Notes under the pieces: generated by a model | The model's input: the letters and a program-made list of their open reading frames with translations, nothing else | Databases searched by the model: none | Told to the model about the DNA's origin: nothing | Made by a program: the position numbers and the translations under genes | Assembly (NCBI RefSeq): GCF_001468395.1 | Contig: NZ_LNSG01000006.1 | Span: 1-64,000 of the forward strand | Length of the DNA stretch: 64,000 nt | From: Sphingopyxis sp. H073 | GTDB lineage: Bacteria > Pseudomonadota > Alphaproteobacteria > Sphingomonadales > Sphingomonadaceae | Direction: 5' to 3' | Part shown: one piece after another, positions 1 to 64,000 of the stretch | How positions within the stretch are numbered: the first letter of the stretch is position 1 | How the letters are laid out: the number at the start of each line of letters is the position of its first letter

Positions 1-114
1 GCCGATCTGTGCGACGGCGAGCTGCCGCGCTGGTATCGCGACGACGCCGGCGATGCCGCCGAGCGGCTCGCGGTCGTCCCCGACGATGCGGAAACCGGAC
101 CGCCACAAGGCTGA
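1..114 (+). CDS. 3' end of an unidentified gene
   Basis: The first 37 codons of the window read open in frame 1 and end at TGA 112-114. The visible tail is acidic and contains ELPRWYRDD and VVPDDAETG. The start lies outside the window and no domain can be recognised from this piece. The next gene is convergent, with its stop at 171. The frame could be chance, but the open run to the window edge and the spacing favour a real gene end. Confidence 0.4.
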   Translation, partial: ADLCDGELPRWYRDDAGDAAERLAVVPDDAETGPPQG

Positions 115-170
115 ACTTTACTGAACTTTGGCCCGAAACTTGGCGGGGCGCGAACCGCCGCCGCGCCCCC

Positions 171-680
171 TCAATTCACCGTCACCCCGACCGGCACCCC
201 GCGCAGACCGCCCGCCGCGAACAGCACCCCGCCGCGCACCGCCTCGGCCGATCCGTCGAGCAAGGGCAGCGGCACCAGGGCGCGCGTCACCTCGCTGTCG
301 TCGTCGACGACCAGCCGCAGCACGGGAAAGCCCAGCCGGTCGCGCTCGATCACCACGTCGCGGATCGCCGCCAGCGGCCACGACAGGCTGCTGCCGCGAT
401 AGAGCCGCACGCCGTCGTGGAACACGTAAGAGCCGCGCTGGCGCCACAACCGCAGGCACGTCCAGAAGGCGAAGGCCGCGGCAAGCATCGCCACCGTCGC
501 GACTGCATCGCCGAACAGCAGCGCGCGGATCATCGCGCCCGCCCCGTCGGCGCGCACCGGCGCCGCCTGCCCCCACGCGAGCGCGGCGAACGCCAGCGCG
601 CTGATCACCTGCCCCGCGAGCAGCGGCTTCGCCTTCAGCCGCGCGACGACGATCATCTTCCGGTCCCGATATTGCATCAT
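171..680 (-). CDS. small PH-like membrane protein
   Basis: A 169-residue protein. The start is one of two adjacent ATGs (680 or 677); the open frame upstream of them lacks a hydrophobic start and overlaps the promoter of the gene at 810. Two hydrophobic segments lie near residues 19-38 and 48-72. They are followed by a beta-rich tail resembling bacterial PH-domain membrane proteins (YVFHDGVRLYRG, WPLAAIRDVVIE). It is probably an inner-membrane protein with a cytoplasmic beta domain. The function is unknown, and the PH-like label is fold-level inference only. Confidence 0.65.
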   Translation of the reverse strand: MMQYRDRKMIVVARLKAKPLLAGQVISALAFAALAWGQAAPVRADGAGAMIRALLFGDAVATVAMLAAAFAFWTCLRLWRQRGSYVFHDGVRLYRGSSLSWPLAAIRDVVIERDRLGFPVLRLVVDDDSEVTRALVPLPLLDGSAEAVRGGVLFAAGGLRGVPVGVTVN

Positions 681-809
681 GCCCACAGATAGGGATGGCG
701 GCGGCGCGGCGCCAGTCGCGAGGCGCGGGACAATGCGCCCCGGCCGCGCAGCAAGCCGCCTGCAAAAGCGTCGCGGCGATGCTATAAGCAAGGCGAAAGG
801 AGAAAGCCC

Positions 810-974
810 ATGCAGGCCGTAACCGAAGGCGACCGCCGCAAGGAGCTCGCGACCTTGCTCGCGCAGATCCAGGCGCACCCCGAACGCGACTGGAGCGCGG
901 CGCGAATGCGGATCGCGACGCTGAACAAGCTGGTTGGCAACAATCTCGCCGGCAAGTCCGTCAAAACGCACTGA
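810..974 (+). CDS. 54-residue helical protein
   Basis: A short gene starting at ATG 810 behind a good ribosome site (AAAGGAGAAAG) and ending at TGA 972-974. The product is mostly helical and basic: MQAVTEGDRRKELATLLAQ, then RDWSAARMRIATLNKLVGNN. It has no membrane segment and no cysteine. It looks like the small sphingomonad proteins of unknown function found next to envelope genes. It is divergent from the PH-like gene, so the roughly 130 bp between them should hold both promoters. Confidence 0.6.
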   Translation: MQAVTEGDRRKELATLLAQIQAHPERDWSAARMRIATLNKLVGNNLAGKSVKTH

Positions 975-1105
975 AATATCGGCGGGCGGTTCGTCGCGTG
1001 CGCGCGGCGCCCCGTCGCCCGCCCGCGCAACATTCGCCGCGTCCGCCGGTTTCTCTTGCCGGACGGGCGGCCGCTCCCGGCTGCCCGCAGGACAGGAGAC
1101 ACCCC

Positions 1106-1585
1106 ATGCGCAATTCCCTCACGCTGCTCGCCGCGGGTGCGGCCCTGCTCGGCGCCCCCGCCATCGCGCAGGTTGGCGGAGTGGTCGGCGGTACGGTCGA
1201 CACGACGGCGCAGGTCGGCACCGGCGCGGTCGGGAACACCGTCGGCAACGTCACCGGCCAGCTCGGCAATAGCGTCGATCGCGCCGACGGCGCCGTCAAC
1301 GGTGCGATCGACTCGGCAAAGCTCTCCGCCGCGACCCGCGAACAGGTCCGCGCCGGCGCGCAGATCACCGATGCCAAGGGCAACAGCATCGGCACCGTCC
1401 AGAGCCTCGACGGCGACAATGCGGTCGTGGTCGACGGCGGCAAGCTCTACAACATCCCGCTCTCGGCGCTTTACAGCAAGGCGAACAGCGTCACCGGGCC
1501 GCTGGTGACCAAATTGTCGCGCGCCGAGATCGCGGCCCGTGCGCACGGCAGTGCGCAGGCCAGCGCGGACGCCAAGTCGCACTGA
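1106..1585 (+). CDS. secreted Gly/Val/Thr-rich protein
   Basis: A 159-residue protein with a Sec signal peptide (MRNSLTLLAAGAALLGAPAIAQ). Next comes a low-complexity segment of repeating GGVVGGTVD/TGAVGNTVGNVTG units (about residues 22-70). The last half has a small beta fold resembling PRC-barrel or DUF2171-type domains (ITDAKGNSIGTVQSLDGDN). The start is fixed by ACAGGAGAC eight bases upstream. A periplasmic or surface role is inferred and the function is unknown. A strong terminator follows at 1655. Confidence 0.75.
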   Translation: MRNSLTLLAAGAALLGAPAIAQVGGVVGGTVDTTAQVGTGAVGNTVGNVTGQLGNSVDRADGAVNGAIDSAKLSAATREQVRAGAQITDAKGNSIGTVQSLDGDNAVVVDGGKLYNIPLSALYSKANSVTGPLVTKLSRAEIAARAHGSAQASADAKSH

Positions 1586-1654
1586 CGCGCCTTCCCCACC
1601 GCCCGCTTCCGCGTGGGTCGCCCCTCGCGGGAAAATCGTGGACGCGGGCACAGG

Positions 1655-1690
1655 ACGGAGCCGGGACGAACCACCCCGGCTCCGTTTCCT
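1655..1690 (+). terminator. rho-independent terminator
   Basis: A perfect 11-bp stem, ACGGAGCCGGG (1655-1665) with CCCGGCTCCGT (1675-1685), has a 9-base loop and a T-rich run (TTTCCTTT). It lies 70 bp after the stop at 1585. Confidence 0.8.
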
Positions 1691-1738
1691 TTGTCGGTTT
1701 GGCTCAAGCTTTTCGGGGCGGCTTTGCCCTATGAAAAC

Positions 1739-1765
1739 GGCCCGCCCCAGGGGACAGGGCGGGCC
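1739..1765. terminator. hairpin between convergent genes
   Basis: A perfect 9-bp stem, GGCCCGCCC (1739-1747) with GGGCGGGCC (1757-1765). It is flanked by AAAAC and AGTTT, so it could end transcripts from both sides. It most probably serves the minus-strand DUF2171 gene ending at 1824. The T-runs are short. Confidence 0.5.
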
Positions 1766-1823
1766 AGTTTCAAGGTGCGGGGACGCCGGATTGCGCCCCC
1801 GCCATCTATGTCCGGGGGATGGA

Positions 1824-2063
1824 CTATTCGGCTTCCTCGAACAGGTCGATCGCGTTGGCGGCGGTGGCCGACAGGCGCACCGTGTCGCCCTCGACCGCGG
1901 CGACCAGCCCGGCGGGAAGATAATGATGCTTGCCGTCGACGCTGTCGGCCTTGGTCAGCTTGATGCGTTCGCCGTCGATATGGTCGACCGTGCCCAGATG
2001 GACGCCGTCGGCGCCGATGACATTCATATCTTCCTTGATCGCGCTGTGGTCATGTTCGGCCAT
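1824..2063 (-). CDS. DUF2171 domain protein
   Basis: A 79-residue soluble protein made of one DUF2171 (PRC-barrel-like) domain. The family signature is visible as VIGADGVHLGTVDHIDGERIKLTK, broken across residues 14-38, with LPAGLVAAVEGDTVRLS after it. The start at 2063 follows GGCAAGGAGACAGACG. DUF2171 proteins are abundant in sphingomonads and often stress-linked, but no reaction is known. Confidence 0.85.
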   Translation of the reverse strand: MAEHDHSAIKEDMNVIGADGVHLGTVDHIDGERIKLTKADSVDGKHHYLPAGLVAAVEGDTVRLSATAANAIDLFEEAE

Positions 2064-2200
2064 CGTCTGTCTCCTTGCCGCTCCGGGAGGGGGAGCGCAT
2101 TCACCATACGCCCGAAAGGCGAGTCGGCTCCACCCCCTCCGACGAAGCGCCCCGCGGACAGGGTCGGCGCCGCGATCGGCACCGCCGCCAAATGCGCTCG

Positions 2201-2764
2201 TCAGCACCAGGGCCGGCGGCGTCCCTCCCACCGCCGCGCGAGCCCTTCGCCCACCAGCATGTCGCCGACGCTGTCGCCGCCGCGGGTGACGATCCGCAGC
2301 TTGCGGTCATAACGGTCGGTGTCGCGATCGACGCTTTCGAGCGTGAAGGCGCCGGCGTTCAGCCAGCGGAGCAGGCGCCCGGTCGCCGCCTCGCCCAGTT
2401 CGGCTTCCTCGGCGCAGCGCGCGGGGTGTGTCTCGGGCGTGTCGATGTCGGCGACGCGATATTTCTGCCCCTCGAACCAGAAGGTGTCGCCATCGACGAC
2501 GCAATTGCGCCCGCCGCCGCTGTGGCAGAGCCCGAAGCGTGCCGAGAGCGTGTCGGGCGCCGCGGCCCCCTCGCGGAGCAGCGGGATGCCGGCCGCGGCC
2601 TCGCGTCCGCCCGGCGTCATGTTCAGCGCACCCAGCGTGCCGACGAATCCGCCCGCGACGACCATCGCAAGCGACAGCCCGAAGCTGCGCCGCCGCCGCG
2701 GCCGCTTCGGATAGGCACGGCGCCCGGGGCGCGGCGGTTTTCGGACATATCGACGGTGGGCCAT
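2201..2764 (-). CDS. thermonuclease-family nuclease, membrane-anchored
   Basis: A 187-residue staphylococcal-nuclease-fold protein. An Arg-rich cytoplasmic tail (residues 1-27) precedes one hydrophobic anchor (about 27-48), so the nuclease domain should face the periplasm. Visible family elements are VDGDTF (90-95), ADIDTPETHPARC (105-117, with the calcium and catalytic acids) and DRYDRKLRI, which supplies the catalytic Arg. A Cys pair (80 and 88) precedes the VDGDT strand. It probably hydrolyses extracytoplasmic nucleic acid. No strong ribosome site is seen at ATG 2764. Confidence 0.85.
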   Translation of the reverse strand: MAHRRYVRKPPRPGRRAYPKRPRRRRSFGLSLAMVVAGGFVGTLGALNMTPGGREAAAGIPLLREGAAAPDTLSARFGLCHSGGGRNCVVDGDTFWFEGQKYRVADIDTPETHPARCAEEAELGEAATGRLLRWLNAGAFTLESVDRDTDRYDRKLRIVTRGGDSVGDMLVGEGLARRWEGRRRPWC

Positions 2765-2861
2765 GGCGGGCAGCCTGCCCGAAAGGGCTTATCAAAGTCC
2801 CAACGCGGCGGCTCCGCCATGGCTGGCAAACGCCACTGATCGTATCCGGCGCGGCACCGTT

Positions 2862-2875
2862 TTGACCGATATCAA
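2862..2875 (+). promoter_or_regulatory. FNR/FixK-type box
   Basis: TTGAC-CGAT-ATCAA matches TTGAY-N4-RTCAA exactly. It ends 53 bp before the ATG of the 37-residue membrane protein, so its centre would fall near -41 if transcription starts about 20 bp before that ATG. This is the usual place for Fnr/FixK activation under low oxygen. Confidence 0.55.
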
Positions 2876-2928
2876 AGAAAAAGGCGCGGCGCGGCGCCAG
2901 ACGGGGTCACCAGTCAAGGAGACCCGTC

Positions 2929-3042
2929 ATGACCAATCCGCTCTTGCAAGGCCCCGTCCTGATCTTCACCGCGATGGTGGGCAGCTTCCTGCTCGTCCTC
3001 GGCCCGATCGCGCTCGCCGACCTGATCCGAAACCGGCGCTAG
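2929..3042 (+). CDS. 37-residue single-span membrane peptide
   Basis: A very small gene with a clear ribosome site (CAAGGAGACCCGTC) before ATG 2929 and TAG at 3040. The product has one transmembrane helix (about residues 9-30: VLIFTAMVGSFLLVLGPIAL) and a basic tail, ADLIRNRR, giving N-out/C-in topology by the positive-inside rule. The size resembles small accessory subunits of respiratory oxidases (CydX or CcoQ-like), but the sequence is not recognised as one. The upstream FNR-type box suggests expression under oxygen limitation. Confidence 0.65.
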   Translation: MTNPLLQGPVLIFTAMVGSFLLVLGPIALADLIRNRR

Positions 3043-3052
3043 GCATCGGACG

Positions 3053-3379
3053 TCAGGGCGCGCCGCGCGGCGCGTCGTCGTCGATCCCGTCCTCGCCGAG
3101 CTCGCCGTCCTCGTCATCGTCGCTGCGTTCGCCGCGATAGGCGTCCATGTCGATCCGGCCCGAGCGCTCCATCTGGCGCATATGGTCGACCAGATCGGGC
3201 GTGTCGCGATCCTCGTAGCGCGCCTTCGCCTTGCGGCTCTCACCCAGCGGGCGTTCGCGCCGCGCCGCCTCGGCGACCGTCTGCGCCTGCGCGTCCTCGT
3301 CCTCCTGTTCGCGGTTCAGCGCTTCGGGCGCTTGGTCATCGCCATCACGGGATTCATCGTCACGGGGGTCGTCGGCCAT
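3053..3379 (-). CDS. acidic low-complexity protein
   Basis: A 108-residue, highly acidic protein (ADDPRDDESRDGDD; RSDDDEDGELGEDG) without hydrophobic segments, probably largely disordered. Of several in-frame ATGs, 3379 is chosen because GGAGG stands 8 bases upstream. A GGAAC-N17-CGTT promoter lies at 3412-3437, inside the end of the upstream gene, so it is probably a general-stress-response protein. It is convergent with the 37-residue peptide gene, 10 bp apart. Confidence 0.65.
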   Translation of the reverse strand: MADDPRDDESRDGDDQAPEALNREQEDEDAQAQTVAEAARRERPLGESRKAKARYEDRDTPDLVDHMRQMERSGRIDMDAYRGERSDDDEDGELGEDGIDDDAPRGAP

Positions 3380-3411
3380 CGTCATCGCCTCCATTGCCAG
3401 GATCAACAGAT

Positions 3412-3437
3412 AACGCGCGGCGGGACCCGGCCGTTCC
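3412..3437 (-). promoter_or_regulatory. sigma-EcfG-type promoter
   Basis: On the minus strand, GGAAC (3437-3433) is followed after exactly 17 bases by CGTT (3415-3412). This is the alphaproteobacterial general-stress (EcfG) promoter consensus. It is 33 bp upstream of the ATG at 3379 and abuts the stop of the DsbA-family gene. Confidence 0.6.
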
Positions 3438-4127
3438 TCAGGCCGCCGCGGCCAGCACCTTGCTCTCGATCACGCGGATGAACATGTCGGGATCCTGCGC
3501 GCCCGGCACCATCATCCGGCCGCCGAGGATGAACGCGGGAACCCCGGTCACATTCTGGTCGGCCCAATAGGCCTCTTCGACGCGGACCATCTCGCCATAA
3601 TCGTCGCCCGCGAGGATCGCGGCAGCGCGTACGCGGTCGAGCCCGACCGATGCCGCCACATCGGCGAGCACCGCATGATCGGAAACATCACGATTATCGG
3701 TGAAATGCGCCCTGAACAGCGCCAACTTCAGCGCGGTCTGCACGCCCGTCGCCGCCGCCTGCTCGGGCTCCTCGAGCGCCCCCGCCCAGGTCAGCAGCCG
3801 GTGCGCGTCGAAGCTGTTGCGCATCCGGAACTCCGGACCGCGGTTGAAGGCGAAGCCCAGCTCGCGCGCGATATCTGCCAGCCGTCCGCTGTTCGCGCGG
3901 CTCTGGTCCGCGCTGATGCCATATTTGCGCATCACATGCGCGGCCGCATCCTCGCCCTCGGGCGGCATGTCGGGATTGAGCTCGAACGGGTGCCACTGGA
4001 CCCGAAACGCCAGCCGCCCCTCGAAATGCGCCATCACCTTTTCGAACTTCAGCCAGCCGATGATGCACCAGGGGCACATGACATCGGACACGATGTCGAC
4101 GGACAGGCGCGGCAGCACTTCGGTCAC
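3438..4127 (-). CDS. DsbA family oxidoreductase, FrnE-like
   Basis: A 229-residue thioredoxin-fold protein with the CPWC motif at 18-21 (SDVMCPWCIIG), the FrnE-type signature WHPFELNPDMP, and a C-terminal cis-Pro loop, NVTGVPAFILGG. There is no signal peptide, so it is cytoplasmic, like FrnE proteins that act in disulfide exchange or glutathione-linked chemistry. The length matches the family. The acidic stress-protein gene lies directly downstream on the same strand. Confidence 0.88.
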   Translation of the reverse strand: MTEVLPRLSVDIVSDVMCPWCIIGWLKFEKVMAHFEGRLAFRVQWHPFELNPDMPPEGEDAAAHVMRKYGISADQSRANSGRLADIARELGFAFNRGPEFRMRNSFDAHRLLTWAGALEEPEQAAATGVQTALKLALFRAHFTDNRDVSDHAVLADVAASVGLDRVRAAAILAGDDYGEMVRVEEAYWADQNVTGVPAFILGGRMMVPGAQDPDMFIRVIESKVLAAAA

Positions 4128-4188
4128 GGCAAATCTCCAACCGGCACGGCGACCGTCGCGTCGCCCGAGCCGCCCCTATACCATCGCG

Positions 4189-4329
4189 TCACTTCGTCGG
4201 CGACCGCCGGTCCTTGCCCGTCCTGCGCTCGCCCTCGCGGCGCTCGGGACCGTCATAGGCCGGATCGTCGACGACACGCCGATCCTCCCGCCGCCGATCC
4301 GCCGGCCTACGCGTCTTATCGCCCGACAT
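4189..4329 (-). CDS. 46-residue Arg-rich charged protein
   Basis: A small gene with a strong ribosome site (GGAAGGGGGGC) before ATG 4329 and TGA at 4191-4189. The product is almost entirely charged and built of repeated basic/acidic blocks: RRPADRRREDRR, then YDGPERREGERR, then TGKDRRSPTK. It has no hydrophobic core, so it should be disordered and could bind nucleic acid or membrane surfaces. It is not recognised by name. Codon use and ribosome site support it over a chance frame. Confidence 0.55.
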   Translation of the reverse strand: MSGDKTRRPADRRREDRRVVDDPAYDGPERREGERRTGKDRRSPTK

Positions 4330-4418
4330 AACAGCCCCCCTTCCCGTAAAAAGGAAATCAGAAGCAACCCTGCCGCCAGTAACTCACATTATCGGCCAAA
4401 AGACAAGGAAAGCCCAAT

Positions 4419-4847
4419 TTAATGCAGGGTGTCGGCGGCCGCGGCAATAGTATCGCCGCGCGACGCACGCCCCGAAAGCACCCACCAGCTTCCGGCCATC
4501 AGCAACAGCGTCAGCGCCTCGATGATCATCGCCTGCACGATCGCCGCGCCGACCGCATCGCCCAACGCCGCCCCGATCAGCCGACCGGCCAGCGCGGTGC
4601 CATAGAGCGCCGCGGGCACCAGCAGCGCGCCGGTCCAGCCGCGCACCAGCGCACCGATGGCCGCGCTCCCCGCAGCGACAAGGAAGAAGGCCGACAGGTC
4701 GGCGCGCACGGTGTTCGCCGCAGCCCCGTCGACCGCGATGGCGAAGGTTTCGGCATAGGTCGCGGGATCGAGCAGCCCCTGCGCGCCCAATATGGTGAAA
4801 AAGACCGCCCACAGCAGGACGGCGCCGCGCAAGACCCAGTTGACCAT
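4419..4847 (-). CDS. DUF4345-like four-helix membrane protein
   Basis: A 142-residue integral membrane protein with four predicted helices (AVLLWAVFFTILGAQGLL, LSAFFLVAAGSAAIGALV, ALLVPAALYGTALAGRLI, IEALTLLLMAGSWWVL). The layout and Gly/Ala packing fit DUF4345. The start at 4847 is chosen over 4883 because GGGAGAAAAGCG precedes it. It sits between the Arg-rich small gene and mnmA on the same strand. No activity is known for the family. Confidence 0.7.
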   Translation of the reverse strand: MVNWVLRGAVLLWAVFFTILGAQGLLDPATYAETFAIAVDGAAANTVRADLSAFFLVAAGSAAIGALVRGWTGALLVPAALYGTALAGRLIGAALGDAVGAAIVQAMIIEALTLLLMAGSWWVLSGRASRGDTIAAAADTLH

Positions 4848-4901
4848 CGCTTTTCTCCCTGATTTACCCGCAGGCTGCGGCATCGGGAGGAAAAGCGCAA
4901 T

Positions 4902-6050
4902 CTATTCCGCGGCGAACGTCTCTTCGATCCAGCCGCCGCCCAGCACGCGGCTCTCGTCCGCCGCGTCGTACAGCACCGCCGCCTGTCCCGGCGCGACGCC
5001 ATATTCGGCCGCGGCGAAGACCAGCCGGTCGCCCGTCACGAGCGCGGGCACAGGCTTCGCCATGCTGCGCACCTTCGCGAGCACCGCACGTCCCTCGACG
5101 TCGGCGAGCCAGTTGGTTTCGCCGAGCCGCGCGCCCGATACCGCGAGCGCCCGCCGCGGCCCGACGACGACTTCCTTTGTCTCCGCATCGAGCCGGATGA
5201 CATACAGGGGCTCGGCCTGCCCGCCGATCTCGATCCCGCGCCGCTGGCCGACCGTATAGTGGATCAGCCCCTTGTGGGCGCCGAGTATGGTGCCGTCGAC
5301 ATGGACGATCGCGCCCTGATCGTCGGCGTCGGGGCGCAGCTTGCGGACGAGGGTCGCGTAGTCGCCGTCGGGGACGAAACAGATGTCCTGGCTGTCGGGC
5401 TTGCTCGCAACGCCGAGACCGAGCTCGCGCGCGATGTCGCGCACCACGCTCTTTTCCAGCCCGCCGAGCGGAAAGCGCAGGAAGTCGAGCTGCTCCTGTG
5501 TCGTAGCGAACAGGAAATAGCTCTGGTCGCGCGCCGGATCGACCGCGCGGTGCAGTTCGGCGCCCGCCGGGCCCATGACGCGGCGGACATAATGGCCGGT
5601 CGCAAGGCAATCGGCACCCAGGTCCTTCGCGAGTTGGAACAGGTCGGTGAACTTCACCCCCATGTTGCAGCGCACGCAGGGGATCGGCGTCCGTCCGGCG
5701 AGATATTCGTCGGCGAACTGGTCGATCACCGTGTCGCGGAAGCGGCTTTCATGATCATGGACGTGATGCGCGAAACCCAGCCGGTCGGCGACCGCTCGGG
5801 CGTCGCGGATATCCTGCCCGGCGCAACACGCCCCGACGCGCTTCGCTTTCGCGCCATGATCGTAGAGCTGGAGCGTCACGCCGATCACCTCGGCGCCCGA
5901 CCGTGCGGCGAGCGCGGCGACGACGCTCGAATCGACTCCGCCCGACATCGCGACGACGACTCGCCGGTTCTTCAGCGGTTCGGCAAGCTGGAAGTCGGCG
6001 CGGGCGAGGCCGTCGGGGGCGGAAATCGTCTCGATCATGGTCGGCGCCAT
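4902..6050 (-). CDS. mnmA: tRNA-specific 2-thiouridylase MnmA
   Basis: A 382-residue enzyme that thiolates uridine 34 in tRNAs for Lys, Glu and Gln, taking sulfur from a persulfide relay and activating U34 with ATP. Visible are the PP-loop SGGVDSS (36-42), the catalytic Cys in IPCVRCN (C125 region), and the second Cys in SQDICFV. The length is typical. ATG 6038 is an alternative start. Downstream TGA falls 54 bp before the DUF4345-like gene. Confidence 0.96.
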
Positions 6051-6091
6051 CTAGGGATGCGAACCTCAAAATACCAGCTTTTCCGCGCTGT

Positions 6092-6109
6092 GCGTCAAGA
6101 TATTGACGC
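6092..6109. promoter_or_regulatory. palindrome upstream of the sciP operon
   Basis: GCGTCAA-GATA-TTGACGC is a perfect 7-bp inverted repeat. Its right arm contains a -35-like TTGACG. It is a plausible operator for the gene pair starting at 6183. The protein that binds it is unknown. Confidence 0.4.
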
Positions 6110-6112
6110 CGG

Positions 6113-6127
6113 TTAAGCTTCGCTAAC
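6113..6127 (+). promoter_or_regulatory. CtrA-like box, one half imperfect
   Basis: TTAA-GCTTCGC-TAAC resembles the CtrA recognition sequence TTAA-N7-TTAA, with a perfect first half and an altered second half. It lies 56 bp before the 6183 gene. Context supports it, because the second gene of the unit encodes the CtrA inhibitor SciP. Confidence 0.35.
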
Positions 6128-6182
6128 AGGGGCTGAAACGGGCATTTACTGGACCTTAGCTCCTCTGATCTAGACAGGCTGC

Positions 6183-6557
6183 ATGAACGCCAGCCCGTCA
6201 AATATCCCGCAGCTTTCCGCCGCGACGAGCCTGTCGAACCCCGGCTTCGACATCCTGCTCGCCGTGTCGGAAGCACGCCAGTCGGCGCTGCCAACCGTGC
6301 GCATGGTGCGCGCGCAGGCGACTCGCGAACGCCACGCGGAAAAGATCGGCGCGCTGCGCGACATGCTGCTCGGCACCGCCCCCGCCGCGGCGTCCGAGGG
6401 CGTCCGGCCGGCGCGCTTCTTCGACTTGTCGGACCCCGCGAACGCCCTGTCCGAAACTGTGAATGACCTGTTTACCAGAGGGTTTCAGCCGATGTTGAGT
6501 CCCGCCGATCTACATCCCCTCTTGTCGGCTCGCCCGATCCCCCACGACGAAGATTAA
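6183..6557 (+). CDS. uncharacterised protein in front of sciP
   Basis: A 124-residue protein without signal peptide or membrane segment. It has an Ala/Arg-rich helical middle (VRMVRAQATRERHAEKIGALR) and a C-terminal part with FFDLSDPANALSETVNDLF. No family is recognised. It ends 4 bp before sciP and is surely co-transcribed with it, so a role near cell-cycle or motility control is possible. The ribosome site is weak (AGACAGGCTGC). Confidence 0.6.
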   Translation: MNASPSNIPQLSAATSLSNPGFDILLAVSEARQSALPTVRMVRAQATRERHAEKIGALRDMLLGTAPAAASEGVRPARFFDLSDPANALSETVNDLFTRGFQPMLSPADLHPLLSARPIPHDED

Positions 6558-6561
6558 TGGA

Positions 6562-6867
6562 ATGAATATGATCGAGAATCAGAAAATCCGGCCCGCACAG
6601 GTCATCGGTCCGCTCGGCGAACCGTTGACGCTCGACTCGCTGCCGCCGCCGACGACCACCCGCTGGGTCGTTCGCCGCAAGGCAGAGGTCGTCGCCGCGG
6701 TCAACGGCGGTCTGCTGACTGTCGATGAAGCGTGCGAACGCTATGGCCTGACGCTCGAGGAATTTGCCGGCTGGCAGCGGTCGATCGACCGCAGCGGTAT
6801 GCCGGGTCTCCGCGTCACGCGCATCCAGCACTACCGCGACCTCTATGAGCGCCAGCAACGCTTCTGA
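6562..6867 (+). CDS. sciP: CtrA inhibitor SciP (DUF1153)
   Basis: A 101-residue DUF1153 protein. The core VIGPLGEPLTLDSLPPP, then TRWVVRRKAEVVAAV, then LTVDEACERYGLTLEEF is the helix-turn-helix seen in Caulobacter SciP. SciP binds the master regulator CtrA and blocks its activation of target promoters. The match runs over nearly the whole protein, so the assignment is firm; the physiological role in this organism is inferred. Start M1 or M3 (6568) cannot be separated. A clear terminator follows. Confidence 0.9.
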   Translation: MNMIENQKIRPAQVIGPLGEPLTLDSLPPPTTTRWVVRRKAEVVAAVNGGLLTVDEACERYGLTLEEFAGWQRSIDRSGMPGLRVTRIQHYRDLYERQQRF

Positions 6868-6896
6868 TAAAAGGACGCGCCCGAAGGGGTCATGAA

Positions 6897-6925
6897 GGGG
6901 GCGCCTGCGGGCGCCCTCTTTTTTG
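6897..6925 (+). terminator. rho-independent terminator after sciP
   Basis: The 7-bp stem GGGCGCC (6899-6905) pairs with GGCGCCC (6910-6916) around a TGCG loop. TCTTTTTT follows. Confidence 0.9.
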
Positions 6926-7022
6926 CCCAAAATCCCGCGATTTCCGCGGCTTCGAAAATTCGATGCAACCTTGCCATTCACCGGGCGTTAAGCCCCCGAG
7001 TCAATTTTGGAGAGAACTCGAT

Positions 7023-7307
7023 ATGCGCAAGATGATCATCGCCCTCACCGCCGCATCGGCCCTGGCGCTCGGCGCCTGCCAGAGCAAGGAAGCCGACAAG
7101 GTGGAGGACCAGGCCGAAGCCCAGGCCGACGCGATCGATGCCCAGGCCGACGCAATGCCTGAGGGCGCCGCCAAGGAAGCCACCGAAGCCAAGGCCGACG
7201 CCGTCGAAGCCGCGGGCGAGGAAAAGGCGAACGCGATGGACGATAACGGCGAAATCGCCCCGTCCGAGGTCAAGGACGCCACGACGGCTCCCGCCGAAAA
7301 GAAATAA
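7023..7307 (+). CDS. small acidic lipoprotein with repeats
   Basis: A 94-residue protein with a lipoprotein signal: MRKMIIALTAASALALGAC, the lipobox being LGAC. The mature part is a run of Ala/Glu/Asp/Lys heptad-like repeats (VEDQAEAQADAIDAQADAM), likely one long amphipathic helix, as in Lpp-type or stress-induced envelope proteins. GGAGAGAACTCGAT precedes ATG 7023. It has its own terminator and is a single-gene unit. Confidence 0.8.
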   Translation: MRKMIIALTAASALALGACQSKEADKVEDQAEAQADAIDAQADAMPEGAAKEATEAKADAVEAAGEEKANAMDDNGEIAPSEVKDATTAPAEKK

Positions 7308-7330
7308 GGAGCTCCGCGATTGGGTCGCGG

Positions 7331-7366
7331 AAGGGCGCCCGGCGAAAGCCGCGGCGCCCTTTGCTT
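7331..7366 (+). terminator. terminator after the lipoprotein gene
   Basis: AAGGGCGCC (7331-7339) pairs with GGCGCCCTT (7353-7361), with an inner CGGC/GCCG stem. A TTTGCTT stretch follows. Confidence 0.7.
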
Positions 7367-7526
7367 GTCCGCCGCCCGCCGAATTCATCCCCCTGTGCGC
7401 CACGTCACCGCGACGTCATGCCGTCGCGGCTAGAAGGGATTCGCGAGGGGGCGATCCAAGCTCCGTCACGCTCCCTCCCGCCGCGGTCTGCGACCCGCCG
7501 CGGCGGGCAGGACTAGCCCCAAATCT

Positions 7527-8138
7527 TCAAACCCCCAATTGCTCGAACACATGCTGTACGCCCGGCGCATCGGTGTCGGCGCGCAGCGCCGCGATCGCCG
7601 CTCCGACATCGAGACAATATTCGGCAACCCCGGCGCTCTCGCCTTTCCATGTCCCGCCCAATGCATGAACGAGGCGTGACGCTGCGTGATTCTCCGACAA
7701 GGTGTGGACATCGAGCCCGATCAGACCCTCGGCATGGCAGTCGACGAGCAGCGCGGCGGTCATCATACGTGCCAGTCCCTTGCCGTGGAACTCGTCGAGT
7801 ACCGCGACCGAATATTCGCCGACGCGGCCATCGGGCTGGTTGCGCACCGCATGGACCGCGCCGATCGCGGGCCATCCGGGGCATTCGCTGCAGATCGCGC
7901 CCCAGGCGATATGATCATGCCCGTCGACGTCGGCGAGTCGGTGGACGACCTCGTCGGGCAAGGCCGGCGCGGGGGAGAAAAAGCGCAAATAGCGCGATTC
8001 GGCCGACAGCCTGGCGATCCCGTCGCGAATGCGCTCCTCGTCGTCGGGCTTGATCGTGCGCAGGCACACGCGCGTCCCGTCGGTCAACGCGCTGTGGATG
8101 ACGATGCCGTCGATCGGCCTTGCACGGGCTTCGGTCAT
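7527..8138 (-). CDS. GNAT family N-acetyltransferase
   Basis: A 203-residue acetyltransferase. The N-terminal strand-helix is GTRVCLRTIKPDDEERIRDG, and the acetyl-CoA-binding segment is AVLDEFHGKGLARMMTAAL, with a G-K-G-L variant of the Q/RxxGxG/A loop. The sequence around SAESRYLRFFSP is the kind found in PatZ-related GNATs that acetylate proteins, but here it stands alone without an acyl-CoA synthetase domain. The substrate is unknown. Confidence 0.85.
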   Translation of the reverse strand: MTEARARPIDGIVIHSALTDGTRVCLRTIKPDDEERIRDGIARLSAESRYLRFFSPAPALPDEVVHRLADVDGHDHIAWGAICSECPGWPAIGAVHAVRNQPDGRVGEYSVAVLDEFHGKGLARMMTAALLVDCHAEGLIGLDVHTLSENHAASRLVHALGGTWKGESAGVAEYCLDVGAAIAALRADTDAPGVQHVFEQLGV

Positions 8139-8366
8139 AACGGACGCTCTTTACGGATGGGACGGAAGCGAAGCTAATCCGGGCGCGATCCGCCCGCAAT
8201 CCCGTTGCTGGATCGCGATCCTCACGCCCGAATATTTATGCGCTGTCGGGCGACCGGCCCGCCGAGCAAATTGCCGACCATGCCGAAGACCTTGCCAGCC
8301 GCCAGGACTTCCAGCATGATCGGTCGTTCGCGGCCCGTCGCCGCGCCGAGGTCGCGCAGAAATTCC

Positions 8367-9059
8367 ATGGCTAAAAAAGAGTGCCGCGTCACCGCGTCGT
8401 GCAACGGCGTGCCGAAACTATTGTTCGCGATCCGCGAGCTTGGCGGCGGCACCCTGCTGCTCGTCCTGCGCGGCAGCGAATATCCGATCGCGATCGGCGG
8501 CAAGATGCACCGCGTCGTCGAGCAGCGCTATTCGCTCCACATCGACCCGGTGTCGGGTTACGTCACGGTCAAACATTCGCTCCGCCTTTCGGACCGGCGG
8601 ATCGTCGCCTTCGCGGCCTTCTCGCACGAAAACTCCGCCGTCCGGGCCTGGCCGGTCTTCTCGCGCCTCGCTCCCGATCTTCGTGCAAAAGCCTACGACC
8701 TCAAGGGCGCGCCGTCGGACCGCGATCTCGCCATCGCCGACTATAATCCACACGCCGCCAGCCTTGGCTATTCGGTCGTCGCGCATCGCGGGCAGAAACT
8801 GGCCGCATCGGGGGATCTCGCCCCCGCCACCCTTGCGCGCCTCTCCTTCGGCGCCTTCGACATTTCGATCGTCGCGCGCACGCTCGATCGTCCCTCTGCC
8901 GACGGCGCGCTGATGCACCACAGCGCCGACGCTCCCATCGCCAGCGCCGGCGACGACACCATGGCCGAGCGGGATCTCGTCCACTTCATGGAAACGGCGC
9001 TCGGCCAGCTTCTCGCCGCCGACCGGCAGCCGGCACAGCGCGGCCGACTCGCGGGCTGA
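8367..9059 (+). CDS. uncharacterised 230-residue protein
   Basis: A soluble beta-rich protein starting MAKKECRVTASCNGV. It contains LLFAIRELGGGTLLLVLRG near the N terminus and MEDN-free acidic helices at the end (MAERDLVHFMETALGQLL). There is no signal peptide, membrane span or known catalytic motif. An upstream ATG at 8316 is also open, with a weak AGGA site, so the start is uncertain. Codon use is like that of the neighbours. The function is not known. Confidence 0.6.
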   Translation: MAKKECRVTASCNGVPKLLFAIRELGGGTLLLVLRGSEYPIAIGGKMHRVVEQRYSLHIDPVSGYVTVKHSLRLSDRRIVAFAAFSHENSAVRAWPVFSRLAPDLRAKAYDLKGAPSDRDLAIADYNPHAASLGYSVVAHRGQKLAASGDLAPATLARLSFGAFDISIVARTLDRPSADGALMHHSADAPIASAGDDTMAERDLVHFMETALGQLLAADRQPAQRGRLAG

Positions 9060-9139
9060 GCCCCGGCACCGGAATCCGCTTTCCTACAATGTTCCAATAT
9101 GGTTCGTGATGGTCATATCACAAACCAAGGAGCATCGTC

Positions 9140-10426
9140 ATGCGACAGGAAATTCTTCCGCCCCTCCCCGCCGACCCCGAAGCGATGGACGAAATCGCGA
9201 ACGACGAGCTCCCCGAAGAGCTTGCTTTCACCCCCGTCGAGCAACAGGCGAAGCGCTGGTCGGGCATCAACGCGCAGAAACAGCGCCTCTTCATCGCGCA
9301 GCTCGCGGCGACCGGCGCGGTCAGCATCGCGGCAAAGGCGATCGGCCACAGCACCTCCGCGCTCTACCAGCTCCGCAAGCGCGACGGCGCGGAGAGTTTC
9401 GCCGCGGCGTGGGACCGCGCGGTGGAGGCGGGCGCGCGCCGCGTCGCCGACCTGCTCATGGAATATGCCATCTATGGCGTGCCCGAGACGATCTCGAAGC
9501 GGGGTCGGGTGATCATCGAGCGCCGCCGCCCGAATGTCCGCGCGATGCAGCATATCGCCGCCAGCCGCTTTCCCGCGAATTTCGGCGGCATCGACCCCGC
9601 CGACGGCCGCCCCGCCACCGCGATCCCGCACGCGGTCCGCCGCCTGCGTGAGACATGGCGCGCCGAGTGGGAGGCCGAGCGACAAGCCGCGCAGCAGGCC
9701 GAAATGCGCGACCATGCGGAGCGCGCGCGTCGGCAGGAATCCGAACTGGACGACCGCCTCCGCACCATCCGCACCGGATATCAACGCGGGATTTCGCACG
9801 ACCCGGTCAAGCGCGCCGCGTGGGACATGCTCGCCGGCCCCGGCACCGACTGGGACGCGCTACGCCGCGAGGACGCCTATACCAACCCGCAAAAGCATGA
9901 GTGGCACATATACCACCCCGACATGATCCTCCCCTTCGCCGCAGGCGCGGGCCATATCGACTGGCAGGCGCACGAAGGCGGCGACCTGTCGCACCCGAAC
10001 CCGCCCCCCGCCGCTTGCGTCCCCGGGGCGGAGGGCGGCGAAGAGGACGAATTCTGGTTCAAACGCTATGAGGATCATATCGTCGAGGGCGAGGCCGACG
10101 AGCGCGACCCCGCCCCCGCAACAGCCACCCCCGGAGTCGCCCGCAACGACCTCCGCCGGGCCGCCCGCACCTTGCGCGACCGCGCCGAAGCCTGGCAAGC
10201 CGCGCGTCGTCCGGTGTACCAGCACCCCCACGGCTTCCTCGCCGACACCAGCCAATGCGGCGGCGCCACGGGAATCGAACGCTACACCGCCCGCCGCCGC
10301 ATCGAACGCACGATCGCCGAGCTCGAACGCGAATGGAATGCGGCGTACAGCGAGGAAAGCTGGGCGGCGTGGAAGGCGGGCGATGGCGCCGCCGCCAAGA
10401 CCGACAGCGCGGGAGGCGAGCAATGA
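9140..10426 (+). CDS. terminase-small-subunit-like HTH protein
   Basis: A 428-residue protein. Residues about 36-100 form a helix-turn-helix like phage terminase small subunits or related DNA-binding domains: FIAQLAATGAVSIAAKAIG, then HSTSALYQLRKRDGAESF. The remainder is an Arg/Glu-rich coiled-coil-prone region and an Asp/Trp-rich tail with no known fold. No other phage genes are near. A similar lone protein could be a domesticated phage gene. Its stop overlaps the next ATG by four bases, so the two are translated together. Confidence 0.6.
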   Translation: MRQEILPPLPADPEAMDEIANDELPEELAFTPVEQQAKRWSGINAQKQRLFIAQLAATGAVSIAAKAIGHSTSALYQLRKRDGAESFAAAWDRAVEAGARRVADLLMEYAIYGVPETISKRGRVIIERRRPNVRAMQHIAASRFPANFGGIDPADGRPATAIPHAVRRLRETWRAEWEAERQAAQQAEMRDHAERARRQESELDDRLRTIRTGYQRGISHDPVKRAAWDMLAGPGTDWDALRREDAYTNPQKHEWHIYHPDMILPFAAGAGHIDWQAHEGGDLSHPNPPPAACVPGAEGGEEDEFWFKRYEDHIVEGEADERDPAPATATPGVARNDLRRAARTLRDRAEAWQAARRPVYQHPHGFLADTSQCGGATGIERYTARRRIERTIAELEREWNAAYSEESWAAWKAGDGAAAKTDSAGGEQ

Positions 10427-10728
10427 GCCTCGAACGCGCCCTCGACGAAAACCGCATCTGTGCCCGCTTCGGCCGCATCGTCCGGATCGACTGGATCCAG
10501 CCGCGCGAGCCCTATGGCGGCTGGACCGACGCCGCGCATCTCGAACCCGAGCCGGTGCAAACCTGCACCTCGGTCGGCCGCCTCGTCCGCGACGACGACT
10601 GCGTAAAGATCCTCGCCGCCTCGGCGATGATCGTCGGGGATGAGGAGCGCATCATGCTGAGCGGGATCATCGAGATTCCGGCGCGGTGCGTGGTGCGGAT
10701 TGTTAGGTTGGAGGAGCGCGGAGCCTGA
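10423..10728 (+). CDS. 101-residue partner of the terminase-like protein
   Basis: It starts at ATG 10423 inside the stop of the preceding gene (ATGA overlap) and ends at TGA 10728. The protein is a compact alpha/beta sequence (ICARFGRIVRIDWIQPREP, then VKILAASAMIVGDEERIML) with no motif I can name. Translational coupling suggests a functional partner of the 428-residue protein. Confidence 0.6.
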   Translation: MSLERALDENRICARFGRIVRIDWIQPREPYGGWTDAAHLEPEPVQTCTSVGRLVRDDDCVKILAASAMIVGDEERIMLSGIIEIPARCVVRIVRLEERGA

Positions 10729-11168
10729 GTTGGCCAATTTCACACCGTCCGTTTTTAAATGGAAGTCAGCGATGGCAGGCGTCGTCCACGCCACTTCTAT
10801 TGAACGGTCACTACCTTCCTCGTCAGTTCGGCGCCAAGAGAGCCCCCGGCGTGTGTTGGCGCGACATTCAGCCAACCCGATCGGTATCTTCACGCTCAGT
10901 TCGCCGTCGACTGGGATTAACGAAGGTTGGTGGCCACATAAACCGACCAAATAGGGCATCGACATCGCCCGCCACATTGTATCCGTCGGCAAAATTCATG
11001 CTCATGCCATGATCGGCGCCCCACTGCCTTGGAGGACAATTATACCCTTCCGCTTCCGCGGCGTGTCGGGGCGTGCGACCCCGACGGGACGGGTGTCCAA
11101 ACCGGATGTCGTCGCGCCCCGGTCGATGACGGCCGACGACCGCAGGCCCGGGGCGGAACGGCGTCCAT
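10729..11168 (-). pseudogene. no intact gene; possible ankyrin-repeat remnant
   Basis: About 440 bp of visibly less GC-rich sequence without an intact gene. On the minus strand, two adjoining frames between about 11140 and 11030 give VIDRGATTSGLDT and, after a one-base shift, GRTPRHAAEAEGYN. Joined, they resemble an ankyrin repeat (DRGA-x-DT-x-GRTPL-x-AA). A continuation reads WGADHGMSMNFADGYNV. This could be a decayed ankyrin-repeat gene end. The match is short, so confidence is low. Confidence 0.3.
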
Positions 11169-11495
11169 TCATCCTGCCTTTGAAAAGGCCGTCGGCGCCA
11201 ACAGTTCGTTGCTGATATTCTGTACGATAGGACCGTCCTTCTCGGTTTCGGCGCTGACCGCCAGCCATTCGGGATCGGCCAGGAATGCGGCCCACCGCTT
11301 TTCGCGATCGGCAACGCTGTCCCAGGCGAGCATGTATGTCAGCCGCTGGCTGCTCTCGCCGACCAGCGTCGTCCAGAATCCGGCCTGACGGATGCCGTGC
11401 TTGTCCCAGATTCGCAGTGTGTGGTTCTGGAATCGCGCAAGCAACGCCGGCAGTCGACCCGGGATGGCCTCATAGACGCGCAGTTCGTAAATCAT
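11169..11495 (-). CDS. NIPSNAP family protein
   Basis: A 108-residue protein with the NIPSNAP ferredoxin-like fold: MIYELRVYEAIPGRLPALLARF at the start, RQAGFWTTLVGES, and LTYMLAWDSVADREKRWAAF. The start at 11495 has AAGGAAGAAAGGAACGATCG upstream. NIPSNAP proteins of bacteria often sit beside oxidoreductases that act on small organics, as here with the SDR gene 67 bp upstream on the same strand. No catalytic activity is established. Confidence 0.88.
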   Translation of the reverse strand: MIYELRVYEAIPGRLPALLARFQNHTLRIWDKHGIRQAGFWTTLVGESSQRLTYMLAWDSVADREKRWAAFLADPEWLAVSAETEKDGPIVQNISNELLAPTAFSKAG

Positions 11496-11562
11496 CGATC
11501 GTTCCTTTCTTCCTTGGGAGCCGGGAGCGTCGCCCCGCAAAGGGGGCGACGCTCCGGAGGAC

Positions 11563-12273
11563 TTAGTGGCCGGCGCTCTGCCCGCCGTCGACGTGGAGGA
11601 TCTCGCCGGTCACGAAATTGGCGCCGTCGAGGTAAAGGACGGCATCGACGATATCGCGGATGTCGCCCATCCGGCCGACCGGATGCAGGCCTGCGAGAAA
11701 CTCGTGCGTTTCAGGCGCGTGCATCGGCGTCTTGATGATGCCCAACGCCACGGCGTTCGCGCGAATGCCCCGCGAGGCATATTCGATCGCAAGGCTCTTG
11801 GTCGCGGCATTGAGGCCGCCCTTGGTGAGCGATGCCAGGACCGACGGCACCTTCGAATTCGCCTGGTCGATCAGGCTTGTCGAAATCTGCACGACGTGAC
11901 CGCTGCCCTGCTTCTCCATCGCCGCGATTGCATGCTGGCTGATGAAGAAGAAGCCGTTGAGATTGGTCGCCAGCACCTGCGCATATTGCTCGGCGGTGTA
12001 GCCGGTGAACCCGCTCGCGACGAAGATGCCGGCGTTGTTGACCAGCGTGTCGACGCGGCCGAACTTGGCGAGCGCCTCATCAATCACCCGCTTCCCGGTC
12101 TCAGGGTCGCCGATGTCGCCGGCGACAGTCAGCAAGTCAGGGTTCGATGACGGCTTGATCGACCGGGACGTGGCAACAACGCGATAGCCGCGATCGAGAA
12201 ACGCCTCGACGAGGCTGGCACCGATGCCCTGCGATGCGCCGGTCACGACGGCGACTTTGCGTGGATCATTCAT
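11563..12273 (-). CDS. SDR family protein lacking the catalytic Tyr
   Basis: A 236-residue classical SDR with the NAD(P) motif TGASQGIG (about residues 12-19) and the NNAG motif. At the active site the usual Y-x-x-x-K reads A-S-L-T-K (VPSVLASLTKGGLNAATK), so the catalytic Tyr is replaced by Ala, although Ser and Lys remain. Other SDRs of this subgroup share the pattern as I remember them. Activity may use another residue or be lost. It is divergent from a LysR gene and forms a unit with the NIPSNAP gene. Confidence 0.88.
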   Translation of the reverse strand: MNDPRKVAVVTGASQGIGASLVEAFLDRGYRVVATSRSIKPSSNPDLLTVAGDIGDPETGKRVIDEALAKFGRVDTLVNNAGIFVASGFTGYTAEQYAQVLATNLNGFFFISQHAIAAMEKQGSGHVVQISTSLIDQANSKVPSVLASLTKGGLNAATKSLAIEYASRGIRANAVALGIIKTPMHAPETHEFLAGLHPVGRMGDIRDIVDAVLYLDGANFVTGEILHVDGGQSAGH

Positions 12274-12308
12274 ATCTTCAACTCCTGTTTTATTGGCCCG
12301 GCGCACGA

Positions 12309-12323
12309 TTGCACCGCTGGCAA
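12309..12323. promoter_or_regulatory. LysR-type operator candidate
   Basis: TTGC-ACCGCTG-GCAA contains the T-N11-A signature of LysR-family sites, 36 bp before the SDR start. The nonamer GATTGCACC occurs at 12307 and again at 12331, giving two direct copies between the divergent genes. Confidence 0.45.
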
Positions 12324-12450
12324 CTATTTAGATTGCACCAGATATCGTAGGAATAGCCGCTGCTTGGCATGCACTGTTCCGCAAAACGGATGAATGTGCG
12401 CCTGATCCGTGCTATCGGGGCGTGGCTGGCGGGTTTGCAGGAGGCATAGG

Positions 12451-13404
12451 GTGGATCGGATCGACGCGATGAAAGTATTTCTCGCCGCGCTCGACGAGGG
12501 CAGCCTTGCAGGTGCGGGGCGTCTGCTCACGCGCTCCCCGGCAGCGGTCAGCCGTGCCATCGCTTTCCTCGAGGCCCATGTCGGCGTCGAGCTGTTGCAC
12601 CGGACCACTCGTTCGATCCGCCTCAGCGAGGCCGGCGAGCGCTATGCGATTGCCTGCCGCAGAATTCTGACCGAGCTGGAAGAGGCGGACGTCGTCGCTG
12701 TGGGCGAGCGCTCGGCACCAAGGGGCATCCTGACCATATCGGCGCCGCCCATCAGCGGCGAAGACATATTGCGGCCGCTAGTCGACGAGTTTCTCGAACT
12801 CTACCCCACCGTCTCTGTGCGCTTGCTCCTGCTCGATCGGCACGTGAATATGGTGGAAGAGGGCATCGACATTGTCCTGCGCGTCGCACAGCTCCCCGAT
12901 TCCGCGTTGATTGCAACGCGGGTCGGCGCCGACGTCAGGAAGGTGGTCGTCGGCTCGCCGGACTATCTCGCCAACCATCCGCCGATTCGCGAACCTTCCG
13001 ACCTTGCCGGGCACAGCATCATCGCCTTCTCAAATCTGGGGCTCGATTCATGGACGTTCACCCCCGCCAAGGGCGCGAGTGTTCCACGGACGGTCACCTT
13101 CACGCCGCGCTTGACCGTGAACACGGTGCGCGCGGCCGCGGCGTCGGCGATAAGCGGAGTCGGACTGACCCGACTCTATTCTTATCATGTTGCCGAGGCG
13201 GTCGGGCGCGGCGACCTCAGGGTCGTGCTCGCCAATGCCGAACATCCACCGATGCCCGCACATTTGTTAACCCCGAAGGGGCGCAGCTCGGTGCCCAAGG
13301 TGCGAGCCTTTATCGACTTCGCGGCGCCTCGCCTGCGGTCCGAATTCGCGCGACTGGCGACCGAAGCGCGCGCCTTGAGCTCTTTCGTCTACTCGGAGGA
13401 GTGA
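12451..13404 (+). CDS. LysR family transcriptional regulator
   Basis: A 317-residue regulator. The N-terminal winged helix-turn-helix reads DAMKVFLAALDEGSLAGAG, then RSPAAVSRAIAFLEAHVGV, followed by LLHRTTRSIRLSEAG, as in the LysR/TrmO-type subgroup that represses or activates a divergent oxidoreductase. The C-terminal substrate domain is complete. GTG 12451 is chosen as start because GCAGGAGGCATAGG precedes it. It most probably controls the SDR-NIPSNAP unit. Confidence 0.92.
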   Translation: MDRIDAMKVFLAALDEGSLAGAGRLLTRSPAAVSRAIAFLEAHVGVELLHRTTRSIRLSEAGERYAIACRRILTELEEADVVAVGERSAPRGILTISAPPISGEDILRPLVDEFLELYPTVSVRLLLLDRHVNMVEEGIDIVLRVAQLPDSALIATRVGADVRKVVVGSPDYLANHPPIREPSDLAGHSIIAFSNLGLDSWTFTPAKGASVPRTVTFTPRLTVNTVRAAAASAISGVGLTRLYSYHVAEAVGRGDLRVVLANAEHPPMPAHLLTPKGRSSVPKVRAFIDFAAPRLRSEFARLATEARALSSFVYSEE

Positions 13405-13575
13405 AAGTTCAGAGCAACCGGTACGATCATCCAGCCCTGCGCGCGCTATTATGAGTAGAAGCAAAGGGGGCCGAATTGCACTTGGAGGGCTTTCGCGCAT
13501 ACCGAGGACCGTCGCGCTGTCGGTTGTGGCCGATGCTGTTCTAGGTCGCAACCGCCGACGTGAGGCGCAAGCTAC
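13405..13575. other. gene-free spacer
   Basis: No supported gene or terminator between the LysR stop and the lepA-tail remnant. Base composition is less GC-rich than in the neighbours. Confidence 0.5.
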
Positions 13576-13722
13576 CTAGGCGTCACCCCCCATCGGCAAC
13601 ACCGCAAAAAAAAGCCTCCTGCGGGATGCTTACATTCCTATATATTCGCGCATGCGGCTGGGCCGGTCCAAGCTGCCCCGCAGCTTCGTCTGATTGGCCC
13701 ATCTGCCTTCTTTCTGCTTCAG
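13576..13722 (-). pseudogene. decayed duplicate of the lepA 3' end
   Basis: This stretch repeats, in the same orientation, the last roughly 30 codons of lepA that lie just beyond it. On the minus strand it reads CGCATGCGCGAATAT, GCATCCCGCAGGAGGC and GATGGGGGGTGACGCC-TAG against CGCATGCGCGAGTAC, ACATCCCGCAGGAGGC and GATGGGGGACGACGCC-TAA of the intact gene. Translation in broken frames gives NVSIPQEAF beside lep[10 protein letters not shown]. Single-base indels and an inserted segment of about 50 bp make it non-functional. It may be a tandem duplication or the displaced gene end left by a lost integrative element. Confidence 0.8.
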
Positions 13723-13734
13723 TGAAAAAGCGGA

Positions 13735-15558
13735 TTAGGCGTCGTCCCCCATCCGCAGCGCCGCAATAAACGCCTCCTGCGGGATGTTCACATTCCCGTA
13801 CTCGCGCATCCGCTTCTTGCCCTCTTTCTGCTTTTCGAGGAGCTTCTTCTTGCGGGTCGCGTCGCCGCCGTAGCATTTGGCGGTCACGTCCTTGCGCAGC
13901 GCGGCGATGGTTTCGCGGGCGATCACCTTTCCGCCGATCGCGGCCTGGATCGGGATCTTGAACATGTGGCGCGGGATCAGGTCCTTCAGCCGCTCGCACA
14001 TGCCGCGGCCGCGGCTTTCGGCGCTGCCGCGGTGGACGATCATGCTGAGCGCGTCGACCGGCTCGTTGTTGACGAGGATGCTCATCTTGACGAGGTCGCC
14101 GGCGCGGTGGCCGATCTGGTGATAGTCGAACGACGCATAACCGCGGCTGATGCTCTTCAGCCGGTCGTAAAAGTCGAACACCACCTCGTTGAGCGGCAGT
14201 TCGTAGGTGATCTGCGCGCGGCCGCCCACATAGGTCAGGTTCTTCTGGATGCCGCGGCGGTCCTGGCAGAGCTTCAGGATCGCGCCGAGATAGTCGTCGG
14301 GGACATAGATCACCGCCTCGATCCACGGTTCCTCGATCTCGTCGATCCGGTTGGGGTCGGGCATGTCGGCGGGGTTGTGCAGCTCCATCTCGGTCGGGCC
14401 GCCCTCCTTCGACCGGGTGAGCTTCAGCTTGTAAACGACGCTGGGCGCGGTGGTGATCAGGTCGAGGTCATATTCGCGGGTCAGCCGCTCCTGGATGATC
14501 TCGAGGTGCAAGAGGCCGAGGAAGCCGCAGCGGAAGCCGAAGCCCAATGCCGCGCTCGTCTCCATCTCGAAGCTGAACGATGCGTCGTTGAGGCGGAGCT
14601 TCTGGATGCTTTCGCGGAGCTTCTCGAAATCGTTCGCGTCGGTCGGGAACAGGCCGCAGAAGACGACCGGCTGAACCTCCTTGAACCCCGGCAGCGGGTT
14701 CGCCGCGGGCTTTTTCGCGTCGGTCACCGTATCGCCGACGCGCGCCTGCGCGACGTCCTTGATCTGCGCGGTGATGAAGCCGATCTCGCCGGGGCCGATC
14801 TCGGTCAGCTCCTCGCGCTTCGGCGTGAAGCAGCCGACGCGGTCGATCAGGTGGGTGGTGCCCGCCTGCATGAACTTGATCTGCTGGCCTTTTTTGAGCA
14901 CGCCATCGACGACGCGGACGAGGATGACGACGCCGAGATAGGGGTCGTACCAGCTGTCGACGAGCATCGCGACGAGCGGGGCGGCCGCGTCGCCCTTCGG
15001 CGGCGGGATCTTCGCGACGATCGCCTCGAGGCATTCCTCGATCCCGATGCCCGACTTCGCCGACGCGAGCACCGCCTCGTCGGCGGGCAGGCCGATGATG
15101 TCCTCGATCTCGGCCTTCACCTTGTCGACGTCGGCCGCGGGCAGGTCGATCTTGTTGATCACCGGCACGATCTCATGGTCGTGCTCGATCGACTGATAGA
15201 CGTTGGCCAGCGTCTGCGCCTCGACCCCTTGCGCCGCGTCGACGACGAGCAGCGCGCCCTCGCACGCCGCGAGCGACCGCGAGACCTCATAGGCGAAGTC
15301 GACGTGGCCGGGCGTGTCCATGAGGTTCAGCTCATAGGTCTCGCCATCCTTCGCGGTATATTTGAGGCGCACCGTCTGCGCCTTGATGGTGATCCCGCGC
15401 TCCTTTTCGATGTCCATGTTATCAAGGACTTGCGCCGACATCTCGCGCGCGGTGAGCCCGCCGGTGAACTGGATCAACCGGTCGGCGAGCGTGGATTTCC
15501 CGTGATCGATGTGCGCGATGATCGAAAAATTGCGGATATGCGAGAGAGGCGTGGTCAT
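13735..15558 (-). CDS. lepA: elongation factor 4 (LepA)
   Basis: A 607-residue translational GTPase that back-translocates or remodels stalled ribosomes. The G domain is clear: [14 protein letters not shown] (G1), the RGITIKAQT switch, DTPGHVDF (G3) and NKIDLP (G4). The C-terminal EF4-specific domain ends [16 protein letters not shown], the typical LepA tail, so the gene is complete at full family length. A damaged second copy of that tail follows. The HEAT/cupin gene pair ends 45 bp upstream and could be co-transcribed. Confidence 0.97.
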
Positions 15559-15602
15559 CGCGGCCCGTTAGCAGCGGAAAGCCGCGCTGTCAGCAGGCTT
15601 GG

Positions 15603-16481
15603 CTATCGCGTGAGCCAGCGAACGCAATCTTCGCGGACACGCGCGTCGGGATCGGCCAAACCGCACTCCAATATAGCCTCGCGATCATCCGCCACCGCCG
15701 CCAGCGCGGCGATCGCGTTTGCACGCACTCTCGGCACCGGGTGGGCTTTCACGAAATGCTCGGCGATGTCCTTGGCGTTGTCGGTCAGGTGGACGGCGCA
15801 GCGGAGGAGCATTTCGGTGGGGGTCAGGGTCGGGCGCCGCGCGATCGTGCCGGCTTCGAGATCGACGATATATTGGTCGCGCCAGGGGATATGCTCGCCC
15901 TCGTCCATGATGTTGAGGCTGACCGAGAGGCTTTCCGGCGGGAGCTGGCTGTGGACATCGCGGTGGGCGCGGTAGAGCATCATCTTGCCTTCGCCGAGGG
16001 CGCTGCGCTCGACGAAGCGGAGGTTCAGCGGCTCGCCGACGCGGCCGTCGACGGCTTCGGCATTATAATCATAATAGTCGCTGACATAGCCGGGGCCCGA
16101 GTAGCCGGTGGTCAGGAAGTGGAAATTATGGTCGTGCGGCAGGCCGTAGGCGAAGGCTGCGGGGCCGCTCGCCGCGTACACCGCGTCGCTCGCGGCGGGC
16201 CAGAGATTGGCGCGGAGGAAATGCCCGCGCGGGCTGCGGTGGAGGAGGAAGACCTGCGCCGAATAGCGGTTCGCGGCGAGCTGGTCGGTGTAGCTCGCCT
16301 TGAGCGCGTCGATGATGCGATCGGCGAGGAAGCTGCGGTTGCGCTGGAGCCCGGCGAGGAGGGCGGCGCAGCGCGCGACGCTGGCCTCGTCGCCGAGGTC
16401 GACGCCGCTTTCGTCGAGGCGGGCGGCGATTTCATCGAGGTCGAGCTCGGGACCGGCGGGGGGATCGATCAGGCGGGGCAT
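15603..16481 (-). CDS. cupin-like/HEAT protein B of the peptide locus
   Basis: A 292-residue protein of unknown function. Residues 1-75 are helical. Residues about 78-215 look like a metal-dependent cupin: LPHDHNFHF carries H116, H118 and H121, and H177 in DVHSQLPPES is a plausible further ligand. Residues about 237-290 form HEAT-like helices (RVRANAIAALAAV, DARVREDCVRWL). A 2-oxoglutarate-independent oxygenase or isomerase is possible. It overlaps the end of its paralogue (16469) by 13 bp and follows a 48-residue peptide gene, so it may modify that peptide. Confidence 0.6.
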   Translation of the reverse strand: MPRLIDPPAGPELDLDEIAARLDESGVDLGDEASVARCAALLAGLQRNRSFLADRIIDALKASYTDQLAANRYSAQVFLLHRSPRGHFLRANLWPAASDAVYAASGPAAFAYGLPHDHNFHFLTTGYSGPGYVSDYYDYNAEAVDGRVGEPLNLRFVERSALGEGKMMLYRAHRDVHSQLPPESLSVSLNIMDEGEHIPWRDQYIVDLEAGTIARRPTLTPTEMLLRCAVHLTDNAKDIAEHFVKAHPVPRVRANAIAALAAVADDREAILECGLADPDARVREDCVRWLTR

Positions 16482-17449
16482 GGGTCGGCCTTGGCTGGCG
16501 GGTAGAGCGCGAGGGTTGCCGTGGCAGCGCGGCGGACCTCGGGGTGCGGATCATCGGCCGCCATATCGGCGAGATGCGGGTGCGCCGCGGCGGGTTCGAG
16601 CGCGACGAACTCGCGCATCGCGGACCAGCGCGCCGCAAAATCCTCGCTGCGGGTCTCGGCGGCGAAGAGCGGCGCGGCGTCGCGGCGGCCGAGGTGGCGG
16701 AGCAGGGCCAGCGCCATCTGGCGGAAACTGCTGTCGCGGCGCGCGGAGGCGGCGCGGACGAGCTGGCCGCTCGCGATGTCGTAGCTGCGCACCGGAAGCG
16801 GCGACGGCGGCTGGACCGCGAGTTCGAGGAGCAGCACGTCGCGGTGCGCATCCGACAGGGTGAAGGCGGTCTGCGCGGTGTCGAGCGTCCAGACCTCATC
16901 CGCCGCGACGGCGCGCGGCGGGTCGCTGTGGCAGCGCGACGCCGCGGCGACGATGAATGCCCCCGCCACCTCGCCCGGCGTCAGCGCGACATGGTGGAAG
17001 CGGACCTTGGCGCCGCCGTCGGCAAGGATGCGGACCGCCGACCGGCCGGGAATGAAGAGCGCCTTCGTCGGCGCAGCGAAGTGCGCGGGCTGGATTTGCA
17101 ACGTCAGGCGGATCGCGCCGCGTTCGGCGAGGATGAGCCCGCCGGCCGCCTCTTCCCCGCCGACGACCCGCATCGGAACGCGCGCGAAAGGATCAGCGGC
17201 GGCCAGCGCCAACCCCGCGTCGAGGCGTTCGACCAGCCAGCCGGTATCGGCGAGCCAGGGCGTCAGAGCCGCGACGGCTTCGTCGGGCGACGCCCCAGCG
17301 GCGGAATCGATCGCAGCGACCAGGCCGCCGGGCGACGCATCTTCGGCCCGCCAGCGCGCATCGAGTTCGGCCGTCGCGGCGCGAAGACGTTGGCGGCGCA
17401 ATGCGTCTGCGCGCGGGTAATGGTCGTGACGGGACGGCTGGGCGGTCAT
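16469..17449 (-). CDS. cupin-like/HEAT protein A of the peptide locus
   Basis: A 326-residue paralogue of the next gene, with the same order of parts: helical N terminus (LTPWLADTGWLVERLDAGL), central beta region (AIRLTLQIQPAHFAAPTKALF; VRFHHVALTPGEVAG) and C-terminal HEAT-like helices (PEVRRAATATLALY). It lacks the H-x-H-N-x-H motif of its partner, so it may be a non-catalytic or substrate-binding subunit. ATG 17449, with GGAG seven bases upstream, is preferred over the TTG at 17464. A stem-loop separates it from the peptide gene. Confidence 0.6.
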   Translation of the reverse strand: MTAQPSRHDHYPRADALRRQRLRAATAELDARWRAEDASPGGLVAAIDSAAGASPDEAVAALTPWLADTGWLVERLDAGLALAAADPFARVPMRVVGGEEAAGGLILAERGAIRLTLQIQPAHFAAPTKALFIPGRSAVRILADGGAKVRFHHVALTPGEVAGAFIVAAASRCHSDPPRAVAADEVWTLDTAQTAFTLSDAHRDVLLLELAVQPPSPLPVRSYDIASGQLVRAASARRDSSFRQMALALLRHLGRRDAAPLFAAETRSEDFAARWSAMREFVALEPAAAHPHLADMAADDPHPEVRRAATATLALYPPAKADPCPA

Positions 17450-17468
17450 CGGCTGCTCCGGCAAGGGT

Positions 17469-17493
17469 GCGGGCGGCGCGATGGGCCGCCCGC
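17469..17493 (-). terminator. leaky-terminator-like stem-loop
   Basis: A perfect 9-bp stem, GCGGGCGGC (17469-17477) with GCCGCCCGC (17485-17493), lies between the peptide gene and protein A and has no T-run. Such an element would make the peptide transcript more abundant than that of the downstream enzymes, as is common in ribosomal-peptide operons. Confidence 0.55.
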
Positions 17494-17500
17494 GTCCCGA

Positions 17501-17647
17501 TCAATCGTGGATGATCATGATCACGGTCACGCCGACCTCGAACACCGAGGCGTTCGCCGAGGTGCTGTCTCCAGCGAACGATCCGAAAAGCCCGACATGG
17601 GTGTCGAGCAAAGGTAGGGCGTCGATGTCGATGGCGGGTACGTCCAT
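17501..17647 (-). CDS. 48-residue candidate precursor peptide
   Basis: A small gene with a strong ribosome site (CACAGGAGCCTCAT) before ATG 17647 and TGA at 17503-17501. The product has an acidic leader-like half, MDVPAIDIDALPLLDTH, a Gly/Ser/Ala middle (GLFGSFAGDSTSANA) and a hydrophobic beta-branched end, EVGVTVIMIIHD. It has no cysteine, no double-glycine cleavage site and no Sec signal, so it is not a lanthipeptide or lasso precursor of known type. The two paralogous proteins downstream are its likely partners. Confidence 0.6.
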   Translation of the reverse strand: MDVPAIDIDALPLLDTHVGLFGSFAGDSTSANASVFEVGVTVIMIIHD

Positions 17648-17820
17648 ATGAGGCTCCTGTGCGGGACGGCGGCGAGAGGTGCCGCCGGTGACGGGCTAGG
17701 AAAGGGCGCGGCGCGCGCACAGTTAACTTCTCGTAATTCCTCCCATGTCGCTGGTCGAAGCGCGGTTGCCCGATGGGCAGCGCCGCTTAGGGTGCGACGA
17801 TCGAAACGGAGAGAAAAGCC

Positions 17821-18774
17821 ATGCGCCGTACGATTGCCGCCACCCTTGGCATGTTGATGATGGCACCGTCGATTGCCGCCGCCGAGACCCTGCTCGTCGG
17901 CAACAAGGGCGAGGACACGTTGAGCCTGATCGCGCTCGATAGCGGCGCCGAGCTGGCGCGGGTGCCGACCGGCAAGATGCCGCACGAGATTGCGGTCTCA
18001 CCCGACGGGAAGCAGGCGGCGGTCGTGGCCTATGGTGCGACGACGATCGACATCGTCGACATTGCGAAGCGAGTGAAGCTGCGGACGATCGACCTCAGCC
18101 CGAACCAGCGGCCGCACGGCCTGCTGTGGCTCAGTGACGGGCGACTCGTGGCAACGGCCGAGGGGAGCCAGTCGGTCGCGGTGATCGCGCCGGGTGGGAC
18201 GGTGACGTCGATCGCGACAGGACAACAGGGCACGCACATGATCGTCGTCGCGCCCGACAATCGCACCGCCTACACCGCCAATATCGCGTCGGGGACGGTG
18301 AGCGTGCTCGACCTCGCCGCGGGCAAGAAGCTGCGCGACCTCGCCGTGGGCGGCAAGCCCGAGGGATTGTCGCTGACGAAGGGCGGGCGCGAGCTGTGGG
18401 TCGGCGACCTGTCGGCGCCGCGCGTGCAGGTGTGGGATACGGTGAAGGGCGAGAAGATCACCGAACTGGCGGTCGATCCGGTCGCGATCCGCGTGCTGGC
18501 GAGCCCCGACGGCAAATGGGTCGCGACGAGCAATATCGGCAAGGGCACGATCAGCCTGTTCGACGCCGAAACGCGCGCGCCTGTAAAGGTGATCGCGGTG
18601 TCGGAAGGCGATGCGGCGCGGCAGGTTACCTTGCTGTGGAGCCGCGATTCAAAGCGGCTCTACGCGGCCGAAACGGGGGTCGACAAGGTCGCGGAGATTG
18701 ATGTCGCTACGGGAAAGGTGCTGCGGCGGATCGCGGCAGGGACGAATGGCGACGGACTGGCGATCGCGCCCTGA
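17821..18774 (+). CDS. periplasmic YVTN beta-propeller protein
   Basis: A 317-residue protein with a signal peptide (MRRTIAATLGMLMMAPSIAAA) and about seven repeats of the YVTN/YncE propeller. Examples are VPTGKMPHEIAVSPDGKQAAV, broken by short loops, and IVVAPDNRTAYTANIASG. Such propellers bind ligands or partners in the periplasm. Nothing in the sequence shows a metal site. It is divergent from the 48-residue peptide gene, sharing a spacer of about 170 bp. Confidence 0.85.
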   Translation: MRRTIAATLGMLMMAPSIAAAETLLVGNKGEDTLSLIALDSGAELARVPTGKMPHEIAVSPDGKQAAVVAYGATTIDIVDIAKRVKLRTIDLSPNQRPHGLLWLSDGRLVATAEGSQSVAVIAPGGTVTSIATGQQGTHMIVVAPDNRTAYTANIASGTVSVLDLAAGKKLRDLAVGGKPEGLSLTKGGRELWVGDLSAPRVQVWDTVKGEKITELAVDPVAIRVLASPDGKWVATSNIGKGTISLFDAETRAPVKVIAVSEGDAARQVTLLWSRDSKRLYAAETGVDKVAEIDVATGKVLRRIAAGTNGDGLAIAP

Positions 18775-18780
18775 CCTTTT

Positions 18781-19185
18781 CTAGCGCCGCTCCCAAAAGT
18801 CGAACACCGCCTGTTGCTGCTCGCGGATGAAACGCGCCGCGGCGGCGCCTTCCCATGGCCCGTCATAGCCGAGGAGCAGCGCGGTGCCGCCAACCCACCA
18901 GCCCTGCCCTGGCAGCCGGTCGCTCTCGCGCACCACCAGCACGGCGAGGTCGGGCTCGCCGTCGATCGCGCAAAGCCGGTCGACCTCTTCGAGCGTGCGG
19001 CAGACCGCGCGCATCTTGGGGCGCGTGAAGCGGAAACCGAGGTCGCCGAGCAGTTCGGAATAGCTGACGCTGCGTCCCTCGCGTGCAGCCTCGGTCAGGA
19101 TCGCGCGGATCCGCGGCGCATCGCCGAGTGCGCCGACGTCCGCCGCGCTTTCGGCGGCACCTAGGCCCCGGTCTTTGGCGGCCAT
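18781..19185 (-). CDS. uncharacterised protein, winged-helix-like N half
   Basis: A 134-residue protein whose N half (RIRAILTEAAREGRSVSYSE, then LGDLGFRF and RAVCRTLEEVDRL) looks like the small winged-helix fold found in MGMT-type and related domains. The rest contains PDLAVLVVRESDRLPGQGWWVG, a motif I have seen only in hypothetical proteins. ATG 19185 would overlap the end of the upstream gene by 25 bp, and no ribosome site is visible, so translation may be coupled and the start is uncertain. Confidence 0.6.
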   Translation of the reverse strand: MAAKDRGLGAAESAADVGALGDAPRIRAILTEAAREGRSVSYSELLGDLGFRFTRPKMRAVCRTLEEVDRLCAIDGEPDLAVLVVRESDRLPGQGWWVGGTALLLGYDGPWEGAAAARFIREQQQAVFDFWERR

Positions 19186-19976
19186 GGAAGGAAGCCCGAG
19201 GTGCGCTGGACATAGTCGGCATAGCCGGGGCGGCTCTTGTGCAGCTCCCGCTCGAGCAGCGCCTTGCCCGACCAGCGGGTGAGCGTGAAGGTGAGGAAGA
19301 TCGGGCCGATGACGGTGGCGAGCGCGATGCCCCAGCCCATGTCGGCGGCGATCAGCCACAGCCCCCACCAGGTCAGCGCATCGCCGAAATAATTGGGGTG
19401 GCGCGTGTAGCGCCAGAGCCCGGTATCGAGCACGCGGCCCTTGTTCGCCGGATCGCGGCGGAAGGCGTTCAGTTGCGCGTCGCCGATGCTCTCGAACGCG
19501 ATTCCCGCGAGCGCGATCGCGGCGCCCGCCCAGGCGAGCGGGCCGGCCGCATGGCTCATCGTCGCGCTCGCCCAGATGCCGAGCTGCGCGGGCAGACAGG
19601 TGATGAAAAGCAAGGGCGCCTGCATCAGGAATACCATCACCAGCGCCGCGACGGGCCAGTTCCAGCCGCGCTGCTTCATGACGCCGCCCAAAATCTTCGC
19701 ATAGCGCGGATCCTCGCCATGCGCGCGCCAGCGCAGGAACAGATGGATCGCAAGCCGCAGCCCCCAGAGCGTCACGAGCCCGAGGAGCAACTGTGCATGC
19801 ACGCCCTCGACGCCGACCTGCAACGCGCTGCCCCATGCGAGCAGCACCATGCCGAACGCCCAGAAGGCGTCGATGAACGAGACGTCGCGGATCGCGACGG
19901 CGATGCCCCACAGGATCAGGATCACCGCAATCAGCCCGGCAAAATTGAGACCGAGCAGCGTCAGCCCTTCGCTCAT
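19161..19976 (-). CDS. DUF1295 membrane methyltransferase/reductase-like protein
   Basis: A 271-residue polytopic membrane protein of the DUF1295 family, related to the C-terminal region of steroid 5-alpha-reductases and isoprenylcysteine methyltransferases. The family signature is visible as TGLWRYTRHPNYFGDALTWWG, split by the conserved R-HPNYFG core. About seven hydrophobic segments are seen. Start 19976 follows AAGGAGCGCACCG. It lies 11 bp after an acyltransferase gene, so a lipid-modifying role is likely, but the substrate is unknown. Confidence 0.85.
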   Translation of the reverse strand: MSEGLTLLGLNFAGLIAVILILWGIAVAIRDVSFIDAFWAFGMVLLAWGSALQVGVEGVHAQLLLGLVTLWGLRLAIHLFLRWRAHGEDPRYAKILGGVMKQRGWNWPVAALVMVFLMQAPLLFITCLPAQLGIWASATMSHAAGPLAWAGAAIALAGIAFESIGDAQLNAFRRDPANKGRVLDTGLWRYTRHPNYFGDALTWWGLWLIAADMGWGIALATVIGPIFLTFTLTRWSGKALLERELHKSRPGYADYVQRTSGFLPWPPKTGA

Positions 19977-19987
19977 CGGTGCGCTCC

Positions 19988-20605
19988 TTATGCCTCGTCG
20001 CTTCCCAATATATCGTCGATCGAACGCACCGCGCGCTCGGGGAATTTCGGGATACATCCCTTATAGACGTCGAACACCTTCATCATGTCGGCGCGAAAGT
20101 CGCCCGTCGGCCAGATCAGCGGCCCGAGCCCGCCGGTCTTGCTGCCATAATCCATCAGCCCGACGACCATCGGGACCTTGGCCGCCATCGCGATCTGGTA
20201 AAAGCCGGTGCGCCATTTCTTCGCCTTGCCGCGCGTCCCTTCGGGCGCGACGGTCAGCATGAATTCGGCGCGGCGCGCAAATTCGTCGGCCATCTGCTGA
20301 ACGACGTTGCTCGCATGGCGGCGGTCGACGGGCACGCCCCCCATCTGTTTCATGAAGCCGCCGATCGGCCATCGGAACAGCGACAGCTTGCCCATGAAAT
20401 GCGGGCGCACGCCCAGGTCGGCGGTGAGCCCCAGATAATTCACGAAATCCCAGTTGCTGGTATGCGGCGCGGCGATGATGATGAAGCGCCGGGGCTCGGG
20501 AACCTCGCCCACCGCCTTCCAGCCGCGCAGCCGGTAGAGCAGCAGCAGCAGGCGCCGCACGGCGCGCGCCACCAGTCCCGGCGGATCGTCTTCGATGCTC
20601 GTCAA
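19988..20605 (-). CDS. PlsC-like acyltransferase
   Basis: A 205-residue member of the glycerolipid acyltransferase superfamily. The HX4D catalytic motif is PHTSNWDF, and the acceptor-site motif is APEGTRG. No Met fits upstream. TTG 20605, preceded by GGGAGAGAA, gives the best start, and the much longer frame upstream runs into the promoter of the divergent peptidase. It heads the unit with the DUF1295 gene. The acyl donor and acceptor cannot be read from the sequence. Confidence 0.85.
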   Translation of the reverse strand: MTSIEDDPPGLVARAVRRLLLLLYRLRGWKAVGEVPEPRRFIIIAAPHTSNWDFVNYLGLTADLGVRPHFMGKLSLFRWPIGGFMKQMGGVPVDRRHASNVVQQMADEFARRAEFMLTVAPEGTRGKAKKWRTGFYQIAMAAKVPMVVGLMDYGSKTGGLGPLIWPTGDFRADMMKVFDVYKGCIPKFPERAVRSIDDILGSDEA

Positions 20606-20711
20606 AATTCTCTCCCTGCCCCGCACTTGCGCGAAAGCCGCGCCCCGCGCAAGCGGCTTGCGGGCCGCGCTGCTTTCTGCTCCCTTCGCCTCGACAGGGG
20701 AGACGAGCCGC

Positions 20712-22124
20712 ATGAAAACGCTGACCGCATTGCTGACCTCCATGCTGCTGGTTGCGGCACCCGCCGCGGCGAAGGAGGCGCCGCCGCGCCCCGACCAGAT
20801 CGCCTTCCGCGACATCTATAAGGAACTCGTCGAAACCAACACGACACTGTCGTCGGGCAGTTGCACGCTCGCCGCGCAGCGGATGCTCAAACGCTTTCAG
20901 GCGGCGGAGTTTCCGGGCGACCAGCTCATCCTGTTCATGGAAGAAGGGCACCGCGAGGAAGGCGGGCTCGCGGTCGTATATCCGGGCACGAACCCGAAGG
21001 CGAAAGCGATCCTGCTCGTCGCGCACATCGACGTCGTCGAGGCGAAGCGCGAGGATTGGGAGCGCGATCCCTTCACGCTGATCGAGGAGGACGGCTATTT
21101 CTATGGCCGCGGCACGTTGGACGACAAGGCGCAGGCGGCGGTGTGGGTCGATACGCTGCTGCGTTTCAAGAAAGAGGGCTACAAGCCGAAGCGCACCGTG
21201 AAGCTCGCGCTCACCTGCGGCGAGGAGACCAATGGCGCGTTCAACGGGGTCGAGTGGCTCGCCGCGAACAAGCGCGACCTGATCGACGCCGAATTCGCGC
21301 TGAACGAAGGCGGCGGCGGCGACAGCGACGGCAAGGGGAAAGTGCTCGGCCAGTCGGTGCAGGTCGGCGAGAAGACCTTCGCCAACTTCCGCCTCGAAAC
21401 GCGCAACCCCGGCGGGCACAGTTCGGTGCCGGTGCGCGACAATGCGATCTACCAGCTCGCGCGAGCGCTGACGAAGATCGACGAACATGAATTTCCGGTC
21501 GAAATGACCGACACGACGCGGCGCTTCTTCACCGAGGCCGGGGCCGCCCGCGGCGACGCGATCGGCGCGGCGATGGTCGCGCTGGCGAAGAACCCGGCGG
21601 ACAAGACCGCCGAGGCGGTCGTCAACACCGACCGCTTCCTGCACGGCAATATCCGCACCACCTGCGTCGCGACCTTGCTCGATGGCGGCCATGCGCCGAA
21701 CGCGCTGCCGCAGCGCGCCGGGGCGAACGTCAATTGCCGCATCTTCCCCGGCCACAGCATCGAGAGCATTCGCGACGAGCTGATGAGGGTGATCGGCGAT
21801 CCCGGCGTCACGATCACGCAGCTGCCGCCGAAGCGCCCCACCCCGCCGCAGCCGCCGCTCGATCCCAAGATCATCGGACCGATGGAAAAGCTGGTCGCGA
21901 AGTACTGGCCGGGGCTGAAGGTCATCCCGTCGATGGCGAACGGCTATACCGACGCGACCTTCCTCGGCGCCGCGGGCATCCCGACCTATGGCATTCCCGG
22001 CATCTGGGGCGATCCCGACGGCAATGGCGTCCACGGGCTCAACGAGCGGATCGAGGTGAAATCGCTCTATGTCGGGCGCGACTTCATGTTCGACCTGGTG
22101 AAGGCCTATGCCAGCAAGCCCTAA
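20712..22124 (+). CDS. secreted M20 family metallopeptidase
   Basis: A 470-residue zinc peptidase with signal peptide MKTLTALLTSMLLVAAPAAA. The metal and catalytic positions of M20/M25/M40 enzymes are all visible: AHIDVVEA (His and following Asp), GTLDDKAQ (bridging Asp), CGEETNG (catalytic and metal Glu) and LNEGGGGD. The dimerisation domain (NPGGHSSVP) is intact. It should cleave small peptides or N-acyl amino acids in the periplasm. Its stop overlaps by four bases (CTAA) that of the convergent ferredoxin reductase. Confidence 0.93.
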   Translation: MKTLTALLTSMLLVAAPAAAKEAPPRPDQIAFRDIYKELVETNTTLSSGSCTLAAQRMLKRFQAAEFPGDQLILFMEEGHREEGGLAVVYPGTNPKAKAILLVAHIDVVEAKREDWERDPFTLIEEDGYFYGRGTLDDKAQAAVWVDTLLRFKKEGYKPKRTVKLALTCGEETNGAFNGVEWLAANKRDLIDAEFALNEGGGGDSDGKGKVLGQSVQVGEKTFANFRLETRNPGGHSSVPVRDNAIYQLARALTKIDEHEFPVEMTDTTRRFFTEAGAARGDAIGAAMVALAKNPADKTAEAVVNTDRFLHGNIRTTCVATLLDGGHAPNALPQRAGANVNCRIFPGHSIESIRDELMRVIGDPGVTITQLPPKRPTPPQPPLDPKIIGPMEKLVAKYWPGLKVIPSMANGYTDATFLGAAGIPTYGIPGIWGDPDGNGVHGLNERIEVKSLYVGRDFMFDLVKAYASKP

Positions 22125-22939
22125 CCGACGAAAGCGCGTTCGATCACGAAGTCGCCGGGCGCGGCGTTCGATCCTTCCTTGAAGCCGAGCGCGGCGAAGC
22201 GCGCCTGCAGGTCGCGGATCATCGCCATGCTGCCGCACATCATGATGCGGTCGCTTGCCGGGTCGAAATGATGCGGGCCGGTCAAAGGCGGGCCGAACAG
22301 CCGGGCATTGTCGATCAGCGCGTCGATACGGCCTTCGTTGCGGAAGGGCTGGCGCGTCACGGTCGGCAGATAGTGGAACTGCAGCAACGCCTGATCCCGC
22401 ACCAGCGGATCGCCCGCGAGCTGGCTTTCGAGCTCTTCGCGGAAGGCGAGGTCGCTGACCTGCCGGACACAATGGACGAGCACGATCTGGCTGAAACGGT
22501 CGTAAATGTCGGGATCGCGTGCGAGGCTGAGGAAGGGCGCGAGGCCGGTGCCGGTCGCGAGCAGGAAAAGCCGCTTGCCGGGCAGCAGCGCATCGGCGAC
22601 GAGCGTACCCGTCGGCTTGCGGCCGAGATAGACGGGGTCGCCGGGCTGGATCTTCTGCAACCGCGAGGTCAACGGGCCGTCGGGCACCTTGATCGACAGA
22701 AATTCGAGCTCGTCCGACCAGGCGGGGCTGGCGATCGAATAGGCGCGCAGCAGCGGCCGCCCCTCGCCGCCCGGCAGGCCGATCATCACGAACTCACCCG
22801 AGCGGAAGCGGAAACTCGCCGGGCGGCTGATCGAGAAGCTGAACAGATGGTCGTTCCAGTGGCGGAGGCGCAGCACCTCCTCGACAGTCAGCGAGGCGGA
22901 GGGGGCCAGCTTGGCGGCGGCGGCGATACGGTCACTCAT
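22121..22939 (-). CDS. fpr: ferredoxin--NADP reductase
   Basis: A 272-residue flavoenzyme that moves electrons between NADPH and ferredoxin or flavodoxin. Visible are the FAD motif LLRAYSIASPAW (RxYS), the pyrophosphate loop TSRL, the NADP motif LLATGTGLAPFLS, and the C-terminal FVIERAFVG ending typical of bacterial Fpr. GTG 22942 is an alternative start. Both overlap the stop of the preceding small gene, so translation is probably coupled. An iron-type operator lies upstream of the pair. Confidence 0.92.
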   Translation of the reverse strand: MSDRIAAAAKLAPSASLTVEEVLRLRHWNDHLFSFSISRPASFRFRSGEFVMIGLPGGEGRPLLRAYSIASPAWSDELEFLSIKVPDGPLTSRLQKIQPGDPVYLGRKPTGTLVADALLPGKRLFLLATGTGLAPFLSLARDPDIYDRFSQIVLVHCVRQVSDLAFREELESQLAGDPLVRDQALLQFHYLPTVTRQPFRNEGRIDALIDNARLFGPPLTGPHHFDPASDRIMMCGSMAMIRDLQARFAALGFKEGSNAAPGDFVIERAFVG

Positions 22940-23172
22940 CACTTTGAACTTTCCTGACAGGTCATGGCACCGGCCGCGAGGACCGGCATGTCGAACCCCG
23001 CCGCGATCAACCGGCGGGCCCTGGTTTCCATCGCCTTCGCGATCGGGCCGACGCTGTCACCGTCGGCGAGCAGCGCGCGTGTCGCGCATGCCCGGGCACC
23101 CTCCCCAAGCGAAAACCGGTGCCCGAGTCCAAGCAGAATTGCTTGATCCTCTGAAATCTGGAGGCATGGCAT
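22939..23172 (-). CDS. 77-residue protein coupled to fpr
   Basis: A small gene whose stop (TGA 22941-22939) overlaps the start of fpr. The product starts MPCLQISEDQAILLGLGHRF and has three Cys (positions 3, 29 and 72) in no known metal motif. The longer frame from 23253 would include the promoter palindrome, so ATG 23172 is preferred. No clear ribosome site is seen. It is not recognised. Coupling to fpr suggests a role in iron or redox metabolism. Confidence 0.5.
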   Translation of the reverse strand: MPCLQISEDQAILLGLGHRFSLGEGARACATRALLADGDSVGPIAKAMETRARRLIAAGFDMPVLAAGAMTCQESSK

Positions 23173-23211
23173 CGGCGCGAGCGCGAGTTGCCGGACCGCG
23201 CCGTGGGCGGG

Positions 23212-23243
23212 CTTATATGTTATTGCGAGGTATTTGCAATAAC
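23212..23243 (-). promoter_or_regulatory. promoter with Fur-like palindrome
   Basis: The perfect inverted repeat GTTATTGC (23219-23226) and GCAATAAC (23236-23243) has a 9-bp spacer. Its core, TGCGA-N5-TTGCA, resembles Fur boxes of alphaproteobacteria. On the minus strand it overlaps a -35 TTGCAA (23239-23234) and adjoins a -10 TATAAG (23217-23212), so binding would block transcription of the small gene and fpr. Confidence 0.6.
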
Positions 23244-23364
23244 AAGGCGTCACGCGTTGAAATTCCGATGTGGCGGCGCTGCAGGAGATCGGGGCGGCCG
23301 CGAAACTCGGCGATTGCCCCGCCCTCCCCCGCGCGGCATGATGGCGGCAGGGGGACAGGGACCG

Positions 23365-24339
23365 ATGCCGGCGCAGGTGTTCATCAGCTATTCGTCAAAA
23401 GACCGGACGATCGCGAACATGCTGTGCGCGCTGCTCGAGGAACGCGGGCATCGCTGCTGGATCGCGCCGCGCGATATCGTGCCCGGGACGTCGTGGGGCG
23501 AGGCGATCATCGATGCGCTCAAATCCTCGACCCTCTTTGTCCTCGTCTTCTCGCGCCACGCCAATGAGTCGCCGCAGATATTGCGCGAGGTCGAGCGCGC
23601 GGTGCACCTTGGCCTGCCGATCCTCCCCTTCCGCATCGAGGATGTGATGCCCGAACGCAGCCTCGAATATTTCATGAGCGTGCCGCACTGGTTCGACGCG
23701 CTGTCGCCGCCGGTCGAGGATCATGTCGACAAGCTGGCCGACGTTGTCGCGATGCTGATCGCGGGGCCGAAGACCGGCTATGTCCCCGGCAAGCCGCGCG
23801 GGGCGAAGCGGCTGTCGTGGAACAACGGGCTGGTGCGCGCGGTCGCGGGCGGGGCGGCGCTCGCGGTGTTGCTGCTCGCCGCGTGGCTCGGGGGGCTGGC
23901 GCCGCCCGCCTCGCCGGTCGGCTGGATCGCGGCGTTGCTTGCGCTCGCGATCCCGGCCGGCGTCGCCGGGAGTGGCCAGGTGACATGGTGGACGACGCGC
24001 GCCATGCGGGGGGCACTGCTTGCCCTGCTGCTCGTCGCAGCGGGCGTCTATGGCTGGGCGTCGTCGTCCTATGTCATCGCGGGCGAGCAGGGCGCGCCGC
24101 TGGTGCGTGGCACCGAATGCACGCTGGATGCGAAGCTGGTGTATGAAAGCGAATGCCCCGACCTGCCGTCGGACGCGCTCGCCGACGCCGCCTATGATCC
24201 GGCGACGCTGTGGACCGCGGCGTCGATCGGGCGCGTGAAATGGATGCTGGGGGGAAGCTGGGGGTTGATCGCCGCAGCCGCCAGCCTGCTCGTGACGGGC
24301 TGGCTGGGCGGGCCGCGGCGGCTGAAACAGGAGGGTTGA
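23365..24339 (+). CDS. TIR-domain protein with membrane C terminus
   Basis: A 324-residue protein. Residues 1-130 are a TIR domain: AQVFISYSSKDRTIANML, then HRCWIAPRDIVPG and SWGEAIIDALKSS. The Glu of LREVERAV is placed like the catalytic Glu of TIR NADases. After a short linker come four hydrophobic segments (about 153-176, 184-202, 212-230 and 297-318) and an extracytoplasmic loop with two Cys. It may be a signalling or defence protein, or simply a TIR-2 adaptor. It is followed after one base by a gene for a secreted protein. Confidence 0.85.
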   Translation: MPAQVFISYSSKDRTIANMLCALLEERGHRCWIAPRDIVPGTSWGEAIIDALKSSTLFVLVFSRHANESPQILREVERAVHLGLPILPFRIEDVMPERSLEYFMSVPHWFDALSPPVEDHVDKLADVVAMLIAGPKTGYVPGKPRGAKRLSWNNGLVRAVAGGAALAVLLLAAWLGGLAPPASPVGWIAALLALAIPAGVAGSGQVTWWTTRAMRGALLALLLVAAGVYGWASSSYVIAGEQGAPLVRGTECTLDAKLVYESECPDLPSDALADAAYDPATLWTAASIGRVKWMLGGSWGLIAAAASLLVTGWLGGPRRLKQEG

Positions 24340-24340
24340 G

Positions 24341-25255
24341 ATGCGCAGGATCCGGATGCTGATGCTGGTCGCGGCGCTCGCGTCGCCGGTCGCGGCTGGC
24401 GCGAAGGAGCCGATCGGCGCGGCGGGGCTCAAGGCGATCGAAGCGAAGGTGCCGCCGCAAGGCTGGTATCCCGACGGCTATTACGACATCCGCATCGCCG
24501 CGGAGGGGCAGATTGCCGATTTCCCGCGCGACACTCTGACGATGGACTGGGGCGACGGCCAGCCGCCCTATTATGACGTGATCGACTGCAACGCCGAATA
24601 TGTCAGCCTCGACGAGACCGACCCGCTGACCGCGCGCTATGGCGGGGTGGCACTCGAGGTCGCGCGGCTGCGCGCCGAGTTCGAGCGGATGAAATATCCC
24701 GTCGCGGTCTATGCCGAACCCCTGCTGGCGTTCGAAAAAGCGATGATCGAGGATGCGAAGGCCGCGCCCGAACCGATGAGCGAGGCGGACATCGCCGCCG
24801 CCGATGCCGCGATGGAAGCCGATGTGTCGGATGCGGCGGCAGAGCCCGCCGACGGGGGCGGTTTTGAAAACGATCCCTATTACCGGCTCGCCCAGGCGGT
24901 CGAGGCGAACCGCGCGCGGCTCGCGCCGAAACTGCCGAAGGTCGTCGCCGACGGCGGCTGCGGCGCGGGTGAAGGCAATCCGGTGGTCGTCCGCACCAGC
25001 CCGCCGCAGGGCGAGGTGCTGATGATCAACGCCTTCGCCTTCAAGGTTTGCACGCGCAAGAAGCCCGATCCGTGGGACCGTTTCGCGTGCAAGTGGAACG
25101 AGATAGAGACCGGCGTCGACCAGACGCTGTCGGGCCGGTACGTCTATCAGGTCAAATGGCCCGATGGCACGGTGCGCAAGGGGACGCGCGAAATCGCGCC
25201 GAGCTATGACGACGAACCGAAGGTTACGGTCACCTTCAAGAAGACGGGAAGCTAG
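24341..25255 (+). CDS. secreted partner of the TIR-membrane protein
   Basis: A 304-residue protein with a signal peptide (MRRIRMLMLVAALASPVAAGA). The mature part is acidic, has four Cys (in VIDCNAEY, GGCGAG, KVCTRK and FACKWN) and ends in a beta-rich segment (YVYQVKWPDGTVRKGTREI). No family is recognised. It starts one base after the TIR gene stop behind CAGGAGGGTTGAG, so the two form an operon. The product probably meets the TIR protein's periplasmic loop. Its stop overlaps that of phoH by four bases (CTAG). Confidence 0.65.
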   Translation: MRRIRMLMLVAALASPVAAGAKEPIGAAGLKAIEAKVPPQGWYPDGYYDIRIAAEGQIADFPRDTLTMDWGDGQPPYYDVIDCNAEYVSLDETDPLTARYGGVALEVARLRAEFERMKYPVAVYAEPLLAFEKAMIEDAKAAPEPMSEADIAAADAAMEADVSDAAAEPADGGGFENDPYYRLAQAVEANRARLAPKLPKVVADGGCGAGEGNPVVVRTSPPQGEVLMINAFAFKVCTRKKPDPWDRFACKWNEIETGVDQTLSGRYVYQVKWPDGTVRKGTREIAPSYDDEPKVTVTFKKTGS

Positions 25256-26259
25256 CTTCCCGGCCCTTCGTAAGCCTCAACGATCCGCCCGACGATCGGG
25301 TGGCGGACGACGTCGGCGCTGGTAAAACGGCTGACATTGATCCCTTCCAGCCCTTCGAGCCGCGCCACGGCGTCGGCAAGACCGGAGGTTGCGGGCACCG
25401 GCAAGTCGACCTGTTTCGGGTCGCCGCAGATCACCATGCGGCTGTTCATGCCGAAACGCGTCAGGAACATCTTCATCTGCGGTATCGTCGTGTTCTGCGC
25501 CTCGTCGAGGATGATGAAGGCGTCTGCCAGCGTCCGGCCGCGCATGAAGGCGAGCGGCGCGATCTCGATCTCTCCGCTCGCGATGCGGCGCTCGACCTGT
25601 TCGGCGGGCAGGCAGTCGTGGAGTGCGTCGTAGAGCGGGCGCAGATAGGGATCGACCTTTTCCTTCATGTCACCGGGCAGGAAGCCGAGCTTCTCGCCCG
25701 CCTCGACCGCCGGGCGCGAGAGGATCAGCCGTTGGACGCTACCGGTAATGAGCTGCGCGACCGCCTGCGCGACCGCGAGATAGGTCTTGCCGGTGCCCGC
25801 CGGGCCCAGTGCGAAGATCACGTCGTCGCGCGCCAGCGCATGCATATAGGGAACCTGCGAAGGCGCGCGCGGCACGATCGTCTTCTTGCGCGTGCGGATC
25901 ATCACCGTCGGCGCTTCGCTGACGTCATGGCGGATGATGCCCGCCAGCGTCGGCTGCGCGGACATCGCGATCACCGCGTCGACCAGCCCCGCGTCGGCCT
26001 CTTCGCCGCGCTCGATCCGGCCATAAAGTTCGGTCAGCACGTCGCGCGCCCGCGCCGCCGCTTCCGCCTCGCCTTCGATCTGCACGCGGTTGCCGCGCGC
26101 CGAGATATAGACGCCCAGCCGGTTCTCGATCGCGACGAGGTTACGGTCGAACTCCCCGAACAAAATGCCCAACAGCTGCGTTCGCTCGAATTCCGCGGTC
26201 AGTTTGACACGGTCGCCGGGTTCGGCGGGGGGGGCGGCAGTCAGGGGGCGTTTCGACAC
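25252..26259 (-). CDS. phoH: PhoH family ATPase
   Basis: A 335-residue cytoplasmic P-loop NTPase. The N-terminal KH-like region precedes the ATPase core with LGPAGTGKTYLAV (Walker A), FIILDEAQNTT (Walker B) and the RPAVEAGEKLGFLPG signature of PhoH. Proteins of this group act in RNA metabolism, usually beside ybeY. Here ybeY, corC and lnt do not follow; a convergent TIR gene pair is found instead. Confidence 0.93.
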   Translation of the reverse strand: MSKRPLTAAPPAEPGDRVKLTAEFERTQLLGILFGEFDRNLVAIENRLGVYISARGNRVQIEGEAEAAARARDVLTELYGRIERGEEADAGLVDAVIAMSAQPTLAGIIRHDVSEAPTVMIRTRKKTIVPRAPSQVPYMHALARDDVIFALGPAGTGKTYLAVAQAVAQLITGSVQRLILSRPAVEAGEKLGFLPGDMKEKVDPYLRPLYDALHDCLPAEQVERRIASGEIEIAPLAFMRGRTLADAFIILDEAQNTTIPQMKMFLTRFGMNSRMVICGDPKQVDLPVPATSGLADAVARLEGLEGINVSRFTSADVVRHPIVGRIVEAYEGPGS

Positions 26260-26294
26260 GTGGGCAGGTCTCCTTCAAAGGATGGCACAACTCT

Positions 26295-26314
26295 ACTCCC
26301 GCGAGGGCGGGAGT
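26295..26314. repeat. short hairpin between miaB and phoH
   Basis: ACTCCCGC-GAGG-GCGGGAGT is a perfect 8-bp stem with a four-base loop and no T-run. It may lower readthrough or stabilise the RNA. It resembles small dispersed hairpins of sphingomonad genomes. Confidence 0.4.
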
Positions 26315-26369
26315 CCATCACCGATGCTCTCGAAATTCGACGGACGGAGCAGAAAACTCCGCGGCCCAT

Positions 26370-27710
26370 TCAGGCGACCGCTTCGACCAGCGGCTCGGCG
26401 CCGAGGCTGTTAGGGCCGGCCGAGGTGATCCGCACGTCGACCATGTCGCCGATCGCGAGCCCCGGCGCGGTGACGTGCACCGACTGGAGCCAGGGCGACT
26501 TGCCGATGAGCTGGCCGTCATGCTTGCCCTTGCGTTCGAGGAGCAGGCGCGTCGTGCGGCCGACGGTCGCCTGATTGAACGCCTGCTGCTGTTCGTTGAG
26601 CAGGGCCTGCAGGCGCTGGAGGCGGTCGTTCATCACGACTTCGTCGATCTGGTCGCCCATCGTCGCGGCGGGCGTGCCGGGACGGCGCGAATATTTGAAG
26701 CTGTACGCCATCGCGTAATTGGTCGCGCGAACGATATCGAGCGTCGCGAGGAAATCCGCTTCGTTCTCGCCGGGAAAGCCGACGATGAAGTCGCCCGAGA
26801 TCGCGATGTCGGGGCGCACGGTGCGGACGCGTTCGATGACCTTCAGATAGCTTTCGACCGAATGGCTGCGATTCATCGCGGCGAGGATGCGGTCGCTGCC
26901 CGCCTGCACCGGCAGGTGGAGGAAGGGCATCAGCTTCTCGACCTCGCCATGCGCGGCGATCAGCCCGTCGGTCATGTCGTTGGGATGGCTGGTGGTGTAG
27001 CGGATGCGTTCGAGCCCGTCCTCGCGCGCGAGTTCGCGGATCAGGCCGTCGAGGCCGATTGCCCGGCCCTTCGCGTCTTCCCCGTCCCACGCATTGACGT
27101 TCTGGCCGAGCAAGGTGATCTCACGCACCCCGCCCGCGACCAGGGCGCGCGCCTCGGCGATCAGGTCCACGAAAGGCCGGCTGATCTCGGCGCCCCGCGT
27201 ATAGGGCACGACACAATAGGTGCAGAATTTGTCGCAGCCTTCCTGCACGGTCAGGAAGGCGGTGGGGCGCTGGCCGCCGGCGCGTTTCGGCAGCGCGCCG
27301 AACTTGCTCTCGAGCGGCATGTCGAGGTCGATCGCCTTCTCTCCCCGCTCGGCGCGTGCGATCAGCTCGGGCAGGCGGTGATAGGCCTGCGGGCCAACGA
27401 CGACATCGACGCTCGGCGCCCGGCGCGCGATCTCGGCGCCCTCGGCCTGCGCGACGCAGCCCGCGACCGCGATCGTCGGCGTGCTGCCGTCCTCGCGCTT
27501 CAGCCGCCCGATATCCGAATAGACTTTTTCCGCCGCCTTTTCGCGGATGTGGCAGGTGTTGAGCACGACGAGATCGGCATCGGCGCCGTCGGCCGCGGGC
27601 ACATAGCCCTCGGCGCCCAGCACCTCGGCCATGCGTTCGCCGTCATAGACGTTCATCTGGCAGCCGAAGGATTTGACGTGGAACGTCTTTGCGGGAGGGG
27701 TAGCGGTCAT
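26370..27710 (-). CDS. miaB: tRNA-2-methylthio-N6-dimethylallyladenosine synthase MiaB
   Basis: A 446-residue radical-SAM methylthiotransferase that adds the methylthio group to i6A37 of tRNAs. The N-terminal UPF0004 domain has its three Cys ([25 protein letters not shown]). The radical-SAM cluster is [15 protein letters not shown], and a TRAM domain ends the protein. Start 27710 is the first Met of the family core ([17 protein letters not shown]). Confidence 0.96.
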
Positions 27711-27759
27711 GCGGCCCCGATAGAGGAAGGAGCCGCGGAAATGAAGGGGATTCGACCCG

Positions 27760-28647
27760 TCATCCGTCGCCTTCCGGCGTTGCCGGCTGGTAGCGCACCG
27801 GCGCGACATGATGCGGAAAGGACCGGAGCGGCTTGCCCAGCGCGCCGACCAGCGCCGCCTCGATCCGGCGCCGCGCCTCCGCGGTGATCGCCTTGCGACC
27901 GGGGAAGTCGCGCGGGTGGAAGGGCTCGAGGAAATGGATGTGGAGGCGGAAGGTGCCGGGCCGGGCGAGGATACGCTTGGCGTTGTCGATCCCCTGCTCG
28001 ACCCCGATCCAGCCGATCCATTCGGCAATCGGACCATAGTCGAGCATTACCGGCTGGACGAGCACCGCGGGCGGCGGCGGATCGAGCACCTGCATCATCG
28101 AGGTCTTGAACGGCAACAACGACTGGCCATCGGTCGTCGTCCCTTCGGGAAAGACCGTCACCGACCAGTTGTCGGCCAGCGCCTCGCGGAGCAGGTTGAT
28201 CTGGTCGGCAACCCCGCCGCGATCCTCGCGGCTGACGAAAACGGTGCGGTTGAGGCGGCAGAGCCGGCCGATGACCGGCACCCTCCCCAGTTCGGCCTTG
28301 GCGACGAAGGCAGTTCCGCTCGCGCCCGCGAGCGCGAGGATATCGACCCAGCTCACATGGTTCGAGATGAAGAAGACATCGCGGCGCAGCGGCGTCCCGT
28401 GCGTGGTCACGCGCGCACCGACGATCCATGCGGCGAGGAACAGGAACAGTTTCGGGAACGGCGAGCCGTAGCGGAAGATGCGATAGAGATAGTGGAGCGG
28501 CACCAGCACCAGCAGCGCGAGCACGAGCAACAGCACCCGCCAGAGGATGCGCGCCTTCCCCCTCAGCGAAATCGGTGCCGGATACCCTGCCGCGATCGCG
28601 GCGCGCTGTTCGGCCGGGTCAGTCCTTGCGGTCGAGCCGGACGCCAT
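27760..28647 (-). CDS. plsC: lysophospholipid acyltransferase (PlsC family)
   Basis: A 295-residue membrane-bound acyltransferase. A hydrophobic anchor ([21 protein letters not shown]) precedes the HX4D motif ISNHVSWVD and the FPEGTTTDG motif. It should acylate 1-acyl-glycerol-3-phosphate to phosphatidate or remodel phospholipids. ATG 28647 lies inside the end of fur (29-bp overlap) behind TATGGAGCTTT, so expression is coupled to fur. Confidence 0.9.
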
Positions 28648-29041
28648 AAAGCTCCATACGATGGTCGACGAGGCGATAGCCCAGCCGCTCGGCGATGACG
28701 CGCTGCAATGCCTCGAGCTCGGGATCGACGAATTCGATGACCTTGCCGGTCTCGACATCGATCAGATGGTCGTGGTGCGCCTCGGGCGCCGCTTCGTAGC
28801 GCGAGCGGCCGTCGCCGAAATCGTGGCGGTCGAGAATCCCGGCCTCCTCGAACAGGCGCACGGTGCGATAGACGGTCGCGATCGAGATGCCGCTGTCGAT
28901 CTTCGACGCGCGCTCATAGAGCGTCTCGACGTCGGGATGATCCTCCGAATCCGAAATCACGCGCGCGATGACGCGCCGCTGCTCGGTGATACGAAGCCCC
29001 TTTTCGTGGCACAATGCTTCAAGGTCGATAGTACCGGTCAT
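28619..29041 (-). CDS. fur: ferric uptake regulator Fur
   Basis: A 140-residue metal-dependent repressor. It shows the winged helix (GLRITEQRRVIARVISDSEDHP), TVYRTVRLFEEAGIL, and the metal site HHDHLIDVETGKVIEF. It lacks the C-terminal CxxC zinc sites of E. coli Fur, which is usual in this class. The start at 29041 has AGGAAAGG upstream. The palindrome before the fpr unit (23219-23243) is a candidate target within this window. Confidence 0.94.
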   Translation of the reverse strand: MTGTIDLEALCHEKGLRITEQRRVIARVISDSEDHPDVETLYERASKIDSGISIATVYRTVRLFEEAGILDRHDFGDGRSRYEAAPEAHHDHLIDVETGKVIEFVDPELEALQRVIAERLGYRLVDHRMELYGVRLDRKD

Positions 29042-29164
29042 GCGGGCCTTTCCTGCCGGGCGCAGTCGCTTCTGTTCTTTCGCCAACTGTATAGGCACGC
29101 ACCGCAAATAGAACAAGGCGGCACCCGCCGGTCCCGCCCCGCCTGATTGCAAAAAGCGACCGGA

Positions 29165-29596
29165 TCAGGGCTTGCGGCGCTTGCGTCCGCCACCCCGCCC
29201 CTTGGTGCCGAGGCCGATTTCCTTTGCCAGCGCGCGGCGCCGTTCGGCATAGTCGGGCGCGACCATCGGATAGTCGGCCGCCAGGCCCCATTTGGCGCGA
29301 TAGTCGTCGGGGGTCATGCCATAATGCGTCATCAGGTGGCGGCGCAGCATCTTCAGCTTCTTGCCGTCCTCGAGGCAGACGATGTGATCGGGTTTCACCG
29401 ACGCGCGGATCGACACCGCGGGAACGGGCTTTTCCTCGACGACGGGCTGGTTGCCGAGGTTCGACAGCGCCGCATGGACATTGTTGATCAGCAGGGCGAG
29501 GTCCGAAATGGCGACGCTGTTATTGCTGACATGCGCAGCAACAATATCGGCAGTCAACGTCACGAGCATTTCATTGGCATCTGCTTGATCCGACAT
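29165..29596 (-). CDS. mucR: Ros/MucR family transcriptional regulator
   Basis: A 143-residue zinc-finger repressor of the Ros/MucR type. The finger reads IVCLEDGKKLKMLRRHLMTHYG: the usual Cys-x2-Cys is Cys-x2-Asp (CLED), so zinc would be bound by Cys-Asp-His-His, a variant known from Mesorhizobium Ros homologues. MTPDDYRAKWGL follows, and the C terminus is very basic (GRGGGRKRRKP). MucR proteins repress surface polysaccharide and cell-cycle genes and act as H-NS-like binders of AT-rich DNA. Confidence 0.93.
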   Translation of the reverse strand: MSDQADANEMLVTLTADIVAAHVSNNSVAISDLALLINNVHAALSNLGNQPVVEEKPVPAVSIRASVKPDHIVCLEDGKKLKMLRRHLMTHYGMTPDDYRAKWGLAADYPMVAPDYAERRRALAKEIGLGTKGRGGGRKRRKP

Positions 29597-29634
29597 GATC
29601 GCAATTTCCTTATCTGCTACCCCAAAAGAGAAGG

Positions 29635-29664
29635 TTGCCGAATATTGGGCCTTATCTTCGGCAA
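29635..29664. promoter_or_regulatory. inverted repeat upstream of mucR
   Basis: TTGCCGAA (29635-29642) and TTCGGCAA (29657-29664) form a perfect 8-bp inverted repeat with a 14-bp spacer, 38 bp before mucR. The region is AT-richer than its surroundings. Autoregulation by MucR is plausible. Confidence 0.4.
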
Positions 29665-29694
29665 TAGCCGATTCATGCCATTATGGTTATAATT

Positions 29695-29714
29695 CCGCAA
29701 TCACCGATTTGCGG
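29695..29714. promoter_or_regulatory. second inverted repeat upstream of mucR
   Basis: CCGCAA-TCACCGAT-TTGCGG has perfect 6-bp arms and lies between rimI and mucR. The binding protein is unknown. Confidence 0.25.
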
Positions 29715-29731
29715 CTTATATCGTTGGACTG

Positions 29732-30193
29732 TCAGGTTCGCCGCATCGTGATCGCATCGCGCACCACGCCATCGCTGCCGCGGTAATATTGGGGCCGACG
29801 TCCGCACTCGGTAAAACCGGTGCGGGCGTATAAATGCACGGCATCATTGTCGGCGCGCATTTCGAGGAAATAGTCGTCGGCGCCCTGTTCTTTTGCCCAC
29901 GCAAGCCAATCGTCGATCAGCCGCTTGCCGATCCCCTGCCCGCGCCGGGCCGGATCGACCGCGAGCAACAGCAACTCGCTCTCCGGTCCCGCGACGCGTG
30001 CCGCCGAAAAGCCGCAGGGCGTGTCGCCATCCCACGCGACCGCGACGCGCGCGGACGGGAGGGCAAAGAGGGTGAGGAGTTGCGCGGTGCTCCACGCCTC
30101 GCCATAGGCGGGGTCGAACGCCGCCTCCATCACGCGCATCACCGCGGTAATATCGCCGACGCGGGCGGGCGCAAGGCGGATGGCGCGGCTCAT
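29732..30193 (-). CDS. rimI: ribosomal protein S18 alanine N-acetyltransferase
   Basis: A 153-residue GNAT enzyme. The acetyl-CoA loop is VDPARRGQGIGKRLIDDWL, followed by LEMRADNDAVHLYARTGF, the conserved Y in RimI-type C termini. It overlaps tsaB by four bases (ATGA), the classic tsaB-rimI pair, which supports the RimI call over a general GNAT. It acetylates the N terminus of S18. Confidence 0.9.
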   Translation of the reverse strand: MSRAIRLAPARVGDITAVMRVMEAAFDPAYGEAWSTAQLLTLFALPSARVAVAWDGDTPCGFSAARVAGPESELLLLAVDPARRGQGIGKRLIDDWLAWAKEQGADDYFLEMRADNDAVHLYARTGFTECGRRPQYYRGSDGVVRDAITMRRT

Positions 30194-30816
30194 GCCGAAG
30201 TCATCGGCTTGGCGTCGGGCGCGCGGCCGTAGATCGGGCTCGGTTCGGCGAACAGCGCCCGCGTCGGCAGGCGGACGAAGGCGCGCGCGTCGGGCAGCGC
30301 GGAAACGGCGGTTCCCAAGCCGCGGCGCTCAACGAAGGCTGCGGCGCGGTTGCCGACGATGAGTGTATCGCCCTCGCGCACCGCCTCGTCGGGGAGGAGC
30401 GAACGGAGATCGCCCTGCGGCGCGAGGTCGGCACCGAAGCGCTGGACGAACCATTGCCCATGGCCGCCCTCCATCACCACCAGCGCGCCGCCCGCTGCGG
30501 CGATATCGTCGGCCGCGGCGGCCGCGACCAGCGCAAGGCTCGAAAAACCGTGCGCGGGCACCTGCCATCCAAGGGCAAGCGCGCGCGCCGCCGCGACGCC
30601 GATGCGCACGCCGGCGAAGCTTCCCGGACCGCAACCGACCGCGATCGAAGTCGCACGCCCGCCGTCCGCCAGCTCGGCAATCAGCGGGACAAGCCGCTCG
30701 GCATGGCCGCGGCCCAATAGCTCGTGGCGAAAATCGACGACGACGCCGTCATCGACCAGCGCGACCGAACAGGCCTCGCTGGCGCTGTCGATGACGAGGC
30801 ATCGGCCGTCAGGCAA
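30190..30816 (-). CDS. tsaB: tRNA t6A biosynthesis protein TsaB
   Basis: A protein of about 208 residues of the ASKHA fold, the scaffold partner of TsaD in making N6-threonylcarbamoyladenosine at position 37 of tRNA. Visible are LVIDSASEACSVAL, RGHAERLVPLI and the signature VGCGPGSFAGVRIGVA. No ATG suits the start. TTG 30816, overlapping the stop of the upstream gene, fits the family N terminus best, with TTG 30831 as alternative. It is followed by rimI with ATGA overlap. Confidence 0.92.
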   Translation of the reverse strand: MPDGRCLVIDSASEACSVALVDDGVVVDFRHELLGRGHAERLVPLIAELADGGRATSIAVGCGPGSFAGVRIGVAAARALALGWQVPAHGFSSLALVAAAAADDIAAAGGALVVMEGGHGQWFVQRFGADLAPQGDLRSLLPDEAVREGDTLIVGNRAAAFVERRGLGTAVSALPDARAFVRLPTRALFAEPSPIYGRAPDAKPMTSA

Positions 30817-31402
30817 TGCGGTTGAAGCGCTCAAAATCGGGGCGCGGGCTGCGCTCGAAGATGCTCGCGGGATCGCCATAGCCGAGCGTCGAGATGAAAT
30901 TGCTCTTCACTTTGGGCGTATCGACGAAGAAGGCCGCGTCGACCGCTTCATTGTTGAAGCCCGACATCGGCCCGGTGTCGAGCCCGAGCGCACGCGCCGC
31001 GAGGATGAAATAGGCGCCCTGCAGGCTAGAGTTGCGGAAGGCGGTGGTCTGCGCGAGCGCTTCATTGCCGACAAACCAGCTCCGCGCATCGGTGTGCGGA
31101 AAGAGTTCGGGCAGATGCTCGTAGAATTCGGTGTCCATCGCGATGATCGCGGTGACCGGCGCTTTCAGGATCTTTTCGGCGTTCGCCGGCATGGCGAGCG
31201 CGGCGAGCTTTTCCTTCGCTTGCACGGACACGCACCAGACGATCCGCGCCGGGAGGGCGTTGGCGCTGGTCGGGCCATATTTCACCAGATCCCAGATCGC
31301 GCGCAGCTGGTCTTCGGATACCGGCTTTTCGAGAAAGCCATTATAGGTGCGCGCGGCACGGAAAAGCTGGTCGAGGGCGCTGTCGGGAAGCGGCTCGCTC
31401 AT
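30809..31402 (-). CDS. RutE/HadB-like nitroreductase family protein
   Basis: A 197-residue FMN-dependent reductase. The N-terminal MSEPLPDSALDQLFRAARTY and GPTSANALPARIVW are typical of the malonic-semialdehyde reductase RutE subgroup. SLQGAYFILAARALGLDTGPM and GFNNEAVDAAFF are the usual FMN-binding neighbourhood. The rest of the rut pathway is not here, so the natural substrate (nitro compound, quinone or semialdehyde) is uncertain. Confidence 0.88.
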   Translation of the reverse strand: MSEPLPDSALDQLFRAARTYNGFLEKPVSEDQLRAIWDLVKYGPTSANALPARIVWCVSVQAKEKLAALAMPANAEKILKAPVTAIIAMDTEFYEHLPELFPHTDARSWFVGNEALAQTTAFRNSSLQGAYFILAARALGLDTGPMSGFNNEAVDAAFFVDTPKVKSNFISTLGYGDPASIFERSPRPDFERFNRIA

Positions 31403-31423
31403 CGGCTTGATCTCCTGAAACAG

Positions 31424-32002
31424 TTAGACGGCGTGAACCGCCGTTACCTCCGGCACATAATGTTTCAAGAGCGATTCGATGCCGTTTTTGAGCGTCGCCG
31501 TCGACGACGGGCAGCCGGCGCACGCGCCCTGCATCTTCAGATAGACATTGCCCTTGTCGAAACCGCGATAGATGATGTCGCCGCCATCGTTCGCGACCGC
31601 GGGGCGGACGCGCGTCTCGATGAGTTCCTTGATCTGGTCGATGATGTCGGCGTCGGCCGGATCGTCGGCGAACCCGCCCTCATCCTCGCCCGGGACGCTG
31701 AAACCAGCGGCGCTCGCCGGGTGGAACAGCGGCATGTCGGCAAGGAAATGGTCCATCACGATGCCGAGCACGTCGGGCTTCGCATCGGCCCATTCGGCGC
31801 CCGGCGCGATCGTCACCGAGATGAAATCGCGGCCGAAGAACACCCCCGTCACATCGCCGAGCGTGAACAGCGCGGTCGCCAGCGGCGAGGCCTCGGCCTC
31901 TTCGGGACTCGAAAAATCGCGCGTTCCCGTCTCCATCACCGCCCGGCCGGGAAGGAATTTGAGCGTCGCCGGATTGGGCGTCGATTCGGTTTCGATCAGC
32001 AT
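31424..32002 (-). CDS. NifU/Nfu-type Fe-S scaffold protein
   Basis: A 192-residue iron-sulfur cluster carrier. The N-terminal Nfu domain (MLIETESTPNPATLKFLPG) is followed by the NifU C-terminal domain with the cluster ligands C161 and C164 in GACAGCPSS. This is the mitochondrial NFU1-type architecture, common in alphaproteobacteria, and it transfers 4Fe-4S clusters to enzymes such as lipoyl synthase. A Met nine bases upstream (32011) is also possible. Confidence 0.93.
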   Translation of the reverse strand: MLIETESTPNPATLKFLPGRAVMETGTRDFSSPEEAEASPLATALFTLGDVTGVFFGRDFISVTIAPGAEWADAKPDVLGIVMDHFLADMPLFHPASAAGFSVPGEDEGGFADDPADADIIDQIKELIETRVRPAVANDGGDIIYRGFDKGNVYLKMQGACAGCPSSTATLKNGIESLLKHYVPEVTAVHAV

Positions 32003-32065
32003 GGGCCGCATGTGGGACGCAATGCGGCTTTGTGCAAGGTCGGTCGCGTCGGCTAGGAGAGCGTT

Positions 32066-32938
32066 ATGCGCCGCTTCACCCATTTCGCCGCCATCGACTG
32101 GTCGGGCGCGCGCGGCGAGCGGCAGCGCGGGATCGCGCTGGCCGTGGCGAGCGGCGCGGGCGCGCCCGAACTCGTCCGCCCCGGGCATATCTGGTCGCGC
32201 GCCGAAATCCTCGGCTGGCTATTGGACGTCGCGGCGGCGGGGACCGACATGCTGATCGGTTTCGATTTTTCGGCTGCCTTCGCCTTTGCCGATCATGGCG
32301 CCTATTTCCCCGACTGGAGCGAAAGCCCCGCCGACCTGCCCGAGCTGTGGGCGCTGGTCGAGCAATTATGCGCCCGCGATCCGCATTTCGGGATCGACGG
32401 CTTCCTGTCTCATCCCGAGGCGCGGCGGCATTTCCGCCATGCGAAGGGCAACGTCGGCGACCTGTTCGAGGGCGGCGCGGGTCGGCTGCGCCGTGTCGAA
32501 CGCCATCAGCGTGGCACGAAACAGGCGGCAAGCGTCAGCAACTTCAACCTCGTCGGCGCGGCGCAGGTCGGCAAGGCCAGCCTTGCGGGAATGCGCGTCC
32601 TGCACCGGCTGCACGAGCTACTGCCGCTCTGGCCGCTCGACCCGGTGCCCGCAGGCGGGCCACTGCTGGTCGAAATCTATACCAGCCTCGCCGCCCGCGC
32701 GTCGGGAATGGCGGCGGGACGGAGCAAGATCCGCGACGGCGCGGCACTCGACGCAGCGCTCGCCGCGCTGGGTTCGCGGCGGACCGGCCTCTCCGGCCCG
32801 GTCAGCGACCATGCCGCCGACGCGCTGCTCACGGCCGCGTGGCTGCGCGCGATCGCCGGCGACGCCGCGCCTTGGTCGCCCGCGCCGCTGTCGACCGCGC
32901 TCGCCGCAACCGAAGGCTGGACCTTCGGCATAATTTGA
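32066..32938 (+). CDS. DUF429-like RNase-H-fold protein
   Basis: A 290-residue protein starting FTHFAAIDWSGARGERQRGIA, a strand with an acidic residue (IDWSG) like that of DUF429 and other RNase-H-fold nucleases. A second acidic strand is LIGFDFSAAFAF, and DHAADALLTAAW near the end provides the last Asp pair. It may be a nuclease, but that is a fold-level inference. GGAGAGCGTT precedes the ATG. It is divergent from the NifU gene, and a tRNA gene follows. Confidence 0.75.
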   Translation: MRRFTHFAAIDWSGARGERQRGIALAVASGAGAPELVRPGHIWSRAEILGWLLDVAAAGTDMLIGFDFSAAFAFADHGAYFPDWSESPADLPELWALVEQLCARDPHFGIDGFLSHPEARRHFRHAKGNVGDLFEGGAGRLRRVERHQRGTKQAASVSNFNLVGAAQVGKASLAGMRVLHRLHELLPLWPLDPVPAGGPLLVEIYTSLAARASGMAAGRSKIRDGAALDAALAALGSRRTGLSGPVSDHAADALLTAAWLRAIAGDAAPWSPAPLSTALAATEGWTFGII

Positions 32939-32956
32939 CGCAAAGGGCCGGACAGC

Positions 32957-33032
32957 GCCGGCTTAGCTCAGTTGGTAGAGCAACCGCCTTGTAAGCGGTA
33001 GGTCGTCAGTTCGAGTCTGACAGCCGGCACCA
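32957..33032 (+). tRNA. tRNA-Thr (anticodon TGT)
   Basis: A 76-base cloverleaf. The acceptor stem GCCGGCT pairs with AGCCGGC, followed by A and an encoded CCA (33030-33032). The D-loop has AGCTCAGTTGGTAGAGC. The anticodon stem ACCGC/GCGGT encloses CTTGTAA, giving anticodon TGT (codon ACA). The T-loop is TTCGAGT. Confidence 0.95.
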
Positions 33033-33037
33033 GTCCC

Positions 33038-34129
33038 TCATCCCGCGATAGGCGGCAATCCGTCCATGATCGCCGTCAGCGCGAGAGCATTCTCCCGCTC
33101 CATCGCACTGTGCCCGGCGTTGGTGATGACGTAGGTCGCGGGTTCCGCCCCTACGCCGCGCAGCGCATCGACGAGGCGCGAGGCCTGCGTCAGCGGGCAG
33201 ACCTGGTCGAACCGGCCATGGACGATATGCACCGGGATCGACGCAAGGATCGCGGCGTTGCCAAGCAGGTGGCCCGGCTCGATGAACAGGTTGTTCGCGA
33301 AATAATGCGCCTCGATCTGCGCGAAGCAGAGCGCGAAATCGGCATCGCCGAACTTTCCCGCGGCCGCATCTTCGGGGATCATGTTCGAGATCACCCCTTC
33401 CCACAGCGACCAGGTCAGCGCCGCGTGCAACTGCTTCGCGCGCTCCGCCTCGGTCGGCGGGACCATGTCGAAGATCGCCTTGTACGACGCCATCACGTCG
33501 GCGCGCTCTTCGACGGTCAGCACCGACAACAGCTCGCCCCACTCGTCGGGATAGCTGATATAAGCGCCGGGCGCGGTCAACGCGTGCGGCGCCTGATGCC
33601 AGGTTGCGGCATTGCCCTGATAGAGATAGAGAAGATCCTCCGACGCGCCGAGAAAGATGCCCCGCAGGATCAGGCTTGCGCAGTGCCCCGGAAATCCGAT
33701 CGCATAGGCCATGGCGAGCGTCGAGCCCCAGCTGCCCCCGAAAACGTGCATCTTGCCGGAAATGCCCAGCGCATCGCGCAGTTTCTCGATATCGCCGATC
33801 AGGTCGGCGGTGGTGTTGTTGCGCAGCGCCGCCGCCGGGCCGGCCGCAGCGACATTGGGTTCGCTCTTGCCGCATCCGCGCTGGTCGAACAGGATCACGC
33901 GGTAGCGCGACAGATCGAAGAAGCGCGCCATATCGGGGGCGCATGCGCCGCCCGGCCCGCCATGCAGGAACATCACGGGTTCGCCATCGGCGGCGCCATA
34001 ATCCTCCCAATAGATGCGGTGTCCCGCCTCGGCGTCGACCGCGAGCCAGCCGCTGCTGCGCGCTTCGGCCGCCGGATAGATCCAACCGTCGCCGATCTTG
34101 CTGCTGGTTTCGAGCCGCGAGAAATCCAT
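33038..34129 (-). CDS. pip: proline iminopeptidase-like alpha/beta hydrolase
   Basis: A 363-residue S33 family peptidase that releases N-terminal proline. Signatures are MFLHGGPGGACAPD (oxyanion region), FDQRGCGKSEPN, the nucleophile elbow FGGSWGSTLA, the Asp in VHGRFDQVCP and the His in NAGHSAMERE. It is somewhat longer than usual at the N terminus (WIYPAAEARSSGWLAVD). It ends 5 bp after the tRNA-Thr and lies beside hutC on the same strand (14-bp gap), so histidine-dependent expression is possible. Confidence 0.92.
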   Translation of the reverse strand: MDFSRLETSSKIGDGWIYPAAEARSSGWLAVDAEAGHRIYWEDYGAADGEPVMFLHGGPGGACAPDMARFFDLSRYRVILFDQRGCGKSEPNVAAAGPAAALRNNTTADLIGDIEKLRDALGISGKMHVFGGSWGSTLAMAYAIGFPGHCASLILRGIFLGASEDLLYLYQGNAATWHQAPHALTAPGAYISYPDEWGELLSVLTVEERADVMASYKAIFDMVPPTEAERAKQLHAALTWSLWEGVISNMIPEDAAAGKFGDADFALCFAQIEAHYFANNLFIEPGHLLGNAAILASIPVHIVHGRFDQVCPLTQASRLVDALRGVGAEPATYVITNAGHSAMERENALALTAIMDGLPPIAG

Positions 34130-34143
34130 GGTCTTGTCCTTCG

Positions 34144-34848
34144 TCAGGGGCGGAAGCGCGCGACAAGCGCATAGCGGTCGCCGGGATAAACCTGCCGCGC
34201 ATAGGTGATGCGTTCCTCGCCGCGCCATGTCCAGCGTTCGAGCGCCATGCACGCCGCCCCCGCCGAAATCCCGAGCGCGACAAGCTCCTTGCCGCCCGCG
34301 TTGAACGCGGTGATCCGGTGCTCGGCCTCGGTCCAGGGAACGTGCGAGAGCAGCCACGACCCTGGCGGTTCGATAGCGAAATCGACCTCGGCGGCCTCGG
34401 GCACCGCGGCCAGGTTGATCAGGCGGCGTTCGAGCGCGTAGGCGCGGCCGCCGGCGTGGTGGCGGCATTCGAGCGCGAGGACCGAACCGCCGTCGATCTG
34501 AAGCAGGCGCTTGTCCTCTTCGCTCGCGGCGCGGATTTCGCGCCGGTCGAGGTCGAGACGATAGCTTTCGCCCTGCCCCGCCACCTCGTCGCGAATGTCG
34601 GGAATTTCGAGCGCGGCACGCTGGACGCGCGGATGCGAGACAAAGGTGCCCGCACGCCGCCGGCTTTCGATCAGCCCGGCCTCCATCAGCATCCGCAGTG
34701 CACGGTTCACCGTCATCCGCGAACAGCCGTAGGTCGCCATCAACTGATGTTCATAGGGGATGCGCGTCCCCGGCGCCCATTCGCCCGACATGATCCGCGC
34801 CTCGATATCGCGGCGGATACGCGCGTGGATGGCGCCGCTCTCGGTCAT
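34144..34848 (-). CDS. hutC: histidine utilisation repressor HutC
   Basis: A 234-residue GntR-family repressor with a winged helix (IHARIRRDIEARIMSG, then GTRIPYEHQLMATYGCSRMTV) and a C-terminal UTRA ligand domain that senses urocanate in HutC proteins. The recognition helix CSRMTVNRALRMLMEAGL is the HutC form. It overlaps hutF by four bases (ATGA). Its probable operator, TGTATATACA, lies between hutF and hutI. Confidence 0.94.
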   Translation of the reverse strand: MTESGAIHARIRRDIEARIMSGEWAPGTRIPYEHQLMATYGCSRMTVNRALRMLMEAGLIESRRRAGTFVSHPRVQRAALEIPDIRDEVAGQGESYRLDLDRREIRAASEEDKRLLQIDGGSVLALECRHHAGGRAYALERRLINLAAVPEAAEVDFAIEPPGSWLLSHVPWTEAEHRITAFNAGGKELVALGISAGAACMALERWTWRGEERITYARQVYPGDRYALVARFRP

Positions 34849-36212
34849 GCGAGCAGCTTGTCCATCGCAGCTCGATAGCGCGTGTCGATTGCCTCGCGCG
34901 CGACATGGCGCCCGCCCGCAACGCGCTTGACGCCGCCGCGCCAGACGCAATCGACAAGCCGCGCTCCGCCCCCGAAAATCCAGCTGTCGAGGATCGCGTC
35001 GCCGCTGCGCCCGGCGAATGTGGGATCGTCCGCCTTCAGGCTGACGATGTCCGCTGGCTCGCCGACGCCAAGCCCCGCCGACGGGTGCCCGAGCGCCTGC
35101 CCGCCGCCCGCAAGCGCGCCGCGATAAAGGCTGGCGCCGGTCGACTGTCCGGCACCGCCCGCGAGCAGGTTGCGCCCGCGATGCGCCAGGCGCTGGCCAT
35201 ATTCGAGCAGACGCAGCTCGGCAGCGGCGTCGATCTCGACGTTCGAATCCGACCCGACGCCGAAGCGTCCGCCCTCGGCGATGAATTCGCGCGCGGGAAA
35301 CAGCCCGTCGCCGAGGTTCGCTTCGGTGATCGGGCAAAGGCCGACGACCGCGCCGCTCCCGACGACTGCACACCGTTCGGCTTCGCTGATGTGGGTCGCA
35401 TGGACAAGGCACCAGTCGGGGCCGACGTCGGCGTGATCGAGCAGCCATTCGACCGGACGCGCGCCGCTCCACGCAAGGCAGGCCTCAACCTCGGGCAGTT
35501 GCTCGGCGATATGGATGTGGATCGGCGCGCCCGCCGCCATCGCCGCCACCTCGGCGAGTTCGCCGGCGGTCGCGGCGCGCAGGCTGTGCGGCGCGACGCC
35601 GACCACCGCGTCGTCCAGCCCCGCCACCGCGTCTCGGCATCCGTCCAGCAGCGCCCCGAACCCGCCGACATCGTTGATGAAGCGCCGCTGGCCATGCGTC
35701 GGCGCGCCGCCGCCGAAACCCGAATGGGCGTAGAAGACGGGAAGCAGCGTCAGCGCGATCCCGGTCTCTCCCGCCGCCGCCGCGATCGCCTGCGCCATCG
35801 TCGCGAGATCGCCATAGGGACGGCCGTCGGGGTCATGATGCAGATAGTGAAATTCGCCGACCCGGGCAAAGCCGCTCTCGAGCATCTCGGTATAGGCGAG
35901 CGCGGCGACGGCCTCCATCCCATCGGGATCGAGCCGGTCGACGAAGCGGTACATGACCTCGCGCCATGTCCAGAAACTGTCGTCGCCCGTCCCTGCGCGC
36001 TCGGCGAGACCGGCCATTCCGCGCTGGAAGGCGTGGCTGTGCAGATTGGGGAGCGCCGGCAGCAGGATCGCGTGGCGCTCGTCGCCCGGCGCGGCGTCCA
36101 CTCCGATCTCGATCGAGGAAATGCGCCCGTTATCAAGGCTCAGGCGGATATTGTTCCGCCACCCTTCCGCCAACCATGCCTGCTCGCACCAAAGCGCCAT
36201 CGCACATCCCAT
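34845..36212 (-). CDS. hutF: formimidoylglutamate deiminase HutF
   Basis: A 455-residue amidohydrolase that converts N-formimidoylglutamate to N-formylglutamate and ammonia. The metal motif is LPNLHSHAFQRGMAG, with further ligands in HIHIAEQ and GVGSDSNV. Together with hutG it defines the five-step hut pathway. ATG 36200 is an alternative start. It is transcribed with hutC and divergently from hutI. Confidence 0.95.
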   Translation of the reverse strand: MGCAMALWCEQAWLAEGWRNNIRLSLDNGRISSIEIGVDAAPGDERHAILLPALPNLHSHAFQRGMAGLAERAGTGDDSFWTWREVMYRFVDRLDPDGMEAVAALAYTEMLESGFARVGEFHYLHHDPDGRPYGDLATMAQAIAAAAGETGIALTLLPVFYAHSGFGGGAPTHGQRRFINDVGGFGALLDGCRDAVAGLDDAVVGVAPHSLRAATAGELAEVAAMAAGAPIHIHIAEQLPEVEACLAWSGARPVEWLLDHADVGPDWCLVHATHISEAERCAVVGSGAVVGLCPITEANLGDGLFPAREFIAEGGRFGVGSDSNVEIDAAAELRLLEYGQRLAHRGRNLLAGGAGQSTGASLYRGALAGGGQALGHPSAGLGVGEPADIVSLKADDPTFAGRSGDAILDSWIFGGGARLVDCVWRGGVKRVAGGRHVAREAIDTRYRAAMDKLLA

Positions 36213-36239
36213 CTGGACATCGTACCGCGTCTTCCATTA

Positions 36240-36251
36240 ATGTATATACAT
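36240..36251. promoter_or_regulatory. HutC operator
   Basis: ATGTATATACAT is a perfect 12-bp palindrome containing TGTA-TA-TACA, the HutC recognition core. It lies 28 bp before hutF and 36 bp before hutI, placed to control both directions. Confidence 0.8.
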
Positions 36252-36286
36252 AATTGAGTCGCCGTCAGCAAGCAGGAGAGGCTGGC

Positions 36287-37486
36287 ATGAAGTGCGAAAG
36301 GCTCTGGACCAACGCCCGGCTCGCGACGATGCAAGGTGGCGTGCCCGGCCTCGGCGTCATCGAGCATGGTGCGGTCGGTATGGCGGCAGGGACGATCACC
36401 TATGCCGGGTCGATGGTCGATGCGCCGGCGGCGCGCGAGACGATCGATTGCGAAGGCCGTTGGATCACCCCCGGGCTGATCGATCCGCACACGCATCTGG
36501 TATTCGCCGGCGACCGCATCGGCGAGTTCGAGATGCGCCAGCGAGGCGCATCCTACGAAGAGATCGCCCGTGCGGGCGGCGGTATCGTGTCGACCGTCCA
36601 CGCAACGCGCGCCGCGAGCGAGGCCGAACTTGTCGCAAGCGCCCTCCCCCGCCTCGATGCGCTGATCGCCGAGGGCGTCACGACGATCGAGATCAAGTCG
36701 GGATACGGCCTGTCGGTCGACGACGAGGCGAAGATGCTCCGCGCCGCGCGTATCCTCGGCGAGGTAAGACCGGTGACGGTGCGCACGACCTTCCTCGGCG
36801 CGCATGCGCTGCCGGGCGAATATGCGGGCGACGCGGACGGCTATATCGGACTCGTCACCGAAACGATGTTGCCGGAGATTGCGGCCGCAGGGCTCGCTGA
36901 CGCGGTCGACGCCTTTTGCGAGAATATCGGCTTCACCCCGGCGCAGACCGAGCGGGTGTTTGCGGCCGCGAAGAAGCATGGCCTTCCGGTGAAACTCCAT
37001 GCCGAGCAGTTGTCGAACCAGCATGGTGCCGCGCTGGCCGCGCGCCATCACGCGCTGTCGGCGGACCATCTCGAATATCTCGACGACGCGGGCATCGCCG
37101 CGATGGCCGAAGCCGGGACGGTCGCGACGCTGCTGCCCGGCGCTTTCTACTTCCTTCGCGAAACCAAGCAGCCGCCCGTCGCCGCGCTTCGCGCCGCGGG
37201 CGTACCGATCGCGCTGGCGACCGACTGCAACCCCGGCACCTCGCCACTGACCTCGATCCTGCTGACGATGAACATGGCGGCGGTGCAGTTCGGGCTGACC
37301 GTCGACGAATGCCTGCTCGGCGTGACGCGCCACGCGGCGCAAGCGCTGGGGATGCAGGAGATGGTTGGCACGCTAGAGGTCGGCAAGCATTGCGACCTCG
37401 CGATCTGGGACATCGAACGGCCCGCCGACCTTGTCGGCCGGATCGGCTTCAACCCGCTGCACCAACGAATCTGGATGGGACTATGA
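36287..37486 (+). CDS. hutI: imidazolonepropionase HutI
   Basis: A 399-residue zinc amidohydrolase that opens the ring of imidazolone propionate to N-formimidoylglutamate. Seen are [14 protein letters not shown] (His-x-His), [24 protein letters not shown] and the catalytic [11 protein letters not shown]. Start 36287 follows CAGGAGAGGCTGGC. It overlaps hutH by four bases. Confidence 0.96.
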
Positions 37487-39012
37487 GCAAGGTCATAATC
37501 ACCCCCGGCGCCATGACGCTGGTGGACTGGCGCGCAATCTACGAGGGTGCGAGCGTCGCGCTCGATGCGGCGGCCTGGCAGGCAATCGACGCCAGCGCCG
37601 CCGCGGTCGCGCGGATCGTCGCCAAGGGCGCCCCCGTCTATGGCATCAACACCGGCTTCGGAAAGCTCGCCAGCGTGCGGATCGCCGAAGACGATCTGGC
37701 GACGCTCCAGCGCAATATCGTGCTCAGCCACGCAGCGGGTACCGGCGCGCTGTCACCCGCGAAAATCGTCCGGCTGATGATGGCGCTGAAGCTCGCGAGC
37801 TTCGGTATGGGCGCCTCGGGCGTAAAGCGTGAGACGGTTGCAATGCTGGAGGCGATGCTCGCCAAGGGGCTGACGCCGGTCGTTCCCTCGCAGGGTTCGG
37901 TCGGGGCAAGCGGCGACCTCGCGCCGCTGTCGCATATGGCCGCGGCGATGATCGGCGTCGGCGAAATCGAGGTCGGCGGAAAGACGTTGCCTGCTGCCGA
38001 TGCACTCGCGCGGGCGGGGCTCGCTCCGCTCGACCTCGGCCCCAAGGAAGGCCTCGCGCTGCTCAACGGCACGCAATTTTCGACCGCCAACGCCCTCGCC
38101 GGCCTGTTTCGCGCCGAGACGGTCTTCCGTTCGGCGCTCATCGCCGGCGCGCTCTCGACCGAGGCCGCAAAGGGCTCCGACGCGCCGTTCGATGCGCGAA
38201 TCCATGCGCTGCGCGGCCATGCCGGGCAGCGCGAGGTCGGTGACGCGCTGCGCACCCTGATGGCGGGATCGGCGATCCGCGCCTCGCACGCGGAGGGCGA
38301 TCCGCGCGTGCAGGACCCTTATTGTCTGCGCTGCCAGCCGCAGGTGATGGGTGCGGTGCTCGACCTGCTGCGGCAAGCGGGGACAACGCTCGGCATCGAG
38401 GCGAACGGCGTTTCCGACAATCCGCTGATCTTCGCCGACACCGACGAGGCGCTCTCGGGCGGCAATTTCCACGCCGAGCCCGTCGCCTTCGCCGCCGACA
38501 TGATCGCGATGGCGCTGTGCGAGATCGGCTCTATCTCCGAGCGCCGCATCGCAATGCTCGTCGACCCCGCGCTGTCGGGCCTCCCTGCCTTCCTGACCCC
38601 GCGCCCCGGCCTCAACTCGGGCTTCATGATCCCGCAAGTCACCGCCGCCGCACTCGTCAGCGAGAACAAGCAGCGGGCCTATCCCGCCAGCGTCGATTCG
38701 ATCCCGACCTCGGCGAACCAAGAAGACCATGTGTCGATGGCCGCACACGGCGCGCGGCGCCTGCTCGACATGGCCGATAATGCCAGCGCGGTGATCGGCA
38801 TCGAACTGCTCGCGGCTTGCCAGGGCATCGACTTCCACGCACCGCTTCAATCGAGCGATGCACTTGAAGCCGCACATAAGCATTTGCGCGCCGTCGTTCC
38901 GACGCTGGAGGACGACCGGCATTTCCACCCCGACATGGAAGCCGCGACCGCGTTGATCCGCACCGGCAGCCTCGTCGCCGCGGTGCCCGCCGGCCTGCCG
39001 GGCGTCGGCTGA
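37483..39012 (+). CDS. hutH: histidine ammonia-lyase HutH
   Basis: A 509-residue lyase forming trans-urocanate and ammonia from histidine, the first step of the pathway. The self-processing MIO triad A142-S143-G144 lies in [14 protein letters not shown], and the conserved NTGFGKLA and [11 protein letters not shown] motifs are present. ATG 37483 overlaps the hutI stop. The length is standard. Confidence 0.97.
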
Positions 39013-39815
39013 TGGACTGGCTGCGCGTCCAGCGCGGCGACGCGCCGCTCGTCATCGCCTTCCCGCACGGCGGCACCGACCTTGCCGGTCTCGACGAGCA
39101 ATTCGTCTCGCCCTGGCACGCGCAGATCGACACCGACTGGTGGATCGCCGACCTCTACGCCTTCGCCGCCGATCTCGGCGCCACGCTGGTCGCCACCGAT
39201 ATTTCGCGCAGCGTGATCGACATGAACCGCGATCCGTCGGGTGCCTCGCTCTATCCGGGGCAGGCGACGACCGAGCTATGTCCGACGACAACCTTCGACG
39301 GCGAACCGCTCTATCGCTTCGACGCGCCAGATGAGGCCGAGATCATGCAGCGGCTGAACTCTTACCACCGACCCTATCATGATAGGCTGGCCGCCGAACT
39401 CGACCGCCTGCGGGTCGTGCACGGCAAGGTCGTCCTCTACGATGCCCATTCGATCCGCAGCCATGTCCCGCGCCTGTTCGACGGCGAACTGCCGCAGTTC
39501 AACATCGGGACGAACCGCGGCGCGACCTGCGCGCCCGAGCTCGAAACGATCGTCGCGAACATCTGCGCCGCGAGCGGCCACAGCCATGTCGTGAACGGCC
39601 GCTTCAAGGGCGGCTGGACGACGCGCCACTATGGCCGTCCCGACGACGGCATCCACGCGATCCAGATGGAACTCGCGCAGCGCGGCTATATGGCCGAGCC
39701 CGACGCGATCACCCACGCCAATTGGCCTTCCCCCCTCGACCCCAATCCCGCGATCCGGCCCGTGCTGGAGCAGGTGATCGCCGCGACCCTCGACTTTGCG
39801 AAAGGACATTCATGA
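39012..39815 (+). CDS. hutG: N-formylglutamate deformylase HutG
   Basis: A 267-residue amidohydrolase (FGase family) releasing formate and glutamate. Family motifs include [36 protein letters not shown] and [13 protein letters not shown]. It overlaps the hutH stop by one base and hutU by four. It pairs functionally with hutF. Confidence 0.95.
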
Positions 39816-41476
39816 CCCGCCTCGACAACAGCCGCGTGATCCGCCCCGCGACCGGCCCCGAAATCAGCGCGAAAAGCTGGCTCACCGAAGCGCCGATGCG
39901 GATGCTGATGAACAACCTCCACCCCGACGTCGCCGAGGCGCCGCACGAACTCGTCGTCTATGGCGGCATCGGCCGCGCCGCGCGCGACTGGGAAAGCTAT
40001 GACAAGATCGTCGAGACGCTGAAGCGGCTCGAGGGCGATGAAACCCTGCTGATCCAGTCGGGCAAGCCGGTCGGGGTGTTTCGTACCCACGAGAATGCGC
40101 CCCGCGTGCTGCTCGCCAATTCGAACCTCGTTCCCGAATGGGCGAATTGGGAGCATTTCCACGAGCTCGATAAAAAGGGCCTGATGATGTACGGCCAGAT
40201 GACCGCAGGCAGCTGGATCTATATCGGCAGCCAGGGCATCGTGCAGGGCACCTACGAAACCTTCGTCGAAATGGGCCGCCAGCATTATGGCGGCAGCCTT
40301 GCGGGCCGCTGGCTGCTCACCGCAGGTCTCGGCGGCATGGGCGGCGCGCAGCCGCTCGCCGCGGTGATGGCGGGCGCTTCGTGTCTCGCGATCGAATGTC
40401 AGCCGAGCCGCATCGAAATGCGCCTGCGCACCGGCTACCTCGACAAGCAGGCGGGCAGCATCGACGAAGCCATCGCGATTATCGAGACATCTCACGCAGA
40501 GGGTAAGCCCATCTCGGTCGGCCTGCTCGGCAACGCCGCCGAAATTCTGCCCGAGATGGTCCGCCGCGGCATCCGCCCCGATTTGCTCACCGACCAGACC
40601 TCGGCGCACGATCCGGTCAACGGCTACCTTCCCGCCGGCTGGACCCTCGACGAGTGGTTTTCAAAACGCGAGAGCGATCCGGCCGCGGTCGCCAAGGCCG
40701 CGAAGGCTTCGATGGCGGTGCATGTGCAGGCGATGCTCGACCTGCAAGCGGCCGGGGTTCCAACAACCGACTATGGCAACAACATCCGCCAGATGGCGAA
40801 GGACGAGGGCGTCGAGAATGCGTTCGACTTCCCCGGCTTCGTCCCCGCCTATGTCCGCCCGCTCTTTTGTCGTGGCATCGGCCCCTTCCGCTGGGCGGCG
40901 CTGTCGGGCGATCCGGAAGATATCTACAAGACCGACGCCAGGGTGAAGGAACTGCTGCCCGACAACGCCCACCTCCACAACTGGCTCGACATGGCGCGCG
41001 AGAAGATCAAGTTCCAGGGCCTGCCCGCGCGCATCTGCTGGGTCGGGCTCGGCGACCGTCACCGGCTCGGCCTAGCGTTCAACGAGATGGTCGCGTCGGG
41101 CGAACTGAGCGCACCGGTGGTGATCGGCCGCGACCATCTGGATTCAGGATCGGTCGCGAGCCCCAACCGCGAGACCGAGGCGATGCGCGACGGATCCGAC
41201 GCGGTGAGCGACTGGCCTCTTCTCAACGCGCTGCTCAACACGGCCAGCGGCGCGACCTGGGTGTCGCTCCACCATGGCGGCGGCGTCGGCATGGGCTATT
41301 CGCAGCACTCGGGCATGGTGATCGTGGCCGACGGCACCCCCGAAGCGGCCAAGCGGCTCGAACGCGTGCTGTGGAACGATCCCGGCACCGGGGTCATGCG
41401 CCACGCCGACGCTGGCTATGACATCGCGCTCGATTGCGCGCGCGAGAAGGGTCTGGATCTCCCCGGCATCCTCTGA
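39812..41476 (+). CDS. hutU: urocanate hydratase HutU
   Basis: A 554-residue NAD-dependent hydratase turning urocanate to imidazolone propionate. Characteristic segments are [42 protein letters not shown] and the active-site region [20 protein letters not shown] (Cys near position 351). It is complete and coupled on both sides to its neighbours. Confidence 0.97.
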
Positions 41477-42039
41477 TGACGGGCGTCCGGCTCCTGCGCG
41501 CGAACGACCGCATCGCGCGGCCGTGGAAGAATGGCGGCGGGGTCACGCGCGACATCGCGGTCTTTCCGGATGGCGCGGGCGACGCCGATTTCCTGTGGCG
41601 CGCGAGCATCGCGACGATAGAGAAAGCGGGACCCTTCTCGGTCTTTCCGGGCGTCGATCGCGCCTTCCTGCTGCTTCGCGGTGACTTGCGGATCGAGGTC
41701 GGGGACCGGGGTGAGCAACGGCTCCGCCCCGGCTCACCGGCCTTGTTGTTCGGCGGCGAAGACAGCGTCGGCGCCGAGCCGCTTGGCGGCTCATGCTCCG
41801 CGCTCAACATCATGACGCGGCGCGGGAGGGCTTCGGCAATCCTCGAACGATGGTCATGCGCGAGGGCGGCGGACAGGCTGCTGCTGTTGGCGACCGGCAC
41901 CGCCCGGGTCACCGTCGGCGCCGATACGATCCACCTGGCAAAGGACGACGCGCTCCTGATCGACCGGCCGGCGGGCAATCCGCCATCGGCAGACGCGCCG
42001 CTGGTCGCGGCCTTCATCCGCGATCAGTTCGTCCAGTAG
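41476..42039 (+). CDS. hutD: HutD family protein
   Basis: A 187-residue cupin-type protein of the HutD/Ves family, seen as RPWKNGGGVTRDIAVFP and WRASIATIEKAGPFSVFPGV. HutD is thought to damp overproduction during histidine growth; it has no proven enzymatic step. It starts one base inside the hutU stop and ends overlapping the convergent sulfatase by 16 bp. Confidence 0.92.
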   Translation: MTGVRLLRANDRIARPWKNGGGVTRDIAVFPDGAGDADFLWRASIATIEKAGPFSVFPGVDRAFLLLRGDLRIEVGDRGEQRLRPGSPALLFGGEDSVGAEPLGGSCSALNIMTRRGRASAILERWSCARAADRLLLLATGTARVTVGADTIHLAKDDALLIDRPAGNPPSADAPLVAAFIRDQFVQ

Positions 42040-43658
42040 ATATAGTCCTGGCCGTCCTTCCACGGCGCGTTGAGCGGCACGTCGATGCGCACCGGCCCCT
42101 CGATGAGCCCCGGCCAGATCGGCTTCGCCATCCCCCTGTTCTGCGCCTCCAGCATCGCGCGAAGCCGCGCGACGCGCGCGGGATCGCTGGCTGCAAGGTC
42201 CTGCCGCTCGGTCGGATCGGCGGCGAGATTATAGAGCCGCACCTTTTCGGGCCGCTTGGTCACCTGCAACTTCCAGTCCCCCATCCGCACCGCGCGATAA
42301 TCGCCCGAGCGCCAGAACAGCGCCGCCCGCTTCGCCGGACCGCCAAGGATATTCTCGCTGTCGACCACGCGGTCGGTCGGCACCTTCGCGCCCGCCGCCG
42401 CGGCGATGGTCGAAAAGATGTCGATGTGCCCCGTCATGTCGGCGCGCGTCGATCCCGGCGCGATCTTCGCAGGCCAGCGCATGAAGAACGGGGTGCGGAT
42501 GCCACCCTCGAAGAAGGTCGCCTTCCACCCGCGATATGGTGCGTTGAGGTTCGGGATGCCGTTGTACCAGGCGCCGCCATTGTCGCTGGTGAAGATGACG
42601 AGCGTATTGTCGTCGATCCCCGCCGCCTTCAGCTTCGTCATCACGTCGCCGATCCGCCGGTCGAGCTGTGCGATCATCGCGCCATAGACGCGCGTCTTGT
42701 GATCCTTGATCTGCGGCAGCTTCGCATAATCCTCTTTCGTCGCCTGCAGCGGCGTGTGCGGCGCGTTGAACGCCAGATACATGAAGAAGGGCCGGTTCTT
42801 GTTCGCTTCGATTGCGGCGATCGCTTCTTCGGCGAAATAGTCGGTCATGTGCCCCTTCGGGTGAAAGCGCTTGCTGCCGTTGAAGGTCACCGCGTGGCGG
42901 AGGTTCGCCCAGATAAAGCGGTCGATGGGATCCCACGGCAGCTTTGCGTTGACGGTGTCGGGGTCGTCGTCGGGCAGGAATTTCGCCGCACCGCCCAGCA
43001 CAGCCAGACTCTCGTCGAAGCCTTGGCGCTGCGGCTGCAGCCTCGGCGCCTCGCCAAGGTGCCATTTGCCGATATGGATCGTATGATAGCCCGCCGCCTT
43101 GACCGCCTCGGCGATCGTCACTTCGCTGGCGGGGACGCCCATGTCGGGATAGTCGGGAATGTCGGGGGTAATCAGCTCCTTGTGGAACACCGCCTTCAGC
43201 GGTCCGACGCCGTCGCCATGGGCGAGGTTCTCCGAGAATTGCACGGGGACGGCGGTATATTCGAAGCCGAAGCGCGTCGCATAGCGCCCCGTCATCATCG
43301 CCGCGCGCGACGGCGAACAGGTTGCGTTCGCGGCATAGGCGGTGGTGAAGTTCATGCCCTGCCGCGCGATCGCGTCGATGTTCGGCGTCTTGACGATGCC
43401 GCCGGCGACCCCGCCGCCGTTGAGGCTGATGTCGTTCCAGCCCATGTCGTCGACGACAATCAGGACGATGTTGGGTGGCCGCGTGCCCGCGGGCGCGGCC
43501 TTCGGTCCCTGCTGCCAGACGACCGGACGATTGTCCTGCACCGGATCGCGCCAGTCCTGCAAAAGGCCGGGGAGACGGTATTTATTCTCCTGAAATGTCC
43601 AATAGCCGCCCGCGCCGACCAGCGCGACCAGCCCGAGCGCCAGCCATCTTTTCTTCAT
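42024..43658 (-). CDS. type I sulfatase (periplasmic)
   Basis: A 544-residue arylsulfatase-family enzyme. A signal or anchor segment (MKKRWLALGLVALVGAGGYW) precedes IVLIVVDDMGWND (metal Asp pair, about 70-71). C114 in NATCSPSRAAMMTGR is the Cys converted to formylglycine (C-x-P-x-R). GKWHLGE and FTSDNGG supply further active-site residues. It forms a unit with the membrane protein upstream (ATGA overlap). The substrate is unknown. Confidence 0.94.
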   Translation of the reverse strand: MKKRWLALGLVALVGAGGYWTFQENKYRLPGLLQDWRDPVQDNRPVVWQQGPKAAPAGTRPPNIVLIVVDDMGWNDISLNGGGVAGGIVKTPNIDAIARQGMNFTTAYAANATCSPSRAAMMTGRYATRFGFEYTAVPVQFSENLAHGDGVGPLKAVFHKELITPDIPDYPDMGVPASEVTIAEAVKAAGYHTIHIGKWHLGEAPRLQPQRQGFDESLAVLGGAAKFLPDDDPDTVNAKLPWDPIDRFIWANLRHAVTFNGSKRFHPKGHMTDYFAEEAIAAIEANKNRPFFMYLAFNAPHTPLQATKEDYAKLPQIKDHKTRVYGAMIAQLDRRIGDVMTKLKAAGIDDNTLVIFTSDNGGAWYNGIPNLNAPYRGWKATFFEGGIRTPFFMRWPAKIAPGSTRADMTGHIDIFSTIAAAAGAKVPTDRVVDSENILGGPAKRAALFWRSGDYRAVRMGDWKLQVTKRPEKVRLYNLAADPTERQDLAASDPARVARLRAMLEAQNRGMAKPIWPGLIEGPVRIDVPLNAPWKDGQDYIYWTN

Positions 43659-44314
43659 GCCGTCCCTCCCCAACCGAACGTCAGAACCGCGATGTGCAGC
43701 AGCGCGGCCGCAAGCATCAGCGCCAGAAACATCGTCACGCGCGGGCTGGCGTAGAAAGCAACCTGCCGCTGGGTCGGGAAGGAGAATGTGCTCTCGATCC
43801 CCAGCGATTTATTCGGATGCACCGCGCGAAACGCGGGATCGCTGGCCATGCGCACGAGATCGCGGCGGCTGCGGTATCGCATCGTGCCGACCAGCGACCA
43901 GCCCGGGTCTTCGCCGGCGTTCCACGCGTCGATATAGCCGCCGACCTTGCGCCCGACGAACAGCGGGTGTCCGCCGCGCGCGATGAGGCCGCGCACGAAG
44001 GGGTCCGAATAGCGCCGCAGCCACTCGCTACCCTCGCGCGTCTCGCCGCTGGCGGGATCGGTGACCGGGCCGGGGCGGGTGCGCACAAGATTGAGCATCA
44101 CGAACTCGCGTCCGTCGTCCGCCTCGAGGAAGGCACGCAATCGCGCGCTGTCGTTGCCGGTTTCGTCCATGCGCGGGCCGAGCGCGGCGAGGAACGCGTC
44201 GATCTCATCGCGCCGCAACGGACGGCGCAGGCCATCATAGAAGGCCAGAAAAGCAAGCCAAAGCAGCAAGGCGCCGCCCCAAATCGCCGCGAAGAGCAGC
44301 CCCTGTCCGTCCAT
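43655..44314 (-). CDS. membrane protein with DUF1330-like domain
   Basis: A 219-residue protein with an N-terminal helix (LLFAAIWGGALLLWLAFLAF) and a C-terminal one (VTMFLALMLAAALLHIAVL) around a ferredoxin-like segment (FVMLNLVRTRPGP; HPLFVGRKVGGYID; RRDLVRMASDPAF). That fold is shared with DUF1330 and EthD-type proteins. It overlaps the sulfatase start by four bases and probably acts with it at the membrane. The start lies just downstream of the TetR-type operator. Confidence 0.7.
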   Translation of the reverse strand: MDGQGLLFAAIWGGALLLWLAFLAFYDGLRRPLRRDEIDAFLAALGPRMDETGNDSARLRAFLEADDGREFVMLNLVRTRPGPVTDPASGETREGSEWLRRYSDPFVRGLIARGGHPLFVGRKVGGYIDAWNAGEDPGWSLVGTMRYRSRRDLVRMASDPAFRAVHPNKSLGIESTFSFPTQRQVAFYASPRVTMFLALMLAAALLHIAVLTFGWGGTA

Positions 44315-44339
44315 CTCCCACCCGCTGGTCTTGTTCAGA

Positions 44340-44369
44340 ATATTATGGCACTATATGTGTCACTATATT
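44340..44369. promoter_or_regulatory. operator A of the sulfatase regulon
   Basis: ATATTATGGCAC-TATATG-TGTCACTATATT is an inverted repeat between the sulfatase unit (minus) and the TetR gene (plus). GGCACT-N5-TGTCA-N-TATAT recurs with identical spacing at the second sulfatase promoter (46913-46941). Confidence 0.6.
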
Positions 44370-44436
44370 GATGGACGTGCAAGATGGTTAAACACGGCCA
44401 TTGACCCGCTGTTCAAGCTGGTCCAGCGGAGGAGGC

Positions 44437-45054
44437 ATGGGGGACAGGACCAAAATCGAACGGATCGTCGGCGCGGCCGAACCGCGCGTCGATGGCCGGC
44501 GCGAGCGCGGCCGGTCTAACCACAAGCGGATCGTCGCCGCGATGATGGCGCTCATCGAAAGCGGCGACCTGACCCCCAGCGCGGCGCGCGTCGCCGAAGA
44601 GGCGGGCGTCGGCCTGCGCACCGTTTTCCGTCACTTCGACGATATGGACGCGCTCTATCGCGAGATTTCGAAGATCGTCGGCGAGCGCATCTGGCCGATC
44701 ATCAGCGAACCCCATCGCGGCGATGACTGGCGCGCCAAGCTGCGCGATCTGACGCGGCGGCGCGCGCGGGTGTTCGAGTTGATGCTGCCCTTCCGCCTCG
44801 CCGCAAACATCAAACGCTACCAATCGCCCTATCTGATGGCGCAATATGGGCAGGTGGTGGCGCTGGAGCGCGAGTTCGTGCTGCGCCTGCTGCCCGCCGA
44901 GGTGAGTGGCGATCGCTATTTCGTCGAGGCTTTGTGCTCGGCGCTGTCGTTCCAGAGCTGGCGCGCGATCCGGCAGGACCAGGCACTCTCGGTCGAGGAT
45001 GCGAGCGCAGTGGTCGAGCGGACGGTCGAAGCGCTGGTCGCGAGCCTGGCCTAG
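44437..45054 (+). CDS. TetR family regulator
   Basis: A 205-residue regulator. The DNA-binding part is RSNHKRIVAAMMALIESGD, then PSAARVAEEAGVGLRTVFRHF. The C-terminal ligand domain is variable. Start 44437 follows CGGAGGAGGC. It is divergent from one sulfatase unit and convergent with the other, and near-identical palindromes stand at both promoters, so it most likely controls both and itself. Confidence 0.9.
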   Translation: MGDRTKIERIVGAAEPRVDGRRERGRSNHKRIVAAMMALIESGDLTPSAARVAEEAGVGLRTVFRHFDDMDALYREISKIVGERIWPIISEPHRGDDWRAKLRDLTRRRARVFELMLPFRLAANIKRYQSPYLMAQYGQVVALEREFVLRLLPAEVSGDRYFVEALCSALSFQSWRAIRQDQALSVEDASAVVERTVEALVASLA

Positions 45055-45068
45055 GGTCAGGACCCTAG
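45051..45068. repeat. palindrome CTAGGGTC-AG-GACCCTAG
   Basis: A perfect 8-bp inverted repeat joining two convergent genes; the TAG stops of both are inside it. A near-identical copy (CCAGGGTC-AG-GACCCTGG) contains the stop of the MpaB gene at 49921. Confidence 0.6.
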
Positions 45069-46894
45069 ACACGCCGCCGCCGGCGCCGCCACCACAACAA
45101 TGCAGCGAGCAGCACAATGATCCCGCCCGCCCATGTCGCAAAGCGAATGAGGCGCGGCTTGCCCTGCCGTTCGAACGCATAGCGGTTGATCTGCTCGTCG
45201 GCGGTATAGCCCGCGGGCATCTCCAGCACGCCGTTCGCCTTGGCATAGTTGGCATAGTCGGCGCGCATCGCGGCGAAGCGGTTAGGCATCGCCGCCGACA
45301 GGTCGTTCGTCTCGCCGGGATCGGCCTTGAGATTGAACAATCGCCACATTCCGTCCCCGGTCGGCGCGAGGTTGCGCACCAGCTTGTAGTCGCCGCGAAA
45401 CAGTGCGGCATTGCCCGACAATTCGTAGCCAAGCGGCGTGTCGCCATGGACGCTGCCCTCGGTGCCCGCCAGCATCGGCGCGAGGCTGCGTCCGACGATG
45501 CTCTCGACCGGCCGGCCTTGCCATCGCCCCTGTTGCCCCGTGACCCCCGCGAGGTCGAGCAAGGTCGGCAATATGTCGGTGACGTGGGCGAAGCCGTCGT
45601 TGATCGTCCCGGCGCGGATTTGCGCGTGCCCCGGCCAGGCGATGATCAGCGGAACGCGCAGCCCGCCCTCTGACGCGGTGAACTTGTAACCCGACAGCGG
45701 CGAGGCCGACGCGCTTGCCCATCCGGGCCCGATCGCGCTGAAACTGCCGCGCCGGCCGATATTCGCGGTCGAGGTGTCATATTTGCTGTTGAGGAACAGC
45801 CGGTTGATCGTCCGGTTGAACGGATCGGTCGGTTCGGGGCCATTGTCGGACAGGAATACGAAAATCGTATTCTCATAATCGCCGGTGGCCTTGAGATGCG
45901 CGACGAGACGGCCGATCTCGCGGTCCATCGCGGTCGCCATCCCGCCATAAGCCTGCATCACGCGGATCGCCGCCGCGCGTTCCTCGGCGTCCTGCGTCGC
46001 CCAGTCGGGCGTGGTCGCCATCGTCACCATCGGCGCACCCTGTGGCATGATGCCGAGCGCCGCGGCGCGCTTCGCCCGCGCCTCGCGCAGTGCGGTCCAG
46101 CCCTCCTTGTACATCGCGGCATAGCGCGCGATGTCGCTGTCGGGCGCCTGCACCGGAATATGATTGGCGAGGAAATTGACCGAGGCGAGGAAGGGTTTGC
46201 CGCTTGCCCGGTCGGCCTCGATATAATCGATCATCTTCTGGACGACGAAGCGCGACGAATAATAATCCCTGGGCAAAGTCGCGGGCTTGCCATTTTCGGT
46301 CCACGCCGCGGTCGCGTACATACCCTCGATCGGCCGCTGTTCGAAATTGTCGGCGCCGGCATCGGCGAGGCTGTAGGCGCGGTCATAGCCGCGCGCGTGC
46401 GGCAACCGCTTCGCGTCGCTGCCGAGATGCCATTTTCCGGTCAGGTAGGTACGATATCCTGCGGCTTTCAGAAGCTGCGCGACCGTGACGACGCGGAAAT
46501 TCATCACCGTGTCGTAGCCGGGCTTGCCGCGATGCGCGTCTGGGATCGTCTCGGGCATGTTGCCGAGGCCGTTCCTGTGATTCATCACCCCCGTCTGCAA
46601 CATCGCGCGCGTCGGCGAGCAGGATCCGGCGACGTGAAAGTTCGAGAAGCGCATCCCTGCCATCGCGAGCGCGTCGATGTTCGGGGTCGCGATTTCGGCC
46701 CCGAACGAACCGACGTCGCTGAACCCCCAGTCGTCGGCAAGCAGGATCACGATATTGGGATGGCGCGGCGGCGCCGGAGTGGCATGGACCACCATCGGCG
46801 CCGCCGCGAGCAGGGCAGCTGAAACGACACTGGCAGCGTATCCGGACCTGCCTTTGCGACCCGGCACCCCTCTGGCCCGGACAGGCACCGCCAT
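45065..46894 (-). CDS. arylsulfatase with C-terminal membrane anchor
   Basis: A 609-residue sulfatase. The signal region contains SGYAASVVSAALLAAAPMVV; the metal motif is ILLADDWGFSDVG; C92 in GSCSPTRAMLQTG is the formylglycine site; GKWHLGS and FLSDNGPEP are also seen. A final hydrophobic helix and a poly-Arg end (LLWWRRRRRRV) suggest an inner-membrane anchor facing the periplasm. Start 46894 follows GGGGAGAGAAGCA. Operator B lies upstream. Confidence 0.94.
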   Translation of the reverse strand: MAVPVRARGVPGRKGRSGYAASVVSAALLAAAPMVVHATPAPPRHPNIVILLADDWGFSDVGSFGAEIATPNIDALAMAGMRFSNFHVAGSCSPTRAMLQTGVMNHRNGLGNMPETIPDAHRGKPGYDTVMNFRVVTVAQLLKAAGYRTYLTGKWHLGSDAKRLPHARGYDRAYSLADAGADNFEQRPIEGMYATAAWTENGKPATLPRDYYSSRFVVQKMIDYIEADRASGKPFLASVNFLANHIPVQAPDSDIARYAAMYKEGWTALREARAKRAAALGIMPQGAPMVTMATTPDWATQDAEERAAAIRVMQAYGGMATAMDREIGRLVAHLKATGDYENTIFVFLSDNGPEPTDPFNRTINRLFLNSKYDTSTANIGRRGSFSAIGPGWASASASPLSGYKFTASEGGLRVPLIIAWPGHAQIRAGTINDGFAHVTDILPTLLDLAGVTGQQGRWQGRPVESIVGRSLAPMLAGTEGSVHGDTPLGYELSGNAALFRGDYKLVRNLAPTGDGMWRLFNLKADPGETNDLSAAMPNRFAAMRADYANYAKANGVLEMPAGYTADEQINRYAFERQGKPRLIRFATWAGGIIVLLAALLWWRRRRRRV

Positions 46895-46912
46895 TGCTTC
46901 TCTCCCCGCCTT

Positions 46913-46941
46913 TATATTGGCACTTGATATGTCAATATATC
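46913..46941. promoter_or_regulatory. operator B of the sulfatase regulon
   Basis: TATATTGGCACTTG-A-TATGTCAATATATC forms an inverted repeat (ATATTG...CAATAT) 19 bp before the second sulfatase. It shares GGCACT-N5-TGTCA-N-TATAT with operator A. Confidence 0.6.
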
Positions 46942-46961
46942 GGGGAGTCAATGGGCGCGAT

Positions 46962-47753
46962 CTAGCGTTCGCGATATTCGGGCGCGCGCTTTTCGAGGAA
47001 GGCAGCCAGCGCCTCGCGATGGTCCTCGGTTACCGAAAGGATCACCTGTTGCCGATCCTCGATCGCCATCGCGGTGTCGAGGCTTTGCGCATCGATATTG
47101 AGGTTCAGCGCCTGCTTCGACAGCCGCAGTCCGTACGGGCTTGTCGCCAACATCTCGTCGGCGAGCGCCAGTCCGCGATCCAGCAGTTCGTCCTGCCCGA
47201 CGATCTCGCTGACGAGTCCCGCGCGCAGGGCCCGCTCGGCATCGATAAAGCGTCCGGTCAGGATCATCTCCGACGCGAGGCTCGCCCCGACAAGGCGCGG
47301 CAGGAAATAGCTCGACGCCATGTCGCAACCGCCAAGCCCGATGCGGATATAGGCGGCGTTGCAGCGGAAATCGGGCGTCGCATAGCGGACGTCGGACGCG
47401 AGCAACAGCGACAGGCCGCCGCCTGCCGCGGCGCCGTGGCCGAGCGCGATGATCGGCTGCGGACAGGCGCGCATCTTGCGATAGATATTGCCGATGTTCG
47501 TCTGGGTGCGGAGCGTGCGCAGCACCGGCGTTTCGTCGCTCGACCGATCCTCCTGGATGTCGAGCCCGGCACAAAAGCCGCGCCCCGCACCGCGCAGGAT
47601 GACGACGCGCACATCCTTACGGTCGGCGAGCCCGCCGAAGTAGGCGTTGAGTTCGTCGACCAGTCCCTCGTTCAGCGCGTTGAGCCGTTCGGGCCGGTTC
47701 AGCGTCGCGATCTCGACCGCCCCCCGCGCCTCGATCAGCAGTTCGCCGTTCAC
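46962..47753 (-). CDS. enoyl-CoA hydratase/isomerase family protein
   Basis: A 263-residue crotonase-fold enzyme. The oxyanion segments are GRGFCAGLDIQED and LGHGAAAGGGLSLLLASD. The positions usually holding the two catalytic Glu read IRIGLGGCDMASS, so one Glu is replaced and the exact reaction (hydratase, isomerase or thioesterase-like) is unsure. It overlaps the SDR gene by four bases. With it, it may process the carbon skeleton freed by the sulfatases. Confidence 0.9.
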   Translation of the reverse strand: MNGELLIEARGAVEIATLNRPERLNALNEGLVDELNAYFGGLADRKDVRVVILRGAGRGFCAGLDIQEDRSSDETPVLRTLRTQTNIGNIYRKMRACPQPIIALGHGAAAGGGLSLLLASDVRYATPDFRCNAAYIRIGLGGCDMASSYFLPRLVGASLASEMILTGRFIDAERALRAGLVSEIVGQDELLDRGLALADEMLATSPYGLRLSKQALNLNIDAQSLDTAMAIEDRQQVILSVTEDHREALAAFLEKRAPEYRER

Positions 47754-48526
47754 AGCGTCTGTCCGTCATCGACGGTGATCACGGTTCCGGTGATCCCGAG
47801 TGCCGCGTCCGAGCAGAGCATCAGCAGCGGCGCATGCAGGTCGCTCGGAGGCCGCATCCGTTGCCGCGGGAAGCTCTTGACCATCTGCGCCCCGACCTCG
47901 CTCTCGAAGAGCGCGGCGGTCATTTCGGATTCGAAATAGCCGGGCTGGATCACATTGACGCTGATCCCGCGCCGCGCCCATTCGCGCGCCAGTGCCTTGC
48001 CCAGATGCCGCACCGCCGCCTTGGTCGCGCCATAGACCGAGGTCGCGGGAAACACCTTCTCCGCGGTGATCGATCCGATGATGACGATACGTCCGTTCTG
48101 CTTGTCGCGGCTGCCTGCGGCGTCGAGCCGCTTTGCGCCCTCGGTGACCGTCAGGAAGACGCCGCGGACGTTCGCCGCCAACAGCCCGTCAACCTCCTCG
48201 ACGCTCAGCCCGAACGCCATTTTTTCGGTTGCGACGCCCGCATTGGCAATGATCGTGTCGACCGTGCCGAACGCGGCTTCGGCGGCGTCGTAAGCCGCTT
48301 TCGTCGACGCTTCGTCGGTAACGTCGAGGCTGACGGCAATCGCTTCCCCGCCGGCCGCCTCGATCTCGGCCACCTGTGCGGCGAGCCGGTCGGCGCGGCG
48401 CGCCGCGAGGACCACCTTGGCCCCAGCCGCGGCGAGCACCTTGGCAAAGCCGGCGCCGAGGCCCGACGAGGCGCCGGTTACGAGCGCAACGCGCCCCGTA
48501 AGATCGAAACTGATTTGCGGCGTCAT
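47750..48526 (-). CDS. SDR family oxidoreductase
   Basis: A 258-residue classical SDR: TGASSGLGAGFA (cofactor), NAGVATEKM, and the active site IIGSITAEKVFPATSVYGATK with Ser, Tyr and Lys in place. ARRAD after the second strand suggests NADP preference. The product probably oxidises a 3-hydroxyacyl-CoA or secondary alcohol. It heads the two-gene unit with the hydratase. Confidence 0.92.
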   Translation of the reverse strand: MTPQISFDLTGRVALVTGASSGLGAGFAKVLAAAGAKVVLAARRADRLAAQVAEIEAAGGEAIAVSLDVTDEASTKAAYDAAEAAFGTVDTIIANAGVATEKMAFGLSVEEVDGLLAANVRGVFLTVTEGAKRLDAAGSRDKQNGRIVIIGSITAEKVFPATSVYGATKAAVRHLGKALAREWARRGISVNVIQPGYFESEMTAALFESEVGAQMVKSFPRQRMRPPSDLHAPLLMLCSDAALGITGTVITVDDGQTL

Positions 48527-48609
48527 TCCTCATCCCTTCTTTCGCATTCGCTGCAGCTAGGCAGCAAAGTGCGGGTACCGTCAACCGGCTCGCGGGCCAT
48601 CAAGCCCAG

Positions 48610-48640
48610 TTGACAAAGAAATTTTGTTCACCTATTGTTC
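48610..48640 (+). promoter_or_regulatory. promoter-like sequence with a LexA-type box
   Basis: TTGACA (48610-48615), 17 bp, then TATTGT (48633-48638). GTTC-ACCTATT-GTTC (48626-48640) overlaps the -10 and matches the alphaproteobacterial SOS box GTTC-N7-GTTC. No convincing gene follows on the plus strand. The SDR unit starts about 100 bp away on the other strand. Confidence 0.35.
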
Positions 48641-48663
48641 TTCTCGTGCACGAACAACCTGTT

Positions 48664-48698
48664 CCCCCGTCGCGGCCGCCAAGCGCGGCGGACGGGGG
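48664..48698 (-). terminator. GC-rich hairpin after the FGE gene
   Basis: CCCCCGTC (48664-48671) pairs with GACGGGGG (48691-48698) around a partly paired GC-rich loop. It lies downstream of the formylglycine-generating enzyme gene. It has no T-run, so termination efficiency is uncertain. Confidence 0.45.
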
Positions 48699-48773
48699 AT
48701 AAAGGCGCGGTATTTCGGATCGCCCTTCCTTTCGCCAACATCGTGAGTGACGCGCGGACCGGGCTGCCCGGCA

Positions 48774-49805
48774 TCAGCCGGCCGGTGCCTTGTCATAGAC
48801 CAGGCGGAAGCCGACATTGCTGGTGCCCATCCCGGGATCGCGCCCCTGCCGCGAGGCGGGGCGATAGCGCTGGCAATAATTTGGGGCGCATAGATAGCTG
48901 CCGCCCTTTACCGTGCGCGATGGCATCCCCGGATTGAGCGGGTCATAGGCGCTGCCCTCGTCGGGTCCCTTCGGGTCGTCGCTGTCCTTCGGGTCGTGAC
49001 CCGGACGGAAGAAGTCGGCCGTCACTTCCCAGACATTGCCGACCATGTCGTACAGGCCGTTGGCGTTCGGCTTGTAGCAGCCGACGGGCGCAACGCCCTT
49101 GAAGCCGTCGCTTTCGGCATTGTAGTTCGGGAAGGCACCCTGCCAGCTGTTCGCCTCGTCGGGCTGGACATTCTTCGACCGCTTCCCCGCGCTCGCGGCA
49201 TATTCCCATTCGGCTTCGGTCGGGATGCGTCCCCCCGCCCATTTCGCATAGGCGATCATGTCATCCCACGCGAGATGGACGACCGGCTCGTTCGGCACCT
49301 GATCGGGACCCTGCGGCCCATAGGGCTTTTGCCAGCTCGCGCCGGGGACATATTTCCACCAGTCGGTGTAGCGGTTCGAGGGAAAGTCGGGGGGCGTGAA
49401 GACCGCCGATCCCGGCTTCAGCATGTCGGGCGGAATCCGGTCGGCGGGCGCCTTGAACTGTTTGGGATCGACGGGCTTCTCGGCCACCGTGACATAGCCG
49501 GTCGCTTTCACGAACGCCGCGAACTGGCGGTTCGTCACCTCGTGCGGGTCGATCCAGAAGCCGCGGACCGTCGTCCTCCGCACCGGCCCTTCCTCGTCAT
49601 ACACATCATCCTCGCCCATATCGAAGGTGCCGCCCGGCAGCTTCACGGGCGCGTCCGCGATTCGGGGGCACTGGCGCGGCGCGCCGACCGCCGCGGCCTT
49701 TTCGCCCGGCGCACCATCGTCGCAGGCGGCGAGCGCAAGGAGCAAAAGCGCTGTGCCCAGCGTACCGATGGGCAGGGAAGATCGTCGGAGCATGGAAATC
49801 GCCAT
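48774..49805 (-). CDS. lipoprotein formylglycine-generating enzyme
   Basis: A 343-residue SUMF1-family protein with a lipobox (LLLALAACDDG). FGE signatures are visible: FDMGEDDVYDEEGP, VRGFWIDPHEVTNRQFAAF, GGRIPTEAEWEYAA and, decisive for activity, Cys306 and Cys311 in SYLCAPNYCQRYR, the copper-binding pair that oxidises the sulfatase Cys. It lies within the same region as two Cys-type sulfatases, so it most likely activates them in the periplasm. ATG 49793 is an alternative start. Confidence 0.9.
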   Translation of the reverse strand: MAISMLRRSSLPIGTLGTALLLLALAACDDGAPGEKAAAVGAPRQCPRIADAPVKLPGGTFDMGEDDVYDEEGPVRRTTVRGFWIDPHEVTNRQFAAFVKATGYVTVAEKPVDPKQFKAPADRIPPDMLKPGSAVFTPPDFPSNRYTDWWKYVPGASWQKPYGPQGPDQVPNEPVVHLAWDDMIAYAKWAGGRIPTEAEWEYAASAGKRSKNVQPDEANSWQGAFPNYNAESDGFKGVAPVGCYKPNANGLYDMVGNVWEVTADFFRPGHDPKDSDDPKGPDEGSAYDPLNPGMPSRTVKGGSYLCAPNYCQRYRPASRQGRDPGMGTSNVGFRLVYDKAPAG

Positions 49806-49920
49806 CGGTAAACCTTGATCGAGTTGCCGCAGCAAGCGAAGCTGAACGCCCCGCGCGCACCGGTCAATGGGCGGATGCCGCCAAAACCGACCCCAGCGCG
49901 CGACGACGGGCCGGTAACGT

Positions 49921-49938
49921 CCAGGGTCAGGACCCTGG
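49921..49938. repeat. palindrome CCAGGGTC-AG-GACCCTGG
   Basis: A perfect 8-bp inverted repeat at the 3' end of the MpaB gene. It shares the 14-bp core AGGGTCAGGACCCT with the element at 45051. Confidence 0.6.
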
Positions 49939-50829
49939 CTCCACTTTCTGATTCGCCAGCATCCGGATTTTCTCGCCGTTAGATCGAAAGAGAAAATCAT
50001 GGGGCAGGCCAAGCCGTACACTCGCCTGGCACGCGGGCGAATTGCGGTCGATGCGCCGGTCGGCAAGGCGACCCGCGGCCCGGAGCATCAGGCGGTCGAT
50101 CGGCGTCAGATCATAGCGAGGACCAAGATCGAGCTGCTGCCGGACCGACTCGGGCAGCAGCGACACCGACGCGCGGGCTATCGCGCGGTGCAGGAAGCGC
50201 GGCACGCCCGGTGCAGCGCGGCCGGACTCGATGATGTCGAGAAATTCGAAGATGATCGGGTGCGGTTCGAAGCGCGGTGCAAGCTGCGCCATCATCGCCA
50301 TGAACGCATCGATCGTCTGCGGCAGGCGCCGGGCGCCGAATTCGCGGCCGATCGCGTCGCCGTCGCGCATGAAGCGATCCTTGTCCGCGGCGCTCAGCCG
50401 ATGGACGAAACGATCATAGGCCGTCAGGAAGCCGTAGGAGGCGGTGGCTGCGACCCAATCGAGCAGGATTGGATCGAGCGCGCGATATTCTTCGCCGGCC
50501 GGGGTCGCGCCCTTCACCGCGCCGTGCATGCGATTGACCTTGCCGATGACCTCTTTCGCCATGCTCGCCGGACCGTAGCAGGCAAGCATCGCGACGAGTC
50601 CGGTGCGGCGCGAGCGACCGATCGGATCGGCCTTGTATGTCGAATGATCCCAAACGCCCGTCCGGATGCGCGGCTCGGCAAATTCCAGCAGCACCGCCGC
50701 TATACCACCGATGCCGAGCGCGACCGGATTCTTGTATACGCGCCACTGGACGCTGTCGGGCGCAAGCAGGGCCGGCTCCCCGGCGGGAGATGCGAAGTCG
50801 ATTATCGTGCCCAGATACTTGTCCTGCAT
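49927..50829 (-). CDS. MpaB/rubber-oxygenase family protein (DUF2236)
   Basis: A 300-residue protein of the oxygenase-MpaB family, heme-containing relatives of latex-clearing proteins. Family features seen are IGGIAAVLLEFAEPRIRTGVWDH, split at the conserved EFAEPR, plus AMLACYGPASMAKEVIGKVNRMHG and LLDWVAATASYGFLTAYDRF. It has no signal peptide, so it is presumably cytoplasmic or membrane-associated. The substrate is unknown. A TonB-receptor remnant lies directly upstream on the same strand. Confidence 0.85.
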   Translation of the reverse strand: MQDKYLGTIIDFASPAGEPALLAPDSVQWRVYKNPVALGIGGIAAVLLEFAEPRIRTGVWDHSTYKADPIGRSRRTGLVAMLACYGPASMAKEVIGKVNRMHGAVKGATPAGEEYRALDPILLDWVAATASYGFLTAYDRFVHRLSAADKDRFMRDGDAIGREFGARRLPQTIDAFMAMMAQLAPRFEPHPIIFEFLDIIESGRAAPGVPRFLHRAIARASVSLLPESVRQQLDLGPRYDLTPIDRLMLRAAGRLADRRIDRNSPACQASVRLGLPHDFLFRSNGEKIRMLANQKVEPGS

Positions 50830-50856
50830 AGCCGCACGCGCCCTTCCCGCGATGGC

Positions 50857-51065
50857 TCAGAAGTCGAAGCCCAGCCTCAGCCCATAGCTGCGCGACGGGT
50901 TCGGGGAACGTACCACGACATGGCATTGCTCGCGACCACCGACCAAGAATAGCTGTTGAACAGATTCTTCGCCCACAGCGACGCCGACCATCCGCTCTCG
51001 CCCTTCGACCCCAGGCTGGTATTGACGGGCTGAAAGAGGATGTCCTGAGCGGAGCCACGATTCCA
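50857..51065 (-). pseudogene. TonB-dependent receptor, 3' fragment
   Basis: The end of an outer-membrane receptor: one frame gives QPVNTSLGSKGESGWSASLW, then AKNLFNSYSWSVV. After a frame change the terminal strand RSYGLRLGFDF follows, with a final aromatic Phe and stop at 50857. The plug and most of the barrel are missing, so it is non-functional. It may once have supplied the MpaB gene with its substrate. Confidence 0.75.
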
Positions 51066-51467
51066 TCTCGAGATAACCAACTGTTTTCGTTGATTTACTG
51101 AGAGGCCGCGAGGACTGAAGCGCGCTTCTGAAAACACCGGCTGTCTGGGGCGGCAGATGTTTTCGGCCAACTTAAACCGTTGTTAAAAAATCATATTGTG
51201 TCGATACTTAGTGAATATACCGTGCTTTAGCCCTAATTTTTGTGAGCTTCAGCGAGGCATTTTGCGACCGCGTGTCCCAAATCGACAAGGCGTTCACCTC
51301 TCACGGCAGGAGGAATTCCGACAAAGCGAAGCCTATCGCTCGACCATAAATTTCCACTGCGGAGCGCCAGAAGGACCGACCAGTTTGGAACAAACCGAGC
51401 GGGAAAATACTCTCCACGCGGCGCCGGTGAGGGTCTGCCGACATCCCTGATGAACGTCGGTGCGTCG
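51066..51467. other. AT-richer stretch without a gene
   Basis: About 400 bp, clearly less GC-rich than the surroundings near 51140-51260 (TTAAAAAATCAT, CCTAATTTTTGTG). I see no intact gene, insertion-sequence ends or tRNA. It probably marks the deletion or insertion point that removed the receptor gene. Confidence 0.5.
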
Positions 51468-52664
51468 TCAGTATCGCCCCGTGGCCAGGCATGTGACGAC
51501 TTCCGATCCGCGGACCAGCGTCAGATCTACGGGGCACCGCTCCGCGATCGCCAGGATCCTTTCGCGCTCCTCCTCCGACAAACTTCCTTCGAGCTCGATC
51601 GTTCGCGTGAACACGTCTTGCGGGGTTTGGCCGCTGCGCTTGTCATGCGTTACGATCGTCCTCGCTTTGGCAAGCCCGAAGCCCTTGCGATCGGCATAGA
51701 GACGCATTGTCATCGTCGTACAGGCTGCCAGCCCTGCCGATACCAGTTCATAGGGCGCCAACCCGGAATCTAGTCCACCTTCGGAAATCGGTTCGTCGGC
51801 GAAGAAGTTGTGCGACCCGCTCCGCACCGCCAGCTGAAATTTGCCACCAACAGTTTCTTCAGCGACAACACCGCCGCCGTCGGGCGCTTCCAGGTCGGCC
51901 TCCAGGATTGGCAAATATCGAGGCGCCCACGCGGCAATCATGGCCGCAGCGAATTCCGCATCGCCGGGACCGGTGAGAAGATGATCTGCCTCGCCCAGCG
52001 AGACGAAGCTCTTGGGGTGCTTCGCGGCGCCGAACAGCGCCGAAGCATTGTCTATCCCGACGAGTTCGTCGCGAGGGGCATGGAGAATCAGGAGCGGCCG
52101 GTGCAGCGTCGCGACGCGCGGCAGCAAATCCTGCTGACGCGCGTCCGCCACAAAGCTGCGATCGAGGGAGAAGTGCCGGCCGGCCAAGAGGACGTCGGCG
52201 CGTCCCTCGACATCGATCTGCTGAAGGCTCGCCGGGTCAAGGAGGTGAAGCACATGGCGGACCTCTGCGGGCGCCGCAATCGTTGCGATCGCCCTGATCC
52301 CGGGCATCGCGCCGGCGGCGGCAAGTGCTGCCGCCCCTCCGAAGCTGTGACCGATGAGGAGGGCGGGCGGCATGCCTGCCGCTTCCATAGCCTCGCCCGC
52401 CGCGATCAAGTCGTCGGCATTATCAGCGAAGCGTGTCTCGCCGAACGCGCCTTCGCTCGAGCCGAGGCCGGCAAAGTCGAACCGCAACGCACCGATACCC
52501 TGCCGCGCAAGCGCACGCGCGATCCGCACCGCCGCGAGGCTGTCCTTGCCGCAGGTAAAGCAGTGGGCGAAAATCGCCCATCCGCGCGGCGTCGCCGCAG
52601 GACGATCGACAAGCCCCGACAGGCGGTTGCCGCGCGCGCCGTGAAAATCAAAGGGTTGCGCCAT
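51468..52664 (-). CDS. alpha/beta hydrolase-OsmC fusion protein
   Basis: A 398-residue two-domain protein. Residues 1-255 are an alpha/beta hydrolase (FAHCFTCGKDSLAAVRIAR; LIGHSFGGAAALAA with the nucleophile Ser; EADHLLTG with the His). Residues 270-398 are an OsmC domain with the redox Cys in LSAGLAACTTMTMRLYADRK (LAAC-TTM) and AERCPVDLTL. OsmC proteins reduce organic hydroperoxides. Start 52664 follows GGGAAGGAGCCCGACC. It lies 76 bp from a copy of the regulon palindrome. Confidence 0.92.
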   Translation of the reverse strand: MAQPFDFHGARGNRLSGLVDRPAATPRGWAIFAHCFTCGKDSLAAVRIARALARQGIGALRFDFAGLGSSEGAFGETRFADNADDLIAAGEAMEAAGMPPALLIGHSFGGAAALAAAGAMPGIRAIATIAAPAEVRHVLHLLDPASLQQIDVEGRADVLLAGRHFSLDRSFVADARQQDLLPRVATLHRPLLILHAPRDELVGIDNASALFGAAKHPKSFVSLGEADHLLTGPGDAEFAAAMIAAWAPRYLPILEADLEAPDGGGVVAEETVGGKFQLAVRSGSHNFFADEPISEGGLDSGLAPYELVSAGLAACTTMTMRLYADRKGFGLAKARTIVTHDKRSGQTPQDVFTRTIELEGSLSEEERERILAIAERCPVDLTLVRGSEVVTCLATGRY

Positions 52665-52739
52665 TGGTCGGGCTCCTTCCCGCCGCGCCGCGCGCGGCCG
52701 ATGCGCGATCATTGTTCATCGCGGATGACCGAGGCGCTA

Positions 52740-52757
52740 TTCATACCTAGGTACGAA
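52740..52757. promoter_or_regulatory. regulon palindrome, site a
   Basis: TTCATACCT-AGGTACGAA is 8/9 symmetric, the best copy of the shared element. It lies between the divergent OsmC-fusion gene (76 bp away) and ybaK (108 bp away). Confidence 0.7.
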
Positions 52758-52864
52758 TTTGCCCGCACCGTGACTTGGACTAACCGCGCTGCCCGGTTCG
52801 GGCGCCGATGCGCCAACCGACAGAAACCGCAATCACGCGGTGGGCACATTGATGGAGAGAAGGC

Positions 52865-53338
52865 ATGGCACGGACCACGCCAGCAACGAGGGCACTCGAA
52901 AAGGCAGGAATCGCCTTTGAGACCCGCACTTACGACTATGATCCGGGCGCGGATCGCATCGGCGTCCAGGCTGCCGAAGCGCTTGGAGAGGAGCCCCGGC
53001 GGGTACTGAAGACGTTGATGGCGAAAGTCGATGGCAAGCCGGTCTGCGTAATCGTCCCGTCAGATCGCGAGGTGTCGATGAAAAAGCTCGCCGCCGCGCT
53101 CGGCGGCAAATCGGCTGCGATGATGGCGCCGGCAGATGCGGAGCGCCTGACCGGCTATCATGTCGGCGGCATCAGCCCTTTCGGACAGCGCAAGCAGGTG
53201 TCGACTGCGATCGAAGAGAGCGCGCTTGCCGAGCCTTATGTCTATGTGAATGGGGGCCAGCGCGGACTTCAGCTTCGGCTCGAACCCATGGCGGCAATAT
53301 CGGCGATCAATGCGATCGCCGCACCACTCGTCGCCTGA
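52865..53338 (+). CDS. ybaK: Cys-tRNA(Pro)/aminoacyl-tRNA deacylase YbaK
   Basis: A 157-residue trans-editing enzyme that hydrolyses misacylated Cys-tRNA(Pro). Signatures are KTLMAKVDGKPVCVIVPSD, with the conserved Lys in EVSMKKLAAAL, and GYHVGGISPFGQRK. TGGAGAGAAGGC precedes the ATG. It is divergent from the OsmC fusion, with the shared palindrome between them, and its transcript meets the terminator at 53337. Confidence 0.93.
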   Translation: MARTTPATRALEKAGIAFETRTYDYDPGADRIGVQAAEALGEEPRRVLKTLMAKVDGKPVCVIVPSDREVSMKKLAAALGGKSAAMMAPADAERLTGYHVGGISPFGQRKQVSTAIEESALAEPYVYVNGGQRGLQLRLEPMAAISAINAIAAPLVA

Positions 53339-53373
53339 AAAAAGAAGGCGGCGACCGGGTTCCGGTCGCCGCC
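53337..53373 (-). terminator. rho-independent terminator
   Basis: The perfect 12-bp stem GGCGGCGACCGG (53347-53358) pairs with CCGGTCGCCGCC (53362-53373). On the minus strand TTCTTTTTT follows, so it chiefly ends the metallo-beta-lactamase-fold gene. It may also serve ybaK from the other side. Confidence 0.9.
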
Positions 53374-53390
53374 CAGGGGGGAGAGAGGGT

Positions 53391-54338
53391 TCAGACGCCG
53401 CGGTAGACGAGTTGGGTGAAGAGCGCCGGATTGATCACCCCGCCGCCCCATTTCGCGTCGAATTCGGCCGACGGCTTGGCAGCGATCGTCTCGTCGAGCG
53501 ACTTGCCCTGTGCCTTCAACGCCGCGACGCGGTTGCGGATCGTGACCAGCATGTCCCGGAAGGCTACGAGATCGGCGCGCGATCCGACCGGGCCGTGGCC
53601 AGGCACGACGATCGTTTCCGCCCCGGACTTCTCGATGTTCCAGTTAGCCGCACGGATCATGCCGTCGATGCCGCCGCCCGCGACATAGTCGATGAACGGA
53701 TAGACGCCGTTCCACCAGGTATCGCCGGTCGCGAGAACATTCGCCTTGCGGAAATAGACCGAAAGGTCGCCGTCGGTATGCGAGGGCATATAATGGCGGA
53801 TCTCGACGGTCTCGCCATTGAAGGTCATGACCTTCTCTTCATCGACGAGCATCGCCGGACGGTAACCCGCAGGCACCGGATCGAAGGTGTGCCCCCATTC
53901 CACGACGCGGATCGACTTATCGAGGTGAGCGGCGGTGTTGCGATGCGCGATGATCGTCGCGCCATCTTCATGCGCCCAGCCGTTGCCGTCGGTGTGGTCC
54001 CAGTGCCAATGCGTATTGATGACGAAGTTGAGGCCGCCGGGACGCAGGCCCGTCAGCACCTCTTCGATCTTTGCGCGCGACACCGCGATGCCGTCGTCGA
54101 CGAGCAGCAGCCCCTGCGGGCCCGCGAGCGCGACGATCGAACCGCCGGCGCCGTCGAGCACGGTCACATTGCCGCGCAGCGCGGTGGGCGTGACCGGCGA
54201 AGCCGCGGTCGCCGTATTGATGATGTCATAGGGCGTTTTGGCAGCCTCGTCGGCATGCGCCGGTGCGCCGACGGCAAGAGCCAATGCAAGGAGGGCGCTC
54301 GAGGCCAGACCCGGGCGGCGAAACAGAATATTGCTCAT
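53391..54338 (-). CDS. secreted metallo-beta-lactamase-fold hydrolase
   Basis: A 315-residue MBL-fold protein with signal peptide (LASSALLALALAVGAPAHA). The metal motif H110-x-H112-x-D114-H115 lies in NTHWHWDHTDGNG. Further ligands are in PSHTDGDLSVYF and VVPGHGPVGS. This resembles subclass B2/QPS-type periplasmic hydrolases rather than true beta-lactamases. A weak copy of the regulon palindrome (54398-54415) lies about 60 bp upstream. Confidence 0.9.
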   Translation of the reverse strand: MSNILFRRPGLASSALLALALAVGAPAHADEAAKTPYDIINTATAASPVTPTALRGNVTVLDGAGGSIVALAGPQGLLLVDDGIAVSRAKIEEVLTGLRPGGLNFVINTHWHWDHTDGNGWAHEDGATIIAHRNTAAHLDKSIRVVEWGHTFDPVPAGYRPAMLVDEEKVMTFNGETVEIRHYMPSHTDGDLSVYFRKANVLATGDTWWNGVYPFIDYVAGGGIDGMIRAANWNIEKSGAETIVVPGHGPVGSRADLVAFRDMLVTIRNRVAALKAQGKSLDETIAAKPSAEFDAKWGGGVINPALFTQLVYRGV

Positions 54339-54397
54339 GATATGACTCCGATGCTGTTGCGAGGAGCCGATCATCGGTCAGTTGAGAGGGCGAGTAA

Positions 54398-54415
54398 CTA
54401 ATATGAAGGTTTAGA
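54398..54415 (-). promoter_or_regulatory. weak regulon palindrome, site b
   Basis: On the minus strand TCTAAACCT-TCATATTAG matches one half of the shared element (6/9) and the other poorly (4/9). A -10-like GATGAT lies 22 bp downstream, at the spacing seen at sites d, e and f. Confidence 0.3.
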
Positions 54416-54500
54416 CCCGCCGATTGCGCTTGCCCGGTCATCCGGTCCGGTGCGATGGCGGCAGACAGCAGCACATATGCTGTCCGTCCGGAGGGGGCCG

Positions 54501-56378
54501 ATGGGGACAAGGCTTACAGGGTCAACCGCGTTCGCGCTGCTCGCATTGGCGCTCGGTATCGGCATCTTCGCGGTCGACATGTTCAGCCCGCTCGGCGGGG
54601 CAATCGCCGTATTATATACGGTCTGCATCATCCTGCTGACGCGGGGCGGCAGACCGGTCATGGTCGCGCTGGGCGGCATAGTCGCCGCGATCGCGGCAAT
54701 GATTGCCTTCCTTGCCGGTCATTGGGGCGAGCCGGTCGGCGCCGCGCATGTCCGGCTCGGCGTCAGCCTCGCCGCGATCGGTGTCACCACCATCCTTTCC
54801 TACGGCATTCTCAGCACGAGGAAGCTTTGCAGCGAACAGGCCAATATCCTCGCGTTGACGCACGACAGCGTGATCGTCCTCGATCGTCATGACCGCGTGG
54901 CGGGCTGGAACGAAGGCGCGGCGCGGATTTATGGCTGGTCCGCGGAGGAGGCGGTCGGCAGGGCCTATGACGACCTCATCACGCTCGATGCCCCGCGCGA
55001 GGCCGCGAAACAACGGCTCGAGCAGAGCGGCGACCTTACCGAAGAGATGGCGGGCGTGGGGAAGGACGGCGCGCCTTTTGTGGTATCGACGCGCATGGTG
55101 CGCCGTCGCAATCTCGCCGGCGCGCCCGACGGGCTGATCGAGGCAAGCATCGATTTGTCGGAGCAGCGCCGGGCCGATGCGGCTCGTCGCGCCTCCGAAA
55201 ATCGCTACCAGGCCATTTTCGATGCCGCCGGGTTCGCCGCGTGGGAGACCGACTGGACCGGGGTGCGGCAGCTCCTCGCGACGATCGCTCCCGATGGCGA
55301 AAATCTGGAAGCCTATCTCATCGCCAATCCGGACCTGCTCCGGAAGGTGGCGGCAACGCCGCATATCCATGAGGCTAACCAGGCGGCCGCGACGCTCTTC
55401 GGCGTTGCCGATCGGAGCGAATTGATCGGGAAGAATGTCATCGCACGCTATCCCGAGACGAACGGCCTCGCGCTTGCGACGCTTTTCGCGCGGCTGGCAA
55501 GCGGCGAGGATTTGGTCGAGGTCGAGACGCGGATAACTAATCTCAAGGGCAAGCCGATCGACGTAGTCCTGCGCGTGAGACTCGTCCCCGAGGGCGAACC
55601 CTGGTCGCGCGTCCTCATCATGGCCATAGACATGACCGAGCGAAATGAGGACCGCGCCCGGCTCGAACGCAACATGATCGAACTCGCCCATGCGTCGCGC
55701 GTGTCGATTCTCGGTCAGCTTGCGGCCTCCATCGCCCATGAGGTCAATCAGCCGCTGTCGGCGATCATGACCTATGCGAAATCGGCACGCCGCTGGCTCA
55801 AGCGCGACACGCCCGACCTTGACGAAGTGGCGAACTGCATCGAGCGGATCGACGCGAACAGCGAGCGCGCGGGCACGATCATCGCGAGGGTCCGGAACCT
55901 CGCGCGCAAGGGCAGCGCCCAGATCGAAGCGATCTCGCTCGCCGAGCTCGTTGACGAAGCGCTGGCGCTGGTCGATCGCGAAGCGTGCGCGGCACGCATC
56001 ACGATCCGCACCGAAATCGAGCCCTCGGACATCAGCATCGCGGCCGACCGTATCCAGATCCAGCAGATTCTGGTGAACCTCGTCATGAACGCAATCCATG
56101 CAAGCGCGGGGGCCGAACCGGGGGGCGATATATCGATTACGGCCACGATCGATACGGAGGGCATGGCGCACATCGCTGTCGTGGATCGCGGCAGCGGTAT
56201 CGTCGGGATCGAACCGCATGCCCTGTTCGACGCCTTTTACACGACGAAACCCGACGGAATGGGCATGGGGCTGTCGATTTCGCGATCGATCGTCGAGGCG
56301 CATGGCGGGCGCATTTCCGCCGCCAACAATCCCGGTGGCGGGGCAACGATCAGCTTCACCATCCCGGTCGCGGTTTAG
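54501..56378 (+). CDS. PAS sensor histidine kinase, membrane-bound
   Basis: A 625-residue kinase. Four hydrophobic helices (about 12-107) anchor it. Two PAS regions follow (first near 120-230, with [20 protein letters not shown]; second near 235-385). The dimerisation box has phospho-acceptor H413 in [17 protein letters not shown]. The ATPase has [14 protein letters not shown] (N), DRGSGI (G1) and [17 protein letters not shown] (G2). This is the FixL/DctB-like HPK4 type. ATG 54501 with GGAGGGGGCCG is chosen over 54450. It probably drives the two receivers that follow. Confidence 0.94.
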
Positions 56379-56418
56379 GCGGGTCGGAGCCGCCGCCGCC
56401 ATGCTATACCGGGCCCAC

Positions 56419-56436
56419 ATCATCCTTAGGTATGAT
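56419..56436. promoter_or_regulatory. regulon palindrome, site c
   Basis: ATCATCCTT-AGGTATGAT is 7/9 symmetric and lies 54 bp before the first receiver gene, suggesting autoregulation of the response regulators apart from the kinase. Confidence 0.55.
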
Positions 56437-56489
56437 GGCGGCGGGGCCACTCAGCTGCTGTTGCGGAGGCTCCTGTCAGGAGAAGTGAC

Positions 56490-56852
56490 GTGCCGAGTAA
56501 ATTGGTGGGCGTCGTCGACGACGATGAAGATGTCCGCACCAGCATCGAAAGCCTGCTGCGATCGGCGGGCTATCGCCCGTTCTGCTTTCGCAGCGCGGAA
56601 AGCTTCCTCGCCTCGTCCCACCGCGACATCATCGATTGCCTTCTCACCGACTTCAACATGCCCGGGCTGAACGGCCTCGAACTCCACCGGAAGATTGCGC
56701 GCGACCGACCGTCACTGCCGGTGATCCTCATGACGGCCTTTCCGACCGATGTCGTCCGCCGGGACGCCAAGGAACAGGGCTTGGCCGGCTTCTTCGTGAA
56801 GCCGATCGACGGCGACCTTCTCATCGACAAGCTGGAGGATGTGTTATGCTGA
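56490..56852 (+). CDS. single-domain response regulator
   Basis: A 120-residue receiver without an output domain. The acidic pocket (DDDED), phospho-acceptor D54 in LLTDFNMPG, T82 (LMTA) and K104 (FVKP) are complete. It starts at GTG 56490 behind TCAGGAGAAGTGAC. It overlaps the FixJ-type gene by seven bases. Single receivers of this sort act as phosphate sinks or by protein contact. Confidence 0.92.
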   Translation: MPSKLVGVVDDDEDVRTSIESLLRSAGYRPFCFRSAESFLASSHRDIIDCLLTDFNMPGLNGLELHRKIARDRPSLPVILMTAFPTDVVRRDAKEQGLAGFFVKPIDGDLLIDKLEDVLC

Positions 56853-57535
56853 TCAGGCAAAACCGCGGCGGCGCCGAGACGGCGCCCGAAAACGCGCCGC
56901 CGCTGCCGCCGCTCGTGTGCGTGCTCGACGACGATCCCGATATCCGCGGCAGCATCGAGAGCCTGCTGCGCGCTGAGGGGTTCTCGGTCCAGACCTACGC
57001 CTCGACCTCGGAATTCGTCATGTGCGACAGCGTCGATCGTGCGGCGTGCCTATTGCTCGACATCAATCTCGGCGATGCCAACGGCCTCGACTTCCAGGAA
57101 GAGCTCGCCGGCAACGAGATCCCCGTGCCGGTCATCCTGATGAGCGGCTATGGCGACATCCCGATGACCGTGCGCGGCATGCGGGCGGGAGCGCTCGATT
57201 TCCTCGCCAAGCCGCTTTCCGACGATGTGCTTCTGGCAGCAGTTTCGGATGCGATCCGCAAGGATGAAGTGCGGCGCGCCGCGAGCGCGGCGCTCGACGG
57301 CACCCGCCAGCGCTATAACGCGCTCACCAACCGCGAGCGTGAAATCATGGGACTGGTGACCGCCGGCCTGATGAACAAGCAGATCGCCGCGCGTCTCGGG
57401 CTCAGCGAGATCACCGTGAAGATCCACCGTGGAAACATGACCCGCAAGATGCAGGCCGACTCGCTCGCCGACCTCGTCCGGATGGCCGAGGAACTGGGCG
57501 CGCGCGAGGCATCGGCGAGCCGCTTCAACCGCTGA
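56846..57535 (+). CDS. FixJ-family response regulator
   Basis: A 229-residue regulator. The receiver (about 22-140) has D72 in LLLDINLGDANG, S100 (LMSGYGDIPM, the FixJ-typical form) and K122 (AKPLSDD). The LuxR-type helix-turn-helix (158-218) is TNREREIMGLVTAGLMNKQI, then AARLGLSEITVKIHRGNM. Start 56846 follows CTGGAGGATGTGTT. NarL/FixJ proteins bind sites with TACC/GGTA halves, so it is the prime candidate for the shared palindrome. Confidence 0.94.
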   Translation: MLIRQNRGGAETAPENAPPLPPLVCVLDDDPDIRGSIESLLRAEGFSVQTYASTSEFVMCDSVDRAACLLLDINLGDANGLDFQEELAGNEIPVPVILMSGYGDIPMTVRGMRAGALDFLAKPLSDDVLLAAVSDAIRKDEVRRAASAALDGTRQRYNALTNREREIMGLVTAGLMNKQIAARLGLSEITVKIHRGNMTRKMQADSLADLVRMAEELGAREASASRFNR

Positions 57536-57562
57536 TCCTGCGCACGGCGCGAGGGCCGTCCA

Positions 57563-57580
57563 GTCATACCAAGATGTGAA
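57563..57580 (+). promoter_or_regulatory. regulon palindrome, site d
   Basis: GTCATACCA-AGATGTGAA matches each consensus half at 7/9. A -10-like TATCTT begins 22 bp after it (57603-57608). It controls the 49-residue gene. Confidence 0.6.
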
Positions 57581-57651
57581 TCATCATGGCCCGCGGCGAT
57601 CCTATCTTCGCTCTGCAAGCGGCACAGCCGTGCCCGCCGTGGAGGCAGATC

Positions 57652-57801
57652 ATGTCGAAATCCGATACCGCAAGCCAGCGCCCCGACCTCGAAGCCGCGC
57701 GGACACCCGACCCGCGTGCCGCGACCGAGGAGCGCATCGATCATGCGCTCGAAGACAGTTTTCCGGCGAGCGACCCGCCCGCGGCGAACGTCTTCGACTG
57801 A
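57652..57801 (+). CDS. 49-residue conserved-type protein
   Basis: A small, soluble, acidic protein with GGAGGCAGATC before ATG 57652 (the in-frame ATG at 57586 touches the operator). It carries RAATEERIDHALEDSFPASD ending in DPPAANVF. The ALEDSFPASDPP motif recurs in many small alphaproteobacterial stress-linked proteins of unknown role. It has its own promoter with site d. Confidence 0.75.
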   Translation: MSKSDTASQRPDLEAARTPDPRAATEERIDHALEDSFPASDPPAANVFD

Positions 57802-57817
57802 GCCCGCCGGGCCATAA

Positions 57818-57835
57818 TTAAAACCTAAGAATGAT
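57818..57835 (+). promoter_or_regulatory. regulon palindrome, site e
   Basis: TTAAAACCT-AAGAATGAT matches the halves at 7/9 and 6/9. GAAAAT (57858-57863), a weak -10, begins 22 bp after it. It lies 78 bp before the hydrolase gene. Confidence 0.5.
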
Positions 57836-57913
57836 GGGAAGCGTGCCCGCGCGACCCGAAAATGCTCCCGCCAATCCCGCGAAATCTCTCGCGCATGAGC
57901 AAGGAGTAGGATC

Positions 57914-58735
57914 ATGAGCTTCATCAAGACCCCCGACGGCGTTTCGATCTACTACAAGGATCTCGGTGCCGGCCAGCCCGTCCTTTTCTGCCATGGCTGG
58001 CCGCTCTCGGCCGATGCCTGGGACAGCCAGATGCAGTTCCTCGGCGAACGGGGTTATCGCGTCATCGCGCATGATCGCCGCAGCCATGGCCGCTCCGACC
58101 AGGTCTGGGACGGCAACGACATGGACCATTATGCCGACGACCTCGCGGCCCTGATCGAGGCACTCGACCTTCGGGACATCATTCTCGTCGGCCATTCGAC
58201 GGGCGGCGGCGAAGTTGCCCATTATATCGGCCGTCACGGCACCAGCCGCGTCGCCAAGGCGGTTCTGATCAGCGCCGTGCCGCCGGTCATGCTGCAAAGC
58301 GAGACCAACCCCAACGGGACGCCGCTCGCGGCCTTCGACGACATCCGCGCCGCGCTGCTCGACAACCGCAGCCAGTTCTACAAGGATCTGACGACGCCTT
58401 TCTTCGGCTACAACCGTGCCGGAGCGGCGATTTCGGAAGGCACCCGCGACCATTTCTGGCTGCAGGGCATGATGGGCGGCCTCAAGGGCCAATATGACTG
58501 CGTCCATGAATTTTCCGAGGTCGACTATAGCGAAGACCTGAAGCGGATGACGATCCCGACGCTGGTTCTCCACGGTTCGGACGACCAGATCGTCCCGATC
58601 GATGCCTCGGCGCGCCTCTCCGTGGGCCTCCTCCCGCAGGGGCAGCTCAAGATTTACGAAGGCGGCCCGCACGGCATGCCGATCACGATGAAGGAGCAGG
58701 TCAACGCCGACCTCCTCGCCTTCATCCAGAGCTGA
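57914..58735 (+). CDS. chloroperoxidase-like alpha/beta hydrolase
   Basis: A 273-residue enzyme of the non-heme chloroperoxidase/peracid-forming group. Motifs are [29 protein letters not shown], nucleophile S95 in [14 protein letters not shown], and HGSDDQIVP and GGPHGMPIT with the Asp and His. It is the first gene after site e and ends in a terminator-like hairpin. Confidence 0.94.
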
Positions 58736-58749
58736 CCCGAACCCGAAGG

Positions 58750-58785
58750 GCAGGCGCCGACCCGCGAAACGCGGGCGACGCCTGC
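58750..58785 (+). terminator. hairpin after the hydrolase gene
   Basis: GCAGGCG (58750-58756) pairs with CGCCTGC (58779-58785), with inner CCCGCG/CGCGGG. TCTTTCTCCCC lies shortly after. It separates the hydrolase gene from the next unit, perhaps partially. Confidence 0.6.
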
Positions 58786-58822
58786 TCCGGTCTTTCTCCC
58801 CTCCAGACGCAGGAACAACAGC

Positions 58823-59260
58823 ATGACTATAAAGAGCCCGACCGACGAAGTAGCAGCGGCGAAAGCCCGCTACTGCCGCTTCATCGACACCAAGCAGTGG
58901 GAGGCCTTCGCGGGGCTTCTCGCCGAAGCCCCGAAGATCCGCATGTTCGGCCCCGACGGCGATCTCCTGTTCGCCTTCGACGAGCGCGACGCATTCGTTG
59001 CCCTGTCGAGCCAGTTCCTCGAAAAGGGCCGGTCGATCCACCAGGTCCATAACGCCGAGATCGACGAACTCCCCGACGGCCGCGTGGCCGCGGTCTGGTC
59101 GATGGAAGACCTTATTGTCTTCCCCGACGCCGCTCCGGGAGAGACCGCGAGGATGAACGGCTACGGCCATTATCACGAAATCTGGGAGCGTGGTCCCGAC
59201 GGCTGGCGCATCGCCGCGCTCGAGCTGCGCCGCACCATCCTCGACATCATCCAGGCATAG
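58823..59260 (+). CDS. SnoaL/NTF2-like protein
   Basis: A 145-residue alpha+beta-barrel protein: AKARYCRFIDTKQWEAFAGLL, IHQVHNAEIDELPDGRVAAVW and GYGHYHEIWERGPDGWRIA. Its acidic and His positions resemble SnoaL-like isomerases or hydratases of small aromatic compounds. It is the first of three tightly spaced genes (10 and 18 bp gaps). Confidence 0.9.
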   Translation: MTIKSPTDEVAAAKARYCRFIDTKQWEAFAGLLAEAPKIRMFGPDGDLLFAFDERDAFVALSSQFLEKGRSIHQVHNAEIDELPDGRVAAVWSMEDLIVFPDAAPGETARMNGYGHYHEIWERGPDGWRIAALELRRTILDIIQA

Positions 59261-59269
59261 GAATCCATC

Positions 59270-60361
59270 ATGACCAAGGATCGTATCAACGTCGGCATCA
59301 TCGGCGTGCATCCCGACAAGGGTTGGGCCAGCACGGCCCATGTCCCCGCCCTGCTGCAGCTTCCCCAGTATCGCATCTCCGCTGTCAGCCATCACAGCCC
59401 CGAGGTCGCCGCGGCGGCTGCCGCCAAATATGGCGTCGACCATGCTTTCGGCTCCGCCGACGAGCTGGTGGCGCATGGCGATGTCGATCTTGTCGTCGTC
59501 GCGGTGAAGGTGCTCGAGCATCGCGATCTCGTCGCGAAAGCGGCGGCTGCCGGGAAGGCCATCTTTTCGGAGTGGCCGCTCGGGACGAGCCTCGCGGAGG
59601 CGACTGCAATGCGCGACCTTGCGGCGCGGCACGGCGTTCGCACCGCTATCGGCCTCCAGACCCGTGCCATTCCGGCCTTCGCCCATATGCGCGACCTCAT
59701 CGCCGAGGGTTATGTCGGCAAGCCGCTCTCGGCGACGATGATCGGCTCGGGTATCGTCTGGGGCGAAACGCTGAGCGAGGGCTTCGCCTACACGCTCGAT
59801 CCGGCAAGCGGGGCGGCGATGCTGAACGTGCCGTTCGCGCACTCGCTCGACGGCCTCCTTCATGTCCTCGGCAGCGAGTTCGACAACCTGTCGGCGGTAC
59901 TCGGCACGGCGCGCCCCACCATTCGCATCGAGGAGACGGGCGCCGAAGTGCCGATGACCGTCGCCGACCAGGTGATGGTCGCGGGGCGCCTCGGCAATGG
60001 CGCGGCGCTTTCGGCCCATTTCCGGGGCGGCCTGTCGCGCGGCACCAATTTCCACGTCGAGATCAACGGCACCGCCGGCGATCTCATCCTGACCGCTCCC
60101 GTCGGATATGTCGGGATTGGCGACTTCGAGCTTCGCGGCGCGCGCGGCGAAGAGACGCTCCACGCCCTGGAGATTCCCGAGCGCTATGGCGCAACGCGCT
60201 TCGAGGCCGGCCCGGCGCAAAGCGTCGCCCTCGCCTATGAACGGCTCGCCTCGGACATGCTCGGGGGGACGTCGCTTGCCCCAAGCTTCGACGATGCCGT
60301 CGCACTCCACCGGCTGATCGACACGATCGCGCAGCGCGGCAGCGCCGTCGGTGCGGCCTGA
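59270..60361 (+). CDS. Gfo/Idh/MocA family oxidoreductase
   Basis: A 363-residue NAD(P)-dependent dehydrogenase-like protein. The nucleotide fold begins INVGIIGVHPDKGWASTAH. The usual catalytic EKP reads E-W-P (IFSEWPLGTSLAEA), as in Gal80-type members, so the catalytic Lys is absent and a ligand-sensing or altered catalytic role is possible. The C-terminal beta domain (NGAALSAHFRGGLSRGTNF) is intact. Confidence 0.9.
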   Translation: MTKDRINVGIIGVHPDKGWASTAHVPALLQLPQYRISAVSHHSPEVAAAAAAKYGVDHAFGSADELVAHGDVDLVVVAVKVLEHRDLVAKAAAAGKAIFSEWPLGTSLAEATAMRDLAARHGVRTAIGLQTRAIPAFAHMRDLIAEGYVGKPLSATMIGSGIVWGETLSEGFAYTLDPASGAAMLNVPFAHSLDGLLHVLGSEFDNLSAVLGTARPTIRIEETGAEVPMTVADQVMVAGRLGNGAALSAHFRGGLSRGTNFHVEINGTAGDLILTAPVGYVGIGDFELRGARGEETLHALEIPERYGATRFEAGPAQSVALAYERLASDMLGGTSLAPSFDDAVALHRLIDTIAQRGSAVGAA

Positions 60362-60378
60362 GAGCAAGGAGACGGAAT

Positions 60379-61344
60379 ATGAAAGCGATTGTCGTTCGCG
60401 CGTTCGGCGGCCCCGAAGCGCTGGGGATCGAAGAAGCCGAGCTGCCCTCGCCGGGCGCCGGTGAAGCACTCGTCGCGGTGAGCGCCGCCGGCGTCAACTT
60501 CATGGATACCGGCACCCGCCGGGGCCTGACGCCGGGCAAGTCGGCTCCGGTCGTGCCCGGGGTCGAAGGCGCCGGCACGGTGCTGGCGGTCGGGCCGGGG
60601 GTCGTCGACATTCGACCCGGCGACCGCGTTGCCTGGTATTTCGCGTGGGGGAGCTATGCCGAACAGCTCATTGCCCCGGCCGACCAGCTGGTACCCCTTC
60701 CCGACGATCTCTCGTTCGAAGATGGCGCGGGCATTATGATGCAGGGCCTCACCGCGAGCAATCTGGTGTTTGAAAGCCACCCGGTGAAGCCCGGGGACGT
60801 CGCGCTGGTTCACGCGGCTTCGGGAGGCGTCGGCCTGCTGCTCACGCAGATGATCAAGCTCCTCGGCGGCGAGGTGATCGCGCGCGTATCGAGCGAGGCG
60901 AAGGTCGCGCTCGCGCGCGAGGCCGGCGCCGACCATGTCCTCGTCGGGCGCGGCGATGAAATCGGCGATAAGGTGCTCGCAATCACCGCCGGCCGCGGCG
61001 TCGACGTCGTCTATGACGGCACTGGCGCCGAGAGCTTTCGCACCTCGCTCGATCTGGTCGATTATCATGGCACGCTCGCGCTGTTCGGGCCGCTCATGGA
61101 GCCGCTTCCACCGATCGATCCCTTCTCGATCCCGAAGAGCATCAAGATCACCTACCCGGTGGTCATGCACCATGTCCGCAACCGCGACGCGCTGCTGGCG
61201 CGGTCCCGTCAGCTGTTCGACTGGATGCGATCGGGCCAGCTCCGGCTTCATGTCGGGCAGAGCTATCCTCTCGCTGCCGCAGCGGATGCACACCGCGACA
61301 TCGAGTCGCGACGTTCGACGGGCAAGCTCCTGTTGAAACCCTGA
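60379..61344 (+). CDS. quinone oxidoreductase-type MDR protein
   Basis: A 321-residue zinc-independent medium-chain reductase. The N-terminal AGVNFMDTGTRRGL and the nucleotide motif HAASGGVGLLLTQMIKLLGG are those of NADPH:quinone reductases (QOR). It lacks the structural zinc Cys cluster. It is last in the three-gene unit and is followed by a GC hairpin. It probably reduces quinones or alpha,beta-unsaturated carbonyls. Confidence 0.93.
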   Translation: MKAIVVRAFGGPEALGIEEAELPSPGAGEALVAVSAAGVNFMDTGTRRGLTPGKSAPVVPGVEGAGTVLAVGPGVVDIRPGDRVAWYFAWGSYAEQLIAPADQLVPLPDDLSFEDGAGIMMQGLTASNLVFESHPVKPGDVALVHAASGGVGLLLTQMIKLLGGEVIARVSSEAKVALAREAGADHVLVGRGDEIGDKVLAITAGRGVDVVYDGTGAESFRTSLDLVDYHGTLALFGPLMEPLPPIDPFSIPKSIKITYPVVMHHVRNRDALLARSRQLFDWMRSGQLRLHVGQSYPLAAAADAHRDIESRRSTGKLLLKP

Positions 61345-61400
61345 CACGGCGGCGGCGGTCCGCCCAGCCCCAGGCGTCCTCCCAAGGCCCCGCCCCGTGC

Positions 61401-61428
61401 GCCCCCGGCAGCCCTCCCTGCCGGGGGC
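61401..61428 (+). terminator. strong GC hairpin
   Basis: GCCCCCGGCAG (61401-61411) pairs with CTGCCGGGGGC (61418-61428), a perfect 11-bp stem with a six-base loop but no T-run, 57 bp after the quinone reductase gene. Confidence 0.6.
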
Positions 61429-61454
61429 GATCGCGTCTGCACGGCCTCCCCCAT

Positions 61455-61472
61455 CCGAAACCAACGTATGAA
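61455..61472 (+). promoter_or_regulatory. regulon palindrome, site f
   Basis: CCGAAACCA-ACGTATGAA matches the right half at 8/9 and the left at 5/9. TATTCT (61495-61500) begins exactly 22 bp after it, as at site d. Confidence 0.55.
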
Positions 61473-61563
61473 TTTTCCCGGGCAGGGAAGAGCATATTCT
61501 CGTCAGGCAAGACAAATTCTCCCCTCCGGTCCGCACCGGCCCGGACAGCGAAAGGAAATCATC

Positions 61564-61998
61564 ATGTCCGACGCAAGGCTCCTCACCATCGACATCCCCG
61601 TCAAGCTCGCCGAGGTAAAATCGGTGCACAGTATCGGAGGCCTCGCCTTTGAAGGCGACCTGCCGGCCGCGCTGTTCCATCTGGGTCTCATCACGGCGGA
61701 CATTGCCGACTGGGGCGCTGCCGCGGAGGTAATCACGGTCTTCCATACCAATGCCGGCCATGTCGCGCTACACGACGACGCCTATAATGCGGCGCGCAAC
61801 ATCGCGACCGGCAATCCCTACAAGCAGCTTGTCGCCGATCTCCAGGCGGTGGGCGTCCAGATGGAATTGTGCGGCGCGACGGCCAAGGTGAACGGGTGGG
61901 TCAATGCCGATCTTCTGCCGGGCATCCGGATCAACCTCGACGCGATGGCCCGGACGATTCAGCTCGTCCAGCAGGGCTTCGTCAAGATCACCGAATAA
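61564..61998 (+). CDS. DsrE/DsrF-like protein
   Basis: A 144-residue protein of the DsrE fold: FEGDLPAALFHLGLITADI, VFHTNAGHVALHDDAYN and VQMELCGATAKVNGW. The single Cys in ELCGAT sits where sulfur-carrier DsrE proteins have their active Cys. AAAGGAAATCATC precedes the ATG. It is followed after 11 bp by an MDR gene. Confidence 0.85.
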   Translation: MSDARLLTIDIPVKLAEVKSVHSIGGLAFEGDLPAALFHLGLITADIADWGAAAEVITVFHTNAGHVALHDDAYNAARNIATGNPYKQLVADLQAVGVQMELCGATAKVNGWVNADLLPGIRINLDAMARTIQLVQQGFVKITE

Positions 61999-62009
61999 AG
62001 GATATCATC

Positions 62010-63005
62010 ATGACCAAGAATTCGATGCGGGCTTTGATCCTCGATGAGGCCAATGCGCCCTTCCGGTCGGTGCTGACCGAGCGTCCCGAGCTCGGGAGCG
62101 GCCAGGTTCTGGTGCGCGCGCATGCGAGCGGCGTGAACCCGCTCGACACGAAAATCCGGGCCGGCCAGGCGGCGCATGCGCGGCACAGCTTCCCCGGCAT
62201 CCTCGGCATGGATCTTGCCGGGGTGGTCGAGGAAGTCGGCACCGACGTCACGGGCTTCCAGCCCGGCGACGAGGTGTGGGGCATGACCGGCGGCGTCGGT
62301 AACGTCCAGGGCTCGCTCGCCGAATATGCGGCGGTCGACGCCGCGCTTCTTGCCCGCAAGCCCGCCAACATCTCGATGCGCGAGGCAGCCGCCCTGCCGC
62401 TCGTCACGATCACTGCCTGGGAAGGGCTGGTCGACCGCGCCGGGGTCCGCGCCGGCCAGACGGTCCTCGTACTCGGCGGCGCCGGCGGCGTCGGTCATGT
62501 CGCGGTCCAGATCGCCCTCGCACGCGGGGCAAAGGTCTTCGCAGTCGACCATTCAAACCGCGCCGACTACCTCACATCGCTCGGCGCGATCCCGATCGAC
62601 CGCGAGGAAGCCGTCGCGGACTATGTCGAGCGGCTGACCGGCGGCACCGGCTTCGATCTCGTCTATGACACGGTCGGCGGGCCGGTTCTCGACACCGCTT
62701 TCGTCGCGGTCAAGCGCTTCGGGCATGTCGTGAGCTGCCTCGGCTGGGGCACGCACGCGCTCGCGCCGCTGTCGTTCCGGGCCGCAACCTACTCGGGCGT
62801 ATTCACGCTCCTGCCGCTCCTCACAGGCGAAGGCCGCGCCCATCATGGCGAGATCATGGCCGAAGCGACGAAGCTCGTCGAAGCGGGCAAGCTGGTGCCG
62901 CGCCTCGACCCGCGTCGCTTCACGCTCGACGAGGCCGCCGATGCGCATGCCGCGATCGCCGATCGTTCGGCGCAGGGCAAGCTCGTGATCGACGTCGCGC
63001 TCTGA
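62010..63005 (+). CDS. zeta-crystallin-type MDR oxidoreductase
   Basis: A 331-residue medium-chain reductase: ASGVNPLDTKIRAGQAAHA, LGMDLAGVVEEVGTDV and the nucleotide motif VLGGAGGVGHVAVQIALARG. It lacks zinc-binding Cys clusters. It is related to NADPH:quinone or alkenal reductases. It is the second such enzyme in the island and forms a unit with the DsrE gene. A terminator follows. Confidence 0.93.
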   Translation: MTKNSMRALILDEANAPFRSVLTERPELGSGQVLVRAHASGVNPLDTKIRAGQAAHARHSFPGILGMDLAGVVEEVGTDVTGFQPGDEVWGMTGGVGNVQGSLAEYAAVDAALLARKPANISMREAAALPLVTITAWEGLVDRAGVRAGQTVLVLGGAGGVGHVAVQIALARGAKVFAVDHSNRADYLTSLGAIPIDREEAVADYVERLTGGTGFDLVYDTVGGPVLDTAFVAVKRFGHVVSCLGWGTHALAPLSFRAATYSGVFTLLPLLTGEGRAHHGEIMAEATKLVEAGKLVPRLDPRRFTLDEAADAHAAIADRSAQGKLVIDVAL

Positions 63006-63022
63006 TCCCGACGACTGCGCTG

Positions 63023-63056
63023 CAAGGCCGGGCGATCGACAGATCGTCCGGCCTTG
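63023..63056 (+). terminator. terminator hairpin after the MDR gene
   Basis: CAAGGCCGG (63023-63031) pairs with CCGGCCTTG (63048-63056), with an inner CGATC/GATCG. The T-run is short (TTGTCAT). Confidence 0.65.
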
Positions 63057-63200
63057 TCATCTGGTGCGCGGAATATTGAATGCCGACGACCCGAACGTAA
63101 CGCTCGTGGCTTCGCAGGGTAAAGGCGTCATGAGCATCCCCTCCAGGTGGAGGCGGCGGACCGCCTGGGCCCGCCGCCTTCTGGTAGCGCCGAACGCGCG

Positions 63201-63500
63201 TCAGCTGAGGGGGGGCAGCTGCGCGGCGAATTCGGCGCGGGTCTTGGGCTGACCGTCGATCATCTCGACGGTCGCCTTCGACTTCTCGAGCGACTGCATG
63301 AGCGACGCGGGGCCCGCGAACGGCCGCCCGCCGATGTGCCACCCATCGGTGTGAAGCTCTTCGATAAGAACCCAGACGACTTCGCGAAAGGCCTCGGACC
63401 CTTCGAACCGCACCATGACGTCGGTGAGTGCCTTGGCCATTTCGTGCTTCTGCTCGGGGGTAAAGACGCCGTCGACGAGCTTGACGTTCACAAAGGGCAT
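63201..63500 (-). CDS. 4-oxalocrotonate tautomerase family protein
   Basis: A 99-residue tautomerase-superfamily protein. After Met removal the N-terminal catalytic Pro is exposed (MPFVNVKLVDGVFTPEQK). The core FREVVWVLIEELHTDGWHIGG is typical of the longer 4-OT group. AGGAAGGATCGATC precedes ATG 63500. Members isomerise keto-enol or dehalogenate small acids. Site g lies 81 bp upstream. Confidence 0.92.
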   Translation of the reverse strand: MPFVNVKLVDGVFTPEQKHEMAKALTDVMVRFEGSEAFREVVWVLIEELHTDGWHIGGRPFAGPASLMQSLEKSKATVEMIDGQPKTRAEFAAQLPPLS

Positions 63501-63564
63501 GATCGATCCTTCCTGGTCTCGGCTACCAGCGGCAACCGTTCGTGCCGGGCAAGCTTCCCCCACA

Positions 63565-63755
63565 TCACTCGCGATCGGTAGTCATGCCTTGGTATGAGTT
63601 ATCGCTCCCCGGAAACTGCGCCGATGATGCCCGCCACAGCATCGTTGTGACCGCCTGCGTCCGATCTGAGACGTGGAGCTTTGAGAAGATGCTCCGCAGA
63701 TGGGCGAGACCAAGAGTTCCATGCCTCTCCCGATCTGCCGTGGGACCATCATTGT
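63565..63755 (-). pseudogene. LuxR-type response regulator, C-terminal fragment
   Basis: On the minus strand AHLRSIFSKLHVSDRTQAVT is the final DNA-binding helix region of NarL/LuxR-type regulators. The preceding helix-turn-helix is degraded (NDGPTADRERHGTL) and no receiver domain is present. It ends at 63565, overlapping site g. It is a remnant of another regulator of the same class. Confidence 0.65.
63581..63598 (-). promoter_or_regulatory. regulon palindrome, site g
   Basis: GTCATGCCT-TGGTATGAG has both halves at 7/9 to the consensus. It lies 81 bp before the tautomerase gene. Confidence 0.6.
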
Positions 63756-64000
63756 ACCAGAGCGCCGTAACAACGACTGAATGTGCCGCAAATATCCTCG
63801 CGGGCCCTATCGGTTTCGCAGCCAACTGGGGAGTAACCCGGAGCGGCGGCTGACTTTGGCGATACTCGATAGATTTGGGCATTTATCGCGGTTTAGCTCG
63901 CTCCGCGTCCGCTCTTCGCGAGACGGAATAAGGTATGCGTCACTCGAATTGGGATGCGCCCTCTAGCTTGGCTCGGGATGGATCAAGACGCGCGCGAGGG
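63756..64000. other. no supported gene
   Basis: About 245 bp to the window end with no coding pattern I can defend. The remnant frame from the LuxR-type fragment extends into it without recognisable domains. Confidence 0.4.

Follow-up and report, generated by a model that had tools for sequence, protein, structure and literature searches.

A conserved palindrome as the probable operator of a FixJ/StyR-type regulator in a compact two-component island of Sphingopyxis

Several two-component systems that combine a sensor kinase with a FixJ-like regulator have been described, and the aromatic hydrocarbon-responsive pairs StyR/StyS and TodT/TodS are among those closest to the locus considered here. 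In the accessible part of PMC5874301 the StyR/TodT operator is given as ATAAACN4GTTTAT, the recognition residues of StyR are Lys175, Val176 and His179, and TodS-like kinases are long proteins with two transmitter domains. According to the portion of PMC2442086 available to us, StyR activates from a site at about -40; it can also repress, with different sites serving the two effects. TdiR, which responds to anaerobic toluene, belongs to the same regulator superfamily, and the site proposed for it in the accessible part of PMC5874301, GGTGTTCGCACC, is a different palindrome. FixL/FixJ, the oxygen-responsive pair, and NodV/NodW of rhizobia are further points of reference; a Rhizobium etli record annotated nodW-1 shares 46% identity with the regulator described below, a likeness by annotation only, and our literature search found no NodW operator.

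We analysed a 64,000-nucleotide stretch of Sphingopyxis sp. H073 (the window) that carries a locus of this general kind. Its regulator (56846-57535, + strand) combines Response_reg and GerE domains (PF00072 and PF00196, both well over cut-off), and the FixJ/NarL-type architecture proposed in an earlier sequence-only reading therefore stands, although the protein is nearer to StyR than to FixJ: StyR is the closest solved structure (1yio, E 1.8e-47). The recognition helix reads TVKIHRGN. A PAS-PAS histidine kinase (54501-56378, +; HisKA, HATPase_c and PAS domains, start chosen by ribosome-binding site) has an N-terminus that by eye is hydrophobic and membrane-like, and a single-domain receiver (56490-56852, +) matches Response_reg alone. 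A kinase and a FixJ-like regulator are thus common to this locus and FixL/FixJ, but both proteins score under the equivalog cut-offs (regulator, NF006900, 180.3 bits against 255; kinase, NF041777, 234.9 bits against 850).

Around these genes lie seven palindromic boxes, all intergenic, which front nine inferred transcription units when gene starts are chosen by ribosome-binding site; the proposal that nearly every unit of the island is preceded by a box holds, and the six palindromes placed at 52740, 56419, 57563, 57818, 61455 and 63581 are all present there. Box 1 (TTCATACCTAGGTACGAA, 52740-52757), unchanged in two sister species, lies between divergent genes for an alpha/beta hydrolase-OsmC fusion (51468-52664, -; Pfam, start by ribosome-binding site) and a YbaK/EbsC Cys-tRNA(Pro) deacylase (52865-53338, +; TIGR00011 over cut-off). 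Box 2 (CTAATATGAAGGTTTAGA, 54398-54415) separates the divergent genes for a metallo-beta-lactamase-fold hydrolase (MBL; 53391-54338, -; Pfam, start by ribosome-binding site) and the kinase, and box 3 (ATCATCCTTAGGTATGAT, 56419-56436), the top score in the window, precedes the receiver and regulator genes. Box 4 (GTCATACCAAGATGTGAA, 57563-57580) stands before a 49-aa ORF (57652-57801, +) that has a ribosome-binding site and no match in Pfam or NCBIfam. Box 5 (TTAAAACCTAAGAATGAT, 57818-57835) precedes an inferred operon (57914-61344, +; Pfam; gaps of 9-88 bases between genes) for a chloroperoxidase-like alpha/beta hydrolase, a SnoaL-like protein, a Gfo/Idh/MocA protein and a zinc-type MDR. Box 6 (CCGAAACCAACGTATGAA, 61455-61472) precedes a second inferred operon (61564-63005, +; Pfam, starts by ribosome-binding site) for a DsrE-like protein and a second MDR, and box 7 (GTCATGCCTTGGTATGAG, 63581-63598) precedes the gene for a 4-oxalocrotonate-tautomerase-like protein (63201-63500, -; PF01361, start by ribosome-binding site). 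The island extends beyond the window edge; about 10 kb past that edge there is a MobA/MobL gene.

The motif itself needed loosening. In its strict form the proposed consensus TTCATACCW-WGGTATGAA is too tight, with one of the six boxes matching at no more than one mismatch and three at no more than three (shuffled controls gave 0); the core conserved across relatives is ATAC-N4-GTAT, whereas the W-W centre is only weakly conserved. We infer an operator of the form TCATACC-N2-GGTATGA around this core. Matrices built by leaving one box out ranked each of the six first in the window, training sites set aside. A second matrix was counted on the sites of relatives alone, although these had been located by a search that started from the window's matrix; columns 3-6 of the second matrix have A at.99, T at.76 (with A at.18), A at.92 and C at.90. 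With it the six boxes scored 13.8-23.1 (box 3, 23.1; box 5, 13.8), and the copy at 54398, which had been called weak, scored 15.2 and is unchanged in the two sister species, making it a real box. The best non-box position reached 10.0, in agreement with the claim that the window holds no further copy. Weak boxes such as that at 57818 are not separable by score alone, because a background of 20 other stretches of this genome (393,693 bases) contains three matches of at least 13.

Scans of the whole genome nevertheless show that good matches do not occur at chance frequency. TTCATACCWWGGTATGAA at up to three mismatches is found in three places, all within the island (reversed control, 0), and its 16-mer core at up to two mismatches in four, again all within the island (reversed control, 1). 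At three mismatches the core gains six places, all outside the island, and the reversed control stays at 1; under the relatives' matrix three of these six reach at least 13, one of them intergenic (16.1) and two in called ORFs (15.2 and 13.3). One more intergenic place, scoring 15.9 (about position 51881 of contig C2), came from the background stretches of the same genome. Given these outside matches, a few distant regulon members are possible; by eye, none of the matches adjoins genes resembling those of the island. Among 80 genomes of the genus, four or more matches at up to two mismatches were found only in the three that hold the island (4, 5 and 4, with 12 of the 13 inside it), compared with 27 in total in the other 77, and one-mismatch matches were confined to the same three. 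Five other genomes of the genus carry a regulator at 51-59% identity; their five two-mismatch places all lie away from it, but with a looser matrix boxes appear near the regulator in four of the five (not in G231).

Both sister species contain all 14 island genes in identical order, and the boxes are conserved upstream of the orthologous genes: all seven vary among themselves yet each is invariant between species, with 0 of 126 box columns changed across the three genomes against 528 of 1376 flanking columns. Read as a longer 71-aa frame, the 49-aa ORF shares 92% and 73% identity with its counterparts in the sister species.

Further afield, boxes cluster beside the same type of regulator in alpha-, beta- and gammaproteobacteria. 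The window-trained matrix found a match within 4 kb of the regulator in 62 of 80 relatives' loci; 40 column-permuted controls gave a mean of 18.9 and a maximum of 61, and we presume that the control matrices that nearly equal the real one (61 against 62 loci) are near-identical permutations. Of 160 matches in relatives 129 lie outside called genes, even though gene calls take up 86% of that DNA, and a kinase homologue is present at 90 of 100 loci. Among the matches listed, with the single best locus taken per genome, boxes accompany 11 of 15 regulators of at least 42% identity but 1 of 14 FixJ-family paralogues of 35-40%. Since these paralogues are mostly without a box, a generic FixJ-family box is not supported. 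Taken together, the genome and genus scans, the leave-one-out ranks, the relatives' loci and the conservation in sisters lead us to reject a chance origin of the boxes. Boxes 4, 5 and 6 are each backed by the leave-one-out ranks, the relatives' matrix and sister conservation, and box 7 by the genome scans and sister conservation.

A -10-like hexamer exactly 22 bp downstream had been reported for three boxes and is confirmed for 57563 (TATCTT, 57603-57608, +, one base different in the sister G256), 57818 (GAAAAT, 57858-57863, +) and 61455 (TATTCT, 61495-61500, +); box 2 has one as well, toward the MBL gene (GATGAT, 54370-54375, -), unchanged in sisters. At 52740, 56419 and 63581 a -10 at +22 was sought and is absent; box 1 is without one on both strands and has AACAAT at +23 on the - strand. 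In relatives 19 of 258 de-duplicated strand-sites have such a hexamer at exactly +22; other offsets (+36/37 excepted) averaged 4.28 and never exceeded 10, and letter-shuffled controls gave no more than 13 at any offset. This peak, together with the hexamers at four of the seven window boxes, points to the class II activator layout that had been suggested for at least some of the boxes. A second peak at +36/37 suggests that not all boxes work from the class II position, and we read it as a possible second promoter layout; tandem boxes were considered as its source, and site spacings do not cluster to match.

Given this co-occurrence, conservation and geometry, the box is very probably the conserved binding site of the regulator, and the island therefore resembles a self-contained circuit that controls small redox and detoxification-like enzymes. 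We consider it highly likely that the island's own FixJ/StyR-type regulator uses the palindrome as its operator, acting as a class II activator of its own and the surrounding genes. A plausible scenario is that the kinase, probably membrane-linked, would sense a signal and then phosphorylate the regulator, with the free receiver as a putative second phosphate acceptor. The phosphorylated regulator would dimerise on TCATACC-N2-GGTATGA. At some promoters this site would abut the -35, centred about 43 bp ahead of the transcription start, and the bound regulator could there recruit RNA polymerase, jointly turning on its own genes and the nearby enzymes. Judging by the genes present, one may guess at a reactive electrophile or an aromatic compound as the signal.

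A second FixJ-type regulator gene beyond the window (about 63954-64832 on contig C6) could be the main binder, or both proteins could share the boxes. Its recognition-helix residues are identical (ITVKIHRGN), it lies near the island in both sisters (76% and 83% identity), and in G256 an intergenic box (14.1) fronts a 128-aa ORF about 600 bp before it. We nonetheless regard this as rather unlikely: at the 80 distant loci boxes accompany relatives of the first regulator, the frequent kinase homologue there also counts against it, and identity in the sisters is lower for the second regulator (76-83%) than for the first (93-98%), a sign of faster divergence. Moreover, this genome has no intergenic box of at least 12 near the second regulator apart from box 7, and the idea that box 7 serves it is weakened because in the sisters that box lies between the tautomerase gene and the point at which a NarL-type regulator gene ends.

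If the island's own regulator is the binder, the boxes could still be sites of repression or autoregulation through which it silences the island in one phosphorylation state. A site abutting the -35 can also block polymerase, three boxes lack a -10 at +22, and StyR itself works in both directions from different sites (PMC2442086, accessible part). The relatives' peak at exactly +22 and the likeness to the StyR activating site near -40 (same source) favour activation, however, and we hold silencing to be improbable. From palindromes repeated inside a single island with a MobA/MobL gene nearby one might suspect a mobile repeat, or an element that acts as RNA or through its structure, but the boxes differ mutually while each is frozen between species, the -10 is over-represented at one set distance and in distant genomes boxes gather at the regulator, making this reading barely credible.

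Returning to activation by the island's own regulator, we raise, as a tentative possibility, a portable, self-contained regulon across alpha-, beta- and gammaproteobacteria, in which kinase, two receivers and operator word would be fixed, enzymes exchanged by lineage, two promoter layouts (-10 at +22 and at +36/37) used and, in the present island, two inputs delivered to one box set, thanks to the other regulator whose DNA-reading residues are identical. The best operator copies hardly occur outside one compact island, so the whole circuit could be transferred to a laboratory strain and its inducer sought with one reporter.

The motif has no record, by sequence or by name, that we found in the open-access literature; our literature search found no characterised member of the regulator's clade, and the available part of PMC9751292 contains nothing specific. 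Thus the operator is apparently new, for a FixJ/StyR-type clade that is apparently uncharacterised, and the kind of system is already known. An inferred operator would make the regulon of this widespread clade readable. The island differs from StyR/StyS and TodT/TodS in having a free receiver, in its target genes and in its kinase, which has a single HisKA/HATPase_c pair behind a hydrophobic N-terminus rather than the two transmitters of the TodS type. The regulator shares the architecture of StyR, and the predicted operator shares the 6-N4-6 inverted-repeat spacing of the StyR/TodT site, but with outer bases TCATAC instead of ATAAAC. In the alignment with StyR the recognition residues K-V-H correspond to K-I-G, with Lys kept, Val replaced by Ile and His by Gly; operator bases and a recognition-helix residue have thus changed together relative to StyR, which offers a test of how this family reads DNA.

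We regard the reading of the island's palindromic boxes as the putative operator of an apparently uncharacterised FixJ/StyR-type system as well supported. The kind of system is already known; in those parts of the open-access literature covered by searches with motif strings and names, no record of the operator or its regulon was found. The sequence-only reading had proposed the palindrome as the operator of the island's FixJ-type system, and the checks on frequency and on conservation both came out in its favor. The six palindromes lie at the coordinates it assigned (52740, 56419, 57563, 57818, 61455 and 63581), and in a leave-one-out analysis a five-site matrix always ranked the sixth site first in the 64 kb, training sites set aside. 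A strict 18-mer at up to 3 mismatches recovered 3 of the six in the window (shuffles, 0). A second matrix, from which the window was left out, was built on sites in the loci of relatives, although the search for those sites was itself seeded by a window-trained matrix; it scored the six boxes at 13.8-23.1. The seventh site, at 54398, which had been called weak, reached 15.2; the best non-box place in the window scored 10.0.

With gene starts picked by ribosome-binding sites, each of the seven boxes falls between genes, and together they precede nine inferred transcription units: the OsmC-hydrolase fusion, YbaK, a metallo-beta-lactamase-fold hydrolase, the kinase, the receiver-regulator unit, a 49-aa ORF, the chloroperoxidase-like/SnoaL/Gfo/MDR unit, DsrE/MDR and the tautomerase. 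The 49-aa ORF (window 57652-57801) ends C-terminally in ERIDHALEDSFPASDPPA and a few more residues, a tail that we take to be shared with other small alphaproteobacterial proteins; the longer, 71-aa reading of this ORF shows 92% and 73% identity in two sister species.

Chance frequency of the motif was addressed by a genome scan, in which good matches were concentrated in the island and the control stayed near 0. Across the 4.31 Mb, TTCATACCWWGGTATGAA at up to 3 mismatches matched 3 times, each time inside the island (reversed control, 0), while TCATACCWWGGTATGA at up to 2 mismatches gave 4, again only in the island (control, 1), with 6 extra genome matches at 3 mismatches (control, 1). Among 80 same-genus genomes, only this one (G000) and the two sister species carrying the island, G243 and G256, had at least 4 matches at up to 2 mismatches (4, 5 and 4, respectively; 12/13 within the island), and 1-mismatch matches were confined to the same three. 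The remaining 77 held 27 matches in total at up to 2 mismatches (reversed control, 10). Good operator copies are almost confined to the system's own island. Twenty stretches of this genome outside it (393,693 bases) hold 3 places scoring at least 13 and, therefore, the weakest boxes are credible by place and conservation, not by score. One observation speaks against the operator reading: in five other same-genus genomes, which have a regulator at 51-59% identity, 5 places fit at up to 2 mismatches, between 0 and 2 per genome, and none of these is close to the regulator. With a looser matrix, boxes of more divergent sequence appeared near the regulator in four of these five, the exception being G231. 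This genome also encodes two more OsmC-hydrolase fusion paralogues (C2:351831-353009, 59%; C4:95962-97125, 56%), with no box nearby at up to 3 mismatches.

The regulator was found at E <=1e-55 in 8 of the 80 same-genus genomes, G000 counted, with 98% identity in G243 and 93% in G256. Both sisters retain 14/14 island genes in the same order and strands (protein identity 73-99%), and both have extra DNA between the second MDR gene and the tautomerase. Upstream of the orthologous genes the seven boxes are identical across the three species. Sister box regions were located via an exact box match, by which 14/14 were recovered, and 0/126 box columns changed versus 528/1376 flank columns; leaving out the 63581 region, where synteny is lost past the tautomerase side, the flank figure is 216/815. 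Past the window edge the contig carries, in order, a second FixJ-type regulator, a second chloroperoxidase-like enzyme and an SDR (L034:954-3788, that is, C6 63954-66788). This second regulator has the same recognition-helix residues as the first, the enzyme has an apparent Tat-type signal peptide (judged by eye), and the two adjoin the island in both sisters too. A NarL-type regulator and a beta-propeller (Reg_prop/Y_Y_Y) kinase lie at L034:4227-7948; the pair has a different position in both sisters, where its relatives (83% and 51-52%) lie on the stretch that separates the tautomerase from the second regulator. A MobA/MobL relaxase-like gene about 10 kb past the window (L034:11063-11707) is a hint of a mobile element.

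For the comparison across classes, a scan of named genomes was narrowed to its best 80 of 232 loci, which belong to alpha-, beta- and gammaproteobacteria plus a single acidobacterial bin. There the window-trained matrix gave 160 matches at score 12, with a match within 4 kb of the regulator in 62/80 loci (40 column-permuted controls: mean 18.9, maximum 61); at score 16 the figure was 40/80 (control mean 2.7, maximum 35). Inside called genes lay 31 of the 160, where called coding sequence, from a crude gene caller, makes up 86% of the DNA. Using the relatives' matrix at score 13, a box was present in 11/15 loci of this regulator family with identity of at least 42% versus 1/14 at 35-40%; the window-only matrix gave 7/15 versus 1/14. 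Behind 160 boxes of relatives stand 177 distinct genes (67 regulators or receivers, 21 kinases, 6 chloroperoxidase-like, 22 of an AraC-like family assigned by eye, 36 in small clusters and 25 singletons), and it follows that the module's own genes are frequent targets and the other targets varied. A tblastn survey of 100 loci (the best 80 of 232, 19 others and the window contig's continuation) found homologues of the kinase in 90, of the chloroperoxidase-like enzyme in 25, and of the OsmC-hydrolase in 1; a tautomerase homologue likewise appeared in 1, the locus on the window's own contig, and neither YbaK nor DsrE had a homologue in any of the 100. At the same-genus loci L203-L205 the kinase gene and the chloroperoxidase-like gene point away from each other, and a pair of boxes 32-34 bp apart occupies the gap.

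With regard to promoter geometry, a -10 hexamer was scored at each offset past the box on 258 de-duplicated strand-sites of relatives. At +22, 19/258 had one, and the other offsets averaged 4.28 (Poisson p 1.4e-7). Since the box score took in just the 18 bases of the box itself, this signal does not depend on box selection. A second peak (14 at +36, 15 at +37), in which the hexamer is often TAGAAT, suggests that some promoters have another layout, the box lying ~14 bp farther upstream; the maximum was 10 at any remaining offset and 13 in 200 letter-shuffled controls. In the +22 group the expected -35 start is T, T (0.79 each) and, therefore, box and -35 abut. In the window, a -10-like hexamer stands at exactly +22 on the downstream gene's strand for 57563, 57818, 61455 and 54398 (the last on the minus strand), but not for 52740, 56419 or 63581.

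The regulator consists of a receiver and a GerE domain; its nearest solved structures are StyR (1.8e-47) and then FixJ (5.3e-36), and it falls below the FixJ equivalog cut-off. Its recognition helix is TVKIHRGN. In a comparison of 100 sequences, a set that takes in the second regulator, 98 align there; 97 retain Lys, and 84 have Gly at the position of StyR His179. According to PMC5874301, StyR reads its operator, ATAAACN4GTTTAT, through Lys175, Val176 and His179; compared with it, the island boxes have the same spacing and different outer bases. PMC2442086 places the StyR activating site at about -40. On this comparison of spacing, outer bases and site position, the regulator seems to act on DNA much as StyR does, yet the features tested do not place it within StyR/TodT.
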